From an uncultured Paracoccaceae bacterium (lineage in GTDB: Bacteria; Pseudomonadota; Alphaproteobacteria; Rhodobacterales; Rhodobacteraceae), in the NCBI GenBank assembly GCA_947488605.1, contig CANKZJ010000001.1, positions 558,001 to 622,000 of the forward strand: DNA of 64,000 nucleotides, written 5' to 3'. Each line of letters begins with the position of its first letter. Position 1 is the first letter of the stretch. Shown piece by piece: positions 1 through 64,000 of this stretch. The position numbers and the translations under genes were made by a program. The notes under the pieces are model-generated. The model was given only the letters and a program-made list of their open reading frames with translations. It had not been told where the DNA came from and did not search any database.

Positions 1-423
1 CCGCTCGATTTTGCAACCTTCCAAACCGACATACCGCGTTTGCAGGATGATATTGCACTGGGCGGGTATCCATTTGACGGTGTACTGCCTGCGCCCACTT
101 TGAACTTTGGGACATTGGTTGATCTGCGTGACCTGTCCCAAGATGACAGGATCAGTCGTCTGGATGTCGCAGCAGAACCCAGCAACGCAGGTGGGCCGGT
201 TATGGACGCAAGTGGTGCTGTGTTGGGGATGTTGCTGCCGCGCAGTGGTACTGCACAAACGCTGCCGCCTGAGGTGCAGTTCTCGCTCAAGGGCGCGGTT
301 ATCGCCGATTTGCTGGAACGTGCCGGAATTGCCGCCCGGTTAGGGACCGCTGATGCAGCAAAATCCCCGTTCGCATTGCAGCGGCAGGCGACGGATATGA
401 CCGTTCTGGTTAGCTGCTGGTAA
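1..423 (+). CDS. Trypsin-like peptidase-fold protein, C-terminal part
   Basis: The frame is open from the first base, so the gene begins upstream of the window and only about 140 C-terminal residues are present. The segment resembles the second barrel of trypsin/HtrA-type serine peptidases: a GGYPF turn, then SNAGGPVMDASGAVLGML, which aligns with the catalytic GNSGGP loop and following strands. The residue in the nucleophile position reads Ala instead of Ser, so this may be a non-catalytic relative. The N-terminal half, which would carry His and Asp, is not visible. The stop overlaps the end of the convergent TPP-enzyme gene by 14 bp. The fold call is inferred from this one motif. Confidence 0.6.
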   Translation, partial: PLDFATFQTDIPRLQDDIALGGYPFDGVLPAPTLNFGTLVDLRDLSQDDRISRLDVAAEPSNAGGPVMDASGAVLGMLLPRSGTAQTLPPEVQFSLKGAVIADLLERAGIAARLGTADAAKSPFALQRQATDMTVLVSCW

Positions 424-2005
424 GCATAATATCTGATTTCACCCGAATGACGGTTGGACCCTTAATTGTAAGTGCCGTTTTGATCGCATCCTTGAATGCT
501 TCAAGATCGGAGGGTTCTGCCGCTGCCGCGCCATAAGCCTCGGCCAGTTTCAGAAAATCGGGGTTGCGCTGAACGACAGCATTTGGTGCGATCTGGGCGC
601 GCACCATGCTGTCTTCAATCTCGCCCAGCTTTCCATTGTCCCAAATAATGATGGGAAGGGAGAGTTCCAGCTCAACAGCGACAGCCAATTCTTGGACAGT
701 ATACTGAAAACCGTAGTCACCAAGGATCGCGATGACAGGCTTGTCGCCCACGCCAATCTTGCCGCCAATCGCAGCGGGAAGCGCGTAACCGAGCGTACCA
801 AACCCGTAGGGGTGGTGCCAATGGCCAGGGCGATCCATAGGATAGATCTCTTTGGCGGCATAAGCGAATTGGGTCATATCAGAGTAGAACATGGTGTCGG
901 CAGGGACGGCTTCTTTCAGAGCATCAGCGACGGGGATGATACCGGGACGTTCCGCGTCGATTTCTGCACGCCAACGTGCGCGCGTGTCAGCAACTTCTTT
1001 CGGGGTCCATGTTGTCGTCTTGTCATCAATGATCGCGCTCAAGCTATCCGCCAGATGCGCGCTCGCATCGGCTAGTATCCGCGTTTCTGCGCGGTGTCGG
1101 TCAGATAGGCTTTCATGATCAAGATCAATACGGATCATTGGGGCTGTATGCCCCAGATGATCCCGCCAGAGATCTACTTCACTAAGTCTTGTGCCAACCG
1201 CAACAATCAAATCTGCCGATGCAATTACGTCCGCGCTGCTGGTACGCGCCAAACATGCACCAAAATGCAAGGGACTGTCATCGGGAATGATCCCGCGCCC
1301 AGCATAAGTTGTGAAAGAGGCGGCATTGAGCCTGAGGAAATGTGGCAACCACGCCGCAGTGTTGCGCGATGCACCGCCGCCAAATATGAAAACTGGACGT
1401 TTTGATTGATTGAGTTGCTCGGCCAAAGTGGCGCATTGCAAAGGTGCCGGTTCAGGACAGATAGGCCAATCGACCGGACGGGATAGGGCCACATCCGCCC
1501 GCCCTTCCAGCAGCGAAATTGGGACTTGAATATGTTTGGGTGACGGGACGTTCGTGACCATCTGCATCAGCGCCCGATCAATCAGCGCATAAGCCGCATC
1601 CGCCGTTCGCGCGGTGACAGACCAATCGCAAACCGCTGCTGCCGCCGCCTCTTGATCCTTCATCTGGTGCAACTGCCCGCGCTTTGCCTCGGTCTCGTCC
1701 AGCACTGAGGATATCACCAACATCGGCACGCTATCCGAATACGCCTGCCCCATCGGCGTCATGATGTTGCATAAGCCCGGCCCTGAAATCACGTAAGCCA
1801 CTCCTGGCTTGCCCGTTGCACGCGCGTAGCCATCAGCCATGAATCCGGCGCCTTGTTCATGGCGTGCCAGCACATGGGTGATCCCGGCTTCTTCAATGCC
1901 GCGGTACATCTCTTGGTTATGCACGCCCGGAATGCCAAAGATCGTATCGACACCGCGATCCTTTAGCATATGCGAGATTTGTGCACCAAGTGGGCGAGTG
2001 GTCAT
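410..2005 (-). CDS. Thiamine pyrophosphate-dependent decarboxylase (acetolactate synthase-like family)
   Basis: This 531-residue protein has the three-domain build of the pyruvate oxidase/acetolactate synthase family. The N-terminal Pyr domain carries the cofactor-activating Glu (ARHEQGAGFMADGYARATG, about residue 50), a central domain contains FIFGGGASRN, and the C-terminal PP domain has the TPP-Mg motif starting GDYGFQ and ending near DN (about 429-458). The closest functional guess is the 5-guanidino-2-oxopentanoate decarboxylase type (AruI, arginine transaminase pathway), but substrate cannot be read from sequence. No acetolactate synthase regulatory subunit gene is adjacent, which argues against branched-chain amino acid synthesis. 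It starts 1 bp after the trkH stop, so the two are probably co-transcribed. Confidence 0.8.
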   Translation of the reverse strand: MTTRPLGAQISHMLKDRGVDTIFGIPGVHNQEMYRGIEEAGITHVLARHEQGAGFMADGYARATGKPGVAYVISGPGLCNIMTPMGQAYSDSVPMLVISSVLDETEAKRGQLHQMKDQEAAAAAVCDWSVTARTADAAYALIDRALMQMVTNVPSPKHIQVPISLLEGRADVALSRPVDWPICPEPAPLQCATLAEQLNQSKRPVFIFGGGASRNTAAWLPHFLRLNAASFTTYAGRGIIPDDSPLHFGACLARTSSADVIASADLIVAVGTRLSEVDLWRDHLGHTAPMIRIDLDHESLSDRHRAETRILADASAHLADSLSAIIDDKTTTWTPKEVADTRARWRAEIDAERPGIIPVADALKEAVPADTMFYSDMTQFAYAAKEIYPMDRPGHWHHPYGFGTLGYALPAAIGGKIGVGDKPVIAILGDYGFQYTVQELAVAVELELSLPIIIWDNGKLGEIEDSMVRAQIAPNAVVQRNPDFLKLAEAYGAAAAEPSDLEAFKDAIKTALTIKGPTVIRVKSDIMLTSS

Positions 2006-2006
2006 G

Positions 2007-3455
2007 TCAGTTTCTCCAGAACTTGATGGATAGAATGGTCAGCACGACCATGATCTCAAGACGACCCACAAACATGGCAATCGCAAGGATCCATTTCGCA
2101 GTGTCGTTGATATTTGCGTAGTTGCCAGCAGGGCCAATTTCGAGCCCGAGACCGGGGCCGATATTGGCCAAAGCAGCGGCGGCGCCTGACACGGACGTGA
2201 TGAAATCAAGCCCTGTAAGTCCCAATAAAACGGCCGTGCCACCCAGAGACAGAATAAATGCTACAAGGAATGCGATGACCGAGTTGAGGACGTCTTCGCT
2301 AATGGGTCGCCCATCGTAGCGCGGTGCAAATACGCCGTGCGGGGAATGGATTTGCCTGATTTGGCTTTTGATTGCGGCAAACACCAACTGATACCGGAAT
2401 ACCTTGACCGAGCATGAAGTTGAGCCCGCGCAGCCACCGATCAGACCAATCAAGAAGAACAAGACAATCGGGAATGTACCCCATGTCATATAGTTCGCGC
2501 TCGCATATCCGGTGCCCGTCATGATCGAGGTGACGTTAAAAAGCGCATCACGAAAGCCCTTTTCGGTCATCACGCCGCTGCGGCCCCACAGCCAAGATGT
2601 CATCAGCAGGACGCAAAAGATCACGATCATCAGGAAAACTTGGATTTGACGATCTTTGAACAATGGCTTTGCCGTGCCCGCCATTAACTGGACGAACCGC
2701 ACAAACGGCAATGCCGCAAGGATCATAAAGACCACGGCCACATAGTGGACCCCAGCCCCCCAGGTTGCAAAGGACGCGTCATAGTTCGCCATGCCCCCGG
2801 TTGAAACCGTCGTCATGGCATGCACAACAGCATCAAACCCATCCATACCCGTCACAGAATAGGCAACGACGCAGGCAATTGTCAGCCCGATGTAGATAAA
2901 CGAAATACTGGTTGCGATCTCACCCGCGCGGGGCAAAATCTTGCCGCTTGTATCAAACCCTTCGGAGCGGAAGATCTGCATGCCGCCGACCCGCAATTCA
3001 GGCAAAAATACCATCGCCACAACAACAATGCCGACGCCGCCCAACCACTGTAGCATCCCGCGCCAAAGCTTCATGCCTTCTGGGAGTATCTCGAGGTTGC
3101 CAAATGCGGTTGCACCGGTCGTGGTCAAACCTGACATCGATTCAAAAAACGCATCCGTGAAATTGGCTTGTGTCGCGCCAATCATGAACGGGATCGCGCC
3201 GAAAATCGGCAATGTAAGCCAAACCAGAGACGTCAAAAGAAAGGTCTGCCTCAAGCTTAGGCCTTGCGTCACACCGTTCGAGCAGGCCAGCGCGATCATG
3301 GCACCCGTCAAAACGGTCACAACTGCGCTTTGGAAAAAGACAAACCAGTGTCCGTTGCCTGCAAGCAAATCAACCGCAAGTGGGCCGAGCATGGTAATCC
3401 CAAGCGACGCCACGAGCAGACCGATTACATATCCAACTGGGCGCAAATCTACCAT
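2007..3455 (-). CDS. trkH: Trk-type potassium uptake membrane subunit TrkH
   Basis: TrkH forms the transmembrane pore of the Trk K+ uptake system, gated by cytoplasmic TrkA. The roughly 482-residue protein has about ten hydrophobic segments and repeated selectivity-filter-like loops, including SGLTTTGAT, TVSTGGM and GGCAGSTSCSVKVFR. I chose the ATG at 3455 (MVDLRPVGYVIG) because TrkH proteins begin this way; the frame stays open to an ATG at 3506, which would add 17 hydrophilic residues. Neither start has a strong Shine-Dalgarno sequence. The TPP-enzyme gene follows after 1 bp. No trkA is present in the window. Confidence 0.9.
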   Translation of the reverse strand: MVDLRPVGYVIGLLVASLGITMLGPLAVDLLAGNGHWFVFFQSAVVTVLTGAMIALACSNGVTQGLSLRQTFLLTSLVWLTLPIFGAIPFMIGATQANFTDAFFESMSGLTTTGATAFGNLEILPEGMKLWRGMLQWLGGVGIVVVAMVFLPELRVGGMQIFRSEGFDTSGKILPRAGEIATSISFIYIGLTIACVVAYSVTGMDGFDAVVHAMTTVSTGGMANYDASFATWGAGVHYVAVVFMILAALPFVRFVQLMAGTAKPLFKDRQIQVFLMIVIFCVLLMTSWLWGRSGVMTEKGFRDALFNVTSIMTGTGYASANYMTWGTFPIVLFFLIGLIGGCAGSTSCSVKVFRYQLVFAAIKSQIRQIHSPHGVFAPRYDGRPISEDVLNSVIAFLVAFILSLGGTAVLLGLTGLDFITSVSGAAAALANIGPGLGLEIGPAGNYANINDTAKWILAIAMFVGRLEIMVVLTILSIKFWRN

Positions 3456-3559
3456 GCAAGCAGCGTTGTCCTGACCGCCCGCTAGTGTCAAGAACGCGGC
3501 ACTCATATTTGCATCCGACTGTCGCTTGAAAGCCTCCGCGCGCGGGTTAGCTCTTGATC

Positions 3560-4723
3560 ATGTTTGATCCCTCCTACACCGCAGCCCTTTCCCGTCTGAA
3601 TGCCTTTGTCCCCAAGGCGGGCCGTGACTATGCCAGCAAGCGCAACTATGATGATCTGGCCCACGTATCGGCGCTTTCGCCCTACATCCGGCATCGGGTG
3701 ATCACCGAAGAAGATGTGTTGCGCGCCTCCCTTGCCCGTCACAGCGCCGGAGCCGCCGAAAAGTTTATCCAAGAAGTCTACTGGCGCACCTATTGGAAAG
3801 GCTGGCTTGAGATGCAGCCGAGCGTTTGGGCGATGTATCGCGCAGACCTGCAAGCCGCGCTCAACCGCGTTCAAACTGAAAGTGGGTTGCGGCAGGATTG
3901 GGAAGCAGCGTGCAACGGCGAGACAGGCATTGCGTGCTTTGATCACTGGGCAAAGCAATTGACCGAAACCGGCTATCTGCACAATCACGCAAGGATGTGG
4001 TTCGCATCGATTTGGATATTCACACTGCGCTTGCCTTGGACGTTAGGTGCGGATTTCTTCATGCGCCATTTGCTAGACGGCGATCCGGCGTCAAATACGC
4101 TGTCATGGCGCTGGGTTGGTGGTTTGCAAACCATTGGCAAAACCTATCTCGCGCGGCCCGATAATATCGCGAAGTACACCGAAGGGCAGTTTCATCCCAA
4201 GGGGCTGGCGACGTTTGCAGCGCCCTTAGACGGCATGCCACATCCGCCGCGCGGGCCTTTGCCGACGTCTGACCACTTTGATACAACCTTGAGGACAGGT
4301 CTGCTGGTAACCGAGGAAGACCTATCGCCGGGTTGGTTGATTGATCGCGTGAAGCCTGTTGCGACGGCAACCTTGCAAACGACCCAGCATCGCAGCCCAC
4401 TTGCCGTCAGCGCGCAAGTCGGCGGCTTTACCAGCGGTGCCTTGGCCGATTGTGCAGCCCGTTTTGAGACGCGGTTGGGACCCGCGACACAAGTCACGAC
4501 TGACACAATCGCGGATTGGGCGAAGGCAAACACGCTAGATCAGGTCGTGACGTCCTATGTACCCACCGGACCAACCCGCGACGCGCTGGCCGGTGCACCG
4601 CTTGTTCAGATCATGCGTCCCTACGATATAGCCGCTTGGCCGCATGCCACGCATGGGTTTTTCCGGTTTAAGGAAAAGATACCGGGCCTTGTCGGGCAGA
4701 TAAAAGGTCTCAATATCGCTTGA
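3560..4723 (+). CDS. Photolyase-like FAD-binding protein with unusual C-terminal domain
   Basis: Residues of about 35-215 match the catalytic FAD-binding domain of DNA photolyases/cryptochromes: SPYIRHRVIT, FIQEVYWRTYW (the WRE region), GYLHNHARMWFAS, HLLDGDPASN and the SWRWVGG stretch. A normal photolyase has an N-terminal alpha/beta antenna domain before this; here the FAD domain starts almost at residue 1. The C-terminal 110 residues (about 280-387) instead resemble the end of an antenna domain (TIADWAKANTLDQVV, then RPYD, WPHATHGFF). The order therefore looks swapped or rearranged. The ATG at 3560 is preferred over an upstream TTG. It is divergent from trkH. Enzymatic activity is unproven. 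Confidence 0.8.
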   Translation: MFDPSYTAALSRLNAFVPKAGRDYASKRNYDDLAHVSALSPYIRHRVITEEDVLRASLARHSAGAAEKFIQEVYWRTYWKGWLEMQPSVWAMYRADLQAALNRVQTESGLRQDWEAACNGETGIACFDHWAKQLTETGYLHNHARMWFASIWIFTLRLPWTLGADFFMRHLLDGDPASNTLSWRWVGGLQTIGKTYLARPDNIAKYTEGQFHPKGLATFAAPLDGMPHPPRGPLPTSDHFDTTLRTGLLVTEEDLSPGWLIDRVKPVATATLQTTQHRSPLAVSAQVGGFTSGALADCAARFETRLGPATQVTTDTIADWAKANTLDQVVTSYVPTGPTRDALAGAPLVQIMRPYDIAAWPHATHGFFRFKEKIPGLVGQIKGLNIA

Positions 4724-4782
4724 TAATGCGGCCTGCCGTAACGGCACTTTTCCGCTTTATAGGATTTCTGACAGTGGCCGCA

Positions 4783-4827
4783 TTGCCAACCTCATAAATA
4801 CGCCCATATACTGAACTAACCAGTTCA
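4783..4827 (+). promoter_or_regulatory. Promoter with operator-like dyad before the molybdenum hydroxylase operon
   Basis: A candidate -35 TTGCCA (4783-4788) and -10 TATACT (4807-4812) are separated by 18 bp. A perfect inverted repeat, TGAACT-aacc-AGTTCA (4812-4827), begins at the last base of the -10 and covers the likely transcription start. This is the geometry of a repressor site, and the dyad resembles those of TetR-family regulators. A strong ribosome site (GGGAGGTG) follows, and the ATG is at 4844. No regulator gene lies next to it. Confidence 0.5.
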
Positions 4828-4843
4828 CTTAGGGAGGTGCGGC

Positions 4844-5311
4844 ATGGCAATTCAACTCAATATCAATGGAACTTCACATAATGTGGATTTGCCGGATGAT
4901 GTGCCGCTTCTATGGGTATTGCGCGACGAGATTGGCCTGACGGGCACCAAATTTGGCTGCGGCGTCGCAGCATGTGGCGCCTGTACCGTCCACATCGACG
5001 GCGAGGCGGTGCGATCCTGCCAAGTGGCATTGGCCGATGTTTGGGGTGACGTCACCACAATCGAGGGGATCGGCACACCTGACAATATGGCGACGATCCA
5101 GCAGGCTTGGGTCGATCATCAGGTCGCGCAATGCGGCTACTGTCAGTCGGGACAGATCATGAATGCCGCAGCGCTACTCTCGGAAATTCCGCGCCCCACG
5201 GATCAAGATATTGACGACGCCATGCAAGGCAATCTTTGCCGATGTGGCACCTACCCCCGCATCAAGGCCGCAATCAAAGACGCCGCCACACGCATCACGG
5301 ACGAGGTGTAA
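4844..5311 (+). CDS. (2Fe-2S) subunit of an aldehyde/isoquinoline oxidoreductase-type molybdenum hydroxylase
   Basis: The small electron-transfer subunit carries two [2Fe-2S] clusters. The N-terminal plant-ferredoxin cluster has Cys39, Cys44, Cys47 and Cys59 ([16 protein letters not shown]). The C-terminal helical cluster has Cys97, Cys100, Cys132 and Cys134 ([18 protein letters not shown]). The length of 155 residues is typical of the IorA type. It passes electrons from the molybdenum centre of the subunit encoded 2 bp downstream; no FAD subunit gene follows, matching the two-subunit isoquinoline 1-oxidoreductase-like group, which uses external acceptors such as cytochromes. A strong ribosome site, GGGAGGTG, fixes the start. 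Confidence 0.92.
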
Positions 5312-5313
5312 TC

Positions 5314-7548
5314 ATGGGACGTGTCAGAACGATTGCCCGCCGCACTTTCCTGATCGGCTCTGCCGCGATTGTCGGTGGTGTCGCCTTTGGGGTCTATCAG
5401 ATCAATAAAGACGCGCCCAATCCGTTGGTAGCTGGCGACGGTGAAGCGACGCTCAATCCTTTTGTGTTGATCAACAGTGATGGTGTGACGCTAATCGCAC
5501 CGCGCGCCGAGATGGGCCAAGGCGTGCACACAACGCTGGCTGCCTTGGTGGCAGAAGAACTCGACGTGGCATGGGAAGACATAACGGTTCTGCATGGGCC
5601 ACCTGCACAGGCCTACTTCAACGCCGTCTTTATCGGGATGGCCATTCCGGGCGCACACTATCAGGACACCCCATTCAAACACGAACTGAGGGAGCAAGTC
5701 GGCAAGGTCGGCAAGCTGCTTGATCTTCAAGCAACCGGCGGGTCGACTTCGATGAAAGATTTCTATGAGCGGATGCGTCATGCCGGCGCATCTGCACGTG
5801 AAGCCTTGAAACTTGCGGCTGCGGATCGGCTTGGCATTGATGCAAGCGTTCTGACCACCAAAGACAGCGCCGTTATCGCCCCCGATGGCACAATGATTGC
5901 CTATTCCGAATTGGCCCAAGCGGTGCGCGATATCACACCACCAGATGTGGCTTTACGCGACAAATCAACGTGGAAGTACTTGGGCAAAGCAATGCCACGT
6001 GTCGATATGGTCGCAAAATCTACCGGCACAGCAGACTACGGTACCGACATAAAACTGGACGGTATGAAATTCGCCACTGTCCGGATGAGCCCGACACGCA
6101 ATGGCATGATCAGCTATGATGACAGCTTTGCCAAAGACATGGATGGGGTCGAAGCGATTATCGACATGGGCGACGGTATCGCGGTCGTTGCAAACAACAC
6201 ATGGCTTGCGATCCAAGCGGCGGAGGCCGTTGAAATCGCATGGGCCCCTGCAACTTATCCGGCTGATACGGTTGGGCTACGCGCGGCAATTGCGGCGTCA
6301 CTTGATACGAAGCCTAATAGCGTTATCCGTGATGATGGTGATGTGAACTCTGCCGTTGAAGATACTGAAGTTAATGCAGAATACTATGTTCCGTGGTTGG
6401 CGCATACCACAATGGAGCCGATGTCCGCTACGGCCCATTTCACAGGTGATGCGCTTGAAATCTGGTGCGGCAATCAGGCACCAACGGCCACACGTGACGC
6501 CTGCGCCGAGGCCGTTGGATTAGACCCAGCACAGGTCACTTTGTATACGACATTGCTTGGTGGCGGTTTTGGTCGCCGGGGCGAAACCGACTTTTCAACC
6601 CAAGCGGCGCGCATTGCGGCGGCTGTCCCCGGCACCCCGATCCGTATGACGTGGAGCCGCGAAGAAGACATCCGCCGCGACTATTTTCGCCCTGCCGCTA
6701 TCGCGCAGTTCCGCGGCGTCGTGCAGAACGGCAAGGCTGTGTTGCTGGACGGAAAGGTCGCAGCACCTTCGGTCCTGCATAATTTGTCGATCCGTCAAAA
6801 CGGCTCCCCCCCGCCCGGCCCTGACCGGCTTCATGTGGAAGGTGCCGCAGATCAACCCTACGCCATACCAAACTTTCGCATAGCAGGGCATCTGACTGAC
6901 ATCAGCGTGCCGATCGGGTTTTGGCGGTCTGTTGGTGCCTCGGTGAATGGTTTCATGCTCGATACCTTTATTGACGAAATGGCCCACGCCGCTGGTGCCG
7001 ATCCGTTGCAGTTCAGACTTGATATGGCACGCGCGGAACATGCACCGTCTGCCGGTGTCATCGAGGCTGTAGGAGAGATGTCAGATTGGACGGGCGAGAC
7101 ACCTGATAATATCGGGCGCGGCATTACCTTTACCTATTCATTCGGTACGCCAGTGGCGGAAGTCGTTGAGGTTGAGGACACAGGCCGCGGCATCAAAATC
7201 AACAAATGCTGGATCGCTGCTGATCTTGGAACGGTACTGGACCCCAGCATCGTTGAGGCGCAAATGACCTCGGGTGCGATCTACGGCTTTTCGGCAGCGA
7301 TGCAGGAAGAAATCACGTTCTTTGACGGTATGCCCGAGCAAAGCAATTTTTACGACTATGACGCGATGCGGATGCATACTGTGCCGGAGTTCGAAGTGCG
7401 TTTGCTTGAAAACAACCCATTCATGGGCGGTGCAGGCGAACCGAGCACGCCACCGTCAATGCCCGCTTTAGGCAACGCTTTGTTTGATCTGACAGGTACA
7501 CGGGCGCGGGAATTGCCGCTGATCAAGACGTTTGATCTGGTTTTATAG
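5314..7548 (+). CDS. Molybdopterin-binding subunit, isoquinoline 1-oxidoreductase beta-like, Tat-exported
   Basis: This is the large catalytic subunit (744 residues) that binds the molybdenum cofactor and hydroxylates an aldehyde or N-heterocycle. It begins with a twin-arginine signal (ARRTFLIGSAAIVGG), so the folded enzyme probably acts in the periplasm; the iron-sulfur partner lacks a signal and would travel with it. Family motifs include EMGQGVHTTLAALVAEEL, the glycine-rich GGGFGRRGETDF, and GGAGEPSTPP near the C-terminus, where a catalytic Glu is expected. The frame is open upstream to 5236, but the Tat signal fixes the start at 5314, 2 bp after the preceding stop. The physiological substrate cannot be deduced. 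Confidence 0.9.
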   Translation: MGRVRTIARRTFLIGSAAIVGGVAFGVYQINKDAPNPLVAGDGEATLNPFVLINSDGVTLIAPRAEMGQGVHTTLAALVAEELDVAWEDITVLHGPPAQAYFNAVFIGMAIPGAHYQDTPFKHELREQVGKVGKLLDLQATGGSTSMKDFYERMRHAGASAREALKLAAADRLGIDASVLTTKDSAVIAPDGTMIAYSELAQAVRDITPPDVALRDKSTWKYLGKAMPRVDMVAKSTGTADYGTDIKLDGMKFATVRMSPTRNGMISYDDSFAKDMDGVEAIIDMGDGIAVVANNTWLAIQAAEAVEIAWAPATYPADTVGLRAAIAASLDTKPNSVIRDDGDVNSAVEDTEVNAEYYVPWLAHTTMEPMSATAHFTGDALEIWCGNQAPTATRDACAEAVGLDPAQVTLYTTLLGGGFGRRGETDFSTQAARIAAAVPGTPIRMTWSREEDIRRDYFRPAAIAQFRGVVQNGKAVLLDGKVAAPSVLHNLSIRQNGSPPPGPDRLHVEGAADQPYAIPNFRIAGHLTDISVPIGFWRSVGASVNGFMLDTFIDEMAHAAGADPLQFRLDMARAEHAPSAGVIEAVGEMSDWTGETPDNIGRGITFTYSFGTPVAEVVEVEDTGRGIKINKCWIAADLGTVLDPSIVEAQMTSGAIYGFSAAMQEEITFFDGMPEQSNFYDYDAMRMHTVPEFEVRLLENNPFMGGAGEPSTPPSMPALGNALFDLTGTRARELPLIKTFDLVL

Positions 7549-7566
7549 GCGTAAGGCGCAAACCTC

Positions 7567-8097
7567 TCAGCCCCCTGCCAACCAAGTATCAAGCGTCTTT
7601 TTCAATGCGGCCCAATCGGTGTATTCTTTATCTTTGTGCGGATCGACATCGTGATCCTTTTGCGCCGCAATCCACCGCATCGCCCATGATTTGAAGAAAT
7701 CATACTCAGAGAACCGAAAAGCGCCGGCGACATGCATGACGGTGGGCGGTGTCCAGCCGCTTTTTTCGGCAAAGCGGCTTACGCAATCTGACAAGCCGTC
7801 CCGATCGGCAGGATCGTCGCCTGCGGCGGCCAATGACACAGACATGAAAGCCGATCGTACTTGCTTCAACGCCGCGGCTTTACTTTTTGCAAACGCCACA
7901 AGAGGCTTTTGATACTTGCCTGCGTGGACGGACCCAGCAAGCAAAACCGCATCAAAGCGGGCCAGTTCGGCGTCTTTTGCATCCTTTGCACCAGCCAACT
8001 CAACGCTATGACCTTGTCCGATAAGGTAATCTGCGGCGTAGCGTGCGATCTTGCGGGTTTGCCCCTCGGTTGAGGCATAGGCGATAAGAATATTCAT
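7567..8097 (-). CDS. Flavodoxin-domain protein, HemG-like protoporphyrinogen oxidase family
   Basis: The 176-residue protein aligns along its length with HemG, the menaquinone-dependent protoporphyrinogen IX dehydrogenase. The FMN phosphate loop is YASTEGQTRKIA near the N-terminus, followed by LAGSVHAGKYQ, SVSLAAAG and a C-terminal KEYTDWAALKK corresponding to the conserved VYTDW. A long insert typical of HemG is recognisable around WAMRWI. Function in haem synthesis is plausible but many roseobacters carry other protoporphyrinogen oxidases, so it may serve another FMN-dependent role. The start at 8097 is set by a clear AAGGAG site. It is convergent with the molybdenum hydroxylase operon. Confidence 0.8.
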   Translation of the reverse strand: MNILIAYASTEGQTRKIARYAADYLIGQGHSVELAGAKDAKDAELARFDAVLLAGSVHAGKYQKPLVAFAKSKAAALKQVRSAFMSVSLAAAGDDPADRDGLSDCVSRFAEKSGWTPPTVMHVAGAFRFSEYDFFKSWAMRWIAAQKDHDVDPHKDKEYTDWAALKKTLDTWLAGG

Positions 8098-8168
8098 TGT
8101 GATACTCCTTGCTGCTGACATCAGCATAGCAAAGACGCACCCAAGCCACCTTGATACATGTCAGGCAG

Positions 8169-8936
8169 CTACCCGGTTTTGCGCAACCCACCTAACGTCC
8201 AAGCGCGGCATGCATCACCAAACGCTTCAAACAATGGGCGCGAAACCGGATCTGCGTCGGCGTTCCATTCTGGATGCCACTGCACAGACAGTGTAAATCC
8301 AGGGGCATCTGCCACATAGATAGCTTCGGGTGTGCCATCAGGTGCGTGGCCATCTATCACGATCCGAGGTCCCGGTTCTTTGATACCTTGCCCATGCAGC
8401 GTGTTTGTCATCACTTTATGGGTGCCAAAAACCTGATGGAATGGTCCGCCTTCGGTCAGCGTGACCTCGTGGCGTAGCTCAAACTTTTCCTCAAGTGTGC
8501 CATCGGGCGGCATGCGGTGGTTATCACGCCCCGGCAAGTCGCGGATTTCGGGATAAAGAGAGCCACCCATTGCAACATTCATCTCCTGAAATCCAAGGCA
8601 AACGCCCATCACAGGTTGGCCCCGCGCGACGCAAGACCGGATCAAGGGCAGCGTGATGTTGTCCCGATCGCGTTCAAACGTGCCGTGCGCTTCGGTTTCT
8701 TCTTCGCCATATTCTTCGGGATGTACGTTGGGGCGACCGCCGGGCAGGAAAAAGCCGTCGCATGTCGCAATGACCTCATCCACGGACAATAGGTCGGGCG
8801 ATGCGGGTATGATCACCGGTACAACCCCCGAAACCTCTGACAAGGCACGTACATTCATCGCACCGGCACCTTGGATAAGGTATTCGTCATTGATCAGGTG
8901 AGAGTTCGAGATAATGCCAACAACAGGCCGCGCCAT
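8169..8936 (-). CDS. Class I glutamine amidotransferase-like, PuuD/gamma-glutamyl-GABA hydrolase family
   Basis: The 255-residue protein has the single-domain Gln-amidotransferase fold of the peptidase C26 family. The nucleophile is Cys113 in GVCLGFQEMNVAMGG and the triad is completed by His221 and Glu223 (VQWHPEWN). PuuD enzymes hydrolyse gamma-glutamyl-GABA in the gamma-glutamylated putrescine pathway, but no other put/puu genes are nearby, so another gamma-glutamyl substrate is possible. An oxyanion-hole stretch FFLPGGRPNV is present. A ribosome site (AAAGGATC) precedes the ATG at 8936. It stands alone between the flavodoxin gene and the glcB region. Confidence 0.85.
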   Translation of the reverse strand: MARPVVGIISNSHLINDEYLIQGAGAMNVRALSEVSGVVPVIIPASPDLLSVDEVIATCDGFFLPGGRPNVHPEEYGEEETEAHGTFERDRDNITLPLIRSCVARGQPVMGVCLGFQEMNVAMGGSLYPEIRDLPGRDNHRMPPDGTLEEKFELRHEVTLTEGGPFHQVFGTHKVMTNTLHGQGIKEPGPRIVIDGHAPDGTPEAIYVADAPGFTLSVQWHPEWNADADPVSRPLFEAFGDACRAWTLGGLRKTG

Positions 8937-9022
8937 CGGTGATCCTTTCCAGTTTCACCTTATCTAGCGTTGATATTGCCTGTTTGGAAGCCACTGGGCT
9001 GCACAACTGCGCCCGCAAATGT

Positions 9023-9052
9023 GCACATGCCGCATTTCTTGGCGGCATGTGC
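9023..9052 (-). terminator. Hairpin downstream of the glcB-glcG-like unit
   Basis: A perfect 11-bp inverted repeat (arms GCACATGCCGC and GCGGCATGTGC, 8-nt loop) sits 7 bp past the stop of the GlcG-like gene. No strong T-run follows on the minus strand; on the plus strand TATTTTCTT follows. It is best read as the terminator of the upstream minus-strand unit. Confidence 0.55.
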
Positions 9053-9059
9053 TATTTTC

Positions 9060-9488
9060 TTACGCTTCGCCGATTAAACCAGTGGCTTCTATCCCGGCCA
9101 TTGCCGCGATCACATCATTGTCTGACGTATCCCCGGTTACGCCAACTGCCCCGATGACGTTGCCGCGCTTGTCACGCACCAGAACACCGCCGGGCACGGG
9201 AACAACTTGGCCGCCGTAGACACCGTTCACAGCCGCCATGAAATAGGCCTGTTGTTCGGCGCGTGCCATTTGAGCCGTCCCAGCCATGCCCAACATGATC
9301 GAGCCGTAGGCCTTGCCGTGCGCGATTCCGAAACGCCCCGGAGCTGCACCATCAGAACGTTCAAACGCTTTGACGTGCCCGCCCGCGTCCAAGATCACCA
9401 CGGACAGCGCTTTGAAGCCCATCTCATCGCCTTTGGCGAGCGCTTTGCGGATGACCGTGCGGGCCTTGTTTGCTGAGATTTCAGCCAT
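9060..9488 (-). CDS. GlcG/HbpS-family heme-binding-type protein
   Basis: The 142-residue protein belongs to the GlcG/HbpS (DUF336) family: KALSVVILDAGGHVKAFERSDGA, then VPVPGGVLVRD and GAVGVTGDTSDND are the usual core. HbpS members bind haem, whereas GlcG is found with the glycolate/glyoxylate genes. It lies 21 bp downstream of the malate synthase gene, so a role in glyoxylate metabolism is the better guess. No signal peptide is visible, so it should be cytoplasmic. The start at 9488 follows an AAGGAG site (reading AAGGAGTTTATGACATG on the minus strand). Confidence 0.88.
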   Translation of the reverse strand: MAEISANKARTVIRKALAKGDEMGFKALSVVILDAGGHVKAFERSDGAAPGRFGIAHGKAYGSIMLGMAGTAQMARAEQQAYFMAAVNGVYGGQVVPVPGGVLVRDKRGNVIGAVGVTGDTSDNDVIAAMAGIEATGLIGEA

Positions 9489-9509
9489 GTCATAAACTCC
9501 TTGATGAAT

Positions 9510-11657
9510 TTAGTGGTTCCGCTGTGCTTTCAGCTCCAAGCGGCGCTGATGCAAGACTGGTTCCGTGTACCCCGACGGCTGAATGCGGCCTTTGAAGACC
9601 AGATCGCAAGCCGCTTGAAAGGCAATCCCGCTGAAGTCGGGTGCCATTGGGCGATACGCGGGGTCATCTGCGTTTTGCGCATCCACGACCGAGGCCATCT
9701 TGCGCATCGCTTCCATGACTTGCGCCTCGCTGACAACATCATGATGCAGCCAATTTGCCAGCGCTTGGCTGGAAATCCGACAAGTTGCGCGGTCTTCCAT
9801 CAGGCCCACATCGTTGATGTCAGGCACTTTCGAGCACCCCACACCTTGGTCAATCCAGCGCACCACGTAGCCAAGGATACCTTGCGCGTTATTCTCGACT
9901 TCCTTGATTTTCTGCGCCTCTGTCCAACGCTGATATTGCGCCAGAGGAATATCCAGAATGGAGGACACATAGGCACGACGCCCACCCTTCAGCAGCTTTG
10001 CCTGAACGGCCATCACATCGACTTTGTGATAGTGCAGTGCGTGCAGTGTCGCAGCTGTCGGGCTTGGGACCCATGCACAGTTTGCGCCTGATTGCGGGTG
10101 GCCGATCTTCTGCTCAAGCATCGCGGCCATTAGGTCGGGCATCGCCCACATGCCTTTGCCGATCTGCGCTTTACCAGAGAACCCACACTCCAAGCCGATA
10201 TCGACGTTCTGATCTTCATAAGCGCCGATCCATTGTTTGCGCTTGATAAAGTCTTTGCGGCTAAACGGCCCGGCTTCCATAGAGGTATGGATTTCGTCGC
10301 CTGTCCGATCCAGGAACCCGGTATTGATGAATGCCACACGCGATTTTGCCGCGCGCACGCATTCTTTGAGGTTCACCGTCGTGCGGCGTTCTTCGTCCAT
10401 AATGCCGATTTTTACCGTATTGCGCGGCAGGCCCAGCGCATCTTCGACCATGCCGAAGATATCAGTTGTCAGTGCCACCTCGTCGGGTCCGTGCATCTTG
10501 GGTTTAACCACATAGACAGACCCTAGGGCAGAGTTTCCGCCCTCGCGCTTAAGATCATGCATCGCGATCAGCACGGTGATCATTGCGTCCATCAAACCTT
10601 CAAAGACTTCATCCCCGTTGCCATCCAGAATGGCAGGGTTTGTCATCAGATGACCGACATTGCGGATCCAAAGCAGCGCGCGGCCTTTCAGGGTCACGTC
10701 ACTGCCATCGGGACCTTTATAAGTGCGGTCATCAGCAAGGCGGCGCGTCATTGTCTTGCCGCCCTTTTGGAACTCAGCGGCCAAATCGCCCTTCATCAGG
10801 CCCAGCCAATTTGTGTAGGCTTCGACTTTATCCTCGGCATCAACGCAGGCGACGCTGTCTTCGCAATCCATGATCGCCGAAATGGCGCTCTCAAGGCGCA
10901 CGTCCGCAAGCAAAGCCTGATCGCGGCTACCAATGGGGTGCGCGCGGTCAAAAACCAGTTCCACATGCAAACCATTGTTGCGCAGCAAAACCGCATCTGG
11001 GGCCTTCGGGTTGCCGCGGTAGCCCACAAATTTTTCGGGCTCGCGCAGTGGGTTGTCATCAATCAGCAAAGCACCTTCATGAACATAATAGCGGGACACA
11101 TCAGCATGGCTTTTGCCAGTGATCGGGAAGGCTTCGTCCAAGAATACGCGCGCGCGCGCCACAACACGCGCGCCATGACCACGGTCATAGGGGCCTTTGG
11201 GCGGCTGCACGCCCATCGCATCGGTGCCATAGAACGCATCATAAAGACTGCCCCAGCGGGCGTTGGCGGCATTCAGGGCAAAACGCGCGTTCGTGATCGG
11301 CACCACAAGCTGCGGTCCTGGAACCGTCGCGATTTCAGGATCGACGTTCGTCGTCTCGATCGCAAAATCATCGCCTTCTGGCACAAGATAGCCAATTTCG
11401 CGCAAAAAAGCCTCGTAAGCCGTCCGGTCAAGCGGCTGACCTCTGCGCTCTACATGCCACGCATCAATACTGGCCTGGAGGTCATCACGTTGCTTGAGCG
11501 CTGCGCGGTTGCGCGGCGTCATCTCAGCGATCAGACCTGCAAACCCTTGCCAAAACGCATCGCTGTCGATGCCAGTTCCATCCAGCGCTTGTCCGTCAAT
11601 GAATTGCGCCAGTTCCGGCGCGACCTGAAGCCCGTGTTTTTCGATACGATCTGACAT
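9510..11657 (-). CDS. glcB: Malate synthase G
   Basis: Malate synthase G condenses glyoxylate with acetyl-CoA to malate in the glyoxylate/glycolate pathway, in the cytoplasm. The 715-residue length is typical of the monomeric G isoform. Recognisable blocks are [34 protein letters not shown] (the Mg/catalytic region), [26 protein letters not shown] and [17 protein letters not shown]. The frame runs open to 11864, but family comparison and a GGGGA ribosome site fix the start at 11657 ([10 protein letters not shown]). A GlcG-like gene follows. No isocitrate lyase gene is in the window, so it may mainly serve glycolate or ethylmalonyl-CoA-pathway flux (inference). Confidence 0.96.
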
Positions 11658-11763
11658 GGCAGTTCCCCTTTGTTGCAATCCGCATACAGCGGCACACAAT
11701 AACAGCTCGGTGCTTGGGGTAATGCGAAAGTTTCCCATAGGCAACAAAGCAGCGCAGATTTCT

Positions 11764-11928
11764 CTAGCGCATATCCTTGGCGGTCGCTTTGCGCTCTGAC
11801 TTACAGCGGTCCGAGCAATACCGCACCTCGTCCCAAACCTTGGCCCATTTCTTGCGCCACGCAAACGGCCGCCCGCACGTAGCGCAGGTCTTTTGGGGTA
11901 AATCGGCTTTTCGACGCATCTTGGGCAT
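11764..11928 (-). CDS. DUF2256 zinc-ribbon-like small protein
   Basis: The small basic protein (54 residues from the ATG at 11928; a start at 11919 is also possible) contains the DUF2256 signature: [19 protein letters not shown], then [11 protein letters not shown]. The two Cys pairs (CATC and CSDRC) probably bind zinc. Function is unknown. DUF2256 genes often sit beside cryptochrome/photolyase genes, and here a photolyase-like gene is about 7 kb away. It is divergent from pepN and lies about 100 bp upstream of glcB on the same strand. Confidence 0.85.
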
Positions 11929-11999
11929 AGGCTGCAAACTAGGCTGGAAGATCACCGATGCACAGCCTAGGTTCTGAGAAAATGATCAAGGATGATGTC

Positions 12000-14552
12000 A
12001 TGAAAGACGCAGCCCCCCAAACTATCTATCTCGCGGACTATACGCCGCCCGCGTATCTGGTGGACGACGTGCATCTGACATTCAAACTGGCCGCGAAAAG
12101 CACACGCGTCATTTCACGTATTTCGTTTCGCCCAAACCCCGATGCCAAATCGCAGGAGTTCTTTCTGCACGGCAATGAATTGAAATTGATCAGCGCCAAG
12201 ATTGACGGGCAGACCATTTCACCCGATGTCGATGATGAGGGGTTGCGTTGCACAGTTCCCGACGCCCCTTTCACGTTCGAGGCCGAGGTCGAGATTAGCC
12301 CAGCCACAAACACCGCCCTTGAAGGGCTTTATATGTCCAATGGCATGTACTGCACCCAATGCGAGGCCGAAGGGTTCCGCAAGATCACGTACTACCCTGA
12401 TCGCCCCGACGTGATGTCCGTTTTCACGGTGCGTATTGAGTGTGACCTTCCCGTGCTTTTGTCCAACGGCAACCCAACCGCATCGGGTGATCGATGGGCC
12501 GAATGGCAAGATCCGTGGCCCAAGCCCGCCTATCTTTTTGCCTTGGTTGCTGGCGATCTTGTTGCGCATCCCGATACCTTCACCACGATGTCTGGCAAGC
12601 CAGTCGCCCTAAACATCTGGGTCCGCCCCGGTGGTGACGAGGCAAAATGCGCCTTTGGCATGGAAGCCCTAAAAAAGTCGATGACATGGGACGAAGATGT
12701 CTATGGCCGCGAATACGATCTCGATATTTTCAATATCGTCGCTGTTGACGATTTCAACATGGGCGCGATGGAAAACAAGGGGCTCAATATCTTCAATGCC
12801 TCCGCCGTCCTTGCATCGCCTGAAACCGCGACAGACACTGATTTTGAGCGCATCGAAGCAATCATCGCCCATGAGTATTTTCACAACTGGACGGGCAACC
12901 GCATTACCTGTCGCGATTGGTTTCAGCTTTGCCTGAAAGAAGGGCTGACAGTCTTCCGGGATCAACAATTCACGGGTGACATGCGCAGCCACCCTGTCAA
13001 ACGGATCGATGACGCCAAAGTGTTGCGCGCGCATCAGTTCCGCGAGGATGGCGGCCCCCTCGCCCATCCGGTGCGGCCCGACAGTTTTGTCGAGATCAAC
13101 AATTTCTACACCGTGACCGTCTATGAAAAAGGGGCAGAGATCATTGGCATGCTCAAACGCTTGGTTGGCGATGATGCCTACGCCAAAGCGCTTGACCTTT
13201 ATTTTGATCGGCATGACGGCGATGCCGCCACGATTGAGGATTGGTTGCAGGTGTTTGCCGACACCACTGGCCGCGATCTGACGCAATTTGGCAAATGGTA
13301 CAGCCAAGCAGGCACACCGCGTGTGACGGTCGCAGATGACTTCGCGGATGGCACCTACCGGCTACACCTGACGCAAGAAACGCCGCCAACGCCTGGACAG
13401 GCCAACAAAGAGCCACTTTTGCTTCCCATAGCCGTGGGATTGCTGGATGACAGCGGCGCAGAGGTTGTATCGACGACCGTTCTGGAAATGACCGATGCCA
13501 AGCAAACCTTCACTTTTGAGGGGTTAGCTAGCAAACCGATCCCATCGATACTGCGTGACTTTTCCGCCCCCGTTATATTGAAAAACACCAAAACCAACGC
13601 CGAACGCGCCTTCCTGCTGGCGCATGATACCGATCCGTTCAACAGATGGGACGCTGGCCGTACATTGGCCCAAGACTTGCTCGTGCGGATGGTGCAAGAG
13701 GATGCCACACCGGACACTGCATTCCTTGATGGTATCGCTGCGGTGGTGCGCGATGACGGTCTTGATCCGGCCTTCCGCGCTTTGGTTCTGGGGCTGCCAA
13801 GTGAAGAAGATACTGCGCAAGCAATCTTTGATGCGGGCCAAGCGCCCGATCCGACAGCGATCAATCAAGCGCATGAAACGCTCAAACTTCATATCGCACA
13901 GCATTTGCAGGACATCATGCCGCGCATCTTCGCGGATATGACAGTGACCGGCCCTTACGCGCCCGATCCAGAACCCGCTGGCAAACGGGCACTGGGCAAC
14001 GCGGTTTTGTCATTGATGAGCAAATTGGACGGCGGCAAACAAGCGCAGCATCAGTTTGCGCAAGCGGACAACATGACCCAACAATTGGGTGCATTGCGGG
14101 CATTACTACAGATCTCCAAAGGTGCGGATGCGCTCGCGGCGTTTGCGGCCCAATGGCAACATGACCGTCTGGTCATGGACAAATGGTTCGCGCTGCAGGT
14201 CAGCCTTGCGGCACCGCAGGATGCGACACAGACAGCAATAAGCCTGACGCAACACCCCGCCTTTGACATCAAGAATCCAAACCGGTTCCGCTCTGTCTTT
14301 GGTGGGCTGAAAGCCAATACCGCAGGGTTTCATCAGGCTTCTGGGGAAGCTTATGACCTACTGGCCGATTGGTTAATCAAGCTTGACCCGCTCAACCCGC
14401 AAACCACCGCGCGGATGTCCACGTCGTTTGATACCTGGCGGCGTTATGATGCTGAAAAACAGATAAAAATGCGCGCGGCTTTGACCCGTATCGCTCAAAC
14501 GCCAAACCTGTCACGCGACACAACAGAGATGGTGACGCGTATTTTGGGCTAA
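12000..14552 (+). CDS. pepN: Aminopeptidase N (M1 zinc metallopeptidase)
   Basis: PepN removes N-terminal residues from peptides in the cytoplasm. The 850-residue length fits the bacterial Ala-aminopeptidase type. The substrate-binding GAMEN motif is at about 255-259, and the zinc site HEYFHNW (HExxH) is at 291-295 with the third ligand Glu about 19 residues later in LKEGLTVFRDQQF. The C-terminal part is the usual helical ERAP1-like region. The frame is open from 11958, but AAGGATGATGTC before the ATG at 12000 and the family start (MKDAAPQTIYL) support 12000. It is a single gene, followed by an inverted repeat. Confidence 0.95.
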   Translation: MKDAAPQTIYLADYTPPAYLVDDVHLTFKLAAKSTRVISRISFRPNPDAKSQEFFLHGNELKLISAKIDGQTISPDVDDEGLRCTVPDAPFTFEAEVEISPATNTALEGLYMSNGMYCTQCEAEGFRKITYYPDRPDVMSVFTVRIECDLPVLLSNGNPTASGDRWAEWQDPWPKPAYLFALVAGDLVAHPDTFTTMSGKPVALNIWVRPGGDEAKCAFGMEALKKSMTWDEDVYGREYDLDIFNIVAVDDFNMGAMENKGLNIFNASAVLASPETATDTDFERIEAIIAHEYFHNWTGNRITCRDWFQLCLKEGLTVFRDQQFTGDMRSHPVKRIDDAKVLRAHQFREDGGPLAHPVRPDSFVEINNFYTVTVYEKGAEIIGMLKRLVGDDAYAKALDLYFDRHDGDAATIEDWLQVFADTTGRDLTQFGKWYSQAGTPRVTVADDFADGTYRLHLTQETPPTPGQANKEPLLLPIAVGLLDDSGAEVVSTTVLEMTDAKQTFTFEGLASKPIPSILRDFSAPVILKNTKTNAERAFLLAHDTDPFNRWDAGRTLAQDLLVRMVQEDATPDTAFLDGIAAVVRDDGLDPAFRALVLGLPSEEDTAQAIFDAGQAPDPTAINQAHETLKLHIAQHLQDIMPRIFADMTVTGPYAPDPEPAGKRALGNAVLSLMSKLDGGKQAQHQFAQADNMTQQLGALRALLQISKGADALAAFAAQWQHDRLVMDKWFALQVSLAAPQDATQTAISLTQHPAFDIKNPNRFRSVFGGLKANTAGFHQASGEAYDLLADWLIKLDPLNPQTTARMSTSFDTWRRYDAEKQIKMRAALTRIAQTPNLSRDTTEMVTRILG

Positions 14553-14588
14553 AATTTGCCGATCCGACCGTGCGATTGCCGCAAATTT
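14552..14588 (+). terminator. Inverted repeat after pepN
   Basis: Arms AAATTTGC and GCAAATTT (8 bp, perfect) enclose a 21-nt spacer and start at the last base of the pepN stop. The AT-rich outer arms and long loop make this a weak terminator or a retained mRNA 3' end structure. Confidence 0.35.
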
Positions 14589-14623
14589 ATGCCGTTGCGA
14601 AGGTGTCATTCATCTGTTGTGGA

Positions 14624-14647
14624 ACCGTTACACGGTACTGCGCAGTA
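14624..14647 (+). promoter_or_regulatory. Two abutting palindromes just upstream of the acyltransferase start
   Basis: ACCGT-tac-ACGGT (14624-14636) runs directly into the perfect 12-bp palindrome TACTGCGCAGTA (14636-14647), 7 bp before the ATG. No Shine-Dalgarno sequence is visible there. The pair could be an operator or an RNA structure controlling translation. Confidence 0.35.
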
Positions 14648-14654
14648 ATGATGC

Positions 14655-15524
14655 ATGGAATACCGAATTGACCCGCTGATCGCTGAACGCGCCCCGTGGC
14701 TTTACAGTGATCGCCCCGGCACACACATCGCAAAGCGATGCCTGCACCGGATGCTTGGCTACGATACCACAGTCAAAATTGCCAAATCCCTCAAAGATGC
14801 GCCTGCATATGAAATCATGCACACAATGGCGGACCGGTTGGCGAAAATGGTCGATGCAAGCGGTTTGGGACACATCCCATCACATGGCCCTGCCCTGATT
14901 GTTGCCAATCATCCCACAGGGATCGCTGACGGCATTATCTTGAACGGTTTGATCGCTGCCGCGCGCCCGGACGCATATTTCTTTGCCAATCGCGATATCC
15001 TGCGCGTCTTTCCACAGATGGAGACGATGATTGCCCCCGTTGAATGGCGCACCGAACTACGCAGTCATGCCAAAACGCGCGAGACAATGGCTTATGTGCG
15101 TAAAGCGACGGACATGGGCCGTCTTGGTGTCATCTTTCCATCTGGTCGTTTGGCCAAGCGGCGAGGGCTGCGCCTGTACGAGCGGCCGTGGATGGCGTCG
15201 GCAGCAATGCTTGCACGCAAATTCGACCTTCCCGTGATCCCGGTGAACATTCAGGCACGTAATTCCGCGCTATTTTATCTGTTTGACCTGATCCATCCGA
15301 CGCTGCGCGATATTACCCTATTTCATGAGACGCTGAACAAAGCACGACAGCCTTATAAAGTAACAGTCGGAGAGCCGATTTCAGCGGCTGCGATCCCGCG
15401 AAATTCCGACGATGGTATCGAGATGCTCCGCAAGGCGACATTGGCTTTGGGTGGCAAAGACGCACCGACCGTGAACCTTATCGCAACATCGCGCGCGTTG
15501 GCAAAGGTTGCGGCGACCGACTAA
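14655..15524 (+). CDS. Lysophospholipid acyltransferase family protein (PlsC-like)
   Basis: The 289-residue protein contains a glycerophosphate acyltransferase core: ALIVANHPTGIADGIILN is the acyltransferase block I with a His-x5-Asp spacing, VIFPSGRLAKR is the phosphate-binding block, and LPVIPVNIQARNS is a later conserved block. Such enzymes transfer an acyl chain to a lysophospholipid, lysophosphatidate or lipid amine at the cytoplasmic membrane face. No clear transmembrane helix is visible, so it is probably peripheral. The ATG at 14655 lacks a ribosome site and is preceded by two palindromes. The exact acceptor is unknown. Confidence 0.82.
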   Translation: MEYRIDPLIAERAPWLYSDRPGTHIAKRCLHRMLGYDTTVKIAKSLKDAPAYEIMHTMADRLAKMVDASGLGHIPSHGPALIVANHPTGIADGIILNGLIAAARPDAYFFANRDILRVFPQMETMIAPVEWRTELRSHAKTRETMAYVRKATDMGRLGVIFPSGRLAKRRGLRLYERPWMASAAMLARKFDLPVIPVNIQARNSALFYLFDLIHPTLRDITLFHETLNKARQPYKVTVGEPISAAAIPRNSDDGIEMLRKATLALGGKDAPTVNLIATSRALAKVAATD

Positions 15525-15553
15525 CCACGCATCTGTTCTCTTGAAGCTGCCTG

Positions 15554-15575
15554 CGCCTTCTTTTAAACGAAGGCG
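15554..15575 (+). promoter_or_regulatory. Hairpin in the gatB leader
   Basis: CGCCTTC and GAAGGCG (7-bp arms, 8-nt loop TTTTAAAC) lie 24 bp before the gatB start and just upstream of its AAAAGGAAG ribosome site. It may be the acyltransferase terminator or a structure in the gatB 5' UTR; no T-run follows. Confidence 0.4.
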
Positions 15576-15599
15576 TAGCCAGACAAAAGGAAGCGCCTG

Positions 15600-17111
15600 A
15601 TGCTCGACCTCACTTATGAGACCCCAAAACCCAAAACCATTGCTGGGGCAACCGGCGATTGGGAATTGGTGATTGGCCTAGAGGTCCACGCACAAGTCGC
15701 GACAAACGCCAAATTGTTCTCTGGCGCGTCGACGCTTTTTGGTGCGGAACCCAACAGCAACGTCGCATTCGTGGACGCAGGCATGCCCGGCATGCTGCCC
15801 GTCATCAACGAGGGCTGTGTCGCACAGGCTGTCAAAACCGGACTTGGCCTCAATGCAGAGATTAACCTGTTCTCGGCCTTTGATCGCAAGAACTACTTCT
15901 ACCCTGACCTGCCGCAGGGCTACCAAATTTCGCAGCTTTACCACCCGATCGTGGGCGAAGGCGAAGTTTTGGTTGAAATGGGCGACGGCCTGGCACGTAA
16001 CGTGCGCATCGAACGCATCCACCTTGAACAAGACGCAGGCAAATCGATCCACGACATGGACCCCACAATGTCCTTCGTCGATCTGAACCGGACAGGCGTG
16101 GCTTTGATGGAAATCGTCAGCCGCCCCGATATTCGCGGACCAGAAGAAGCCGCAGCCTATGTGCTGAAGCTGCGCCAGATTTTGCGCTACCTCGGCACCT
16201 GCGATGGCAACATGCAAAACGGTAACCTGCGCGCGGACGTCAATGTGTCGATCTGCAAACCTGGACAGTACGAAAAGTATCAAGCGACCCAAGATTTTGG
16301 TGAGCTGGGCACGCGCTGCGAGATCAAGAACATGAATTCTATGCGGTTCATCCAAATGGCCATCGACTACGAGGCCCGCCGGCAGATCGCGTTGATTGAA
16401 GATGGTAAAGAGGTCGTGCAAGAAACACGCCTTTATGACCCTGATAAGAACGAGACACGGTCAATGCGATCCAAGGAAGAAGCGCATGACTATCGCTACT
16501 TCCCCGATCCTGATCTGCTGCCTTTGGAAATCGAGCAGGCCTGGGTCGACGAGATCAAAGCGACGCTTCCAGAACTACCTGATCAGAAAAAAGCACGCTT
16601 TATTAGCGACTTTGGTCTGTCGGACTATGACGCGTCCGTGCTGACCGCTGAGGTTACGAATGCAGAATACTTTGAGAAAGTAGCCGAAGGACGCGACGGT
16701 AAGCTGGCGGCAAACTGGGTGATCAACGAACTTTTTGGTCGTTTGAAAAAGGAAGATCACAACATTGAAGATAGCCCTGTGTCTGCAAGCCAGCTTGGCG
16801 CATTAATCGGTTTGATCAAAGCGGGCGACATTAACGGCAAGATTGCCAAGGATGTCTTCGAGGTTTGCTACACCACAGGTCGCGATCCTGCCGAGATTGT
16901 TGAAACCGAAGGCATGAAGCAGGTCACAGACACCGGCGCTATTGAGGCCGCGGTTGACGAGATCATTGCCGCCAACCCTGCCCAAGTCGAAAAGGCGAAA
17001 GCCAATCCCAAATTGGTCGGTTGGTTCGTCGGTCAGGTCATGAAGTCGACAGGTGGCAAAGCGAACCCAGCTGCCGTGAACCAGATCATCGCAGCCAAAC
17101 TGAGGCTTTAA
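15600..17111 (+). CDS. gatB: Aspartyl/glutamyl-tRNA amidotransferase subunit B
   Basis: GatB binds and phosphorylates the mischarged Glu-tRNA(Gln) or Asp-tRNA(Asn) that the GatCAB complex amidates, using ammonia from GatA. The 503-residue protein has the cradle domain with [19 protein letters not shown] near the N-terminus, [29 protein letters not shown] and the [11 protein letters not shown] block, followed by a C-terminal YqeY/tail domain. AAAAGGAAG stands 8 nt before the ATG. gatC and gatA are not adjacent, which is common in alphaproteobacteria. Confidence 0.97.
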
Positions 17112-17197
17112 GGCGACGTCAGAACGATTGCGTCCGATAGCGTTGGCACGCACGCTGAGGTTTGATACACGCTGCCGGGTGGAAACAGGGATTAGTC

Positions 17198-17563
17198 ATG
17201 AGCTTCGAATATAAAGTCGTTCCAGCGCCGTCGCGTGGTCTAAAAGCCAAGGGGCTGAAAACAGCCGAAGATCGTTTTGCCAATGCCCTGCAAACCAGCA
17301 TCAATGAACATGCATCAAGTGGTTGGGAGTACGTCCGCGCCGATACGTTGCCGTGTGAGCAGCGCGAAGGTTTGATGGGTAAGACAACCGTCTACCAAAA
17401 CATGTTGGTGTTCCGCCGCAGCAAAGCTGAAGAGCCGTCTCTTGTTGCAGCGCCAGAAGTCATCAGACCTGTAGAGCCACCTTTGGTAGCCCCTACACTC
17501 GACGCAGAAACAGAAACGCAGCCTGAAGCCGACAAAAAGCCAGCGACAGGCAACGCTGAATAA
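17198..17563 (+). CDS. DUF4177 domain-containing protein
   Basis: The 121-residue protein opens with FEYKVVPAPSRGLKAKG, continues to GWEYVRADTLPCEQREG and ends its folded part at NMLVFRR, the DUF4177 pattern. The last 45 residues are Pro/Glu/Ala-rich and probably disordered. No function is known. The ATG at 17198 is preferred over one at 17162, which would add 12 residues before the domain. Its stop directly abuts the stop of the convergent bolA-family gene. Confidence 0.75.
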   Translation: MSFEYKVVPAPSRGLKAKGLKTAEDRFANALQTSINEHASSGWEYVRADTLPCEQREGLMGKTTVYQNMLVFRRSKAEEPSLVAAPEVIRPVEPPLVAPTLDAETETQPEADKKPATGNAE

Positions 17564-17815
17564 CTACTGAATATCGATCGCAAGGGCGTGAATGCGCCCG
17601 ATGATGTCTTTGCCCAACGCAGAGTGCACCGCACGATGCCGCGCAATCCGCGACATATCGTCAAGTGACCCCGCCTTGATCACGACGCGCCAATGGCTTT
17701 CGCCCGATCCGTCATCGCCTGAATGCCCACTGTGCAAGGCGCTTTCGTTGATCACGTCGAGGTGCTCGGGCGATAATGCGCCCAATGCATTACGAATTTC
17801 GGTTTCAAGTGCCAT
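17564..17815 (-). CDS. BolA family protein
   Basis: The 83-residue protein carries the BolA fold: an N-terminal helix, LDVINESALHSGH (with the His that can ligate an iron-sulfur cluster with a monothiol glutaredoxin), HWRVVIKAGSL, and RHRAVHSALG leading to IHALAIDI. BolA proteins act with glutaredoxins in iron sensing and Fe-S trafficking and affect cell shape under stress. It is divergent from a J-domain gene across 78 bp. This BolA, J-domain and CobS order is, as far as I recall, common in Rhodobacterales. Confidence 0.93.
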   Translation of the reverse strand: MALETEIRNALGALSPEHLDVINESALHSGHSGDDGSGESHWRVVIKAGSLDDMSRIARHRAVHSALGKDIIGRIHALAIDIQ

Positions 17816-17893
17816 TATTTTTGCTCTGCCCTCTTCAATCTCTCGCTGTAGAGTTTAATGTGTTTTCTCCGAGTCGAAAAGGCGAGACACTCA

Positions 17894-18529
17894 ATGAAAA
17901 AAGATGATCCCTTTGGTTTTGACATGTCAGTGTCGAGTTCGAAGAAAAAGAACCCGCGCGGACGGCGTGGTATGTCTGGCGCGTCTGAGACCTCTCGCCG
18001 TGTCTGCGATCATGAGGGGTGTGAAGAGGCGGGCAAGTATCGCGCGCCAAAATCGCCGGATATTCTGGATGATTTCTTTTGGTTCTGTCAGCAGCATGTG
18101 CGCGAGTACAACCTGAAATGGAACTTCTTTGACAGCACGTCAGAGGCAGAGCTTGCTGCACAAATGGACAGTGATCGCGTTTGGGAACGTCCGACAAAGC
18201 CATTTAAGCGCACCATCGAAGAAGCCGCTTGGGCACGTCTTGGCGTTGATGACCCGCATCAGGTATTGGGCGAGAATGCCACGCGCAACCCGGGCCGTGG
18301 TGCTGCAACGGGTCGCAAGCTGCCGCCGACCGAACGGCGTGCGATGGAAATCCTGGAAGCGAAAGACAATTGGTCCAAGCAAGAAATCCGCAAAGCATAT
18401 AAGGCGCTGATCAAAGTGCTGCACCCGGATATGAACGGTGGGGATCGCAGCCAGGAAGAACAGCTTTCAGAAGTTGTCTGGGCTTGGGATCAAATCAAGG
18501 AAAGTCGCCATTTTCGCGATAAGCCATGA
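17894..18529 (+). CDS. J-domain (DnaJ-like) protein
   Basis: The 211-residue cytoplasmic protein has its J domain at the C-terminus (about 150-205): AMEILEAKDNWSKQEIRKAY, then KVLHPDMNGG with the HPD motif that stimulates DnaK ATPase. The N-terminal part contains a possible Cys/His cluster (CDHEGCEEAG, WFCQQHVREY), which may bind zinc. A C-terminal J domain without G/F or zinc-finger regions makes it a class III co-chaperone. The start at 17894 is chosen over 17858 because an MKKDDPFGFD beginning is typical of the family. A terminator-like hairpin follows. Confidence 0.88.
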   Translation: MKKDDPFGFDMSVSSSKKKNPRGRRGMSGASETSRRVCDHEGCEEAGKYRAPKSPDILDDFFWFCQQHVREYNLKWNFFDSTSEAELAAQMDSDRVWERPTKPFKRTIEEAAWARLGVDDPHQVLGENATRNPGRGAATGRKLPPTERRAMEILEAKDNWSKQEIRKAYKALIKVLHPDMNGGDRSQEEQLSEVVWAWDQIKESRHFRDKP

Positions 18530-18530
18530 A

Positions 18531-18563
18531 AAAACGGGCCAAGGTTAAACCCCGGCCAGTTTT
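18531..18563. terminator. Bidirectional terminator-like hairpin
   Basis: Arms AAAAC/GTTTT enclose GGCC/GGCC and an inner GGTT/AACC, with small mismatches. The A-run before and T-run after make it usable from both sides, and it lies between the convergent J-domain gene and the membrane-protein gene at 18589. Confidence 0.6.
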
Positions 18564-18588
18564 CAATTTCTAAACGTTTATCTTTGGA

Positions 18589-19128
18589 TCAGTCGCGGTT
18601 GTAGAGGTTCGCACGTGATAGCGAACTCAACTGGGATGCCGCACTACGATGTGCAGAACGATGCAAGCCAAATGCACGCTCTTCGTGAAGCGCGATCATC
18701 ATATAGTGCGCGCCCAGCAGGATACCGTACCAAGCAACAACCAACCAAGGCCGTGCTACAAACTCTGTCGCGACGAGCACCGGCGCGTAGAACGTACCAT
18801 ATACCGGGGCGATCAGTGTTCCTGCGATAATCGCAGCAAGAAGCGCCACGGCGGTCGATCCAACAATTGCCCGGGCAAGACCCATGGCGCCTGTTTGACC
18901 CAGCCAGCCACGGGCAGCAAAAAGAGCAATCCCTGCGCTCGCTGCGCCAGAAAAAGTAATCCAGTAAACATAGGCTGATGAACCCGGCGAAATTGCCGCT
19001 TCACCTTCGACCCCTGACATGACCAACACCGCAAGTCCGGCTGCCATTGCGATGATCGCAGCACACGCCATGGCGAATGATCTTTCAGCCTTTGTCAGGT
19101 AAATCGTATCTTTCAAACGTGTTAACAT
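18589..19128 (-). CDS. Uncharacterised membrane protein
   Basis: I do not recognise a family. The 179-residue product has four likely transmembrane helices (about residues 20-40, 55-75, 88-110 and 125-150), each Ala/Gly/Val-rich, and a basic Ser-rich cytoplasmic tail (HRSAHRSAASQLSSLSRA). The start at 19128 is fixed by GGGGAG 7 nt upstream. The gene is alone, in front of a 0.48 kb gene-free region before cobS. Confidence 0.6.
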   Translation of the reverse strand: MLTRLKDTIYLTKAERSFAMACAAIIAMAAGLAVLVMSGVEGEAAISPGSSAYVYWITFSGAASAGIALFAARGWLGQTGAMGLARAIVGSTAVALLAAIIAGTLIAPVYGTFYAPVLVATEFVARPWLVVAWYGILLGAHYMMIALHEERAFGLHRSAHRSAASQLSSLSRANLYNRD

Positions 19129-19605
19129 CACGCTTACTCCCCACACTCATTATTCAAATAACATCAACATGATTTGGCCTGATGAGCCTCTCACGAGACG
19201 TCTCGGTCGTTAGTCCTTCAATAGGCGGAAAATTGCCACATTTCCGATCAGCACTCAAGAACAAATCGGCATTTAATCGCCTAGTTGTGAACAAGTAGAG
19301 GAATTGGTTGCTACTTTTTCTATTTCGGAAACCAAAAGCAGGCTTTGTTAACACCTCATTTACATCAAATAATACAATCTTAAGTTGATTTCATGCGATT
19401 GGCGCATTCAGTAGAATCAGCACCCACCAGAATTGTCGCAGAATGAGGCTCAAGCTTGGCTCGCGTCGTCGATCACGGGCACTCAAACCTTATTGCGGTC
19501 CAATCGGTCCGCAACCGTGAGGCCAGCCCGCCCTTTCCCTTGCAGTGAGGGGCGTTATGTTGCATCCCGAACGCGACGTTTCTAAGATAACGAAAAGGGA
19601 CCACC
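19129..19605. other. Gene-free region between membrane-protein gene and cobS
   Basis: No convincing ORF lies here. The left two-thirds is AT-rich and contains the perfect 12-bp palindrome CGAGACGTCTCG (19194-19205). Near cobS there is a stem TTGCGG/CCGCAA (19493-19498 with 19509-19514), extended inward by CC/GG past a T-T mismatch, then a GC-rich stretch with CGCCC/GGGCG. These suggest a structured cobS leader. No match to the conserved cobalamin riboswitch boxes is seen. Confidence 0.5.
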
Positions 19606-20592
19606 ATGGCCGACGGTACGACCGACATGCACGCAAAACCAACCGAGGAAGTCTCGGTTCGTGAAGTGTTTGGCATTGATAGTGATATGAAGCTGAAAGG
19701 CTTTGCTGACCGGTCCGATCGCGTCCCTGAGATCGACCCTACCTATAAATTCGACCCTGATACGACTTTGGCGATCCTTGCCGGTTTTGGGTATAACCGC
19801 CGCGTGATGATCCAAGGTTATCACGGCACAGGTAAATCGACACATATTGAACAGGTCGCAGCGCGCCTGAATTGGCCGGCTGTGCGCGTCAATCTCGACA
19901 GCCATATCAGTCGGATTGACCTGATCGGTAAAGACGCGATCAAACTGCGCGATGGCGTGCAGGTGACGGAATTCCACGAAGGCATATTGCCTTGGGCGCT
20001 GCGCAACCCCGTCGCGATCGTCTTTGACGAATACGATGCCGGTCGCGCGGACGTTATGTTCGTGATCCAGCGCGTGCTGGAAACCGACGGTAAGCTGACG
20101 CTGATGGATCAGAACGAGATTATCACGCCGAACCCCTACTTCCGCCTGTTTGCCACTGCCAATACAGTTGGCTTGGGTGACACAACTGGCCTTTACCACG
20201 GCACCCAGCAAATCAACCAAGCGCAGATGGACCGTTGGTCTTTGGTCGCAACGTTGAATTACCTCAGCCATGATGCTGAAGCGGCGATTATCTTGTCGAA
20301 GTCTCCGCATTTTAATACTGAAAAGGGCCGCAAACAGATCAGCCAGATGGTGACCGTCGCAGACCTGACGCGGACTGCCTTTATGAACGGTGACTTATCG
20401 ACCGTCATGTCGCCGAGAACAGTGCTGGCTTGGGCTGAAAATGCGCGCATCTTCCAAGACGTCGGTTACGCTTTCCGCCTTTCCTTCTTGAACAAATGCG
20501 ATGAACTCGAGCGCCAGACAGTCGCCGAATTCTATCAACGCTGCTTCGACGAAGAGTTGCCGGAAAGCGCTGCAAGCCTCAGTTTGGGCTAA
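19606..20592 (+). CDS. cobS: Cobaltochelatase AAA+ ATPase subunit CobS
   Basis: CobS and CobT form the chaperone-like ATPase that drives CobN to insert cobalt into hydrogenobyrinic acid a,c-diamide in aerobic cobalamin synthesis. The 328-residue protein has Walker A at 71-79 (GYHGTGKST), Walker B at 138-142 (IVFDE) and the AAA+ sensor region LFATANTVG. An N-terminal CobS motif ([17 protein letters not shown]) is present. cobT is encoded 1.1 kb downstream but separated by a terminator and two small genes, so the two are probably not one transcript. cobN is not in the window. Confidence 0.97.
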
Positions 20593-20627
20593 GGCCAGCG
20601 CGATCCTAGCGGCGTTCGATCAGCAAT

Positions 20628-20655
20628 AAGGGCGGGTATTTCCCTCGCCCTTTTT
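20628..20655 (+). terminator. Rho-independent terminator after cobS
   Basis: A 9-bp stem (AAGGGCGGG pairing with CCCTCGCCCTT, one G-T pair, 7-nt loop) runs into TTTTT, 36 bp past the cobS stop. Confidence 0.85.
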
Positions 20656-20742
20656 CGCTGTCGCCAGTCACACAACAATTAGTTTTCAAAATGCCTTATT
20701 GGCAGACACATTTTTTACCTGCATGCTATATTTATGTGCGGT

Positions 20743-21117
20743 ATGAAAACTATTACCCTCGTTGTTGCGCTTATCTTGGCCGCCTCCGGCCCTGTAAGGG
20801 CGCATGATCACAGTCAGCTGCAAACGTTCGCCACCTGTGCGGGCCGCCTTTCTGCCGTGATGGAATACCAGTGGATGTTCGACGGCGATGCGTCAGAGCG
20901 AACCAAGGTGCAACGCGCTACTGTCCTCGAATTAATTTCAGCAATCATGGACCCACAAATGGGCCGCCAAGTCTTAAGCTGGCGGCTTTCGGGCAAGCAG
21001 GCACAAAATCAATTGCTGACCCGTGGGACATTCAATGATGATGCCCAAGACGCCACCTGGGCAATGGCGCAAGCGTTGCGGTTTGAGCAGGAATGCACCG
21101 GGTTATTGCTCAGCTAA
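20743..21117 (+). CDS. Small secreted protein of unknown function
   Basis: No family is recognised. The product (124 residues from the ATG at 20743) begins with a clear Sec signal peptide, KTITLVVALILAASGPVRAH, with likely cleavage after ARA-type residues. The mature part is mostly helical and contains two cysteines far apart (TCAGRLSAV and QECTGLL), which could form one disulfide in the periplasm. An ATG at 20734 is also in frame. It lies between the cobS terminator and another small unknown gene. Confidence 0.6.
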   Translation: MKTITLVVALILAASGPVRAHDHSQLQTFATCAGRLSAVMEYQWMFDGDASERTKVQRATVLELISAIMDPQMGRQVLSWRLSGKQAQNQLLTRGTFNDDAQDATWAMAQALRFEQECTGLLLS

Positions 21118-21218
21118 AGTAATTTACTTCAAACGCAGTCAAAAAAACCTTTGGCTTGTCATAATGAAGCCGATTTTCTAGGCATGATGCTATTAAACTC
21201 ATAATACCGGAGCCGATT

Positions 21219-21584
21219 ATGAAGATGAGAATTGGGACAGAGCTGCCTGCAGATTATGTCGTCAGCCACGAAGACCTTGCCGAAACTGCGTCAACACTCA
21301 TTGCGCATACGCTGCTGCCGCTTTTTGCCGAGAATATGAGCGAAGAGATGGCCAAAGCAAATGTCGAAGGTATCGTGACGGAATTGGCCTATCTTTTTGA
21401 CGAAGGTGAAATCCAATTGGGTGGCAAGGTTTTCCGCCCGCGTCTGGCGTTTGTTGATGAGGCAGGCCAAATTCTGCCCGGCGCAGCCGAGCTTGCGACA
21501 TTGCATGAACTGGCAGAAGACCCCTTTGAGATTGCACCAGAGGCAGGCATTACCTTCGAAGAACCAGAATTCGTCGAAGAGTAG
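21219..21584 (+). CDS. Small acidic protein of unknown function upstream of cobT
   Basis: A 121-residue acidic, cytoplasmic protein with no recognised domain. The N-terminal half is helical (ADYVVSHEDLAETASTLIAH) and the C-terminus ends in a run of Glu-rich sequence (GITFEEPEFVEE). CGGAG stands 7 nt before the ATG, a good ribosome site. It ends 75 bp before cobT on the same strand and may share its transcript, but no functional link can be shown. Confidence 0.6.
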   Translation: MKMRIGTELPADYVVSHEDLAETASTLIAHTLLPLFAENMSEEMAKANVEGIVTELAYLFDEGEIQLGGKVFRPRLAFVDEAGQILPGAAELATLHELAEDPFEIAPEAGITFEEPEFVEE

Positions 21585-21659
21585 GCAGGGATTCCACCGC
21601 CGGGGACTGGTCTTTACCCCCACTGAGTTCTAGTTTGCGGGTGAGCAAAGGACCCCGCT

Positions 21660-23540
21660 ATGAATAAACCATCCGACAATCCAGCCGACCCGTTCAAAAA
21701 GGCACTGGCTGAAGCGACCAAAGTGATGGCAGATGACCCCGAACTGGCGGTCACCTATTCGGTTGATCCTGCGGGGCAGACCGCTGACACGATCCGGCTG
21801 CCGCAAGTGTCGCGCCGCATGACACGTGATGAGGTGCTTTTGGCACGCGGCACGGCTGATGCATTTGCGCTGCGTCATAAGTTCCACGACCCAAAGGTAT
21901 CGGCCCGCTACATGCCGCAAGGTCAGATGGCCCAAGATCTTTATGATGCGATGGAAACGGCACGGATTGAAGCCGTGGGTGCGCAATACATGCCCGGCAC
22001 TGCTGGCAATATCGACGCCAAAATCGGCAACGAGGCCATGCGCAAGGGCTACGATCAGATCAACCAGGCCTCTGATGCGCCTTTGGCCGTCGCTGCGGGC
22101 TATTTGATCCGGCATCTCGCCACGGGCCGCGACCTTCCGAAAGGTGCCGAAAACGTCATGGAATTATGGCGCGGGTTTATCGAGGATCATTGCGGCGGGA
22201 CGCTCGAAAGCCTGACTGATACGTTAAATGACCAACAGGCTTTTGCCAAATTTGCACGTCAGTTGATCAGCGATATGGGCTATGGCGATCAGCTGGGCGA
22301 TGATCCTGATACGCTTGACGATGATCAAGATGATGAAGCCGAAGAAGGTCAGGACGACAATCAAGACGAACCTGACAGCACGGGCGATGACGACAGCGAA
22401 GGCGAAGAAGCCGAAGGCACGCCAGAGCAAAGCCAAGAAGACCAGCAAGACGCCAGCCAAGCGCAGGTCAGCATGGACGACCAAGCTGATACAGAGATGG
22501 GCGAAGAGGCGGAAATGCCCGAAGGTGAAGCGCCATTAGAGCCGCCAGCGCCGCAACCTGTCTCAGATGCTGATCCTGACTATAAGGTTTCGACAGTTGA
22601 GTTTGACGAAGAAATAGGCGCCGAAGATTTGGCCGAACCTGTGGAGCTGGAACGTCTACGCGCGTATCTTGATCAGCAACTTGATCCACTGAAAGGTGCC
22701 GTGTCGCGCCTCGCCAACAAATTACAACGCCGTCTACAAGCACAGCAGAACCGCTCGTGGGAATTTGACCGCGAAGAGGGCATTTTGGATGCCGGGCGTT
22801 TGGCCCGCGTCGTAGCGTCCCCCACAACACCGCTATCTTTCAAGGTCGAAAAAGATACTGATTTCCGCGACACTGTCGTGACGCTGTTGCTCGATAATTC
22901 CGGTTCTATGCGTGGTCGTCCCATTTCAATCGCCGCGATTTGTGCCGATGTCATGGCTCGCACGTTGGAGCGTTGTGATGTGAAGGTCGAGATTTTGGGC
23001 TTTACCACCAAGGCATGGAAGGGCGGTCAGTCGCGCGAAAAATGGCTGGCGGACGGGCGCGAAGCGACGCCGGGACGCTTAAATGACTTGCGCCATATCA
23101 TCTATAAATCAGCCGATGCGCCATGGCGTAGGACGCGGCCCAATCTGGGACTGATGATGAAAGAAGGTCTGTTGAAGGAAAACATCGATGGCGAGGCATT
23201 GGAATGGGCGCACCGCCGGATTATTGGCCGCCAAGAGCAGCGCAAGATCTTGATGGTAATTTCAGATGGCGCGCCTGTCGACGACTCAACTTTGTCTGTT
23301 AACCCTGCGAATTACTTGGAAAAACATCTTCGCGATGTGATTGCGATGGTTGAGAAACGCAAAGCGGTTGAGTTGGTCGCAATTGGCATCGGCCACGACG
23401 TCACACGTTACTACGAACGCGCTGTGACCATTACAGACGTTGAACAACTGGCTGGTGCGATGACCGAACAATTGGCGAGCCTCTTTGACAGCGACCCCCG
23501 CAAACGCGCCCGTGTTCTGGGAATGCGCAAAGCAGGGTAA
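21660..23540 (+). CDS. cobT: Cobaltochelatase subunit CobT
   Basis: CobT (626 residues) pairs with CobS as a hexameric ring acting on CobN during cobalt insertion. It has an N-terminal helical region, a long acidic low-complexity linker (about 215-310, runs such as [14 protein letters not shown]), and a C-terminal von Willebrand A domain whose MIDAS is DNSGSM at about 412-417. GVSRLANK-type helices and [20 protein letters not shown] match the CobT C-terminal family. The acidic linker is normal for CobT. The ATG follows a modest AAAGGA site. Confidence 0.96.
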
Positions 23541-23586
23541 CACCTCGCTGATGGGGTTGCGGATTTGAATTCTAAAGGTCTCTTAT

Positions 23587-25371
23587 ATGTTTCAAAGCTT
23601 TAAGGCGCAAACTTCACCCCAGCAAGGCCCTCCTAGATTGGCTGATCTGCGTCGTGTGATGGCAGATCAAAACTACGATGCCTTTCTTGTGCCCCGCGCA
23701 GACGCCCATCAAGGCGAATATGTCGCCCCCCGTGATGCCCGCCTGGCTTGGTTGACCGGGTTTTCCGGTTCAGCTGGATTTTGCGCTGTCACACAGGACA
23801 TTGCCGGCATTTTCATCGACGGTCGCTACCGCGTACAAATACGTGCCGAAGTGGCAAGCGATTTCACTCCGGTGCATTGGCCTGAGGTGCAACTTGGCGA
23901 TTGGTTGTCAGAGAAGCTATCAGACGGTGCAACCCTTGCTTATGATCCATGGCTACACACCATCAGCGAAATCGATGCACTGCGCGCGCGGCTAGACCAG
24001 ATCTCGCTTGTGCCGACTGACAACCTCATCGACGCTATATGGGCCGATCAGCCTGCGCCACCGGATGCCCCTTTTGCTGCTCATGCAATCGAACATGCCG
24101 GTGAAAGCCACGCGGACAAGCGCGCGCGCCTTGCGGCGAAAATGGATACGGCGGCAGCTATCTTGACGTTGCCTGATAGTATCGCGTGGGTGTTAAACAT
24201 CCGCGGGACAGATATTGATCGCAATCCGGTGCCGCAAGCCTTTGCCATTCTTTTTGACGACGGGCGCGTTGATCTCTTTGCCGGTGCGGGCAAGGCGGAT
24301 GATATCTTGGCCCATCTCGGATCAGACGTCGCCGTGCATGACATAGCGGATTTTCTTGACACTTTGTCAGGCCTCACAGGCACGATTACAGTCGACGCTA
24401 AGTCCTGCCCCGATATTATTGCGACCACACTGAAGTCCGCAGGTTGTGACGTTATCGAAGGGCAAGATCCTTGTGTCCTACCCAAGGCCTGCAAGAACGC
24501 CGCCGAGATATCTGGCGCGAAAGCCGCGCATGAACGTGATGCAGTCGCGATGGTCCGATTTCTTGCTTGGTTGGACGTTGAAGCACCGAAAGGCCAGCTG
24601 ACAGAGATCGATGTCGTTACCGCATTAGAAGGGTTCCGCACGCAGACCAACGCCCTTCGTGACATCAGCTTTGAGACCATATGTGGTTCTGGGCCGAACG
24701 GTGCGATTGTCCACTACCGTGTGAGCGAGGACACTAACCGTCCTGTCAGCCCCGGCGAGTTGCTGCTTGTTGATAGTGGCGGTCAATATATTGATGGCAC
24801 GACAGACATCACACGCACGATGGCGATTGGCACCCCCACAGACGAACACAAGCGTTGCTACACCCGCGTACTGCAAGGCATGATCGCCGTTAGCCGTGCA
24901 CGCTTTCCCACAGGGGTGGCAGGCCAGCATTTGGATGCACTGGCACGGGCCCCACTGTGGATGGCGGGACAGGATTATGATCACGGCACAGGGCACGGCG
25001 TGGGCAGCTATCTAAGTGTGCATGAAGGGCCACAAGGCATTTCTCGTCGGTCAGATGTAGCGCTCAAGCCAGGCATGATCTTATCGAATGAACCGGGTTA
25101 CTACCGCGAGGGTGCGTTTGGCATTCGGATCGAAAATTTGATTGTTGTTATCGATGCTCCTGCCCTTGATGGAGCAGACGATCGCGAAATGTTGGCTTTT
25201 GACACTTTGACCTATGTTCCGTTCGACAAGCGTTTGATAGACCTTTCCCTGCTTACACACGCAGAACGGGGCTGGATTGATCGATACCATGCCGATACAT
25301 TGGCGCTTCTTGCATCACGTCTTGATGACGACACACGCGCATGGCTGACGCAAGCCTGCGCAAAATTGTGA
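23587..25371 (+). CDS. Aminopeptidase P family (Xaa-Pro aminopeptidase)
   Basis: This cytoplasmic M24B peptidase cleaves an N-terminal residue followed by proline. The 594-residue length matches the long form with two N-terminal creatinase-like domains plus the catalytic pita-bread domain. Metal and catalytic residues appear in LLLVDSGGQYIDGTTDITRT (two Asp ligands), GTGHGVGSYLSVHEGP (His) and ILSNEPGYYREGAFGIRIEN (two Glu). A C-terminal helical extension (ERGWIDRYHADTL) is present. The start is preceded by AAAGGT. It lies 46 bp after cobT. Confidence 0.93.
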   Translation: MFQSFKAQTSPQQGPPRLADLRRVMADQNYDAFLVPRADAHQGEYVAPRDARLAWLTGFSGSAGFCAVTQDIAGIFIDGRYRVQIRAEVASDFTPVHWPEVQLGDWLSEKLSDGATLAYDPWLHTISEIDALRARLDQISLVPTDNLIDAIWADQPAPPDAPFAAHAIEHAGESHADKRARLAAKMDTAAAILTLPDSIAWVLNIRGTDIDRNPVPQAFAILFDDGRVDLFAGAGKADDILAHLGSDVAVHDIADFLDTLSGLTGTITVDAKSCPDIIATTLKSAGCDVIEGQDPCVLPKACKNAAEISGAKAAHERDAVAMVRFLAWLDVEAPKGQLTEIDVVTALEGFRTQTNALRDISFETICGSGPNGAIVHYRVSEDTNRPVSPGELLLVDSGGQYIDGTTDITRTMAIGTPTDEHKRCYTRVLQGMIAVSRARFPTGVAGQHLDALARAPLWMAGQDYDHGTGHGVGSYLSVHEGPQGISRRSDVALKPGMILSNEPGYYREGAFGIRIENLIVVIDAPALDGADDREMLAFDTLTYVPFDKRLIDLSLLTHAERGWIDRYHADTLALLASRLDDDTRAWLTQACAKL

Positions 25372-25436
25372 CGCGTTGCATTTAGGCACTACTGTTCAGT
25401 GGCCCACGCGCCGCTTCGCTCAAAAGGGAATTTACT

Positions 25437-25778
25437 ATGGCTGATCACATCAAAATTCGCCCGGCGACAGGAACTTGGGTTGTACGTGCGGCCGGTGCAG
25501 TCATTGGCGAGAGCAAGAATGCATTGGAGTTAACCGAGGGCGATTACCCTCCCGTTATCTATTTTCCACGCGGCGATCTTGCGATGGCTTTTCTAGATCA
25601 GACTGACATGTCGTCCAAGTGCCCCTACAAAGGCGAGGCCAACTATTTCACGATCGTCGCAAAAAGTGGGCCAATTGCGAATGCCGCATGGTCCTACGAG
25701 GACCCGATCGAAGCTGTTGCCGAGATCAAAGGCCACATCGCGTTCCACAATGCCAAAGTGGCTGTCGAACAGGTCTAG
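25437..25778 (+). CDS. DUF427 domain-containing protein
   Basis: The 113-residue protein fits DUF427: VRAAGAVIGESKNALELTEG, YPPVIYFPRGDLAMAFL, SKCPYKGEANYFTI and AAWSYEDPIEAVAEIKGHIAF are the conserved blocks. The fold is a small beta structure of unknown function, probably cytoplasmic. The stop overlaps the stop of the convergent ClC gene (CTAG shared). Confidence 0.93.
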   Translation: MADHIKIRPATGTWVVRAAGAVIGESKNALELTEGDYPPVIYFPRGDLAMAFLDQTDMSSKCPYKGEANYFTIVAKSGPIANAAWSYEDPIEAVAEIKGHIAFHNAKVAVEQV

Positions 25779-27463
25779 GAATGCTCTTCGGCGGCTGTCT
25801 CTGACAGGGCCCGGTTCATCGCACGCAAAGCGTCCACTTGGAAAAGTGCGCCCCAAAGTTCGGGCGGTGCGTCCTCACCACCTAAAGTCACGACGGGAAT
25901 GAACCGATGGCTGGACCGCTCGAAAATAGGCATCGCCTGTTCTAGTGTTGCGTTGCCATCCACATAGACACCGTCGCGGACAAGATCCCAGCAGTCCTCA
26001 GCGGGTGCCGCATTGTCGGATTCCATATCGCGCATGATGCTCGACACTTTGAACGTGGCAAGGAGGTACGCCTGCGGTCCAGCGGCCAAATGCACATTGC
26101 GGCGTTCCAATTGGGTCAAGAAGAACGACCGGTCGACAAGTCGTGACGACAATGATGTCGACATTGACACGGCAACCATCACGGCAAGCCCGGTCTGCCA
26201 GTCACCCGTCAACTCAAACACAATGAGGGTTGTTGAAATCGGCGCGCCCAAAACTGCGGCTGCGACGGCCCCCATCCCCGCCAAAGCGTAAAGTGTCTCG
26301 CTACCAGAAACTGTCGGAAAAATAGACGTCGCGATTGCGCCAAATGCAAGACCGGTGAGAGCGCCGACCATCAGCGACGGCGAGAAGACCCCGCCACCCA
26401 TGCGACCACCCATCGTTATGGCGACCGCAACAACTTTGAGGATGACAAAGACGATAGCCTCATGCAGCAGCAGCTCGCCTGTCAGGGCTGCCGATGTGGT
26501 CTCGTAGCCGACACCGATGATGTGCGGCCACCAAATGGCCAAGATACCCAACAAAGCACCTGCAATGGCCGGACGTAGAAACCGTGGAATGCCTGTTTCA
26601 TTTTGCACATAAGTGCCAAAGTCATCCGCGAGAAAGATCGCTTTCATCAATGCCACGGCCACCAGGCCGCAAACCAAGCCAAGGATCAGGAACGCGGGCA
26701 GTTCGACATAGAAACCAAGTGCGTTTTGAATAGGCAGCACAAACTCGGTCACGTCACCAAAGACGAGCCTGTTGATGACCGTTCCAACGGCCGAGGCGAT
26801 GACGATTGGTGCGAATGCATGGACGGCAAAATGCCGCAACACGACCTCAAGCGCGAATAGCGCGCCGGCAATGGGGGCATTAAAGCTTGCAGACACGGCC
26901 GCCGCGACAGCACATCCCAAAAGGTCACGTCCTGTAATGCCGTTCGCATTGATCCAACGGCACACCGCCGTCGACACAATCGCCGCAAGATGTACGACCG
27001 GACCCTCCCGACCCGTCGAGCCGCCTGTAGACAACGTGATCATCGATGCCGCAGCTGATGCCAGCCCACGTCGCACTTCGACCCGACCTTCTGCGAGTGC
27101 TGCGCCCTCGATCACATCCGCGACCGACCGCACACGGCCATCATCGGTAAACCGGTCCAGGATAATACCAACAATCAAACCGCCACAAATCGGGATAATT
27201 AGGATATGATACCACGCCAAATTGGCTGCAAAGGAATGCAAGGTAAGGACATCATCGTATCCATAGGCCGCCGTTTGAATCGCGTAGATCCCAAGGCGAA
27301 ACAGTACCGCGACAAGACCTGCTGCAATTCCGATCGCAAGCGCAATGAACCAGAACTGAATTTGGTTTGGCCCGTGTTTTTTCATGACCAAAGCAGCACT
27401 CCGGCAAGCCTGCGTTGCATCAGCAATCCCTTGCTGTAGCAACTCTTTCGCAGGCTTTCCCAT
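25775..27463 (-). CDS. ClC family chloride channel/transporter with C-terminal CBS domain
   Basis: The 562-residue membrane protein has the ClC core: GGSTGREGPVVH at about 148-158 with the gating Glu153, SFNAPIAGALFALE, and GGVFSPSLMVGA. These residues line the anion path. After the membrane part, a cytoplasmic region with VYVDGNATLEQAMPIFERSS and FIPVV resembles a CBS domain, which may sense nucleotides. Whether it is a channel or Cl-/H+ exchanger cannot be decided. A hydrophilic stretch of about 35 residues precedes the first helix. Upstream lies a 0.7 kb gene-free region full of inverted repeats. Confidence 0.93.
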   Translation of the reverse strand: MGKPAKELLQQGIADATQACRSAALVMKKHGPNQIQFWFIALAIGIAAGLVAVLFRLGIYAIQTAAYGYDDVLTLHSFAANLAWYHILIIPICGGLIVGIILDRFTDDGRVRSVADVIEGAALAEGRVEVRRGLASAAASMITLSTGGSTGREGPVVHLAAIVSTAVCRWINANGITGRDLLGCAVAAAVSASFNAPIAGALFALEVVLRHFAVHAFAPIVIASAVGTVINRLVFGDVTEFVLPIQNALGFYVELPAFLILGLVCGLVAVALMKAIFLADDFGTYVQNETGIPRFLRPAIAGALLGILAIWWPHIIGVGYETTSAALTGELLLHEAIVFVILKVVAVAITMGGRMGGGVFSPSLMVGALTGLAFGAIATSIFPTVSGSETLYALAGMGAVAAAVLGAPISTTLIVFELTGDWQTGLAVMVAVSMSTSLSSRLVDRSFFLTQLERRNVHLAAGPQAYLLATFKVSSIMRDMESDNAAPAEDCWDLVRDGVYVDGNATLEQAMPIFERSSHRFIPVVTLGGEDAPPELWGALFQVDALRAMNRALSETAAEEHS

Positions 27464-28161
27464 GAGATGGCTTTCTTAGGTCAACGCGAGACGCGCAATT
27501 CGAAGAGCACACGATGGCACCGTGCGCGTTATCCTCTTGGTATTTCATGTGTTTGATGCATCCAAGTTATTTCTAAGCAACCGACGCTGCTGCAATGAAA
27601 ACTTTGTCATCATCGGACTGCGCGGCATCCCGATAATCATACGTGGACAACATCCTTGACTGTTCGTTATCCAGATTATCTTGCCCCACTGACACAACCC
27701 CTGCGTGATCCATCCAACATGACGCTACGTCAGAAGAACACCTCTGCATTTAGGTTGGCGATATATTCGTGAAACTAATCTGGAATAAATGCCCCTTATT
27801 ATTATGAATTCAGTTGGCATTTACCGTTTAGTTTGAAGGGTATCTTACACCCTCGCGGTAACAACCTCCGATAGTTATGTCAGCAATAGTGACATACTTT
27901 GGTATAGGTTGCTGACCCTAAGGGAAACCTGCTAACACCATGACACGAGGTGTGTAATTGCCTCAAAGCGTGGTGAGTAAAAAGAGTACTGACCTGCTAT
28001 TTTAGCAAATATGTACTCGATGTTAATCGGAGGTTGCGCTGAAACCTTCAGAAAATGAACACTGTGAATCGCGGAGGTGAGTGGCCGAGAGACACAAGTA
28101 TGAGTGGGCTGGGTAACAGGTATTTGTTCAGGGCGTCGCAAATTGCGGCGCCCATTTCGTT
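27464..28161. other. Gene-free region with several inverted repeats upstream of the ClC gene
   Basis: No credible coding frame is seen in these 0.7 kb between recN (3' end) and the ClC gene (5' end). It is visibly more AT-rich than the flanks. Inverted repeats cluster in it: AGGGT/ACCCT (27837-27853), TATGTCA/TGACATA (27876-27896), GTCAGCAA/TTGCTGAC (27879-27916) and a nested GAGTAC/GTACTC around TGCTA-TTT-TAGCA (27984-28018). It may hold the ClC leader, a small RNA, or a decayed element. Confidence 0.45.
27876..27916. ncRNA. Candidate structured element with two mutually exclusive hairpins
   Basis: Hairpin A pairs TATGTCA (27876-27882) with TGACATA (27890-27896), 7-nt loop. Hairpin B pairs GTCAGCAA (27879-27886) with TTGCTGAC (27909-27916) and holds an inner ATAC/GTAT stem. 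They share GTCA, so only one can form at a time. This could be a riboregulator or a protein operator; transcription is unproven and the strand unknown. Confidence 0.3.
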
Positions 28162-29811
28162 TTACGTATTGATCAACGCGCGCGCAGCATTACGCGCCGC
28201 ATCCGTTACCGTATCACCCGACAACATCCTTGCGATCTCATCCACGCGTGCGCTGGCATCTAACGCTACAACGGTTGAAATCGTTTCATCTGCGGTCTGG
28301 CGCTTTTCAACACGCCAATGATGCCCACCCAATGCGGCAACCTGTGGCGAGTGTGTTACGACCAATACTTGTCCACCAACCGCGAGCTCTGCCAAACGGC
28401 GCCCGACGGCATCTGCCGTGGCGCCTCCAACACCGCGATCAATCTCATCAAAGATAAGCGTCAACCCTTCGGTGTTCTGCGTCAAACACACCTTCAATGC
28501 CAAAAGAAACCTGCTCAACTCTCCGCCAGAAGCGATCTTGTTGAGTGGTCCCGCAGGTGCGCCGGGATTTGTTGCAACCGTGAAAGCGACTGCATCCGTG
28601 CCCTCAGGTCCGGGCTCGGCCATCGTAAATTCCGTCGCAAAGACGGCGCGCTCCATCTTGAGCGGCGCAAGCTCTTTAGCCATTGCTATATCGAGTGCTT
28701 TGGCGGCCTTTGCGCGTTTGTCATGCAGTGTTTGGGCCGCAACATGATAGCGATCTTTCGCGATTTTCAAAGCCGCGCGACGCTCTTCTAGATCGCGCGC
28801 GCCATCATCCAGCACCGCAAGCCGCGCGCGGAGTTCATCTGCAAAACCGCGCAGATCATCGGGCTGCACGCTATGCTTTCGCGCCAATCCGCGGATCGCA
28901 AAAAGACGTTCTTCGATGTCTTCCAGATCAGATGTGTTGAAGGACAAAGCATCTAGACATTCGGCCACACCGCGCTGCGCATCGTCTAAGCCCAGCAGAA
29001 CACGCTCAATCGCTTCAAGTGGGTCATCCAAACGACCCTCTGCCTCGTTTGCGACGCCTTGCAACCACCGCGAAGCATCACCGATCATCCCCTCAGCCCC
29101 GTTCAATCCCAAAGCATCGCTTGCCTTTGCAATGTCTTTGCGGATTTTCTCGGCTGCTTGCATTAGCCTGCGTTGGGTATCAAGCGTGGCCTCTTCACCA
29201 GCCTCGGGTGCGAGTGCGTCCAATTCACCTACCGCGTGACGCAGGTAGTCTTCTTCTGCTTGCGCGTCGGCAATCATTGCCTGTGTCGAAGCAAGATCGC
29301 GTTGCGCAGCTGAGAGATCCCGCCACGCCAGACGTGTCGCATCTAGTGACGGACCCAATTCGGCATAGGTATCCAGCATCTGGCGATGTCCACGTGGGTT
29401 TAGCAGACCGCGGTCATCATGTTGGCCGTGCAATTCAACCAATGTATCAGACAGGCGGCGTAGAACTTCACCACTTACGCGCCTGTCATTGATCCAAGCT
29501 GTTTTGCGCCCATCGGTCGTGTTGATCCGGCGCAAGATCAGTTCATCATCAACCGCGACACCGGCTTCTTCCAGAATTGCAAATGCGGGATGCCCCGTTG
29601 GCAAATCGAACCATGCCGACACTTCGCCTTGATCGGCACCTTGGCGCACAAGTTCAGCCCGCCCGCGCCACCCCAGCACAAATCCCAATGCATCCAGCAA
29701 GATTGATTTGCCAGCACCGGTTTCACCGGTCAGAACATTCAGGCCAGGCTGAAATGCAAGTTCGAGCCGATCAATGATCAGCATGTTGCGGATGTCTAAA
29801 CCACGGAGCAT
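28162..29811 (-). CDS. recN: DNA repair protein RecN
   Basis: RecN is an SMC-like ATPase that acts at double-strand breaks. The product has Walker A GETGAGKS at about 29-36, long central coiled-coil arms rich in Glu/Ala/Arg, and a C-terminal half-site with the ABC signature (ASGGELSRFLLALK) and Walker B LIFDEIDRGVGG. The length of about 549 residues is normal. MLRGLDIRNMLIID at 29811 is taken as the start; an ATG 12 bp upstream is also open. It follows bamD closely, and I found no GTTC-N7-GTTC SOS box directly upstream. Confidence 0.96.
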   Translation of the reverse strand: MLRGLDIRNMLIIDRLELAFQPGLNVLTGETGAGKSILLDALGFVLGWRGRAELVRQGADQGEVSAWFDLPTGHPAFAILEEAGVAVDDELILRRINTTDGRKTAWINDRRVSGEVLRRLSDTLVELHGQHDDRGLLNPRGHRQMLDTYAELGPSLDATRLAWRDLSAAQRDLASTQAMIADAQAEEDYLRHAVGELDALAPEAGEEATLDTQRRLMQAAEKIRKDIAKASDALGLNGAEGMIGDASRWLQGVANEAEGRLDDPLEAIERVLLGLDDAQRGVAECLDALSFNTSDLEDIEERLFAIRGLARKHSVQPDDLRGFADELRARLAVLDDGARDLEERRAALKIAKDRYHVAAQTLHDKRAKAAKALDIAMAKELAPLKMERAVFATEFTMAEPGPEGTDAVAFTVATNPGAPAGPLNKIASGGELSRFLLALKVCLTQNTEGLTLIFDEIDRGVGGATADAVGRRLAELAVGGQVLVVTHSPQVAALGGHHWRVEKRQTADETISTVVALDASARVDEIARMLSGDTVTDAARNAARALINT

Positions 29812-29827
29812 CGCAAAGCCCAAAGGA

Positions 29828-29841
29828 CGGGGATGTCCCCG
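29828..29841. repeat. GC-rich inverted repeat between bamD and recN
   Basis: CGGGGA-TG-TCCCCG is a 14-bp near-palindrome in the 36-bp gap between the bamD stop and the recN start. It could slow or partly terminate read-through; no T-run follows on the minus strand. Confidence 0.4.
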
Positions 29842-29847
29842 TTGCGT

Positions 29848-30696
29848 CTACAGCCACTCACCGCGCACAACCTGCCGGTAAATGGACGACAACCAATTGT
29901 CGCCAGCCGCGTCCGCGTTCAGCCCCTGCCCTGTCAACAAAGCAAAGCTTGCCTCGTACCATTCGCTGGATTGGTAATTGTACCCAAGGATGGCACCGGC
30001 TGTCTGCGCCTCTTCGACAAGTCCCAACGAGAGATAGCTTTCGACCAAACGGTGCAATGCTTCGGCGGTATGGGTGGTCGTTTGGAAATCCTCTACGACC
30101 GTGCGGAACCGATTGGACGCAGCCACGTAGTTTCCGCGCTTGAGATAGTAGCGCCCAATTTCCATTTCCTTGGCCGCAAGATGGTCAAAGGCGAGATCAA
30201 ATTTTAGCACAGATGTCTGCGCGTATTCGCTATCGGGATATTGCTCGATCACCCGGCGCAAAGACTGCAACGCCTGGAATGTTAAACCTTGGTCACGGCC
30301 AATTTCATCAATTTGATCGTAATAGGATAGTGCCAGCAGGTAAGCTGCATAAGCAGCATCATCTTCGGCGGGGTAAAAATCCAGATAGCGTTGCGCGGCC
30401 GCGCGGCTATTGGGGTAGTCTTCATCACGGTGGAACGAAAATGCCTGCATGATCAGGGCACGCTGTGCAAATTCCGAATAGGGGTAGAGACGTTCAATCT
30501 CGCCAAAGGTAAAGGCCGCATCGTCCGGGCGGCCCGCCTCGATCTGACGTTCGCCACGTTCAAAAATCGCTTGTGCGGATAACTCATCCAACGGGTCGCC
30601 ACTGCGCTCAACATCACAGGCCGCTAAAGCTGCAAAGCAAACAATCGCGGTAAGACGCACAATCCAACCGCTTTTGGCGATATTGCTGGCTGACAT
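29848..30696 (-). CDS. bamD: Outer membrane protein assembly factor BamD
   Basis: BamD is the essential lipoprotein of the BAM complex that folds beta-barrels into the outer membrane. The N-terminus is a lipoprotein signal with lipobox LAAC (Cys27 from the ATG at 30696). TPR-like helical repeats follow: AIFERGERQIEAGRPDDAA, then RLYPYSEFAQRALIMQAF, YLDFYPAEDDAAYAAYLL and QYPDSEYAQTS, the classic BamD/ComL pattern. The length of about 282 residues is normal. An ATG at 30711 is also open. It lies between lpxC and recN on one strand, an arrangement common in alphaproteobacteria. Confidence 0.96.
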   Translation of the reverse strand: MSASNIAKSGWIVRLTAIVCFAALAACDVERSGDPLDELSAQAIFERGERQIEAGRPDDAAFTFGEIERLYPYSEFAQRALIMQAFSFHRDEDYPNSRAAAQRYLDFYPAEDDAAYAAYLLALSYYDQIDEIGRDQGLTFQALQSLRRVIEQYPDSEYAQTSVLKFDLAFDHLAAKEMEIGRYYLKRGNYVAASNRFRTVVEDFQTTTHTAEALHRLVESYLSLGLVEEAQTAGAILGYNYQSSEWYEASFALLTGQGLNADAAGDNWLSSIYRQVVRGEWL

Positions 30697-30830
30697 GGTT
30701 TGCGTCCTCACTCACACTTGACTGAAATGATCAGGGCAAATTGCACTGACCTTTAAAGATCGGTCTAGCATAGAAAAATCGGGGGCAAAATGCCTTTTGA
30801 CCCTTCGTTGATCAACTGTCAGTGGGTGGG

Positions 30831-31748
30831 TTAAGCGACGGCGTCAAGATCAGCTGTGCTGACACCAACACCGGGCAAGCGAGCCAGGATTTTGTCATCA
30901 CATGTCACCCAGCGCCAAGCGTCAGGTTGATCAAAAAGTGCGTGCAGCAATTTGTTCGTCATCGCATGTCCGGACCGCGTGCCGGTGTATCGTCCAAGGA
31001 TTGGTGCACCTGCTGTATATAGATCGCCCAAGGCATCAAGCATCTTATGACGCACGGCTTCATCGGCATGGCGCAAGCCGCCGGGCGTTAGAACTTGATC
31101 ACCATCGACAACAACAGCGTTTTCGACGGACCCACCCAACGCAAGCCCATTGGCATGCATTGCATCCACATCTGCGGACCGACAAAATGTACGGCTGTCA
31201 CACAGCTCGCGCACGAATGCACCATTTGCCATGTTCAGTGTTTTTTGCTGACGGCCAATTGCGGCATCGGTAAAGTCGATCTCAAAATCAATCTGAAGCG
31301 TCGTTGCAGGGGAGAGTCGCGCATATGCGCCACCTTCGGAAACTTCGACATCGCGCAGGATTTCTATCGCACGCAAAGGTGCTGCAATCCGTCTTAGGCC
31401 AGCGTTTACAAGGCCCCGCACAAACCGTGCCGCGCTGCCGTCAAGAATAGGCACTTCGGGTCCATCAACATCCACAATCGCATTATGAACACCGCAGCCA
31501 GCCAAAGCGGCCATCAAGTGTTCAATCGTGGAGACAACAACGCCTGCTTCATTGCTTAACCTGGTATTCAATGGCGAAACAATCACATCTTTCCAAAGTG
31601 CAGGAAGTTCAGGTTGCTCTGGCAAATCAATACGGCGAAAAACAATACCCGTATTCGCAGGCGCAGGACGCACAACAACGCGCACGGTTTCACCCGAGTG
31701 CAGACCAGTGCCCTCAAATGTTACGTCGTTGTTTAAAGTCGTTTGCAC
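30831..31748 (-). CDS. lpxC: UDP-3-O-acyl-N-acetylglucosamine deacetylase
   Basis: LpxC performs the committed zinc-dependent deacetylation in lipid A synthesis in the cytoplasm. The 305-residue protein has zinc ligands His77 (STIEHLMAAL), His234 and Asp238 (RHKMLDALGDLYTAG), and the catalytic His261 (RSGHAMTNKLLHALF). The start MQTTLNNDVTFEGTGLHSGE is typical. It lies downstream of ftsZ, as in many Gram-negatives, but a strong terminator (31891-31927) separates them, so it probably has its own promoter. Confidence 0.97.
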   Translation of the reverse strand: MQTTLNNDVTFEGTGLHSGETVRVVVRPAPANTGIVFRRIDLPEQPELPALWKDVIVSPLNTRLSNEAGVVVSTIEHLMAALAGCGVHNAIVDVDGPEVPILDGSAARFVRGLVNAGLRRIAAPLRAIEILRDVEVSEGGAYARLSPATTLQIDFEIDFTDAAIGRQQKTLNMANGAFVRELCDSRTFCRSADVDAMHANGLALGGSVENAVVVDGDQVLTPGGLRHADEAVRHKMLDALGDLYTAGAPILGRYTGTRSGHAMTNKLLHALFDQPDAWRWVTCDDKILARLPGVGVSTADLDAVA

Positions 31749-31890
31749 GTCTATTTCGCTCCTGCAGCATTTATTGCCGTAACCCTCACCTAGGGCGTGC
31801 GCGGCGTTCCCTCAACTCACTCTTTATAACGGTCTGAAACATGAGAAGGCCGGAATGTGGCAAGACTGTGATGGTCTCAACAACGCATTG

Positions 31891-31927
31891 TAAAATAAAG
31901 AAAAAAGGCCGCTCAATTGCGGCCTTT
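31891..31927 (-). terminator. Strong rho-independent terminator after ftsZ
   Basis: A perfect 9-bp stem (AAAGGCCGC/GCGGCCTTT, 6-nt loop) is followed on the minus strand by TTTTTTCTTTATTTTA. It lies 43 bp past the ftsZ stop and closes the dcw cluster. Confidence 0.93.
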
Positions 31928-31969
31928 CTCCTTAGCTCAACGTAACGTCAAATTTCGATCTGTTTCAAT

Positions 31970-33544
31970 TCAGTTCGCTTGGCGACGCAAGAAGGCTGGA
32001 ATTTCGATCTTTTCTTGATCTTCACCCTGCTGTGGCTCTTGGTGCAACGGTGTCACCTGAGGCTGTGTCCGCGCTGGTTGATGCGGCGCTGCTTCGGCTT
32101 GTGCACCAGTCATACGGTTGATCAGAGAGTTGATCCCAAAGCGGGGTTTGTCAGCCTCGGCTGATGCAGCGGGTGCGGCAGCAGCTGGCTGCGGCTGCTG
32201 TGCGTTGGGAACGCGGCTCACTGCGGCTTGCAAACGGGCCAATGCCTCGGGTGACGGCGTGCCGGGTGTTGCAGGACGCGGTGCGACGAAAGCATCCGCT
32301 TCAGTCAACGTTGGTTCTGCACGCGGCGCATACGCGGGTGGCGGCAGGTCATCCGCCGCAGCTTGCGGCGCAGGCTGTGGTTGGTAGGCGGCAGTCTGCG
32401 CTGGCACGTCCAGTTCTTCAAACAAAGTCGGTTCTTGCGGCGCTGGTACTGGCTCTGCGATCGTTGCGACAGCGGGCTGCGGCATCTCTACAGGGGCAGC
32501 GGCGACAGGGGCTGCTTCAACAGGGGCAAGAGGTGCAGCCATGGAACGGCGCGGCACGGGTGCATCCATTTCCTTGGCAATCGCATCGATGCCAGTCGCA
32601 ACAACAGACACACGCATTCTGCCTTCCATGCCAGTATCCAATGTGGAACCAACAATGATATTTGCTTCGCTGTCGACTTTTTCGCGGATTTTGTTCGCGG
32701 CTTCGTCGAGCTCGAACAGTGTCAGGTCGTAGCCACCCGTGATGTTGATCAAGACGCCCTTGGCACCTTCCAAAGAAATCTCGTCCAACAATGGGTTCGC
32801 AATCGCCTTCTCGGCGGCTTGGATGGCGCGGTTCTCACCTTCGCCTTCGCCTGTGCCCATCATCGCCTTGCCCATCTCGTCCATCACGGCGCGGACATCG
32901 GCAAAATCGAGGTTGATCAGGCCGGGACGGACCATCAGATCCGTCACACCTTTGACGCCTTGATAAAGGACATCATCAGCAAGCGCGAAAGCTTCTGTGA
33001 AGGTCGTATTTTCATTGGCCAGACGGAAGAGGTTCTGGTTCGGAATGATGATCAGCGTATCGACAACTTTCTGAAGGGCTTCAACACCTTCTTCGGCTTG
33101 CTTCATCCGCTTTGCACCCTCAAACTGGAAGGGCTTCGTCACAACGCCGACAGTCAGAACACCAAGTTCACGCGCCGCTTGTGCGATGATTGGCGCGGCC
33201 CCTGTTCCGGTGCCTCCGCCCATACCAGCGGTGATGAAACACATGTGCGCACCGGCGAGGTGATCAACGATCTGTTCAATGCTTTCTTCGGCGGCAGCGG
33301 CACCAACTGTTGCGCGCGCACCTGCACCAAGACCTTCGGTGACTTTGAGGCCCATCTGGATTTTTGCCGTTGCACGTGACTGCTGCAATGCCTGCGCGTC
33401 AGTGTTAGCCACGACAAATTCCGTCCCATCAAGCTCTTGCTCGATCATGTTGTTGACAGCGTTGCCACCCGCACCGCCGACACCAAACACAGTGATCCGT
33501 GGCTTCAGTTCCTCGTTTCCCGGAAGGGATAAATTCAAAGTCAT
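31970..33544 (-). CDS. ftsZ: Cell division protein FtsZ
   Basis: FtsZ is the tubulin-like GTPase that forms the Z ring. The 524-residue protein has the GTP-binding loop GGGTGTGAA at 109-117 (preceded by MCFITAGM), NTDAQALQ near the N-terminus and DFADVRAVM (the T7 region). The globular core ends near residue 320; the rest is a long Pro/Ala/Gln-rich disordered linker, longer than in E. coli, as is usual in alphaproteobacteria. The C-terminal peptide [11 protein letters not shown] binds FtsA and other partners. It is followed by a strong terminator and separated from ftsA by 175 bp. Confidence 0.98.
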
Positions 33545-33664
33545 AACTCGATCCGCCTGTTTTTTATTGCCCGTGCCCGCGGGCGTTTACTGCTTATTGA
33601 GGAAGACAATAACGAAGTGATGCCTAAAGGTCACGACAAAAACACAAAATATCCACCAAATATG

Positions 33665-33680
33665 GACAAAAAATTTTGTC
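33665..33680. promoter_or_regulatory. AT-rich dyad in the ftsA-ftsZ gap
   Basis: GACAAAA-aa-TTTTGTC (7-bp arms) lies in the 175-bp gap upstream of ftsZ. This gap is more AT-rich than the surrounding genes and could hold a separate ftsZ promoter, but no convincing -35/-10 pair was found. Confidence 0.3.
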
Positions 33681-33719
33681 TTTCCGCCGCATTTCGACCG
33701 ATGAGCAAGATATTGCGTA

Positions 33720-35051
33720 TCACCAGTTGTCTTTAAACCATTTTACCGCTCGTTTCAGCGATCTGGCCGGGTAGCGATCGGCGGGAATTTCAAAATCCCA
33801 CCATTCATCTTGTGGATTGGCGGCAAACAATGTCAGACCGACAGCGCTGGAAAATGCCGGACCGATCGCTGCTTGCGGCAAGCCCTGCACCCGTAAAGGC
33901 CGACCCAAGCGCACTTGTTGTCCCAAGATTTTGCTGGCTAAACCATCAAGACCCGGAATTTGGCTGCCGCCGCCCGTCAGAACGATCTGCTGGCTTGGCA
34001 AATGCTCGAACCCGGCGGCGTCAAGTCGCTCGCGGACTTCTTCCAATATTTCCTCGACACGTGGCCGCATGATGCCGATCAATTCAGCGCGGCTAACGGT
34101 GCGTCGGTCATGTTCCCAGTCACCTGTATCACCACCGATTTCGATCATCTCGCGATCATCCATGCCAGTGGCCATCACGCCGCCATAAAACGTCTTGATC
34201 CGTTCCGCTGTTGCCATCGGAATTTGCAGCCCCATTGAGATATCCGAGGTCACATGCTCACCGCCCATGCGCACGGAATCTGCATAGATCATGTGTTTTT
34301 TCATAAACACAGAAATACCAGTGGATCCACCGCCCAGGTCGATGCAAGCCGCACCCAACTCCTGTTCGTCTTCTACCAAGGATGACATGCCGGACACGTA
34401 AGCCGAGGATGCAATCCCCGCGAGTTCCAGATCACATCGCTTGATGCAGTAAAAGATATTTTGGATCGCCGTCGCATCGACCGTCAGCATGTGCATATCG
34501 GTCTTCAACTCGTTTCCGATTTGACCGCGCGGATCCGCAAGACCGGAGCGGTGATCAAGCGCAAAGTTGACCGGCTGCGCGTGCAACACTTCGCGGTCCG
34601 CGCCGTAGTCAGGCACATCGCAAGACGCCATCACCTGACTGATATCTTGTTCCGTCACCATGCCGCCCGCGACATTCAACGTACCATCAAGGCCATAAGA
34701 GCGTGGCCGCGCGCCAGACAAACATGCAATCACGTGATCAACGCGCACGTTCGCCATTTTCTGTGCAGCTTGCACCGCTGTGCGAATAGCGCGTTCGGTT
34801 TCTTGCATTGCGTCGACTTCACCGAACCGCACGCCGCGCGACCGAGTAGTTGCCGCACCAATCACGCGGAACTGAGACTGGCCCGCGAGCGATCCAACAC
34901 CATCACTGCGAAACTGTTCTGGTCCGTCAAACCGCAAGACAAGACAGGCAATCTTTGATGTCCCAACATCCAAAATAGCGACAACACCTCGCTGCATGGC
35001 TGCTTTTCGCATCTGTCGCATTGCGCGTTGGCTGTCGTAGAGATCGCCCAT
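33720..35051 (-). CDS. ftsA: Cell division protein FtsA
   Basis: FtsA is the actin-like ATPase that tethers FtsZ to the membrane and recruits later division proteins. The 443-residue protein has GVVAILDVGTSKIACLVLRF (phosphate 1), LGAACIDLGGGSTGISVFMK (phosphate 2) and IVLTGGGSQIPGL (adenosine motif). The C-terminal amphipathic helix is seen as YPARSLKRAVKWFKDNW. An N-terminal extension (MGDLYDSQRAMRQMRKAAMQ) is longer than in E. coli. Its ATG overlaps the ftsQ stop (TAATG), implying coupled translation. Confidence 0.97.
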   Translation of the reverse strand: MGDLYDSQRAMRQMRKAAMQRGVVAILDVGTSKIACLVLRFDGPEQFRSDGVGSLAGQSQFRVIGAATTRSRGVRFGEVDAMQETERAIRTAVQAAQKMANVRVDHVIACLSGARPRSYGLDGTLNVAGGMVTEQDISQVMASCDVPDYGADREVLHAQPVNFALDHRSGLADPRGQIGNELKTDMHMLTVDATAIQNIFYCIKRCDLELAGIASSAYVSGMSSLVEDEQELGAACIDLGGGSTGISVFMKKHMIYADSVRMGGEHVTSDISMGLQIPMATAERIKTFYGGVMATGMDDREMIEIGGDTGDWEHDRRTVSRAELIGIMRPRVEEILEEVRERLDAAGFEHLPSQQIVLTGGGSQIPGLDGLASKILGQQVRLGRPLRVQGLPQAAIGPAFSSAVGLTLFAANPQDEWWDFEIPADRYPARSLKRAVKWFKDNW

Positions 35052-35950
35052 TAGTTACCTGCCCCGTTGTTACTTGTTGTTGTATTGACCCGGCGCAATG
35101 CGTCGGCGGCCTCTTCGTTCATGCGGAGCGTTGGTCGTGCCGCGTTGCGCATATCCACAACAGCGACATCACGGTTCAGCATATCTTGCGCATCATTGAG
35201 TGCGATCACACGGTCGAGCGCTGCAACAGCACCATCCGCCGGCAATAGAATGCGCTGGTCGCGATCCAACACCATGTCCCAGCGTCGCTCGCCCATGCGC
35301 ACCAACCCTCGCACCCGTTCGATCAGTGGGCCAGCGGCTGCAAAAAGATGTAGTGCTTCATCGATATTGTCTTCGGCACCATCACCGGCAATCAAAGGCA
35401 ACTCCAATCGATCAGCGCGCGCATTGATTTGACCGGATTCGGTTCCTTCAGCATCAATCAAACGCAGCGTTGCCCCGTCACGCCAAAGTGCGACGGGCAC
35501 GCGCGGGTTCAATCGCACCTCTAACGCACCGGCCTGCCCTACGCGGACGCTCGCAGATTTGATCGGATCAAGGGCTTCGATATCGGCGCGGATTTTTTCA
35601 AGATCAAGATCGAATGACGACACAGGAAATTCCGATGGCAGAAGTGCAGCGACTTCGGTCATGACCGTCAGATCGCCGCCGGTCAGGTTCAATGTTTGCA
35701 CCATGAACTGTGGGCGCTGCTGAAAGGTTTGTTTTGTGTCTTTGATCGTCGCTGCGAACTCCGCTCTGTTCTCCGGCTTGGAGTACCAAGATCCGACAAT
35801 CGACAAGATCAGTATGATCGGAACACCGATGCGCACAGTGCTGCGAAACCCCGGCGTCAGCATCAAACGCTGATAGCGATACCCAAGCCGCGATGGCGCA
35901 GGATCACGCGGTGCGGCGTCGGCAACAGGACGGCGGATCAACGATCGCAT
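35051..35950 (-). CDS. ftsQ: Cell division protein FtsQ
   Basis: FtsQ is a bitopic inner-membrane protein that links early and late divisome parts with FtsB and FtsL. The product (about 299 residues from the ATG at 35950) has a cytoplasmic N-terminus, a single transmembrane helix near 40-60 (VRIGVPIILILSIVGSWYS), a POTRA domain (FMVQTLNLTGGDLTVMTEVA) and a beta domain. The start overlaps the ddl end by 13 bp; the frame is open to 35977. The ftsQ-ftsA-ftsZ order is canonical. Confidence 0.95.
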   Translation of the reverse strand: MRSLIRRPVADAAPRDPAPSRLGYRYQRLMLTPGFRSTVRIGVPIILILSIVGSWYSKPENRAEFAATIKDTKQTFQQRPQFMVQTLNLTGGDLTVMTEVAALLPSEFPVSSFDLDLEKIRADIEALDPIKSASVRVGQAGALEVRLNPRVPVALWRDGATLRLIDAEGTESGQINARADRLELPLIAGDGAEDNIDEALHLFAAAGPLIERVRGLVRMGERRWDMVLDRDQRILLPADGAVAALDRVIALNDAQDMLNRDVAVVDMRNAARPTLRMNEEAADALRRVNTTTSNNGAGN

Positions 35951-36852
35951 GACGCGTCCTCCACCATCCAGCGGCACAGTTGCGGGAAACTTATCCCCAC
36001 ATGTGCCGCCTGTTCAGGGGTCAAAGATGTCGGCGTCATACCGGGCTGGGTATTCGTCTCAAGCAGGATTAATCCGTCAAGACCTCGCGCCTCGTCCCAC
36101 CGATAATCTGTTCGGCTTACACCGCGACAGCCCAACGCCGTATGCGCCCGGATGGCAAACTCCATACAGGCATCAAAAATCTCAGCGGGGATATCTGCGG
36201 GCAGCTCGTGCCGCGATCCACCCGGTGCGTATTTCGCGTGATAGTCGTACCAGCCATCCGTGATGATATCAGTCACGGTCAAAGCGCGATCACCCACCAC
36301 AGTTGTGGTCAGCTCGCGTCCCGGCGCAAATGCCTCAACCATGACCCGATCAGGCATATCATCGGCCAATTGCGGTGGGCCATTAGCTTCTTCGTTTACA
36401 ATATAAATCCCGACGCTCGAGCCTTCATTGAACGGCTTCACCACATAAGGAGGCGGCATGACATGTGCAGCACGCACCGCATCAGCGGATGCCAAAATGC
36501 TGTCGACAACGGGCAGGCCAACCTTGCGGTACACGTCCTTTGTCCGTTGCTTGTCCAGTGTCAGGGCCGACGCCAGGATGCCTGAATGCGTGTAAGGAAT
36601 ACGCAACCATTCCAGCACACCTTGAATGGCACCGTCTTCGCCCCACCGACCGTGGAGTGCGTTAAAGACAACATCAGGGGCAATCTCGATCAGACGCGCA
36701 GCGACGTCGGGGCCAGCATCGACCTCGATCACGTCACATTCCGCTTCCCGCAAAGCTGCAGCGCATTCACGACCTGAAATCAGCGAAACCTCACGTTCCG
36801 CAGATGGGCCGCCCATGAGGACAACAACTTTCGGGTTTGTCCTGCTCGACAT
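35938..36852 (-). CDS. ddl: D-alanine--D-alanine ligase
   Basis: Ddl joins two D-Ala for the MurF reaction using ATP, in the cytoplasm. The 304-residue length fits DdlB. Motifs are VVLMGGPSAEREVSL near the N-terminus, FNALHGRWGEDGAIQGVLEW, the ATP-grasp YVVKPFNEGSSVGI and the metal-binding LLETNTQPGMTPTSLTPEQA (E...N). It is preceded by an 81-bp gap with two hairpins after murB and overlaps ftsQ. Confidence 0.97.
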   Translation of the reverse strand: MSSRTNPKVVVLMGGPSAEREVSLISGRECAAALREAECDVIEVDAGPDVAARLIEIAPDVVFNALHGRWGEDGAIQGVLEWLRIPYTHSGILASALTLDKQRTKDVYRKVGLPVVDSILASADAVRAAHVMPPPYVVKPFNEGSSVGIYIVNEEANGPPQLADDMPDRVMVEAFAPGRELTTTVVGDRALTVTDIITDGWYDYHAKYAPGGSRHELPADIPAEIFDACMEFAIRAHTALGCRGVSRTDYRWDEARGLDGLILLETNTQPGMTPTSLTPEQAAHVGISFPQLCRWMVEDASCDR

Positions 36853-36870
36853 ACCCTACCGCCTTTTACG

Positions 36871-36916
36871 CGGGTCTTTTGCGACCCGTCATTTATTGCG
36901 ACCTTTGCCTAAGGTC
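36871..36916 (-). promoter_or_regulatory. Two tandem hairpins in the murB-ddl gap
   Basis: CGGGTC-ttttgc-GACCCG (36871-36888) and GACCTT-tgcct-AAGGTC (36900-36916) are perfect 6-bp stems. No T-run follows on the minus strand, so they look like processing or attenuation structures instead of a full terminator. This is the only gap of size between murB and ftsA. Confidence 0.4.
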
Positions 36917-36933
36917 ATAGCCGTTTTGGCCAA

Positions 36934-37872
36934 TTATATTGCGGTATCTTCACCCGAACGGTCACCGACCCGCATAATTTCCCATTGTAGCTCAATCCCT
37001 TGGGAATCGTAAACCTTTTTCCGCACCAATTCCCCCAAATCTTCGAGGTCGGCGGCGGTAGCGCCGCCTGCATTTGTCAGGAAATTGGAATGCATTGTGT
37101 TCATCACTGCACCGCCGATTGATGCGCCGCGCATGCCTGCGTTGTCGATGACTTTCCATGCCTTGAGATCATGCACATCGTCCGCCTGGCCTGTTGATGA
37201 AAATCCCGCAGGATTACGGAAGGTTGAGCCTGCCGTGCGATCCTTGGTCGGTTGCGTCTCATTGCGTTTGGCCAGTTGATCCTGCATGCGCTGATGCAGC
37301 GCATCAGGGTCTGCCTTGGGTGGTGCCAACCGGGCCGCCACGATGACGGCACCGTCGGGCAACGTGCTATTTCGATAGGCAAGTTGCAGCGCATTTGCGC
37401 TAATCTCAGTGATCTCTCCGTTACGCAAGACGACCGTAACAGAATTGAGAACATCAGCCATGTAAGTGCCGTAGCACCCCGCATTCATTCGTACGGCCCC
37501 ACCAACGGTGCCGGGAATGGTACGCAAAAACGTAAGATCACACCCACCATCCGCTGCCTTGCGCGCGACATGTGCATCAAGTGCTGCAGCACCCGCCGTG
37601 ACATGGGTTTCGCCCACGTCGATACCGTTAAAGCCGCGCCCCAAACGGATGACCGCGCCGCTGATCCCGCCATCCCGGACAATCAGGTTGCTACCGACAC
37701 CCATTGGAAAAACGGAAATGCTGGGATCAAGCTGCGCGAGGAACAGTGACAGATCGTCAATGTCCGCAGGCTGAAACAGCACTTCCGCAGGACCGCCGAC
37801 GCGCATCCATGTCAGGTCTGCCAAAGGCCGGTGAGCGGTCAAAGTGCCGCGCACCGCAGGGAGATTAAGCAT
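36934..37872 (-). CDS. murB: UDP-N-acetylenolpyruvoylglucosamine reductase
   Basis: MurB reduces UDP-GlcNAc-enolpyruvate to UDP-MurNAc with NADPH and FAD. The 312-residue protein has [17 protein letters not shown] (FAD binding), [16 protein letters not shown], the [21 protein letters not shown] block, and [11 protein letters not shown], whose Ser is the general acid. SAIGGAVM-type and [14 protein letters not shown] residues near the end fit type I/II MurB. Its start overlaps the stop of the small membrane gene by 8 bp, so it is probably co-expressed with that gene and its operator-bearing promoter. Confidence 0.97.
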
Positions 37873-38155
37873 GCATCGCCTTTTCGCGTTTGAACCATCC
37901 CACCGTAGAACCGATTAGTCCGGCAACGCCGATGGGCGCACTGATACCAAGAAGGCCTAGCACATAGCCGAAGCCGTCGAGACCAGTTGCTGCTTCCATT
38001 CCAAAAAACATCATCCCTGTAAAGGCTGCCCACGCGAGTCCGAGGAAAACAAGGATGGCGATGTTCCTCCATTTCATCAACCAATAAGCCGCAAAGACCG
38101 ACACAACAAACGCTGTAAGTGGGATACCAAGTAGTAAAAGCTCTTCACCGATCAT
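37865..38155 (-). CDS. Small membrane protein upstream of murB
   Basis: No family is recognised. The 96-residue product has three likely transmembrane helices ([21 protein letters not shown]-like start, [20 protein letters not shown], and [20 protein letters not shown]) and a basic end (FKREKAMHA). GGAG 6 nt before the ATG at 38155 supports that start over 38215. It overlaps murB by 8 bp and is preceded by two TetR-type dyads. Its position in the dcw cluster suggests an envelope role (inference only). Confidence 0.7.
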
Positions 38156-38171
38156 GATTCTACTCCATTTT

Positions 38172-38215
38172 TGAACATTGTTCATTCTTATTGCAAATAT
38201 TTGAACACTGTTCAA
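38172..38215 (-). promoter_or_regulatory. Promoter with two TetR-type dyads 30 bp apart
   Basis: TGAACA-T-TGTTCA (38172-38184) and TTGAACA-C-TGTTCAA (38201-38215) are nearly identical palindromes with centres 30 bp apart, about three helical turns. On the minus strand a candidate -35 TTGAAC lies inside the second dyad, and AATAAG lies 17 bp further as a -10, so the first dyad covers the transcription start. Binding would block transcription of the small membrane gene and probably murB. Confidence 0.65.
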
Positions 38216-38242
38216 GAAGTATTTTCCGGTGAGTGCTTTGCG

Positions 38243-38530
38243 TTAGATGCGCCGGTCATCCTGACGGCGCAACAGCCAGCCCAGAAAAGCCCCAGCCGTA
38301 CTTCCCAATAACGCGGGAACACACACAAGCATTGCGACAGTCATCGCAAAAATGGGATCAATACCAAATGGCCTGCCGCTTGCATAAATAAATATCGCTA
38401 GCGTCGCGCCGATCACCGAAACAATCGTCCACGCCAAGCCGCTTTGACCAGATCGCACAAGCCATGTCAGCAATGCAAACGGCAACATGGCACAAAGCAA
38501 CATCAACCCAAAAATAAGCAATTGCGTCAT
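38243..38530 (-). CDS. Small membrane protein of the dcw cluster
   Basis: No family is recognised. The 95-residue product has three predicted transmembrane helices (LLIFGLMLLCAMLPFALLTW, WTIVSVIGATLAIFIYAS, and FAMTVAMLVCVPALLGSTAG) with a short cytoplasmic tail (LLRRQDDRRI). It starts 3 bp after the DUF2484 gene and is probably co-translated with murC. Its similarity in size and topology to the next gene (37865-38155), which also ends in a GSTxG-W-K/R pattern, suggests they are distant paralogues. Confidence 0.65.
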   Translation of the reverse strand: MTQLLIFGLMLLCAMLPFALLTWLVRSGQSGLAWTIVSVIGATLAIFIYASGRPFGIDPIFAMTVAMLVCVPALLGSTAGAFLGWLLRRQDDRRI

Positions 38531-38533
38531 CGA

Positions 38534-38782
38534 CTATTGCCCGACCAAGGACTTTACGCGGCGCCACAGATAAATAACCGGCCAGCGCAGGACAAGTCCG
38601 CCAATCACAAGGCCAGCAAACCCAAATAGGAAACCGTGTTGCCATGTGATCCACACCAACAAAGGCGCGCCAATTGCCATCAGCACATACGACAACCGCC
38701 AGTGGTTGTCTGCTGTCGGGGTCGATGCAATCACATAGGCAAGAAGAACCCAAGACAATACGAGGATAACAGCAATCGTCAT
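38534..38782 (-). CDS. DUF2484 family membrane protein
   Basis: The 82-residue protein has three short hydrophobic segments and a basic end ([16 protein letters not shown]). DUF2484 proteins of this length and ending occur between murC and murB in Rhodobacteraceae; the pattern here, [19 protein letters not shown] then [17 protein letters not shown], matches my recollection of the family. The start at 38782 overlaps the murC stop (ATGA), and 38842 is also open. Function is unknown. Confidence 0.75.
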
Positions 38783-40197
38783 GACCTCAGTCGCTCTGGT
38801 AAACCATGCGCCCAAGTGCTGATGGTACCCGCGCCAAGGCAAACAACCATATCGCCTGGCTTCGCTTGTTCGCGCACCAAACGCTCAAGATCATCCTCAG
38901 ATTCAACAGTGCGAGCATGACGGTGTCCGTGCCGGATCAAACCGGCAACCAGATCGGCATGGCTTGCACCGTCAATCGGGTCTTCGCCAGCGGAAAACAC
39001 TTCAGAAATACCCACGACATCAGCGTCATTAAAACACGCGCAAAACTCGTCGAAGTGATGCGACAGGCGGGTAAAACGGTGCGGCTGATGCACAGCAATC
39101 ACGCGGCCTTCGGTGGCTTGCCGCGCTGCCTTGAGGACGGCCGAAATTTCAACCGGATGATGCCCATAATCGTCGATAATCGTCACGCCATTCACTTCGC
39201 CAACCTTGGTAAAGCGGCGGTTTACGCCTTTGAAGCCCTTAAGCGCTGCACGAATTTCATCCTTTTTCATACCAAGATGGCGCGCGACGGCGACGGCTGA
39301 CAAGGCATTGGATACGTTATGATCACCGGGCATCGGCAACGCGCAGTCTTCGATCAGCCCGTCTTCGGCCTGCAACGCAATGTCAAAATGCGCGACACCC
39401 TTCTTATAGGTCAAATTCACAGCACGAATGTCAGCCTGCGCATTGAAACCATACGTCACAACGCGGCGGTCCGTGATTTTGCCAACCAAAGACTGCACGT
39501 CTGGATCATCAGTGCAACACACAGCTAAGCCGTAGAACGGAATGTTGGATACAAAATCGTAAAAGCCTTTGTGCAAAGCTTCCTCTGTTCCCCAGTGTTC
39601 CATGTGCTCGGGATCGATATTCGTTACGATCGCAATCGTTGCTGGCAGACGGTTAAACGTACCGTCGCTTTCATCAGCCTCGACCACCATCCATTCGCCC
39701 TGCCCCATACGCGCATTCGAGCCATAAGCATGAATGATCCCGCCATTGATCACTGTTGGATCAATCCCGCCTTCATCCAAGAGGGCCGCAACCATCGTTG
39801 TGGTCGTGGTCTTGCCGTGGGTTCCGGCAACCGCAATATTTGATTTCAGACGCATGAGTTCAGCCAGCATCTCGGCACGCCGCACAACGGGTAGACCGGT
39901 AGCGCGCGCCTGATCCAGTTCAGGATTGCCAGGTTTGATTGCGGAAGAGATCACGACGACCTCGGCACCTTCCAGATTATCTGCACGCTGACCTTCAAAG
40001 ATAATCGCGCCAAGGGACTTCAAGCGGTCCGTGATTTTAGAGGCCTTTAGATCAGACCCTTGCACCGTATATCCGTGATTTAACAAGACTTCGGCAATGC
40101 CGGACATGCCAATACCACCAATCCCTACGAAATGGATTGGACCGACATCAAGGGGCAGTTTTGTTGCTGCATTCATCACTGGGTTCCCATCCATCAT
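38779..40197 (-). CDS. murC: UDP-N-acetylmuramate--L-alanine ligase
   Basis: MurC adds L-Ala to UDP-MurNAc using ATP. The 472-residue protein has [18 protein letters not shown] (UDP-sugar site), the P-loop [34 protein letters not shown] and [11 protein letters not shown]. The first ATG at 40197 overlaps the murG stop by 4 bp (ATGA); further ATGs at 40194 and 40176 are in frame. Order with murG and ftsW upstream is canonical. Confidence 0.97.
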
Positions 40198-41291
40198 TTG
40201 TTGCCTGCCTCTGCCAGATTTTCAACCAATTGCACAAGCCGCTCCGTGGCGTCCGGCACACCGCACGCCGTCGCCGCTTGCGACATTTTCAATCCGCCTT
40301 TTTCGTCCGTTAGAAAATCGGTCAGCGTCTGCGTCAGTGCTGCGACCTCGAACTCATCCTCGGTCATCAAAATCGCGGCACCTGATTGCACCAACTGCTG
40401 CGCATTGGCCGTCTGTTCATCGCGAATGGCACCAGCATATGGCACCCAAATCGCAGGGCGCCCAATCACGCTGACATCCGCAACCGTTGATGCGCCCGAA
40501 CGCGAGATCACTAGCTGCGCATCGGCCATCCGGCGCGGCACGTCATCAAAGAATGTTTGCACATTCGCCTGAATAACTTCGCCGTCGTAGTATGCTTTCA
40601 CGCGCTCAAGATCTTCGGGGCGCGCTTGATGGCTGACACGGACATTGCGCCGAATATGCTGCGGCAAGGCAGAAATCGCAGGCGGCACAATATCTGACAT
40701 GACGCGCGCACCCTGCGAGCCGCCCAACACCAGCAATGACATCGGATAGTCGCCGGGCGGAATATAAGGCGCACCCGCGTGCTCTAGAATAGCTGCGCGC
40801 ACAGGGTTGCCAGTGTGCACACCTTCGACCCTACCGGGGAGTGCAGTTGGCCAAGTTCCGCAAGCGATCTGGTCGACGCGGCGCGCAAAAAGCTGATTAA
40901 CGCGGCCCAAGACGCCGTTTTGCTCGTGGATCATCCGCGGTATGCGCAATATCCACGCCGCTGACATCGCAGGGATCGCGGGGTATCCACCAAAGCCCAC
41001 AACGACGGCCGGACGATCACGCAGCATCCGCCACTTTGCCGCACCAATACCGCCCAATATACGAAACGGCGCCAAAAGTTTTTGCAAGACACCGCCACGC
41101 GCAAAAGTAGCACTACCAACAACGCTGACCTCGACGGCGTCCGGAAATCCACTGGCATAGCGCGCGCCGCGTGCATCGGTGGACAAGCGCACCCGCCAAC
41201 CTTTGGCCAGCATCGCTTCGGCCAAGGCTTGTGCAGGAAACATATGCCCGCCAGTGCCACCAGCGGCGATAATCAAAAGAGGTGCTGTCAT
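40194..41291 (-). CDS. murG: UDP-GlcNAc--undecaprenyl-pyrophosphoryl-MurNAc-pentapeptide transferase
   Basis: MurG adds GlcNAc to lipid I, making lipid II at the inner face of the membrane. The 365-residue GT28 protein has [20 protein letters not shown] (the glycine-rich G-loop), [26 protein letters not shown] and [19 protein letters not shown] overlap with ftsW and with murC at each end indicates coupling. No transmembrane helix is visible, as expected for a peripheral enzyme. Confidence 0.97.
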
Positions 41292-42457
41292 CGGTTTGCC
41301 CGTCGCATCAAGATATCCTCGATCGCGCCTTGCGGGCGGCTGCGTGTGAATGCCAACAAAAGCCCAACGGTGATACCACCCGCAATAAGCGATGAGCCAC
41401 CGTATGAGACAAAGGGCAACGTCATACCTTTGGCAGGTAAAAGCCGCACTGCAACGCCCATGTTAATCATTGCCTGCACACCAAAGATGCACACCAAGCC
41501 GGTGCCAGCCAGACGGATAAACACATCACGCTCTTTCATCAAACGCAGTAAAGACCGCACCACGATCACGGCATAAAGCGCGATAATCACCAGAACACAG
41601 ATCAAGCCATATTCCTCGGCAGCAACTGCAATGATGAAATCCGTATGTGCATCCGGCAGCGACCACTTCACCTGGCCCTCACCAACACCTACGCCAAAGA
41701 AACCACCCTCGCGGATTGCATTCGCCGCATATCCAAGCTGCGTATTCGGATCAAGGTCCGGGGATAGAAACCCATCAATGCGGCGTGCAAAATGTTCGGA
41801 ATTGGAATAGGCAACAGTTCCGCCGAAAATCACCAACCCCGCCAATATGATCAGCAAGGTCATGGGCGCGCCCGCAACAAAATACATCACGCCCCATGCA
41901 AACAGGATAAGGGCGGCCTGCCCAAAATCGGGCTGCATCGCCAACATCAAAACGATCACCATCGTTATGACAAAGGAATAAATCTTGCCCGGCGGGCCAC
42001 CCAACTGCTGCGAGGCCGCCAGCAACCAAGCCGCCATAACGACAAAACCGGGCTTGAGGAATTCAGAAGGCTGCACCGACGCAAATCCAAGCGAATACCA
42101 GCGCGTCGCGCCTTTACCAAAGTCCGTCCCAAAAACCGGCAACAACGCGAGTGCGGCGAACGCACAGAAGAAGCCCAAAATAGCAAGACGTCGCACGACA
42201 GTCGGCGACATCATCGAAATCACAAACATCACGACCATCGCCATACCGCCAAAAATGGCCTGACGCGTCACATAGTGGAATGGCTCTAGCCCGTTCTTTG
42301 CAGCCAACGGCGGCGAAGAAGCGAGCCCTAAAAGAAGCCCGATCGCAAAAAGCAATAGGATGCAGGACATCGTCCACTTATCAATTGTCCGCCACCATCG
42401 GGGCAGAACCGGGTCGCCGGAGTGTACCGGGACCGTTCCATAGACCATTTCCGTCAT
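41288..42457 (-). CDS. ftsW: SEDS-family peptidoglycan polymerase FtsW
   Basis: FtsW polymerises lipid II at the septum with FtsI. The 389-residue protein has about ten transmembrane helices, [24 protein letters not shown] with the catalytic-type Asp, [14 protein letters not shown] and [15 protein letters not shown]. The N-terminus is cytoplasmic. It is the last gene before the inverted flavoprotein gene, and its own promoter must lie in the 187-bp gap 42458-42644. Confidence 0.97.
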
Positions 42458-42644
42458 GGTTTACCGCTCACTTGCCTTAACCGCCCGTTTTCCGGGTCTA
42501 TGGAGACCTTAACGCGTAATTCACGACGATTCCACTTAAAAACCACTGGTTTTCAGTTTGTTTCTTTAGCTAAGACCACTGGCAAGAGTATGATAAATTT
42601 CAAAGAATTTGATCTCTGCCAAAGAGTGCGCAATATGCGCGACT

Positions 42645-43823
42645 ATGAAGTTTGAAACGTTGATCATAGGCGCAGGCGCTGCCGGGATGATGTGCGCGGC
42701 CAATGCGGGGCCGGGTGTGTTGATCATCGACCACGCAAAAGCACCGGGCGAGAAAATACGCATCTCGGGCGGGGGGCGTTGCAACTTTACCAACGCCAAC
42801 ACCAGTCCACTAAATTTCATCAGTCAAAACAAGCACTTCTGCAAATCTGCTCTGCGACGTTACACGCAGTGGGACTTCATCGACTTGATGGATCAACATC
42901 AGATCGCGTGGCATGAGAAAACACTGGGGCAGCTATTTTGCGACGATACTGCCAAAGACGTAATTGCGATGCTGCGCATAGAAATGGCAAAGGCCGGGGC
43001 GCAGTTATGGCTGCAAACGGCCATTGAAGACATTCGCCATGATGGCAGCAAATTTACAGTCAAGCTTGTGCGTGACGGGCAAGAAACCACAGTTTCCGTG
43101 CATAATCTTGTCGTCGCATGCGGTGGGAAGTCGATCCCAAAAATGGGGGCAACGGGGTTGGGGTATCAAATCGCCGCGCAATTCGGGCTTCCCGTGATTA
43201 CGCCGCGACCCGGTTTGGTCCCGCTGACGTTCTCTGATGAACGCTTCAAGCCTCTTGCGGGCGTGGCAACGCCCGCAAAAGTACGCGCCAACGGAACGGC
43301 CTTTGAAGAGGCGATCCTGTTCACGCATCGCGGTTTATCAGGGCCCGCGGTGCTGCAAGCGTCGTCCTATTGGCAAGAGGGTGAAACAATCAGCGTCAAT
43401 CTGATCCCATCGGGCACGCTGCTGGAAAACTTGCAAAGCCAACGCAGTACTGACGGGCGCAAAGCGCTGAGTACTGTCTTGGGCCAGTATCTACCGAGCC
43501 GTTTGGTTGATCATCTCAAAGATAATTTGTTTTTGTCTGGCAATCTTGCAGACCAAAGTGATCTGAAACTGACGGCGCTATGCGAAAGCCTTGCGGATTG
43601 GACGCTAACGCCGGCGGGGTCTGAGGGCTACCGCACCGCCGAGGTTACATTGGGCGGTGTCGATACCGACGCGCTTTCGTCAAGAACGATGGGGGCGAAT
43701 GCCGTACCGGGTCTGTACTTCATTGGTGAATGTGTTGACGTGACGGGTTGGCTTGGCGGGTATAACTTCCAATGGGCGTGGTCATCTGGGTGGGCCGCAG
43801 GGCAGGCAATATCGGGAAAGTAA
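42645..43823 (+). CDS. BaiN/HI0933-family FAD-dependent oxidoreductase inside the dcw cluster
   Basis: This flavoprotein (about 392 residues) has the Rossmann start LIIGAGAAGMMCAANAGPG, the family stretch RISGGGRCNFTNAN, VACGGKSIPKMGATGLGY, FTHRGLSGPAVLQASSYW and GLYFIGECVDVTGWLGGYN. Members are annotated as NAD(P)/FAD-dependent oxidoreductases or aminoacetone-oxidase-like (YhiN); the reaction is unclear. It is on the plus strand between ftsW and murD, opposite to the whole cluster. GCGCA-ata-TGCGC (42628-42640) sits where the ribosome site would be, and no Shine-Dalgarno is visible. Confidence 0.88.
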   Translation: MKFETLIIGAGAAGMMCAANAGPGVLIIDHAKAPGEKIRISGGGRCNFTNANTSPLNFISQNKHFCKSALRRYTQWDFIDLMDQHQIAWHEKTLGQLFCDDTAKDVIAMLRIEMAKAGAQLWLQTAIEDIRHDGSKFTVKLVRDGQETTVSVHNLVVACGGKSIPKMGATGLGYQIAAQFGLPVITPRPGLVPLTFSDERFKPLAGVATPAKVRANGTAFEEAILFTHRGLSGPAVLQASSYWQEGETISVNLIPSGTLLENLQSQRSTDGRKALSTVLGQYLPSRLVDHLKDNLFLSGNLADQSDLKLTALCESLADWTLTPAGSEGYRTAEVTLGGVDTDALSSRTMGANAVPGLYFIGECVDVTGWLGGYNFQWAWSSGWAAGQAISGK

Positions 43824-43841
43824 GGTGGATCTTGATCCACC
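43824..43841. terminator. Palindrome between convergent flavoprotein and murD stops
   Basis: GGTGGATC-tt-GATCCACC (8-bp arms) fills the 17-bp gap between the flavoprotein and murD stops, overlapping the murD stop by one base. It may terminate both transcripts weakly; no T-run is present. Confidence 0.55.
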
Positions 43842-45241
43842 TACCCCAAAGCATCCTTTACGCAGGCAATGAAGTCATCACCGCGTTTTTCGAAACTGTC
43901 ATACTGATCAAAAGACGCAGCCGCTGGTGCAAGCAGCACGACTTCGCCAGACACTGCATCCGCAGTAGCTTTGGCAACCGCCGTGCCCATCGACATGCAA
44001 ACCTCGGCGTCAACACCCACCAACTGTCGCGCAAAGTCCGCCGCTTCACGTCCGATGACATAGGCTTTCACCACATGATCCAGATGCGGAAGCAAGCCCT
44101 CTAGACCACCTTCTTTTTGCAACCCACCGCAAATCCAACGTATCTTAGGGAAGGCCTGCAATGCTTTGGCAGCACTATCAACATTCGTGGCTTTACTGTC
44201 GTTTACAAAAGTCACACCGCCTTTTTCCGCAATCACTTGGCTGCGGTGTGGCAGCCCCGGATAACTCTTGAACGCCAGCTCGATCCCTTTCGGCCCAAGC
44301 CCCAATGTCCGACAGGCCGCATAGGCCGCGCAAGCATTTTGATGATTATGCGCACCGGGTAATCCAGTGACGCTGCGCAAATCGATTGATGCGACCTGAC
44401 GCCCTTTGCGGTGCTCTGCCAAGAACCCTTTGCGCACAAAGACGTTCCATCCCTGCCCTGTCAGCTTTTGGCCCGATGACACGCGGATCACGCGATCATC
44501 GGCAGGACCTTCGATCAGTTGGTTCGCGATATACCTGCCCTCGGGCTCGTCCACACCAATGACTGCGCGGTCGGGTCCACCTTCGGCGAACAAGCGGCGT
44601 TTGGCGGCAAAATAGCCCCCTAACCCCGCATGGCGATCCAGATGATCTGGGGTAAGGTTCGTGAAGACGGCGACATCGGGCGTCATCGAACGGGCCAAGT
44701 CAGTTTGGTAAGACGACAATTCTAACACCACGACTTCACCGTCATGTGCCGGTTCGATATCCAACACGCCGCGTCCGATATTGCCCGCCAATTGCGCAGG
44801 ACGCCCATTCTCAACCAAGATATGATGGATCAAAGCAGCCGTTGTCGATTTACCGTTCGACCCCGTCACAGCGATCACGCGCGGTGACGTGTCAAAACCT
44901 TCCCACTCCGAGGTCGCGAAGGACTGAAAGAAGAGACCAATATCATTGTCGACAGGGACATCTGCATCCCAAGCCGCCGCAATGATGGGGTTAGGTGCCG
45001 GATAAAGGTGTGGAATACCGGGGCTGACAATCAGGCAAGCCACATCTTCAAAAGCGCCTGCCTTGGTCAAATCTCGCAACAAGAGACCATCGTCTTCGGC
45101 AGCGTCGCGCGCAACGGCACTATCATCCCAGACAACAGCGATTGCGCCGCCTTCCTCTAGCGCAGCAGCTGTAGCGCGCCCGGTACGGCCCAGTCCAAGA
45201 ACGGCAACGGTCTGACCTGCATATCCCTGAACAGGTATCAT
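43841..45241 (-). CDS. murD: UDP-N-acetylmuramoyl-L-alanine--D-glutamate ligase
   Basis: MurD adds D-Glu to UDP-MurNAc-L-Ala. From the start at 45241 ([10 protein letters not shown]) the length is about 466 residues, normal for Mur[19 protein letters not shown] opens the first domain, [19 protein letters not shown] is the P-loop, and [17 protein letters not shown] is the conserved MurD block. It starts on the final base of the mraY stop codon (TAATG), so translation is coupled. Confidence 0.97.
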
Positions 45242-46323
45242 TAACGGACCTTCAGCGTCGCAAGACCAATCATCGCGAGGATCAGCGAAATGATCCAAAA
45301 CCGGATCACGATCTGTGGCTCGGCCCAGCCTTTTTTCTCATAGTGGTGATGGATCGGGGCCATCAAAAAGACCCGCTTGCCGGTTTTCTTGAAGTAGAGC
45401 ACTTGAATGATCACGCTCAGCGCTTCCACGACAAAGAGACCACCAACAATCGCCAGCACGATCTCGTGCTTTGTTGCGACCGCAATTGCACCCAAAGCAC
45501 CGCCCAGCGCAAGCGATCCAGTGTCGCCCATAAAGACAGCGGCTGGTGGGGCGTTGTACCACAAGAAACCCAAGCCTCCGCCAATCAGACCCATCGAAAA
45601 GATCAACAGCTCGCCCGTTTGCGGCACATAGTGCACATCCAGATATTCGGTGAAATCGGTCCGACCCACGGCATAGGCAATTACACCAAAAGTGCCTGCG
45701 GCGATCATCACAGGCATAATCGCCAATCCGTCCAAACCATCTGTAAGGTTCACAGCATTCGCTGCACCAACGATGACAAGGATCGCGAATGGAATGAAGA
45801 TGACGCCAAGATTGATCAACGTGTCTTTGAAAATAGGCAAGGCCAGTTGGTTGGTCAGGTCATCGGGGTGGTAAGCCGCGGCCCAATATCCCGCGATCCC
45901 TGCAATCAAAATGCCCAGTAGAATGCGGACTTTGCCCGATACACCTGCTGTTGTCTGCTTGGACACCTTTGCATAGTCATCGGCAAAACCAATGGCGGCA
46001 AACGACAAAGTCACGAACAAGACCATCCAGACAAACGGGTTATCCAAGCGCGCCCAAAGCAGGGTCGAGAATGTCAAAGCGCCAACAATCAAGAGACCGC
46101 CCATCGTGGGCGTCCCTGCTTTGACAAAATGTCCCTCGGGTCCGTCACCCCGGATCGGTTGGCCTTTGCCTTGTCTGCGGCGCAACACGTTGATCAATGG
46201 TGGTCCGAAAATAAAGCCAAACAGCAAGGCCGTCATGAATGCCCCACCTGCCCGGAAAGTAATATAGCGGAACAGGTTGAAGACGTCGCCGCCGTCCGAG
46301 AGTGCTGTGAGCCAGTATAACAT
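45241..46323 (-). CDS. mraY: Phospho-N-acetylmuramoyl-pentapeptide-transferase
   Basis: MraY transfers phospho-MurNAc-pentapeptide to undecaprenyl phosphate, giving lipid I at the inner membrane. The 360-residue protein has ten helices and the family motifs [23 protein letters not shown] (the Asp pair), [29 protein letters not shown] and the C-terminal [13 protein letters not shown]. The ATG at 46323 is the family start; the frame runs open to 46380. It follows murF by 10 bp. Confidence 0.97.
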
Positions 46324-46333
46324 CAGATAAACC

Positions 46334-47767
46334 TTATTGTTCTTGAGAGCGGCGATGCCCCAGTTTTCGAATGGCGTCAACGATTAGGCTGACTTTGCTG
46401 CCTTTGGAGCCTTTCACCAAAACAACGTCGCCCGCATCCACAAGGCGCGGGGCTTTCGCTACCAACTCCGCCGCAGTCTGCGCCCATTGCCCTTGTTTTT
46501 CCTCGGGCAGGGCGGCCCAAAGATGCTGCATCAAAGGGCCTGCACAGTGGATAAGGTCCAGTTTTTGCAAATGTGGGTTCTTGGCCATGTCACGGTGCAT
46601 TTCGACCTCTGCGTCGCCCAATTCCAGCATGTCACCCAGGATCGCAACCCGGCGACCTTTGATGATCCGCCCAACATTGTCAGACGGCTTTGAGGCGGCC
46701 AGCACCTCTAATGACGCCGCGAGAGATGTTGGATTGGCATTGAAGGCATCATCAAGCAATTCAAGGCTTTCGCCGTCGTTCGCCATGTCCGTGACGATCA
46801 CTTCGCGCGCGCCCCGCCCTGCGGGCGGCACCCAGTCTGCAATATCCAAGGATGCGGCAATCGGATCAGCGCCGAGCGCGTCAACGACTGCCAGCACGCC
46901 CACCGCGTTCATCGCGAAATGACGCCCCGGCACGGAGAGTTTGAAAAGATAGTCAGTGTCAGCACCCGTAGTCTTGATCACGGTCACATCACCCGTGATA
47001 CGCACATCTTTGATGGTCCAATCAGGACCAGCTTGCCCAAAGAGAACCTGACTGACGCCAAGCATTTTTGCATGATTTTGCAACACAGGGCTGGTCTCAA
47101 TATCACCATTGAGAACGGCTATGCCCCCCGGCTCTAACCCATCCATGATGCAGGCCTTCTCAACTGCAATACCTGCAAGGCTTTCGAAGGATGCCAGATG
47201 GGCCGCTGCGACTGTTGTCACCATAGCCACATGCGGGCGCGTCATTTGAGACAGAGGCGTGATCTCCCCGGGATTGCTCATCCCGATTTCGATCACTGCG
47301 TAATCTGTGTCGGCGGGCATGCGTGCCAACGTTAGCGGCACACCCCAATGATTGTTATAGGATGCCTCGGCGGCATGGCACTTGCCTTGGCGCATCAGCA
47401 CCGCACGCAGCATCTCCTTGGTCGACGTCTTCCCAACGGAGCCGGTGATCGCGGCAATCTGTGCTTTCGTCCGCGCACGTGCCGCAATGCCCAAAGCGCC
47501 TAAAGCCTCCAAGACATCCGCAACGATCAAAAGCGGGGCATCCTCTGCGACGCCATCGGGACGGTGTGTGACCAAAGCCGCCGCAGCGCCTTTCTCAAGC
47601 GCCTGCGCCACAAAATCATGCCCGTCGCGCACATCAGTGAGAGCAACAAATAAATCACCGGGCTGCAATGTGCGGGTATCAATCGAAACCCCCTGGGCAT
47701 TCCAGTCTTTGGTGGTCAGGCCACCCGTTGCCGCCACCGCATCAGCAGATGTCCAAAGCGGCGTCAT
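46334..47767 (-). CDS. murF: UDP-N-acetylmuramoyl-tripeptide--D-alanyl-D-alanine ligase
   Basis: MurF adds D-Ala-D-Ala to the tripeptide, finishing the cytoplasmic precursor. About 477 residues. [20 protein letters not shown] is the P-loop, [17 protein letters not shown] and [12 protein letters not shown] are MurF-specific, and [18 protein letters not shown] with [13 protein letters not shown] follows. The ATG at 47767 overlaps the murE stop (ATGA). It is the last ligase gene before mraY. Confidence 0.97.
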
Positions 47768-49251
47768 ATCCAACCCTCAAGTGCCGCCACGGCGACACTC
47801 GCCTGTTCGACGTCGTCAAAAGGCAGAACTGTGTCGCCTACCACTTGGCCAGTCTCGTGTCCTTTGCCAGCGATCAATAGTGCATCGCCAGCGCCCAGCA
47901 TATCAATGCCACGCAAGATCGCTTCTGCACGGTCGCCGACTTCTGTGATGCTGTCAGAACCACCGGCATCGACGGCACCTGCCATCACAGCCGCACGAAT
48001 GGTGGCGGGATCTTCGGAACGCGGGTTATCATCAGTGATTATGACAATATCGGCGTTCTGCGCGGCCGCGGCCCCCATCAACGGACGCTTTGCCGTATCG
48101 CGATCCCCACCCGCGCCAACGATAACAACGATCCGGCCCATCACATGCGGGCGCATCGCCTTCAGCGCGGTTTCCACGGCATCGGGCGTATGTGCGTAAT
48201 CTACAAAAACTGCCGCTCCGCTTTCACGCGTTGCCGCCAGCTCCATGCGGCCCCGAACTGTCGTCAGATAGTGCAACGTATCGAAGACATCAGCAGGGTC
48301 GGCACCCGCGGCAATCACCAAAGCTGCGGCCAGCAGAACATTCTCGGCCTGAAAGCCGCCGATCAATTCCAAACGAGCCTGTCGCGCGCGCCCTTGCCAT
48401 TCAAAGAGTAAGTCCTGCCCTGTCGCATCGAACCGTTGCCCGGTCAGACGCAAGCGCGCATCAGGATGCCTGCCCACACCGATAATCTCTTGACCGCGAT
48501 CTGCACAAATCCCGGCAACCTCAACGCCCTTGGGGTCGTCCAGGTTGATCACTGCTACACCGTCCTCGGACAACACCCTTTGGAACAATCCCATCTTGGC
48601 TGCGAAATATGCCTCAAAGGTTTCGTGATAGTCTAAATGGTCTTGGCTGAAATTCGAAAAACCGGCGGCTGCCAACAGCACGCCATCCAAACGCCGCTGG
48701 TCGAGACCATGTGATGACGCTTCCATTGCCACATGGGTAGTGCCGTTCTCGGCCGCCTGCGCCATCACACGGTGAAGCGTAATCGGCTCTGGCGTTGTGT
48801 GCTTTAGTGGATGGGTCCATGCCCCTTCGACGCCGGTTGTGCCAAGGTTCACGCCGGGAATGTCCAGTTCTTCCCAGATTTGGCGACAAAACGTGGAGAC
48901 GGACGTTTTGCCATTGGTGCCAGTCACAGCGATAACAGTTTTCGGATGCGCCCCGAACCAAAGCGATGCTGTTTGCGCCAATGCCTGACGCGGATCCTGC
49001 GCCACTATCAATGCGGCGTCCGATGCGGCCAATTCGTCTGCTGCAATGCGCGCACCTTCGGCATCTGTCAGGATCGCTGCCGCCTGCATGCGCAACGCAT
49101 ATTGGATAAACTCACCACCATGGACCTGCGCGCCTGGCAAAGCTGCAAACAAGAAACCCGGCTTCACCTCGCGGCTATCAACAGCAAGCCCGGCGATCTG
49201 TGCGTCACGCGCACCTTGTGCTGTCAGTCCCAGTTCCGCCAGTGATTTCAT
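47764..49251 (-). CDS. murE: UDP-N-acetylmuramoyl-tripeptide synthetase (meso-diaminopimelate-adding type)
   Basis: MurE adds the third amino acid to UDP-MurNAc-L-Ala-D-Glu. The 495-residue protein has VIAVTGTNGKTSVSTFCRQI (P-loop), GTTGVEG, AMEASSHGLDQRRLDG, NFSQDHLDYH and FVDYAHTPDAVETAL. The stretch DDNPRSEDP matches the DNPR motif of mDAP-adding enzymes, fitting Gram-negative peptidoglycan. It starts 13 bp after ftsI. Confidence 0.97.
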   Translation of the reverse strand: MKSLAELGLTAQGARDAQIAGLAVDSREVKPGFLFAALPGAQVHGGEFIQYALRMQAAAILTDAEGARIAADELAASDAALIVAQDPRQALAQTASLWFGAHPKTVIAVTGTNGKTSVSTFCRQIWEELDIPGVNLGTTGVEGAWTHPLKHTTPEPITLHRVMAQAAENGTTHVAMEASSHGLDQRRLDGVLLAAAGFSNFSQDHLDYHETFEAYFAAKMGLFQRVLSEDGVAVINLDDPKGVEVAGICADRGQEIIGVGRHPDARLRLTGQRFDATGQDLLFEWQGRARQARLELIGGFQAENVLLAAALVIAAGADPADVFDTLHYLTTVRGRMELAATRESGAAVFVDYAHTPDAVETALKAMRPHVMGRIVVIVGAGGDRDTAKRPLMGAAAAQNADIVIITDDNPRSEDPATIRAAVMAGAVDAGGSDSITEVGDRAEAILRGIDMLGAGDALLIAGKGHETGQVVGDTVLPFDDVEQASVAVAALEGWI

Positions 49252-49264
49252 TGCGCGCCCTCGC

Positions 49265-51049
49265 TCAGTTTGAGGTGAGAGTTACACCGACCTGTTGCGG
49301 TCTGTCTACTTGTGGTCGCAGCCCCAACAGCGGTGCCACACGACGGATCATTTCAGCCGCAACGGGCACGGCTGTCCAGCCTGCCGTGCGGCGCGGTTCC
49401 GCGCCAGAATTCTCGGACGGCTCGTCCAAGGTTACAATCAAGACGTACTTGGGATCATTGGCGGGGAACACAGACGCAAAGGTCGAGATGACCTTGTCGT
49501 CATAGTATCCACCACCTGCGGCGCGTGGCTTATCAGCGGTCCCGGTCTTGCCGCCGACCGCGTAGCCCGGCACTTCGCCAAAGGAGGCAGTTCCGCGGGT
49601 GACAACCTGCCGCAACATATCGACCGAGCGGCGGCTGACGGCCTCGCTGATGACGCGTGGGCCGACCTCAACGATTGGCTTGCGCAGCAATGTGGGTTCA
49701 ACCCGTGTGCCACCGTTTGCAATTGCAGCATACCCTGCAGCCAGATGAACAGGCGACGAAGACAGGCCGTGCCCATAAGAAATCGTCATTGTTGAAATCT
49801 CGGACCAGTTGCCCGGCAAAAGTGGCTTACCGGTGGGCGCCTCAACCATTTCAAGCGGCGTTGCCTCTAGAAAACCAAGCGCGCCAAGGAAAGCGCGTTG
49901 GCGTTCTGCACCGATCTGCATCGCGATGCGGGCAGTGCCGATGTTGGAGGATTCAACAATCACATCAGTGGTGCTTAGCTCTGGTCCATAATCATGAAAG
50001 TCACGGATACGGAAGCGGCCCCAAGTCAGCGGCCCTTGCGTATCAATCATTGTGTTTGGATTAACCAAACCAAGTTCCATCGCCTGCGCCGTCGTGAAAA
50101 TCTTGAAGACGGAGCCCAGTTCATAAACCCCCTGTACCGCACGGTTAAACAGCGGGCTGTCAGATTGGTCACCGGTCGTCGCGACACGCGGGCGGTTGTT
50201 TGGGTCAAAGTCAGGCAAAGACACCAGTGATACAATCTCGCCGGTGTGGATATCCATAAGGACAGAAGACGCACCCTTGGCGTTCATGATGGACATGCCG
50301 CCGGTCAAAACCTGCTCGGCTGCGGCTTGCACCGAAAGATCAAGCGACAGTTGCAGCGGCGCACCCTCATTCGCTGGATCGCGTAAAAAACCATCAAACT
50401 TGCGCTCGACGCCTGCCACACCGATGACTTCGGCACTGGCCACACCTTCGCGGCCATAGCTGGCACCGCCAAGAATATGTGCGGCGATCGGGCCGTTGGG
50501 ATAAAGACGCATTTCGCGCGGGCCAAACAGTAAACCCGGCGATCCGATGTCATGCACGGCTTGCATCTGTTCGGGACTGATCTGACGACGAATCCACAGG
50601 AAGCGACGATCACCCTCAAAGTCTTTCAACAGTTCGGCTTCATCTAATTCAGGGAAGATTTCAGCCAAGCCTTTGGCGGCATGTGCCGGATCAATCATGT
50701 CGCGCGGGTGCGCATAGAGCGAATGGGTTTGAAGGTTTGTCGCTAAGATACGCCCGTTTCTATCAACAATATCAGATCGTTGCCCGATAATTGGATTACC
50801 CACAGCCGACGCACGCGGCTCCTCTGGGACGGACGACGCCAATGCGCCCATCCGCATGCCAATCAACCCAAAAGCACAAAAGAACGCGAGACCCAGCACC
50901 AATAAACGCCCCTCGGCGCGTTGGCGCTGCTTATCTGCCATCGCTTCATGACGCCGGGCACGGTTCTCTGCTTCAATTTTGTCTGGGTTTTCGCCACGCG
51001 CACGCGCTTTGAGAATGCGCGCAAGTGGGCGAAGCGGCGCACGGCTCAT
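49265..51049 (-). CDS. ftsI: Septal peptidoglycan transpeptidase FtsI (PBP3)
   Basis: FtsI cross-links septal peptidoglycan beside FtsW. The 594-residue class B PBP has a basic cytoplasmic N-terminus, one transmembrane helix (LLVLGLAFFCAFGLIGMRMG), a pedestal domain, then the penicillin-binding motifs: SVFK in VYELGSVFKIFTTA (SxxK), SSN in IVESSNIGTAR (SxN) and KTGTADKP (KTG). It begins 3 bp into the end of ftsL (ATGA). The N-terminus is longer than in E. coli FtsI. Confidence 0.96.
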   Translation of the reverse strand: MSRAPLRPLARILKARARGENPDKIEAENRARRHEAMADKQRQRAEGRLLVLGLAFFCAFGLIGMRMGALASSVPEEPRASAVGNPIIGQRSDIVDRNGRILATNLQTHSLYAHPRDMIDPAHAAKGLAEIFPELDEAELLKDFEGDRRFLWIRRQISPEQMQAVHDIGSPGLLFGPREMRLYPNGPIAAHILGGASYGREGVASAEVIGVAGVERKFDGFLRDPANEGAPLQLSLDLSVQAAAEQVLTGGMSIMNAKGASSVLMDIHTGEIVSLVSLPDFDPNNRPRVATTGDQSDSPLFNRAVQGVYELGSVFKIFTTAQAMELGLVNPNTMIDTQGPLTWGRFRIRDFHDYGPELSTTDVIVESSNIGTARIAMQIGAERQRAFLGALGFLEATPLEMVEAPTGKPLLPGNWSEISTMTISYGHGLSSSPVHLAAGYAAIANGGTRVEPTLLRKPIVEVGPRVISEAVSRRSVDMLRQVVTRGTASFGEVPGYAVGGKTGTADKPRAAGGGYYDDKVISTFASVFPANDPKYVLIVTLDEPSENSGAEPRRTAGWTAVPVAAEMIRRVAPLLGLRPQVDRPQQVGVTLTSN

Positions 51050-51405
51050 AGGTCGTTCTCCATTTGGCGCAATGCGTCAGAAGAGAGCTCAATCGGGTTC
51101 GTGATCGGCAGGATTGGCGGCAGTGGATAGATAATCTGGTCAACTGCACCAAACGCATCCGGCATCAGCGGCAAAAGACCAAGCCGATCGAAATTCAGAT
51201 CTGCGAGGTCGGCCAACCGGTCAGGACGGTTCAAATAAGCCCATTCGGCGCGCAGCATTCCCAAACGCTCGTGTGCTGCACCAATTTCGCCATGCAGCTC
51301 ACGCACATCCGCAATTGCGGACTGGGTTTTGTAGTTCTCCTGATAGGCCCAGAATGCGAGCCCAATGACTGCTAGAGCGGCCAAAACAAAAAATAAACCA
51401 CGCAT
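51046..51405 (-). CDS. ftsL: Cell division protein FtsL
   Basis: This 119-residue bitopic protein has one helix at the N-terminus (GLFFVLAALAVIGLAFWAYQ) and a periplasmic coiled-coil segment (TQSAIADVRELHGEIGAAHE), the normal form of FtsL. FtsL, FtsB and FtsQ form the complex that activates FtsW/FtsI. Identification rests largely on position between rsmH and ftsI, since FtsL sequences are poorly conserved. The stop is overlapped by the ftsI ATG, and the start is directly after the rsmH stop. Confidence 0.88.
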   Translation of the reverse strand: MRGLFFVLAALAVIGLAFWAYQENYKTQSAIADVRELHGEIGAAHERLGMLRAEWAYLNRPDRLADLADLNFDRLGLLPLMPDAFGAVDQIIYPLPPILPITNPIELSSDALRQMENDL

Positions 51406-52386
51406 CTACCTGCCCCCCTTCTTCTTTTTCATCGGCATGCCCAAGGCCGCGGGATCGATATCTTGGGCTGGCGCATCGGTGCGGATCGCAACCCGCAGCT
51501 TGGCTGATCGTGAGCGCGGGTTTTGTGCCAGCTCGATCTCATCCGGCCCAATCGCCTTGCGCTTCTCAATGCGCCAAGCTGGTGTAATCTGCTGGGTCTC
51601 GGGGGCATAGCGGTTCGCGTTCGCAGTATTGCCTGACCGCGCCTGCAAGAACCGTTTGACCATACGGTCCTCGACCGAATGAAACGTGACGACCGCCAAT
51701 TGACCGCCGGGCTTCAAGGCGCGTTCTGCCGCCATCAGTCCTTCGGCCAATTCGCCATATTCATTGTTCACCGCAATCCGCAATGCTTGAAATGTTCGCG
51801 TTGCAGGATGGGATTGGCCGGGTTTGGAGCGCGGCAAACAACCCTCGACAATCTTGGCCAATTGCAATGTCGTCGTCAGTGGGCGCGCTGCAACAATCGC
51901 CTTGGCGATCCTGCGCGATGCACGCTCTTCGCCGTAAAGGTAAATAATATCAGCAAGTTCAGCTTCATCAGCCTCATTGCAAAGGTCCGCCGCCGATGGC
52001 CCATCTTGGCTCATCCGCATATCAAGTGGCCCGTCCCGCATGAACGAAAAGCCACGCTCGGCGATATCAAGCTGCATCGAACTAACACCAAGGTCCAAGA
52101 CGACGCCGTCCAGATCAGAGCCATATTCGTCCAGTTTGGAAAACACCCCTGCAACGGTTTCGATCCGGTCGCCAAAGGAGCCAATCCAGTCAGCCGCCAT
52201 TTCAAATGCCAGCGGATCGCGGTCAACGCCGATCACTTTGGCAGCGCCAGCATCCAGCAATTCGCGCGTATACCCGCCATTCCCAAACGTGCCATCCAAC
52301 CAAACCCCAGAAACGGGCGAGACCGCTGCGATGAGCGGTCTAATCAGAACAGGAATATGGGGTGAGGTTTCAGCGGCAGCAGACAT
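51406..52386 (-). CDS. rsmH: 16S rRNA (cytosine-1402-N4)-methyltransferase
   Basis: RsmH (MraW) uses S-adenosylmethionine to methylate N4 of C1402 in the ribosomal P site. The 326-residue protein has [15 protein letters not shown], the SAM-binding [44 protein letters not shown], and a C-terminal [19 protein letters not shown]. The last residues are basic. It lies 3 bp after mraZ, and ftsL follows with no gap. Confidence 0.97.
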
Positions 52387-52389
52387 GGA

Positions 52390-52884
52390 TCACCCGTCCA
52401 ACAGGATGAGCGGGTCAAAGCCATCCTCTTGCGTGTCCAGCCAACCGCTAAGGTCTTCTGTCACTTCCTCGCCAAACACATCGGCTTTCCAAATCTCGAA
52501 ATAGTCGCCCAACCCGCTGAACGTCAACTCGCCTTCGGTCAGGCCCAGCTTTTGGCGTTGTTTGATTGGCATTACGGTACGGCCATCTTTATCAATATCA
52601 AGTTTAATGGATTGGCCGATGATCAAGCGCGAAAGTTTTTGCTTACGCTCGGACCCACGTGGCAGGGCCTTGATCTGCGCTGCCAGCGCCTCGAATTCTT
52701 CAACGGTATACCCATGCAACTGGTTCTTCAGGTGATCGCCATAAAGCAGGTACATGCGGGGAAACAGACCCGGGGTCCATTCAGGGTCACCAGCTTCAAG
52801 CACACGGCGGAAGTCAGCAGGGATCGACATACGCCCCTTTGCATCCACCTTTTGGGTGTGTGTACCTGTGAAACTCTGAACCAC
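52390..52884 (-). CDS. mraZ: Transcriptional regulator MraZ
   Basis: MraZ is a ring-forming DNA-binding protein that represses the dcw cluster in E. coli. The 164-residue protein has two SpoVT/AbrB-type half-domains: VDAKGRMSIPADFRRVLE and SIKLDIDKDGRTVMPIKQRQ. The start is GTG (52884), with AAAGGA 5 nt upstream. It is the first gene of the cluster and is preceded by a long leader with an UpsM-like hairpin RNA, so the two control layers of the cluster meet here. Confidence 0.95.
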   Translation of the reverse strand: MVQSFTGTHTQKVDAKGRMSIPADFRRVLEAGDPEWTPGLFPRMYLLYGDHLKNQLHGYTVEEFEALAAQIKALPRGSERKQKLSRLIIGQSIKLDIDKDGRTVMPIKQRQKLGLTEGELTFSGLGDYFEIWKADVFGEEVTEDLSGWLDTQEDGFDPLILLDG

Positions 52885-52929
52885 TGTCCTTTGGCCCTTA
52901 CTTGCCCCCGAAAATTTGCCTTAGATGTG

Positions 52930-53100
52930 AGAACGGCGGATTGATCTGCTGCCACTGATCAATCCGCCGCCTCGTCCCTTACGGGAAGTCCGACTGCGCG
53001 TGCCACCTGGGGGGATGTCTGCTCGCTCACGCGCCGGATCTCATTGGGTAATGGCGGAGCCTGTATGAAACCTGCTTTTGCCGGTTGGGGTTCTTAATTT
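52930..53100 (-). ncRNA. UpsM-like sRNA / extended mraZ 5' leader
   Basis: In Rhodobacter sphaeroides the dcw cluster is preceded by a long leader whose 5' part accumulates as the abundant sRNA UpsM (established knowledge). Here the mraZ leader holds no ORF and ends in a very stable hairpin: GGCGGATTGATC (52935-52946) pairs perfectly over 12 bp with 52957-52968 around a 10-nt loop. A smaller hairpin TCCC-ttac-GGGA (52975-52986) lies upstream of it in the transcript. After the big stem comes only GTTCTC on the minus strand, so termination may be partial. Boundaries are estimates from the promoter guess and hairpin. Confidence 0.7.
52935..52968 (-). terminator. Hairpin ending the UpsM-like RNA, 50 bp before mraZ
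   Basis: A 12-bp perfect stem with a 10-nt loop and no long T-run. Its place between the leader and mraZ suits an attenuator that sets how much transcription enters the dcw cluster. Confidence 0.65.
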
Positions 53101-53106
53101 GCCCCT

Positions 53107-53136
53107 TTTAAAGTCGTGTCCGTCATTACCGTGCAA
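53107..53136 (-). promoter_or_regulatory. Candidate promoter of the mraZ leader
   Basis: On the minus strand TTGCAC (53131-53136) and TTTAAA (53107-53112) are 18 bp apart, placing the start near 53100. A promoter further upstream is also possible, since the leader in R. sphaeroides is somewhat longer. Confidence 0.4.
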
Positions 53137-53478
53137 CCGTTGTGCCATCACATGGGCCACCAAGCAACAACTTTTTGGGACTTCATGGTACTAGATGGTG
53201 TTTCTCGGGGTGCTAGAAAACAAGATATGGACAGATTTTGGGGTGATCTAGAGGTAATTGTAGTGACAACAATATAAATCAGCACAAGATGTAGTATGAA
53301 ATCAGTGACCCCACGAAGTACCAGAAAATTCCGATTATTATTATCGGCGCCCTCGAAACTCTACACAATCACCGTATTGAGCATCAATTAAACAGAATTT
53401 TGTACGAATGTGATTCGAATATTTAACTGATTCCATGAATTCCCGACGCTGTGGCGAATTTACCAAATCTGCGCGATT
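53137..53478. other. Gene-free AT-rich stretch between the mraZ leader and the GNAT gene
   Basis: No ORF is supported. It contains a 17-bp near-perfect dyad ATTGTAGTGACAACAAT (53257-53273), a possible operator about 370 bp upstream of mraZ, and a small stem CCGAT/ATCGG (53331-53347) that could end the GNAT transcript. The rest shows nothing I can name. Confidence 0.4.
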
Positions 53479-53967
53479 TCAGCCGATCAGCGGCTTATAC
53501 ATCACGTAAGCGTCGATCATGCCCTGATTTGGGTGGTCAAATGCATCAGGAATGGTGCCGACAGTTGCAAACCCCAACCGGTGCCACAGTCGCACCGCGC
53601 CTTCATTGCTTGCCAGCACAAAGTTGAATTGCATCGCACGATATCCCAACCGGGTAGCTTCATCCTGACTATGGGCGCACATCTGGGCGGCAACGCCCTG
53701 CCCGCGCGCCTGCGGGCTGACGATATATCCACAGTTGCAGATATGCGCGCCACCACCGGGTTGGTTGGTCTTTATATAGTATGTCCCGACGATGCCGCCC
53801 GCCCCCTCTGCCACATAGGTGGCGCGCGCTTGGGTCATCCAATACTGCTCTGCGTCCGTTTTGGTGATGGCGGGATCGACGGCATAGGTGTCACCCGCAC
53901 GAAACACGTCGCGCACCAACGGCCAGATCAAATCAAAGTCTGCGACCGTCGCCGTGCGGATGGTCAT
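53479..53967 (-). CDS. GNAT family N-acetyltransferase
   Basis: A 162-residue GNAT enzyme. The acetyl-CoA-binding core is GYIVSPQARGQGVAAQMCAHS (motif A, with the QxxGxG/A-type turn ARGQGV), followed by NFVLASNEGAVRLWHRLGF (motif B). The substrate is unknown. The ATG at 53967 overlaps the mrp stop (TGATG), so it is translated with mrp; the TTG one codon earlier is less likely. Its presence next to mrp may be incidental. Confidence 0.85.
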   Translation of the reverse strand: MTIRTATVADFDLIWPLVRDVFRAGDTYAVDPAITKTDAEQYWMTQARATYVAEGAGGIVGTYYIKTNQPGGGAHICNCGYIVSPQARGQGVAAQMCAHSQDEATRLGYRAMQFNFVLASNEGAVRLWHRLGFATVGTIPDAFDHPNQGMIDAYVMYKPLIG

Positions 53968-55040
53968 CAAGCGATGCCACCCTCGATGAACCGCCGCGCA
54001 AGCGCGCGGTATGCATCCGCCATCGGGCTATCACCCGCAGCGATTGGCGTCCCTGCGTCACCTGCAAGGCGCGTATCAAGGTCAATCGGCAGTGCGCCCA
54101 AGAACGGGACACCAATCTTTTGCGCTTCTGCCGCGACACCACCTTGGCCAAAGATATGCGATTCCGTCCCGCATGACGGGCACACGAACGTCGACATGTT
54201 CTCGATCATGCCCAGAACGGGCGTGTTCAGCGATTTGAACATATCCAGCGCCTTGCGTGCATCCAACAGCGCCACATCCTGCGGCGTGCTGACAACAACC
54301 GCGCCGGTCAGTTCGGTTTTCTGGCACAGTGTCAGTTGCACATCACCGGTGCCGGGGGGCAAATCAACGATAAGAACGTCTAGTTCGCCCCATTGCACCT
54401 GCCCTAACATCTGCTGAAGCGCGCCCATCAACATCGGGCCGCGCCAAACGACGGCCTTGCCCTCTTCCATCATCAGGCCAATCGACATCATCGTCACGCC
54501 ATGCGCCTGCAAAGGAATGATCGTTTTGCCATCCGGGCTGCCGGGGCGCTTATTGACACCCATCATGCGTGGCTGCGACGGGCCATAGATATCAGCATCC
54601 AATAAACCAACCCGCCGCCCTTCGCGCGCCAGCGCCACGGCGAGGTTAGATGAAACGGTGGACTTACCGACGCCGCCCTTGCCGGATCCAATCGCAAGAA
54701 TACGGTCAACACCGGACACTTTTGCAGGACCAGCCTGCGGCGTCGGATGGCGCCCAATTTTCAGAGATGGCGGTTCCGGCGCCTTGGGTGCTGGGCCATG
54801 TGCGGTCAAAACAACCGTTGCGGCCTCAACGCCGGGCAACCGACGCACGATATCTTCGGCAGCTCGGCGCACGCCATCCATCTTGGCAGCTTCACCCGGA
54901 TCGGCAGCCTCAATCACAAAGCGGACCGTACCTTCGTCGATGTTCAAGGCGCGGATCATGTCGCGCGACACTAAATCATCCCCGCCCGGCAAAGTGAGTC
55001 GCGAAAGCGCGCCTAGAATTTCATCGCGAGTAATTGCCAT
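53967..55040 (-). CDS. apbC: Mrp/ApbC iron-sulfur cluster carrier ATPase
   Basis: Mrp/NBP35 proteins bind and deliver Fe-S clusters to target enzymes in the cytoplasm. The 357-residue protein has an N-terminal MIP18-like domain (about 1-80), the deviant Walker [11 protein letters not shown] at 118-127, [14 protein letters not shown], and the cluster-binding Cys287 and Cys290 (VCPSCG). A Pro-rich linker joins the domains. It is followed, overlapping, by the GNAT gene. Upstream is the divergent DUF1127 operon. Confidence 0.95.
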
Positions 55041-55168
55041 ATTGAGACCTCAAGTTTCAAAAGTGTCTAAATTCCAACCACCATCTGGCATGTTTTGGGC
55101 AAAGCGCAAGAGCTGAGAAACAGATGCCTATTATTGCAACAGATTGGTGACGAAAGGTCAGTAATGTT

Positions 55169-55185
55169 TATGCATTTTCTGCATA
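55169..55185. promoter_or_regulatory. Operator-like dyad between mrp and the DUF1127 operon
   Basis: TATGCA-ttttc-TGCATA is a perfect 6-bp inverted repeat in the divergent region, 130 bp from mrp and 105 bp from the DUF1127 start. Confidence 0.35.
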
Positions 55186-55206
55186 GCAGCATTGCGGAAA
55201 GGACTA

Positions 55207-55234
55207 TTGTGCAGTTGCAGCATCATCATACATG
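55207..55234 (+). promoter_or_regulatory. Candidate promoter of the DUF1127-sRNA operon
   Basis: TTGTGC (55207-55212) and TACATG (55229-55234) are 16 bp apart. In R. sphaeroides the equivalent operon is driven by the alternative sigma factors RpoHI and RpoHII; the weak -10 here would fit such dependence, but this is inference. Confidence 0.35.
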
Positions 55235-55289
55235 TTAGCGGCAACAGGATGAAAAGAAGCATCCGACTGACACGAAACGAGATGAGCAA

Positions 55290-55505
55290 ATGACATATAA
55301 CACAGACACAGGTTTTGAAGGTTTCTCACTTGGACAGCGCTTTGCCGCTTTTCGGGCTGATATGGCAGAGAACGCCGCGAAACGCAAAATCTACAAAACA
55401 ACTCTCGCCGAGCTGAACAGCCTGACAAACCGCGATCTACTGGATCTTGGCATTTCACGCGGCGAAATACCCGTAATCGCCCACGAGGCAGCTTACGGAC
55501 AGTAA
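55290..55505 (+). CDS. DUF1127 protein, CcaF1-like
   Basis: The 71-residue protein ends in the DUF1127 (YjiS-like) motif: LAELNSLTNRDLLDLGIS followed by RGEIPVIAHEA. The N-terminal half is less conserved and basic/hydrophilic. In R. sphaeroides the gene upstream of the CcsR sRNAs encodes CcaF1, a small DUF1127 RNA-binding protein that affects sRNA maturation. The same order here, with the CCUCCUCCC hairpins starting 14 bp after the stop, supports homology. A weak ribosome site (GAGATGAGC) precedes the ATG. Confidence 0.9.
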   Translation: MTYNTDTGFEGFSLGQRFAAFRADMAENAAKRKIYKTTLAELNSLTNRDLLDLGISRGEIPVIAHEAAYGQ

Positions 55506-55518
55506 TTCAAGTATTCGG

Positions 55519-55546
55519 ATTTGCCGCCTCCTCCCTTTAGGCAGAT
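55519..55546 (+). ncRNA. Cuckoo/CcsR-type stem-loop 1
   Basis: ATTTGCC pairs with GGCAGAT (7 bp, one G-U); the loop carries CCTCCTCCC at 55527-55535, with TTTA after it. The shortest member of the array. Confidence 0.75.
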
Positions 55547-55553
55547 CTGGACA

Positions 55554-55589
55554 AACCCGACGCTTCACCTCCTCCCGAGGCTGAGGGTT
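55554..55589 (+). ncRNA. Cuckoo/CcsR-type stem-loop 2
   Basis: Outer stem AACCC/GGGTT and inner stem GCTTC/GAGGC (one G-U) present the loop A-CCTCCTCCC (motif 55568-55576). Confidence 0.8.
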
Positions 55590-55598
55590 AACAATAAG

Positions 55599-55632
55599 GT
55601 GGCGGCATCCACCTCCTCCCGGATGCCGCCAC
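55599..55632 (+). ncRNA. Cuckoo/CcsR-type stem-loop 3
   Basis: A perfect 12-bp stem, GTGGCGGCATCC with GGATGCCGCCAC, presents the 10-nt loop A-CCTCCTCCC (motif 55612-55620). It is the most regular unit. Confidence 0.85.
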
Positions 55633-55648
55633 TTTACGACACCAGTTT

Positions 55649-55682
55649 CGGAACCGCCCATCCTCCTCCCGGGTTGGAACCG
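55649..55682 (+). ncRNA. Cuckoo/CcsR-type stem-loop 4
   Basis: CGG/CCG and CC/GG with CCC/GGG pair across an AA/AA internal loop and one bulge; the loop is AT-CCTCCTCCC (motif 55662-55670). Confidence 0.75.
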
Positions 55683-55689
55683 ATGATAC

Positions 55690-55727
55690 CGCCAGCTGCG
55701 CTCACCTCCTCCCGAGCAACGCTGGCG
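55690..55727 (+). ncRNA. Cuckoo/CcsR-type stem-loop 5
   Basis: CGCCAGC/GCTGGCG and an inner GCTC/GAGC form the stem; the loop is A-CCTCCTCCC (motif 55705-55713). Confidence 0.85.
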
Positions 55728-55732
55728 AGGAC

Positions 55733-55771
55733 GCGCCTTGCTTCTTCTCCTCCCGAGACGCAAGGAGGCGC
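55733..55771 (+). ncRNA. Cuckoo/CcsR-type stem-loop 6 (variant motif)
   Basis: GCGCC/GGCGC and TTGC/GCAA pair around bulges. The loop has TCTCCTCCC (55746-55754), a one-base variant of the motif, so binding may be weaker. Confidence 0.7.
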
Positions 55772-55783
55772 TGATAAATAAAG

Positions 55784-55817
55784 ACGGTCATGCCCACCTC
55801 CTCCCGGGCATGGCCGT
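55784..55817 (+). ncRNA. Cuckoo/CcsR-type stem-loop 7 (array end)
   Basis: A 12-bp stem (ACGGTCATGCCC with GGGCATGGCCGT, one G-U) presents A-CCTCCTCCC (motif 55797-55805). Being directly followed by a T-run it also serves as the operon terminator. Confidence 0.85.
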
Positions 55818-55824
55818 TTTTTTT
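55784..55824 (+). terminator. Rho-independent terminator of the DUF1127-sRNA operon
   Basis: Stem-loop 7 runs into eight T residues (55817-55824). The terminator loop itself is the CCTCCTCCC motif. Confidence 0.92.
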
Positions 55825-55837
55825 GTTTGGGGGGGCC

Positions 55838-56338
55838 TTAGCCCGCGCGTGACCAGCGCGGCGGGATACGTTCATTCGGGCTGTCGGACGTGAACGTCAC
55901 CGCGCGTTCGTCACATACATAGCCGCCGGAACCGCCACCAAACATACCGGTAGAGGAATCAAACGGGATCGTCATCGTTTGCCCCATCACATCGGCAGAT
56001 CCGACAAGCGTGTAGGTCGCTGTCACAACAGACCAACTGCCCGCCTCACCCACGAAGACCCCGCTGCTGACCCCACTCACGCTGACATCCATTGGTGGCA
56101 CGTCTGGCACCACGACATTCAAGACAAGATCATTGATCACCATATTTGCCATGCCGTCTGGTGTGATCGTCATCAAAACAGTGCCGCCAACAGGTGTAGC
56201 CGTGCCATTCATCTGCCTGCCCATGATCTGCGACAACGCCGCAAGGTCGGCCTCCCAAACGCCAAGCAGGCAATCGTCCACCGCCAAAGCAGGGGTCGCT
56301 ATGATCGCGGCCACACAGAAAACTGGTGAAATACGCAT
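55838..56338 (-). CDS. Secreted protein of unknown function
   Basis: No family is recognised. The 166-residue product (from the ATG at 56338) starts with a Sec signal peptide (RISPVFCVAAIIATPALAVD). The mature part begins DDCLLGVWEADLAAL, a beginning seen in lipocalin-like exported proteins, and is rich in Val, Gly, Thr and Ser, predicting beta strands. Two cysteines (near the start and in GYVCDERA) could form a disulfide. It is convergent with the DUF1127 operon, 13 bp past its T-run. Confidence 0.6.
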   Translation of the reverse strand: MRISPVFCVAAIIATPALAVDDCLLGVWEADLAALSQIMGRQMNGTATPVGGTVLMTITPDGMANMVINDLVLNVVVPDVPPMDVSVSGVSSGVFVGEAGSWSVVTATYTLVGSADVMGQTMTIPFDSSTGMFGGGSGGYVCDERAVTFTSDSPNERIPPRWSRAG

Positions 56339-56433
56339 TGAAAAATTCCTTTGGTTGTTAATCTTCAAACGATATCATGAAACGCAATACTGGCTAGTGG
56401 TGTGACAAACAGGTTGTCAGCATTGGTCTGAAT

Positions 56434-56886
56434 TCACCCACGTACGTCCTTGGGTGATCCCATCACCATGTAGCTGGTAATCGACCGGACATGGGGCACA
56501 GTGCCAAGTGTTTCGGTATGGAACGCCTTATATGCTGGCAAATCAGCCACCTCGACGCGCAGCATATATTCAAATGCACCGGCCACGTTATGACATTCGG
56601 TGACCTCATCGGCGCGTTGCATCGCCTGCTCAAATCCTGTTTGCGCGGCTTTCGTATGCTCGGCCAACCCCACGGCGACATAGACGACATAGGCGCGGCC
56701 CGTTTGCGCCGGATCAAGGCGCGCGCGGTAGCCTTTGATGACACCGCTTCTTTCCAACTCCTGCACCCGGCGCAAACATGCAGAGGGTGACAATCCGACC
56801 TCTTCGGCCAGTTGCAGGTTGCTGATACGGCCATCCGCTGAAAGCGCACGCAATATTTGATCGTTGATTGGGTCCATCTTGGTCAT
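56434..56886 (-). CDS. Lrp/AsnC family transcriptional regulator
   Basis: The 150-residue protein has an N-terminal helix-turn-helix (NDQILRALSADGRISNLQLA, then EEVGLSPSACLRRVQELE) and the C-terminal RAM effector domain (AFEYMLRVEVADLPAYKAF). It is divergent from a LysE-type exporter gene across 72 bp holding a dyad, the usual layout for an amino-acid-responsive regulator that controls an exporter. The start at 56886 is the nearest ATG with the typical MTKMDPIN beginning. Confidence 0.92.
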   Translation of the reverse strand: MTKMDPINDQILRALSADGRISNLQLAEEVGLSPSACLRRVQELERSGVIKGYRARLDPAQTGRAYVVYVAVGLAEHTKAAQTGFEQAMQRADEVTECHNVAGAFEYMLRVEVADLPAYKAFHTETLGTVPHVRSITSYMVMGSPKDVRG

Positions 56887-56902
56887 AGGTTGTGACAATA
56901 GA

Positions 56903-56933
56903 CCAAATTTATGCAATTTGGCAATTTCATTGC
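56903..56933. promoter_or_regulatory. Double dyad between the Lrp and LysE genes
   Basis: CCAAATT-tatgc-AATTTGG (56903-56921) runs into GCAAT-ttc-ATTGC (56921-56933). Both are perfect repeats, AT-rich in the centre like Lrp-family sites, and placed to control both genes. Confidence 0.6.
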
Positions 56934-56958
56934 GCTCTTTTCCACGTATCGTTGCGCA

Positions 56959-57558
56959 ATGACTTATGAAATCCTGATCGCCCTTATCGGCTTTGCATTC
57001 GCCAGCTCCGTAACACCGGGGCCAAACAACCTGATGCTCATGGCGTCAGGCGCCAACTATGGCCTGCGCCGCACTGTGCCGCATATGCTGGGCATATCAT
57101 TGGGGCACGCGTTTATGGTGACGATGGTTGGGGTGGTCCTGTTGCAAGTGTTCGAGACCTATCCGGTGCTGAACATCATCCTCAAGGTGCTCAGCGCCAC
57201 CTATATGATGTGGCTGGCATGGAAGATCGCCAATGCCGTCCCCCCAGAGGCCAAAGAGGTTACCGGCAAGCCGTTCACCTTTGTGCAAGCCGCCGCATTT
57301 CAATGGGTGAACCCAAAAGCGTGGTTCATGGCGATCACCGCGATCAGCGCCTATGCACCACAAGATCAAGGGATCGTCGTGGGATCGTTGCTGGTTGCGG
57401 TGGTGTTTGCAGCGGTTAACCTGCCATCGGTCACAATCTGGGCTTGGATGGGCGTACAAGTGCGCCGCTGGTTGGGGACCGCACGCAGGTTACGCGTCTT
57501 CAACGTGACGATGGCTGTGTTGCTGGTTGTGTCGCTATATCCCATGTTGACGCATTAA
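56959..57558 (+). CDS. LysE family amino acid exporter
   Basis: A 199-residue inner-membrane protein with about six helices. The N-terminus LIGFAFASSVTPGPNNLMLM is the LysE/RhtB signature (SxxPGP), and FQWVNPKAWFMAI is a later conserved block. Members export basic or hydrophobic amino acids or homoserine. Paired with the divergent Lrp-type gene. The ATG at 56959 is preferred over an upstream in-frame ATG at 56911 that overlaps the operator. Its stop overlaps the uvrD stop. Confidence 0.92.
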   Translation: MTYEILIALIGFAFASSVTPGPNNLMLMASGANYGLRRTVPHMLGISLGHAFMVTMVGVVLLQVFETYPVLNIILKVLSATYMMWLAWKIANAVPPEAKEVTGKPFTFVQAAAFQWVNPKAWFMAITAISAYAPQDQGIVVGSLLVAVVFAAVNLPSVTIWAWMGVQVRRWLGTARRLRVFNVTMAVLLVVSLYPMLTH

Positions 57559-59960
57559 AACGGCACGTCATCCGCCTGATCTGCGCTGACGATAAAACGT
57601 GCGACCACATGCTTTGACCCGGCCTTGTCAAATTCAATCACCAGCTTGTCGCCCTCAATGCCCATGATCTCGCCATAGCCGAACTTTTGATGAAAGACGC
57701 GCTCGCCTTCAGTAAAGGCCGACACGGCATCCATATCAATCGTCATATTGCGTGCTTCAGACGGCATCGACATACCGCGTTGCTGGCTTTTGGCTTGCAA
57801 CCGTCGCCAGCCGGGCGAATTGTAGACATCCGCGTTATGCGCCTTTTCATGCAAGTCCGATCCGACCATGCCCGCTATAGCAGGCGACGCAGACGCGGCC
57901 ATGCCCGCCGCACCATATCCGCCACCATACAGACCCGGTGGCGTCAAAACCTCAACATGGTCGGCGGGCAATTCGTCGATAAACCGGGACGGCATCGCCG
58001 ATTGCCATTGACCATAAACGCGGCGATTGGCGGCAAAGGAGATCGTGCAAATCTCTTCCGCACGTGTGATGCCGACGTAAGCCAAGCGCCGCTCTTCTTC
58101 GAGGCCCTTGACCCCGCTTTCATCCATAGATCGCTGCGATGGGAACAGCCCATCCTCCCATCCGGGCAAGAAGACCGCAGGAAATTCAAGACCTTTGGCA
58201 GCGTGCAAGGTCATAATGCTGACCTTTTCGCCTTGTTCCTCGGTCTCATTGTCCATGATCAGACTGACGTGTTCGAGGAACCCTTGCAGGTTCTCGAAAT
58301 TTTCCAGCGCTTTGACGAGTTCCTTGAGGTTTTCGAGGCGGCCCGGTGCCTCAGGCGTTTTGTCGTTCTGCCAAAAGCCGGTATACCCGCTCTCGTCCAA
58401 AATCATCTCGGCCAACTCAACATGGGTGTCAGCCTCAGCCCGTACTTGGCCATGCCAGCGGTCCAGACCGGCAACCAAAATCGTCAACTCTTTGAGGCCC
58501 TTGCCGCCAAGCAACTTGCCCTGACAGACTAACCGCGCACCTTCCACCAACGACACGCCGTTGCTGCGCGCGGTCCGCTGGATCGTTTGTACGGCCTTGT
58601 CACCAAGGCCACGCTTGGGTGTGTTCACGATCCGCTCAAACGCCAAATCATCTTCGGGGCTGACGGCCAGCCGGAAATACGCCATCGCATCACGGATTTC
58701 CATCCGCTCGTAAAAGCGGGGGCCGCCGATGACGCGGTAGGGCAAACCAATCGTCAAAAACCGGTCTTCAAACGCACGCATCTGATGCGACGCGCGGACA
58801 AGGATCGCCATGCTATCAAGACCCACGGGGGCCATCCCGCGCGTGCCACGCTGCATCGCCTCGACCTCTTCACCGATCCAGCGCGCTTCTTCCTCGCCGT
58901 CCCAATGACCAATCAGGCGGACCTTTTCACCATCCTCACGCGAGGTGAATAGCGTCTTGCCCAACCGCCCCTTATTGGCCTCGATCACGCCAGACGCGGC
59001 GGCCAAAATATGCGGGGTCGAGCGATAGTTTTCCTCCAACCGGACGACATGCGCGCCGGGGAAATCCTTCTCAAAGCGCAAGATGTTACCAACTTCGGCA
59101 CCGCGCCAGCCGTAGATTGATTGATCGTCGTCGCCTACACAGCAGATATTTTTATGCGACGCAGCAAGCAGACGCAGCCACATATATTGAGCCACGTTCG
59201 TATCTTGGTACTCGTCCACCAAAATATAGCGAAACCAGCGTTGGTATTGCGCCAGCACATCATCATGGTTTTGAAAAATCGTCACCATATGCAGCAAAAT
59301 ATCGCCAAAATCGACGGCATTAAGATCAAGCAAGCGGCGCTGGTACGCGGCGTAAAGCTCCACCCCTTTATGATCAAACGCCCCGCTATCTGCGACCGGC
59401 ACTTTGCCAGGCGTCAGGGCTTTGTTTTTCCAACCATCAATAATGCCCGCCAACATCCGCGCAGGCCAACGCTTATGATCAATGCCCGCAGCTTCAATCA
59501 ACTGCTTCATCAGCCGGATCTGGTCGTCGGTGTCTAGAATGGTGTAGTTAGACTTAAGTCCGACAAGCTCAGCATGACGGCGTAGCAGCTTGGCACTGAC
59601 AGAGTGAAAAGTACCCATCCACTGAAGCCCGTCATCCACGTTCACAGGGTACTTAGCAACCCGCTCCTTCATCTCCTTCGCGGCTTTATTTGTAAAAGTG
59701 ACCGCTAAGATTTGGTTAGAGCGAGCTTCACCTTTATGAAGCAACTCAGCAATCCGAGATATCAGGGTTCTCGTTTTCCCTGTTCCGGCGCCGGCCAAGA
59801 CTAGTAACGGTCCTTCAAGTCTTGTCGCAGCGTCAAGCTGAGGCTCATTCAACCACTCGAGGTGATTACTCGCGCCACCAGCCATTGGCCGCGCCATCGC
59901 CCTCTGGCTCAGTGGCACTGCGGCGGCCTCAAAGGCATCATCTTCGGAAAAACTGCTCAT
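57555..59960 (-). CDS. uvrD: ATP-dependent DNA helicase UvrD/PcrA
   Basis: A superfamily 1A helicase (about 801 residues) that removes UvrABC-cut strands and acts in mismatch repair. Motif I is LAGAGTGKTRTLISRI, motif II VDEYQDTN, motif III GDDDQSIYGWRGAEV, motif IV NYRS, motif V TLHAAKGLEFPAVFLPG, motif VI RLAYVGITRA. The C-terminal tail (KFGYGEIMGIEGDKLVIEF) is the UvrD Tudor-like domain that binds RNA polymerase. The ATG at 59960 is chosen; an SOS box lies 41 bp upstream. Confidence 0.96.
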   Translation of the reverse strand: MSSFSEDDAFEAAAVPLSQRAMARPMAGGASNHLEWLNEPQLDAATRLEGPLLVLAGAGTGKTRTLISRIAELLHKGEARSNQILAVTFTNKAAKEMKERVAKYPVNVDDGLQWMGTFHSVSAKLLRRHAELVGLKSNYTILDTDDQIRLMKQLIEAAGIDHKRWPARMLAGIIDGWKNKALTPGKVPVADSGAFDHKGVELYAAYQRRLLDLNAVDFGDILLHMVTIFQNHDDVLAQYQRWFRYILVDEYQDTNVAQYMWLRLLAASHKNICCVGDDDQSIYGWRGAEVGNILRFEKDFPGAHVVRLEENYRSTPHILAAASGVIEANKGRLGKTLFTSREDGEKVRLIGHWDGEEEARWIGEEVEAMQRGTRGMAPVGLDSMAILVRASHQMRAFEDRFLTIGLPYRVIGGPRFYERMEIRDAMAYFRLAVSPEDDLAFERIVNTPKRGLGDKAVQTIQRTARSNGVSLVEGARLVCQGKLLGGKGLKELTILVAGLDRWHGQVRAEADTHVELAEMILDESGYTGFWQNDKTPEAPGRLENLKELVKALENFENLQGFLEHVSLIMDNETEEQGEKVSIMTLHAAKGLEFPAVFLPGWEDGLFPSQRSMDESGVKGLEEERRLAYVGITRAEEICTISFAANRRVYGQWQSAMPSRFIDELPADHVEVLTPPGLYGGGYGAAGMAASASPAIAGMVGSDLHEKAHNADVYNSPGWRRLQAKSQQRGMSMPSEARNMTIDMDAVSAFTEGERVFHQKFGYGEIMGIEGDKLVIEFDKAGSKHVVARFIVSADQADDVPF

Positions 59961-60000
59961 CCCCCACACATAGCGCCATCAGCGCCGCGTGAAAAGACTT

Positions 60001-60015
60001 GTTCTACTTCCGTTC
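60001..60015. promoter_or_regulatory. Alphaproteobacterial LexA (SOS) box
   Basis: GTTC-tacttcc-GTTC matches the GTTC-N7-GTTC site used by LexA in Rhodobacter and relatives. It lies 41 bp before uvrD and 83 bp before the divergent lactate-dehydrogenase-like gene; control of uvrD is the natural reading. Confidence 0.65.
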
Positions 60016-60097
60016 CCACCTTCTTTTGTTCAAAAATACCTGCGCCCGAGGCTCCTATGGATTGCAAAACACCCGGCCCTCACCATAGCGTGCCCGC

Positions 60098-61237
60098 ATG
60101 ACATTACACAGCAAGTACCCCGCTATTTCAGACCTCAAGGCCCGCGCCCGCACCCGTATCCCGCATTTCGTGTGGGAATATCTCGATAGTGCCACAGGGG
60201 TTGAGGCGACCCAGCAACGTAACCGCGACCAGTTAGACCAAGTGCTACTGAACCCATCTATCCTGCACGGTGAGTTTGACCCTGACCTGTCAACAACCTT
60301 GCTTGGGCAAACACATCCGCTACCGATTGGCATAGCGCCCGTGGGCATGTCAGGTCTTATCTGGCCGGGTGCAGAACAAATGCTGGCACGCACGGCGGCA
60401 CGCGAAAACATTCCCTACACCCTGTCCACCGTTGCCAGTCAACTGCCCGAAGATGTGGGCCCGCTTGCCGGTGATCATGCGTGGTTTCAGCTTTATCCGC
60501 CGCGCGATCCCGGCATCCGCGACGATATCCTGAAGCGGGCAAAAGACGGCGGGTTTCATACACTTGTTTTGACCGTGGATGTGCCCGTGGCCTCGCGCCG
60601 CGAACGGCAGACGCGCGGTGGGCTGACGCAACCACCCAAGCTTACCCCGCGCTTGGCGATGCAGGCAGCACAGTGCCCGGCTTGGTTGAAAGGTATTCGA
60701 AAGACCGGGATGCCGCGCCTGAAACTGATGGAAAGCTATTCTGACGTCAAAGGCACGCTGCCATCAAACGAACATGTAGGTTACCTGCTGCGCACTTCGC
60801 CCGATTGGGATTACTTTAAGTCCTTGCGCGATGTCTGGGACGGTCCTTTGATTGTCAAAGGCGTCGGCAACGCCGATGATGCGGCGCGTCTGACCGACGA
60901 AGGTGCCGATGCAATCTGGGTCAGCAACCACGCAGGCCGCCAGTTTGATGGCGGACCGGCAACAATCGAAACACTGCCGCTCGTTCGCGCAGCAACACAT
61001 CTGCCAGTCATCTTTGACAGTGGTGTCGCAAGCGGCTTGGACGTCTTGCGTGCTATCGCTCTTGGTGCAGATTTCATAATGCTGGGCCGCGCGTTCCACT
61101 ACGGACTGGCAGCCTTGGGCGCGCAAGGGGCGGCGCACGTCCTTGATATTTTGCGGCAGGATATGATCAGCAATATGGGCCAATTAGGCACCAAAACGCT
61201 CAAAGACCTGCCAAATCGCCTGCGATCTACCCAGTAA
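60098..61237 (+). CDS. FMN-dependent alpha-hydroxy-acid dehydrogenase (L-lactate dehydrogenase-like)
   Basis: A 379-residue TIM-barrel flavoenzyme that oxidises an alpha-hydroxy acid such as L-lactate. LSTVASQLPEDVG, WFQLYPPRDPG, TVDVPVASRRERQTRGG and SNHAGRQFDGGPATIE with the catalytic His278 are characteristic, and VIFDSGVASGLDVLRAIALG binds FMN phosphate. No membrane anchor is visible. LldD and glycolate/mandelate oxidases share these residues, so the exact substrate is not certain. It is followed by pyruvate carboxylase, which would use the pyruvate formed from lactate (inference). Confidence 0.9.
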   Translation: MTLHSKYPAISDLKARARTRIPHFVWEYLDSATGVEATQQRNRDQLDQVLLNPSILHGEFDPDLSTTLLGQTHPLPIGIAPVGMSGLIWPGAEQMLARTAARENIPYTLSTVASQLPEDVGPLAGDHAWFQLYPPRDPGIRDDILKRAKDGGFHTLVLTVDVPVASRRERQTRGGLTQPPKLTPRLAMQAAQCPAWLKGIRKTGMPRLKLMESYSDVKGTLPSNEHVGYLLRTSPDWDYFKSLRDVWDGPLIVKGVGNADDAARLTDEGADAIWVSNHAGRQFDGGPATIETLPLVRAATHLPVIFDSGVASGLDVLRAIALGADFIMLGRAFHYGLAALGAQGAAHVLDILRQDMISNMGQLGTKTLKDLPNRLRSTQ

Positions 61238-61297
61238 TCGTTATAGACGATCCTACAAATGCCCCTTACCAATGCTGCGACTGCAAAGGGACCTGTT

Positions 61298-64000
61298 ATG
61301 ACTGACTTCAAGAAAATCCTCATCGCCAACCGGGGCGAGATCGCCATCCGCATCATGCGTGCCGCCAATGAGATGGGGAAAAAGACGGTTGCTATCTTTG
61401 CCGAAGAAGACAAACTAGGGCTGCACCGATTCAAGGCGGATGAGGCGTACCGCATTGGCGAAGACCTTGGCCCGGTCGCAGCATATCTCTCAATCGACGA
61501 AATTATCCGCGTCGCCAAAATGTCTGGCGCTGACGCGATCCATCCGGGATACGGCCTGCTATCGGAAAATCCCGATTTCGTGGATGCATGCACTGCAAAC
61601 GGCATCACGTTCATCGGCCCCAAAGCAGAAACGATGCGCCAGCTGGGCGACAAAGCCAGCGCGCGCCGCGTTGCCATTGAGGCGGGCGTGCCGGTTATTC
61701 CCGCCACCGAAGTGCTTGGCGACGACATGAAAGCGATCAAGAAAGAAGCGGCAGACGTTGGCTACCCACTGATGCTGAAGGCGTCGTGGGGCGGTGGCGG
61801 GCGGGGCATGCGCCCCATCATGTCAGAGGATGAGCTGGAAGAAAAAGTGCTGGAAGGCCGCCGCGAAGCAGAAGCCGCGTTTGGCAATGGCGAAGGTTAT
61901 CTGGAAAAGATGATCATGCGCGCACGCCACGTTGAGGTCCAAATCCTTGGCGATAGTCACGGCCAAATCTATCACCTGTGGGAGCGTGATTGTTCCGTTC
62001 AGCGCCGCAACCAAAAAGTCGTCGAACGCGCCCCTGCCCCGTATCTGAGCGGTACGCAGCGCGAGCAGTTGTGCAACTTGGGCAAGAAAATCTGCCAGCA
62101 TGTGAACTATGAATGCGCCGGTACTGTCGAGTTTCTTATGGATATGGACAATGGTGAATTCTACTTCATCGAAGTGAACCCCCGTGTGCAGGTCGAACAC
62201 ACGGTCACCGAAGAGGTCACCGGCATCGATATCGTCCGTGCCCAAATCCTGATCGCGGAAGGCAAATCACTGGTCGAGGCGACAGGCTGTGCCAGCCAAT
62301 ATGACGTCAAACTTGATGGACATGCCTTGCAATGCCGGGTCACGACCGAGGATCCGCAAAACAACTTTATCCCGGACTATGGCCGTATCCAGATGTACCG
62401 CTCGGCTACTGGCCCAGGCATCCGCCTTGATGGTGGCACGGCATATTCGGGTGCAGTGATCACGCGCTACTATGACAGCCTGTTGACCAAAGTCACCGCG
62501 CGTGCGCCCACACCGGAAATGGCGATTGCCCGGATGGATCGCGCCTTGCGCGAATTCCGTATTCGCGGCGTTTCGACAAACATCGCCTTCGTGGAAAACC
62601 TGCTCAAGCATCCAACTTTCTTGAACAACGAATACCACACGAAATTCATTGACGAGACACCGGACCTCTTCAAGTTTTCCAAGCGTCGTGACCGTGCGAC
62701 CAAGATCCTCACCTATATCGCTGATATCACCGTCAACGGACACCCCGAGACCGCAGGTCGCCCGCGCCCCGCGGCAGATGTGAAACCGCCGCGCCCGCCG
62801 GTCAAACCGACAACAGATGTGACACCCGGTACCCGTAATATTCTGGATCAATTCGGACCCGAAGCCGTGGCCGACTGGATGCGCGACCAAAAGCAGCTGT
62901 TGATCACCGACACGACAATGCGCGACGGGCACCAATCCCTGCTTGCCACGCGTATGCGGTCGATTGACATGATCAATGCCGCCCCCGCCTATGCCGCCAA
63001 TATGCATCAGCTTTTCAGCGTCGAATGCTGGGGTGGTGCGACCTTCGATGTAGCGTACCGCTTTTTGCAGGAATGCCCGTGGCAACGCCTGCGCGACATT
63101 CGCGCGGTGATGCCAAACATCATGACGCAAATGTTGCTGCGCGCCTCAAATGGCGTTGGCTACACCAATTACCCCGACAACGTTGTGCAAAGCTTTGTAG
63201 CTCAAGCAGCGACATCAGGTGTCGATGTGTTCCGCGTCTTCGACAGCCTAAACTGGGTTGAAAACATGCGTGTCGCGATGGACGCGGTGATTAAGGCTGA
63301 AAAAGTCTGCGAAGGCACGATCTGCTACACGGGCGATTTGATGGACCCGAACCGGTCCAAATATGATCTGAAATACTACGTCGGCATGGCCAATGAGTTA
63401 GAGGCCGCTGGCGCACATGTGTTGGGCCTCAAAGACATGGCAGGCCTGATGAAACCGGCAGCCGCGACAGCCCTAGTCAAGGCGCTGAAAGAAGAAACAA
63501 GTCTGCCGATCCATTTCCACACCCACGACACATCCGGTGCCGCGATTGCAACCGTGCTTGCGGCCTCGGCCGCTGGTGTGGACTGTGTGGATGCGGCAAT
63601 GGATGCATTGTCTGGAAACACATCGCAACCGACGCTGGGATCAATCGTCGAATCCTTGCGTGGCGACGAACGCGACACCGGCCTTGATATCAAAGCAATC
63701 CGCGAGATCAGCAACTATTTCGAACAGGTGCGCGCCCATTACGCAGCGTTTGAAAGCGGGCTGCAGGCCCCCGCATCCGAAGTCTATCTTCACGAAATGC
63801 CCGGCGGGCAATTCACAAACCTCAAGGCGCAGGCACGATCGCTGGGGTTGGAAGAGCGTTGGCATGAAGTGGCCCAAACCTATGCGGATGTAAATGCGAT
63901 GTTCGGCGATATCGTGAAGGTCACGCCATCGTCCAAGGTCGTTGGTGACATGGCGCTGATGATGGTCAGCCAAAACTTGACCCGCGCGCAGGTCGAAGAC
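61298..64000 (+). CDS. pyc: Pyruvate carboxylase, N-terminal 900 residues (truncated by window end)
   Basis: Pyruvate carboxylase makes oxaloacetate from pyruvate and bicarbonate with ATP and biotin. The open frame starts MTDFKKILIANRGEIAIRI and covers the biotin carboxylase domain (HPGYGLLSENPDF, ASWGGGGRGMRP, FIEVNPRVQVEHTVTE; about 1-460), a Pro-rich linker near 490-515, and most of the carboxyltransferase domain (TDTTMRDGHQSL, ECWGGATFD, GLKDMAGLMKP with the carboxylated Lys, PIHFHTHDTSGAA). The biotinyl domain lies beyond the window. AAAGGG precedes the ATG. Confidence 0.96.
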   Translation, partial: MTDFKKILIANRGEIAIRIMRAANEMGKKTVAIFAEEDKLGLHRFKADEAYRIGEDLGPVAAYLSIDEIIRVAKMSGADAIHPGYGLLSENPDFVDACTANGITFIGPKAETMRQLGDKASARRVAIEAGVPVIPATEVLGDDMKAIKKEAADVGYPLMLKASWGGGGRGMRPIMSEDELEEKVLEGRREAEAAFGNGEGYLEKMIMRARHVEVQILGDSHGQIYHLWERDCSVQRRNQKVVERAPAPYLSGTQREQLCNLGKKICQHVNYECAGTVEFLMDMDNGEFYFIEVNPRVQVEHTVTEEVTGIDIVRAQILIAEGKSLVEATGCASQYDVKLDGHALQCRVTTEDPQNNFIPDYGRIQMYRSATGPGIRLDGGTAYSGAVITRYYDSLLTKVTARAPTPEMAIARMDRALREFRIRGVSTNIAFVENLLKHPTFLNNEYHTKFIDETPDLFKFSKRRDRATKILTYIADITVNGHPETAGRPRPAADVKPPRPPVKPTTDVTPGTRNILDQFGPEAVADWMRDQKQLLITDTTMRDGHQSLLATRMRSIDMINAAPAYAANMHQLFSVECWGGATFDVAYRFLQECPWQRLRDIRAVMPNIMTQMLLRASNGVGYTNYPDNVVQSFVAQAATSGVDVFRVFDSLNWVENMRVAMDAVIKAEKVCEGTICYTGDLMDPNRSKYDLKYYVGMANELEAAGAHVLGLKDMAGLMKPAAATALVKALKEETSLPIHFHTHDTSGAAIATVLAASAAGVDCVDAAMDALSGNTSQPTLGSIVESLRGDERDTGLDIKAIREISNYFEQVRAHYAAFESGLQAPASEVYLHEMPGGQFTNLKAQARSLGLEERWHEVAQTYADVNAMFGDIVKVTPSSKVVGDMALMMVSQNLTRAQVED

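Follow-up and report, generated by a model that had tools for sequence, protein, structure and literature searches.

In the window (the whole 64-kb stretch of DNA that was analysed), a short gene encoding a CcaF1-like DUF1127 protein lies directly 5′ of an array of seven hairpins and on the same strand, as at the CIN1 locus, and the gene is itself preceded by ATGCATTTTCTGCATAGCAGCATTG, 11 nt and ATTGTGCAGTTGCAGCAT, in that order (Table 1). The seven hairpins had been described in an earlier note made from the letters alone, and all seven of its motif positions were found to be exact. Its reading of six identical loops, one variant and a last hairpin serving as terminator was likewise borne out; the loop motif is CCTCCTCCC in six hairpins and TCTCCTCCC in SL6, the motif starts are spaced by 41, 44, 50, 43, 41 and 51 nt, and a T run stands 3′ of SL7.

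Table 1. Features of the DUF1127 locus, in positions of the window.
Feature	Position	Strand	Basis or remark
ATGCA	55170-55174	+	Sequence; upstream block 55170..55194
VtlR/LsrB-type box TGCATAGCAGCATTG, 15 nt	55180-55194	+	Conservation and motif likeness
Putative promoter core	55206..55234	+	ATTGTGCA 55206-55213; TGCAGCAT 55216-55223; -10-like TACATG 55229-55234
DUF1127 protein, CcaF1-like, 71 aa	55290..55505	+	PF06568, E 1.1e-9; same-genus orthologues
SL1, motif 55527	55514..55551	+	14-nt loop; covariation helix 1, both-side change somewhere in 9/10 stem pairs
SL2, motif 55568	55554..55589	+	Closing stem GCUUC/GAGGC, outer AACCC/GGGUU; anchored comparison, outside the pair count
SL3, motif 55612	55595..55636	+	Fold; covariation helix 2
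SL4, motif 55662	55648..55683	+	Motif scan; covariation helices 3 and 4
SL5, motif 55705	55690..55727	+	Motif scan; covariation helices 5 and 6
SL6, motif 55746 (TCTCCTCCC)	55733..55771	+	Covariation helix 7
SL7, motif 55797, then T run (putative intrinsic terminator)	55780..55824	+	Covariation helix 8

Chance origin of the motif can be ruled out, as exact CCTCCTCCC was counted 6 times in the window against 0.26 expected and a count of six was reached in 0/100 shuffles. The 325-nt RNA at 55506-55830 folds at -137.5 kcal/mol, compared with -101 (sd 5.6) in 100 shuffles (z = -6.5), none of which folded as well. Every motif has a hairpin to itself; SL2 and SL6 have theirs partly paired in the minimum-energy fold, and the loop-exposing stem given for SL2 was taken from comparison with relatives. 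SL7 with its T run looks like the terminator of the array, and its absence from a terminator scan of the window, limited to loops of 8 nt, is probably due to its 10-nt loop. No tandem repeat was found by TRF in the window array. Six other exact copies of the motif occur in the same genome, each inside an open frame longer than 80 codons on at least one strand. Five were rejected as solo copies of the element, having no array-type hairpin fold; in the sixth (L230, C2:329151), part of the motif is enclosed by a CUGG/CCAG stem of four pairs.

The search with the DUF1127 protein matched 36 of 60 genomes, 35 of these matches being from the same genome or the same genus (probably GTDB Yoonia), and 30 of the 35 loci were read. 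Of the 30 Yoonia loci, 25 have seven loop cores, 4 have six and 1 has five; the spacings match, and in 26 loci the sixth loop is again the deviant TCTCCTCCC. Stem covariation in relatives, the test by which the earlier note was prepared to be refuted, was evident in an alignment of the 30 loci; 139 cells were changed on both sides of a pair, whereas shuffles gave 35.6 and sliding the partners by 1-3 columns gave 7-17. In the 60 stem pairs of six hairpins that were counted, 97.8% of cells are paired, a figure somewhat favoured by a structure derived from the same alignment, of which the both-side changes are independent. SL2 was omitted from the pair count because it is poorly aligned; when it is anchored on its motif, matched stem changes are visible. 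Mean pairwise identity is 0.89 in the loop, 0.81 in the stem and 0.64 elsewhere, in agreement with the earlier claim that the loop is kept more than the stem. The stems are selected as stems and the loop is selected as a loop. A looser stem test is a weak control, as it accepted 613/637 array loops but also 1039/2400 random positions; the both-side changes in the alignment are the better test.

A GAGGA at 55727-55731, 3′ of SL5, is invariant in 30/30 genus loci, with just its first G belonging to the SL5 stem, and could pair with the loops. Such a spacer as a general anti-loop element was rejected; only 25/78 named arrays have one (0.33 per array vs 0.12 shuffled), and it is hence treated as a feature of the genus.

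The earlier note had called the array “expanded”, which stands relative to Rhodobacter sphaeroides only. Of 295 family genomes, 218 contain two exact motifs next to each other at least once, and the highest numbers of exact motifs per locus are 26 (L010), then 17, 16, 15 and 14. In 80 named DUF1127 loci, the best 80 of 271, loop cores range from 0 (two loci) to 23, the highest being that of Loktanella atrilutea (L182), with a median of 7; 72 of these 80 loci have five or more cores and 6 have two to four. Seven hairpins are thus ordinary for the clade and the norm in the genus, so that the comparison of copy number in related genomes, which the earlier note had proposed as a check, leaves the array unexceptional. 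In L010, TRF detected a 140-nt unit of three hairpins repeated 6.5 times at 97% identity, showing that an array can be enlarged when a unit of several hairpins is duplicated. Among the first 30 array-pair loci of the family, a DUF1127 ORF was found in 27 and just upstream of the motifs in 26; at L017 it was found 3′ of the three motifs, not 5′. In two genomes (G112 and G092), motif pairs of separate arrays lie on two contigs.

This kind of locus is already known, namely from CcsR1-4/CcaF1, NfeR1/ar14 and the cuckoo family, and the kinship with CcsR1-4 and the cuckoo RNAs proposed in the earlier note is supported. As in cuckoo/CcsR-type RNAs, a conserved CCUCCUCCC loop is carried within hairpins of variable stem. 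The CcaF1-CcsR1-4 operon of R. sphaeroides (CIN1 locus) is reported to comprise a 71-aa DUF1127 protein, 3′-UTR hairpin sRNAs and an end terminator (PMC10253847), and the window resembles it in DUF1127 size, in its 3′-UTR hairpins and in the terminator at the end. In contrast to the seven hairpins and the VtlR/LsrB-type box of the window, the sRNAs of the R. sphaeroides operon number four and its promoter is reported to be of the RpoHI/RpoHII type. The array is also similar to alpha-r14/NfeR1 of Sinorhizobium meliloti (RF02344 ar14), in its CCUCCUCCC loops and variable stems. NfeR1 is described as an LsrB-activated sRNA of three CCUCCUCCC hairpins that silences ntrB by acting on the start region of this gene, with candidate targets that are mostly ABC transport systems, at translation start regions (PMC10746234). 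Unlike the array here, NfeR1 has three hairpins and its own promoter, and no DUF1127 gene is mentioned in the excerpt of that source. The cuckoo family was described with 2-4 adjacent hairpins (Reinkensmeier and Giegerich 2015, as related in PMC4504443), against seven here and 26 in a relative; we regard this as a limit of the description and not of the mechanism. The family search, for which the earlier note had looked to seven matches as support, did not bear this out; every Rfam family stayed below its gathering score in the window. RF02344 ar14 narrowly missed it twice (57.4 and 51.6 bits vs 58.8), RF02791 CcsR1 scored 33.1 bits against 65.3, and ar7 was also below threshold.

Upstream of the DUF1127 gene we have identified a VtlR/LsrB-type box that had been overlooked by the earlier note. 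The box, in the form TGCATRGCNGCATTG with at most 2 mismatches, is present in 78/80 of the best 80 of 271 DUF1127 loci and was not found at the other two (L200 and L207). In each of the 78 box loci, a distance of 11 or 12 nt separates the box from the best ATTGTGCA match 3′ of it, which is exact in 64 loci and has 1-3 mismatches in 14, and the elements at 55206..55234 may be assigned as -35/-10. The box followed by TTGTGC was found in 141/295 family genomes, mostly once each, and the reversed pattern in none of the 295. When 30 such loci were read, 28 had DUF1127 and 28 had at least 2 exact motifs downstream. In two of the loci (L299 and L314) the box precedes a CCTCCTCCC array but a DUF1127 ORF was not detected, which suggests that arrays may exist on their own, and one locus (L303) has the box and DUF1127 without an array. 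In the genome of the window, the zero-mismatch pattern has a single match, at the DUF1127 gene; at up to two mismatches there are 113 matches vs 22 reversed, and single weak boxes therefore mean little. In another set of 76 distinct loci, the box has more than 3 mismatches in 14 (L008, L010, L017, L019, L021, L030, L086, L089, L090, L091, L096, L100, L101 and L106). The miss at L010 is due to the cut end of the locus, an exact box being present upstream of the array in that genome, and ten other misses are two-motif matches without detected DUF1127.

The Brucella VtlR motif is given as CAATGCAGCCATGCA (PMC12595884); its reverse complement fits the box pattern exactly and differs from the window box in 2/15 bases. 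The core reported for A. tumefaciens is GCAT-N3-TG-N3-T (PMC7486931), from which the window box, like most other boxes, is one base off. In Rhizobiales, VtlR/LsrB is a regulator of the LysR kind whose GCAT-type box lies 5′ of small DUF1127 and sRNA genes (PMC7486931, PMC12595884), and the window shares with this circuit a VtlR-type box 5′ of a small DUF1127 gene. It differs in that the Rhizobiales sRNAs (AbcR/VrsA) are separate genes, whereas here the DUF1127 gene would carry the sRNAs as its 3′ UTR, and in that the LysR gene does not adjoin trxB. The circuit is reported to vary much between species (PMC7486931). No paper on a VtlR/LsrB box in Rhodobacteraceae, nor one on arrays above four hairpins, is among the matches listed in the partial literature, as far as titles and abstract beginnings go.

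A LysR protein is encoded in the same genome whose top solved-structure match is 9HH1 (E 5e-73, the next being 4.5e-28), that is, A. tumefaciens LsrB (PMC11975290). We compared 30/35 LysR matches of the genome with the LysR beside trxB of 30 alphaproteobacterial trxB loci. This LysR was the best match of the trxB-adjacent LysR in 14/30 loci (195-311 bits, 35-51% identical), while all remaining pairs reached 141 bits or less; its best matches thus point to LsrB and we call it LsrB-like. A position of LsrB beside trxB in this genome was rejected, as the neighbour was read as an Lrp-like ORF; the LsrB-like gene sits elsewhere, away from trxB. LsrB is stated to be unique to Rhizobiales in PMC11975290 and to be present in many Alphaproteobacteria in PMC7486931.

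An array working as we propose could nevertheless have a promoter read by RpoHI/RpoHII or another regulator instead of LsrB/VtlR, in keeping with the RpoHI/RpoHII promoter reported for ccaF1 of R. sphaeroides (PMC10253847). We consider this somewhat unlikely, given that the 15-nt box fits the VtlR motif, that an LsrB-like LysR is encoded in the genome and that NfeR1 is activated by LsrB (PMC10746234). The LsrB/VtlR input that we favour and an RpoHI/RpoHII input could in fact coexist side by side.

With regard to possible targets, the genome of the window has 24 sites of GGAGGAG-N4-12-ATG against 9 reversed, and the genes concerned include those of two Peripla_BP_6 proteins. As these sites are too few, the target test was moved to 13 same-genus relatives, none of them array-free. 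There, GGGAGGAG-N4-10-ATG has 139 sites vs 10 with the reversed pattern. Twenty-seven of the 139 were judged, by position or letters, to lie in the array on the opposite strand and were dropped, and the other 112 were all fetched, the first 40 having been chosen by recurrent spacers and the remaining ones added later. Sites of AAAGGAGG, which we take to be the perfect complement of the 16S tail, served as control (140 vs 26 reversed; 78/140 fetched). After ORFs of less than 60 aa were dropped (14/112 test, 28/78 control) together with 2 control sites without an ORF, 98 test ORFs were compared with 48 control ORFs.

The Pfam families found among the 98 test ORFs include AMP-binding (14), DctP (11), Peripla_BP_6 (9), SBP_bac_1 (8), luciferase-like (7), NMT1_3 (5), short-chain dehydrogenase (5, PhaB-like by our own reading) and DctQ (4). 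Four substrate-binding families account for 33 matches, in which one ORF may count twice. No substrate-binding family is among the 25/59 control Pfam families listed, nor was one found in eight controls scanned singly, signal-like clusters included; the control set contains one AMP-binding ORF and one PhaB-like ORF (L540). Signal-peptide-like starts were found in 22/52 homology clusters of GGGAGGAG vs 3/42 of AAAGGAGG (p = 1.2e-4) and, by sequence, in 44/98 test vs 4/48 control ORFs, by a crude rule under which the PhaB-like and FAD-oxidoreductase clusters are false positives by eye. The control is also noisier (26 reversed for 140 real sites, against 10 for 139), which alone would lower its secreted share; part of the gap is thus explained by more chance sites in the control, but the repeated transporter families are not. 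Those for TRAP/ABC substrate-binding proteins and for AMP-binding enzymes thus appear to be frequent among the genes whose Shine-Dalgarno sequence could pair with the loop, and these genes form a coherent candidate set, resembling the NfeR1 list, which supports the earlier suggestion that the loop would pair with Shine-Dalgarno sites. In the genome of the window, a MarR-family gene (C3:144549-144570) has as Shine-Dalgarno sequence the full nine-base complement GGGAGGAGG, making it a strong single target candidate.

CCUCC is common to the loop and the 16S tail, and many copies raise the dose, so that the array might mimic the 16S rRNA tail in a general titration of ribosome sites, lowering all mRNAs with a strong Shine-Dalgarno sequence and having no defined target set. 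This is improbable in view of the loop itself, which ends in CCC and whose first two positions are more variable than the remainder, of the different gene content of GGGAGGAG and AAAGGAGG sites, and of the mere 8 GGGAGGAG-N4-10-ATG sites in the genome, at least two of them inside the array. The same loop in differing stems is also compatible with a protein site, by which the C-rich loops would titrate the DUF1127 protein, Hfq or a cold-shock protein, mRNA pairing being secondary. Such a sponge is slightly less probable still, seeing that the candidate target set is coherent, that the DUF1127 ORF was not detected in 2/30 box loci, and that the motifs of NfeR1 act at the ntrB start, mutation of all three abolishing the silencing (PMC10746234). 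That the array serves chiefly the DUF1127 mRNA itself, as a 3′-UTR element for stability or termination and without action in trans, fits its place directly behind the ORF and the five or more T after the last hairpin in 59/78 named arrays, but it is most improbable, since one hairpin suffices for termination, loop identity is conserved, there are up to 26 copies and related RNAs act in trans (PMC10746234).

On sequence and by analogy with the CcaF1-CcsR1-4 and NfeR1 systems, the locus is probably an LsrB/VtlR-activated operon whose 3′ UTR would give rise to anti-Shine-Dalgarno sRNAs silencing mRNAs for uptake and carbon use. From the anatomy of the locus, its conservation and covariation, the box, the LsrB-like gene and the target bias, we infer transcription, processing, binding and silencing as follows. 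The LsrB/VtlR-type LysR would bind the box and activate transcription, as the box and the LysR gene suggest, and a single transcript would cover the DUF1127 ORF and the seven hairpins and end at SL7, in line with sequence and conservation. RNase E and CcaF1 are reported to take part in the maturation of CcsR1-4 (PMC10253847; processing also in PMC7866481), and by likeness to R. sphaeroides RNase E together with the DUF1127 protein would cut the transcript into hairpin sRNAs. The loop CCUCCUCCC would then pair with Shine-Dalgarno sites of the GGGAGGAG type and block translation, the mRNAs concerned being mainly, as the comparative target test and the NfeR1 precedent suggest, those of TRAP/ABC substrate-binding proteins and carbon-use enzymes. 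Several copies would presumably provide a larger dose of the same seed per transcript. Promoter and likely targets together suggest that the array would turn nutrient uptake down. Confidence in the circuit is slightly lowered by the noisier control set and because LsrB has already been placed in other Alphaproteobacteria.

Perhaps, with a chance that we put at just under even, a single LsrB/VtlR-type circuit in Rhodobacteraceae drives one “dosage array” of anti-Shine-Dalgarno hairpins behind a DUF1127 gene, whose copy number has evolved within 0-26, in part by multi-hairpin duplication, which would be a master brake on TRAP/ABC uptake and carbon-activation mRNAs and the counterpart of AbcR/NfeR1 in Rhizobiales. 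What appears to be new, in the sense of not being met in the partial literature, are arrays of 7-26 units, the box on Rhodobacteraceae DUF1127-array genes and uptake-centred candidate targets in the genus. Such a circuit could be tested for what switches the array on, what gets silenced and why copy number varies so widely, and with the arrays nature provides graded seed copy numbers on which sRNA dosage can be tested. It would join two literatures, that on Rhodobacter CcsR/CcaF1 and that on rhizobial LsrB/VtlR with AbcR/NfeR1, and TRAP/ABC candidate targets would tie the array to bacterial control of organic-matter uptake.

It is worth mentioning two neighbours of the array. A 176-aa ORF at 55838-56368 on the minus strand, with a signal-like start and without a Pfam family, converges on the array terminator. 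Moreover, ORFs that we read from the ORF list as mraZ- and mraW-like lie at 51406-52884, 2.4 kb off; in R. sphaeroides, the sRNA UpsM is reported to derive from the mraZ 5′ UTR (PMC7866481).
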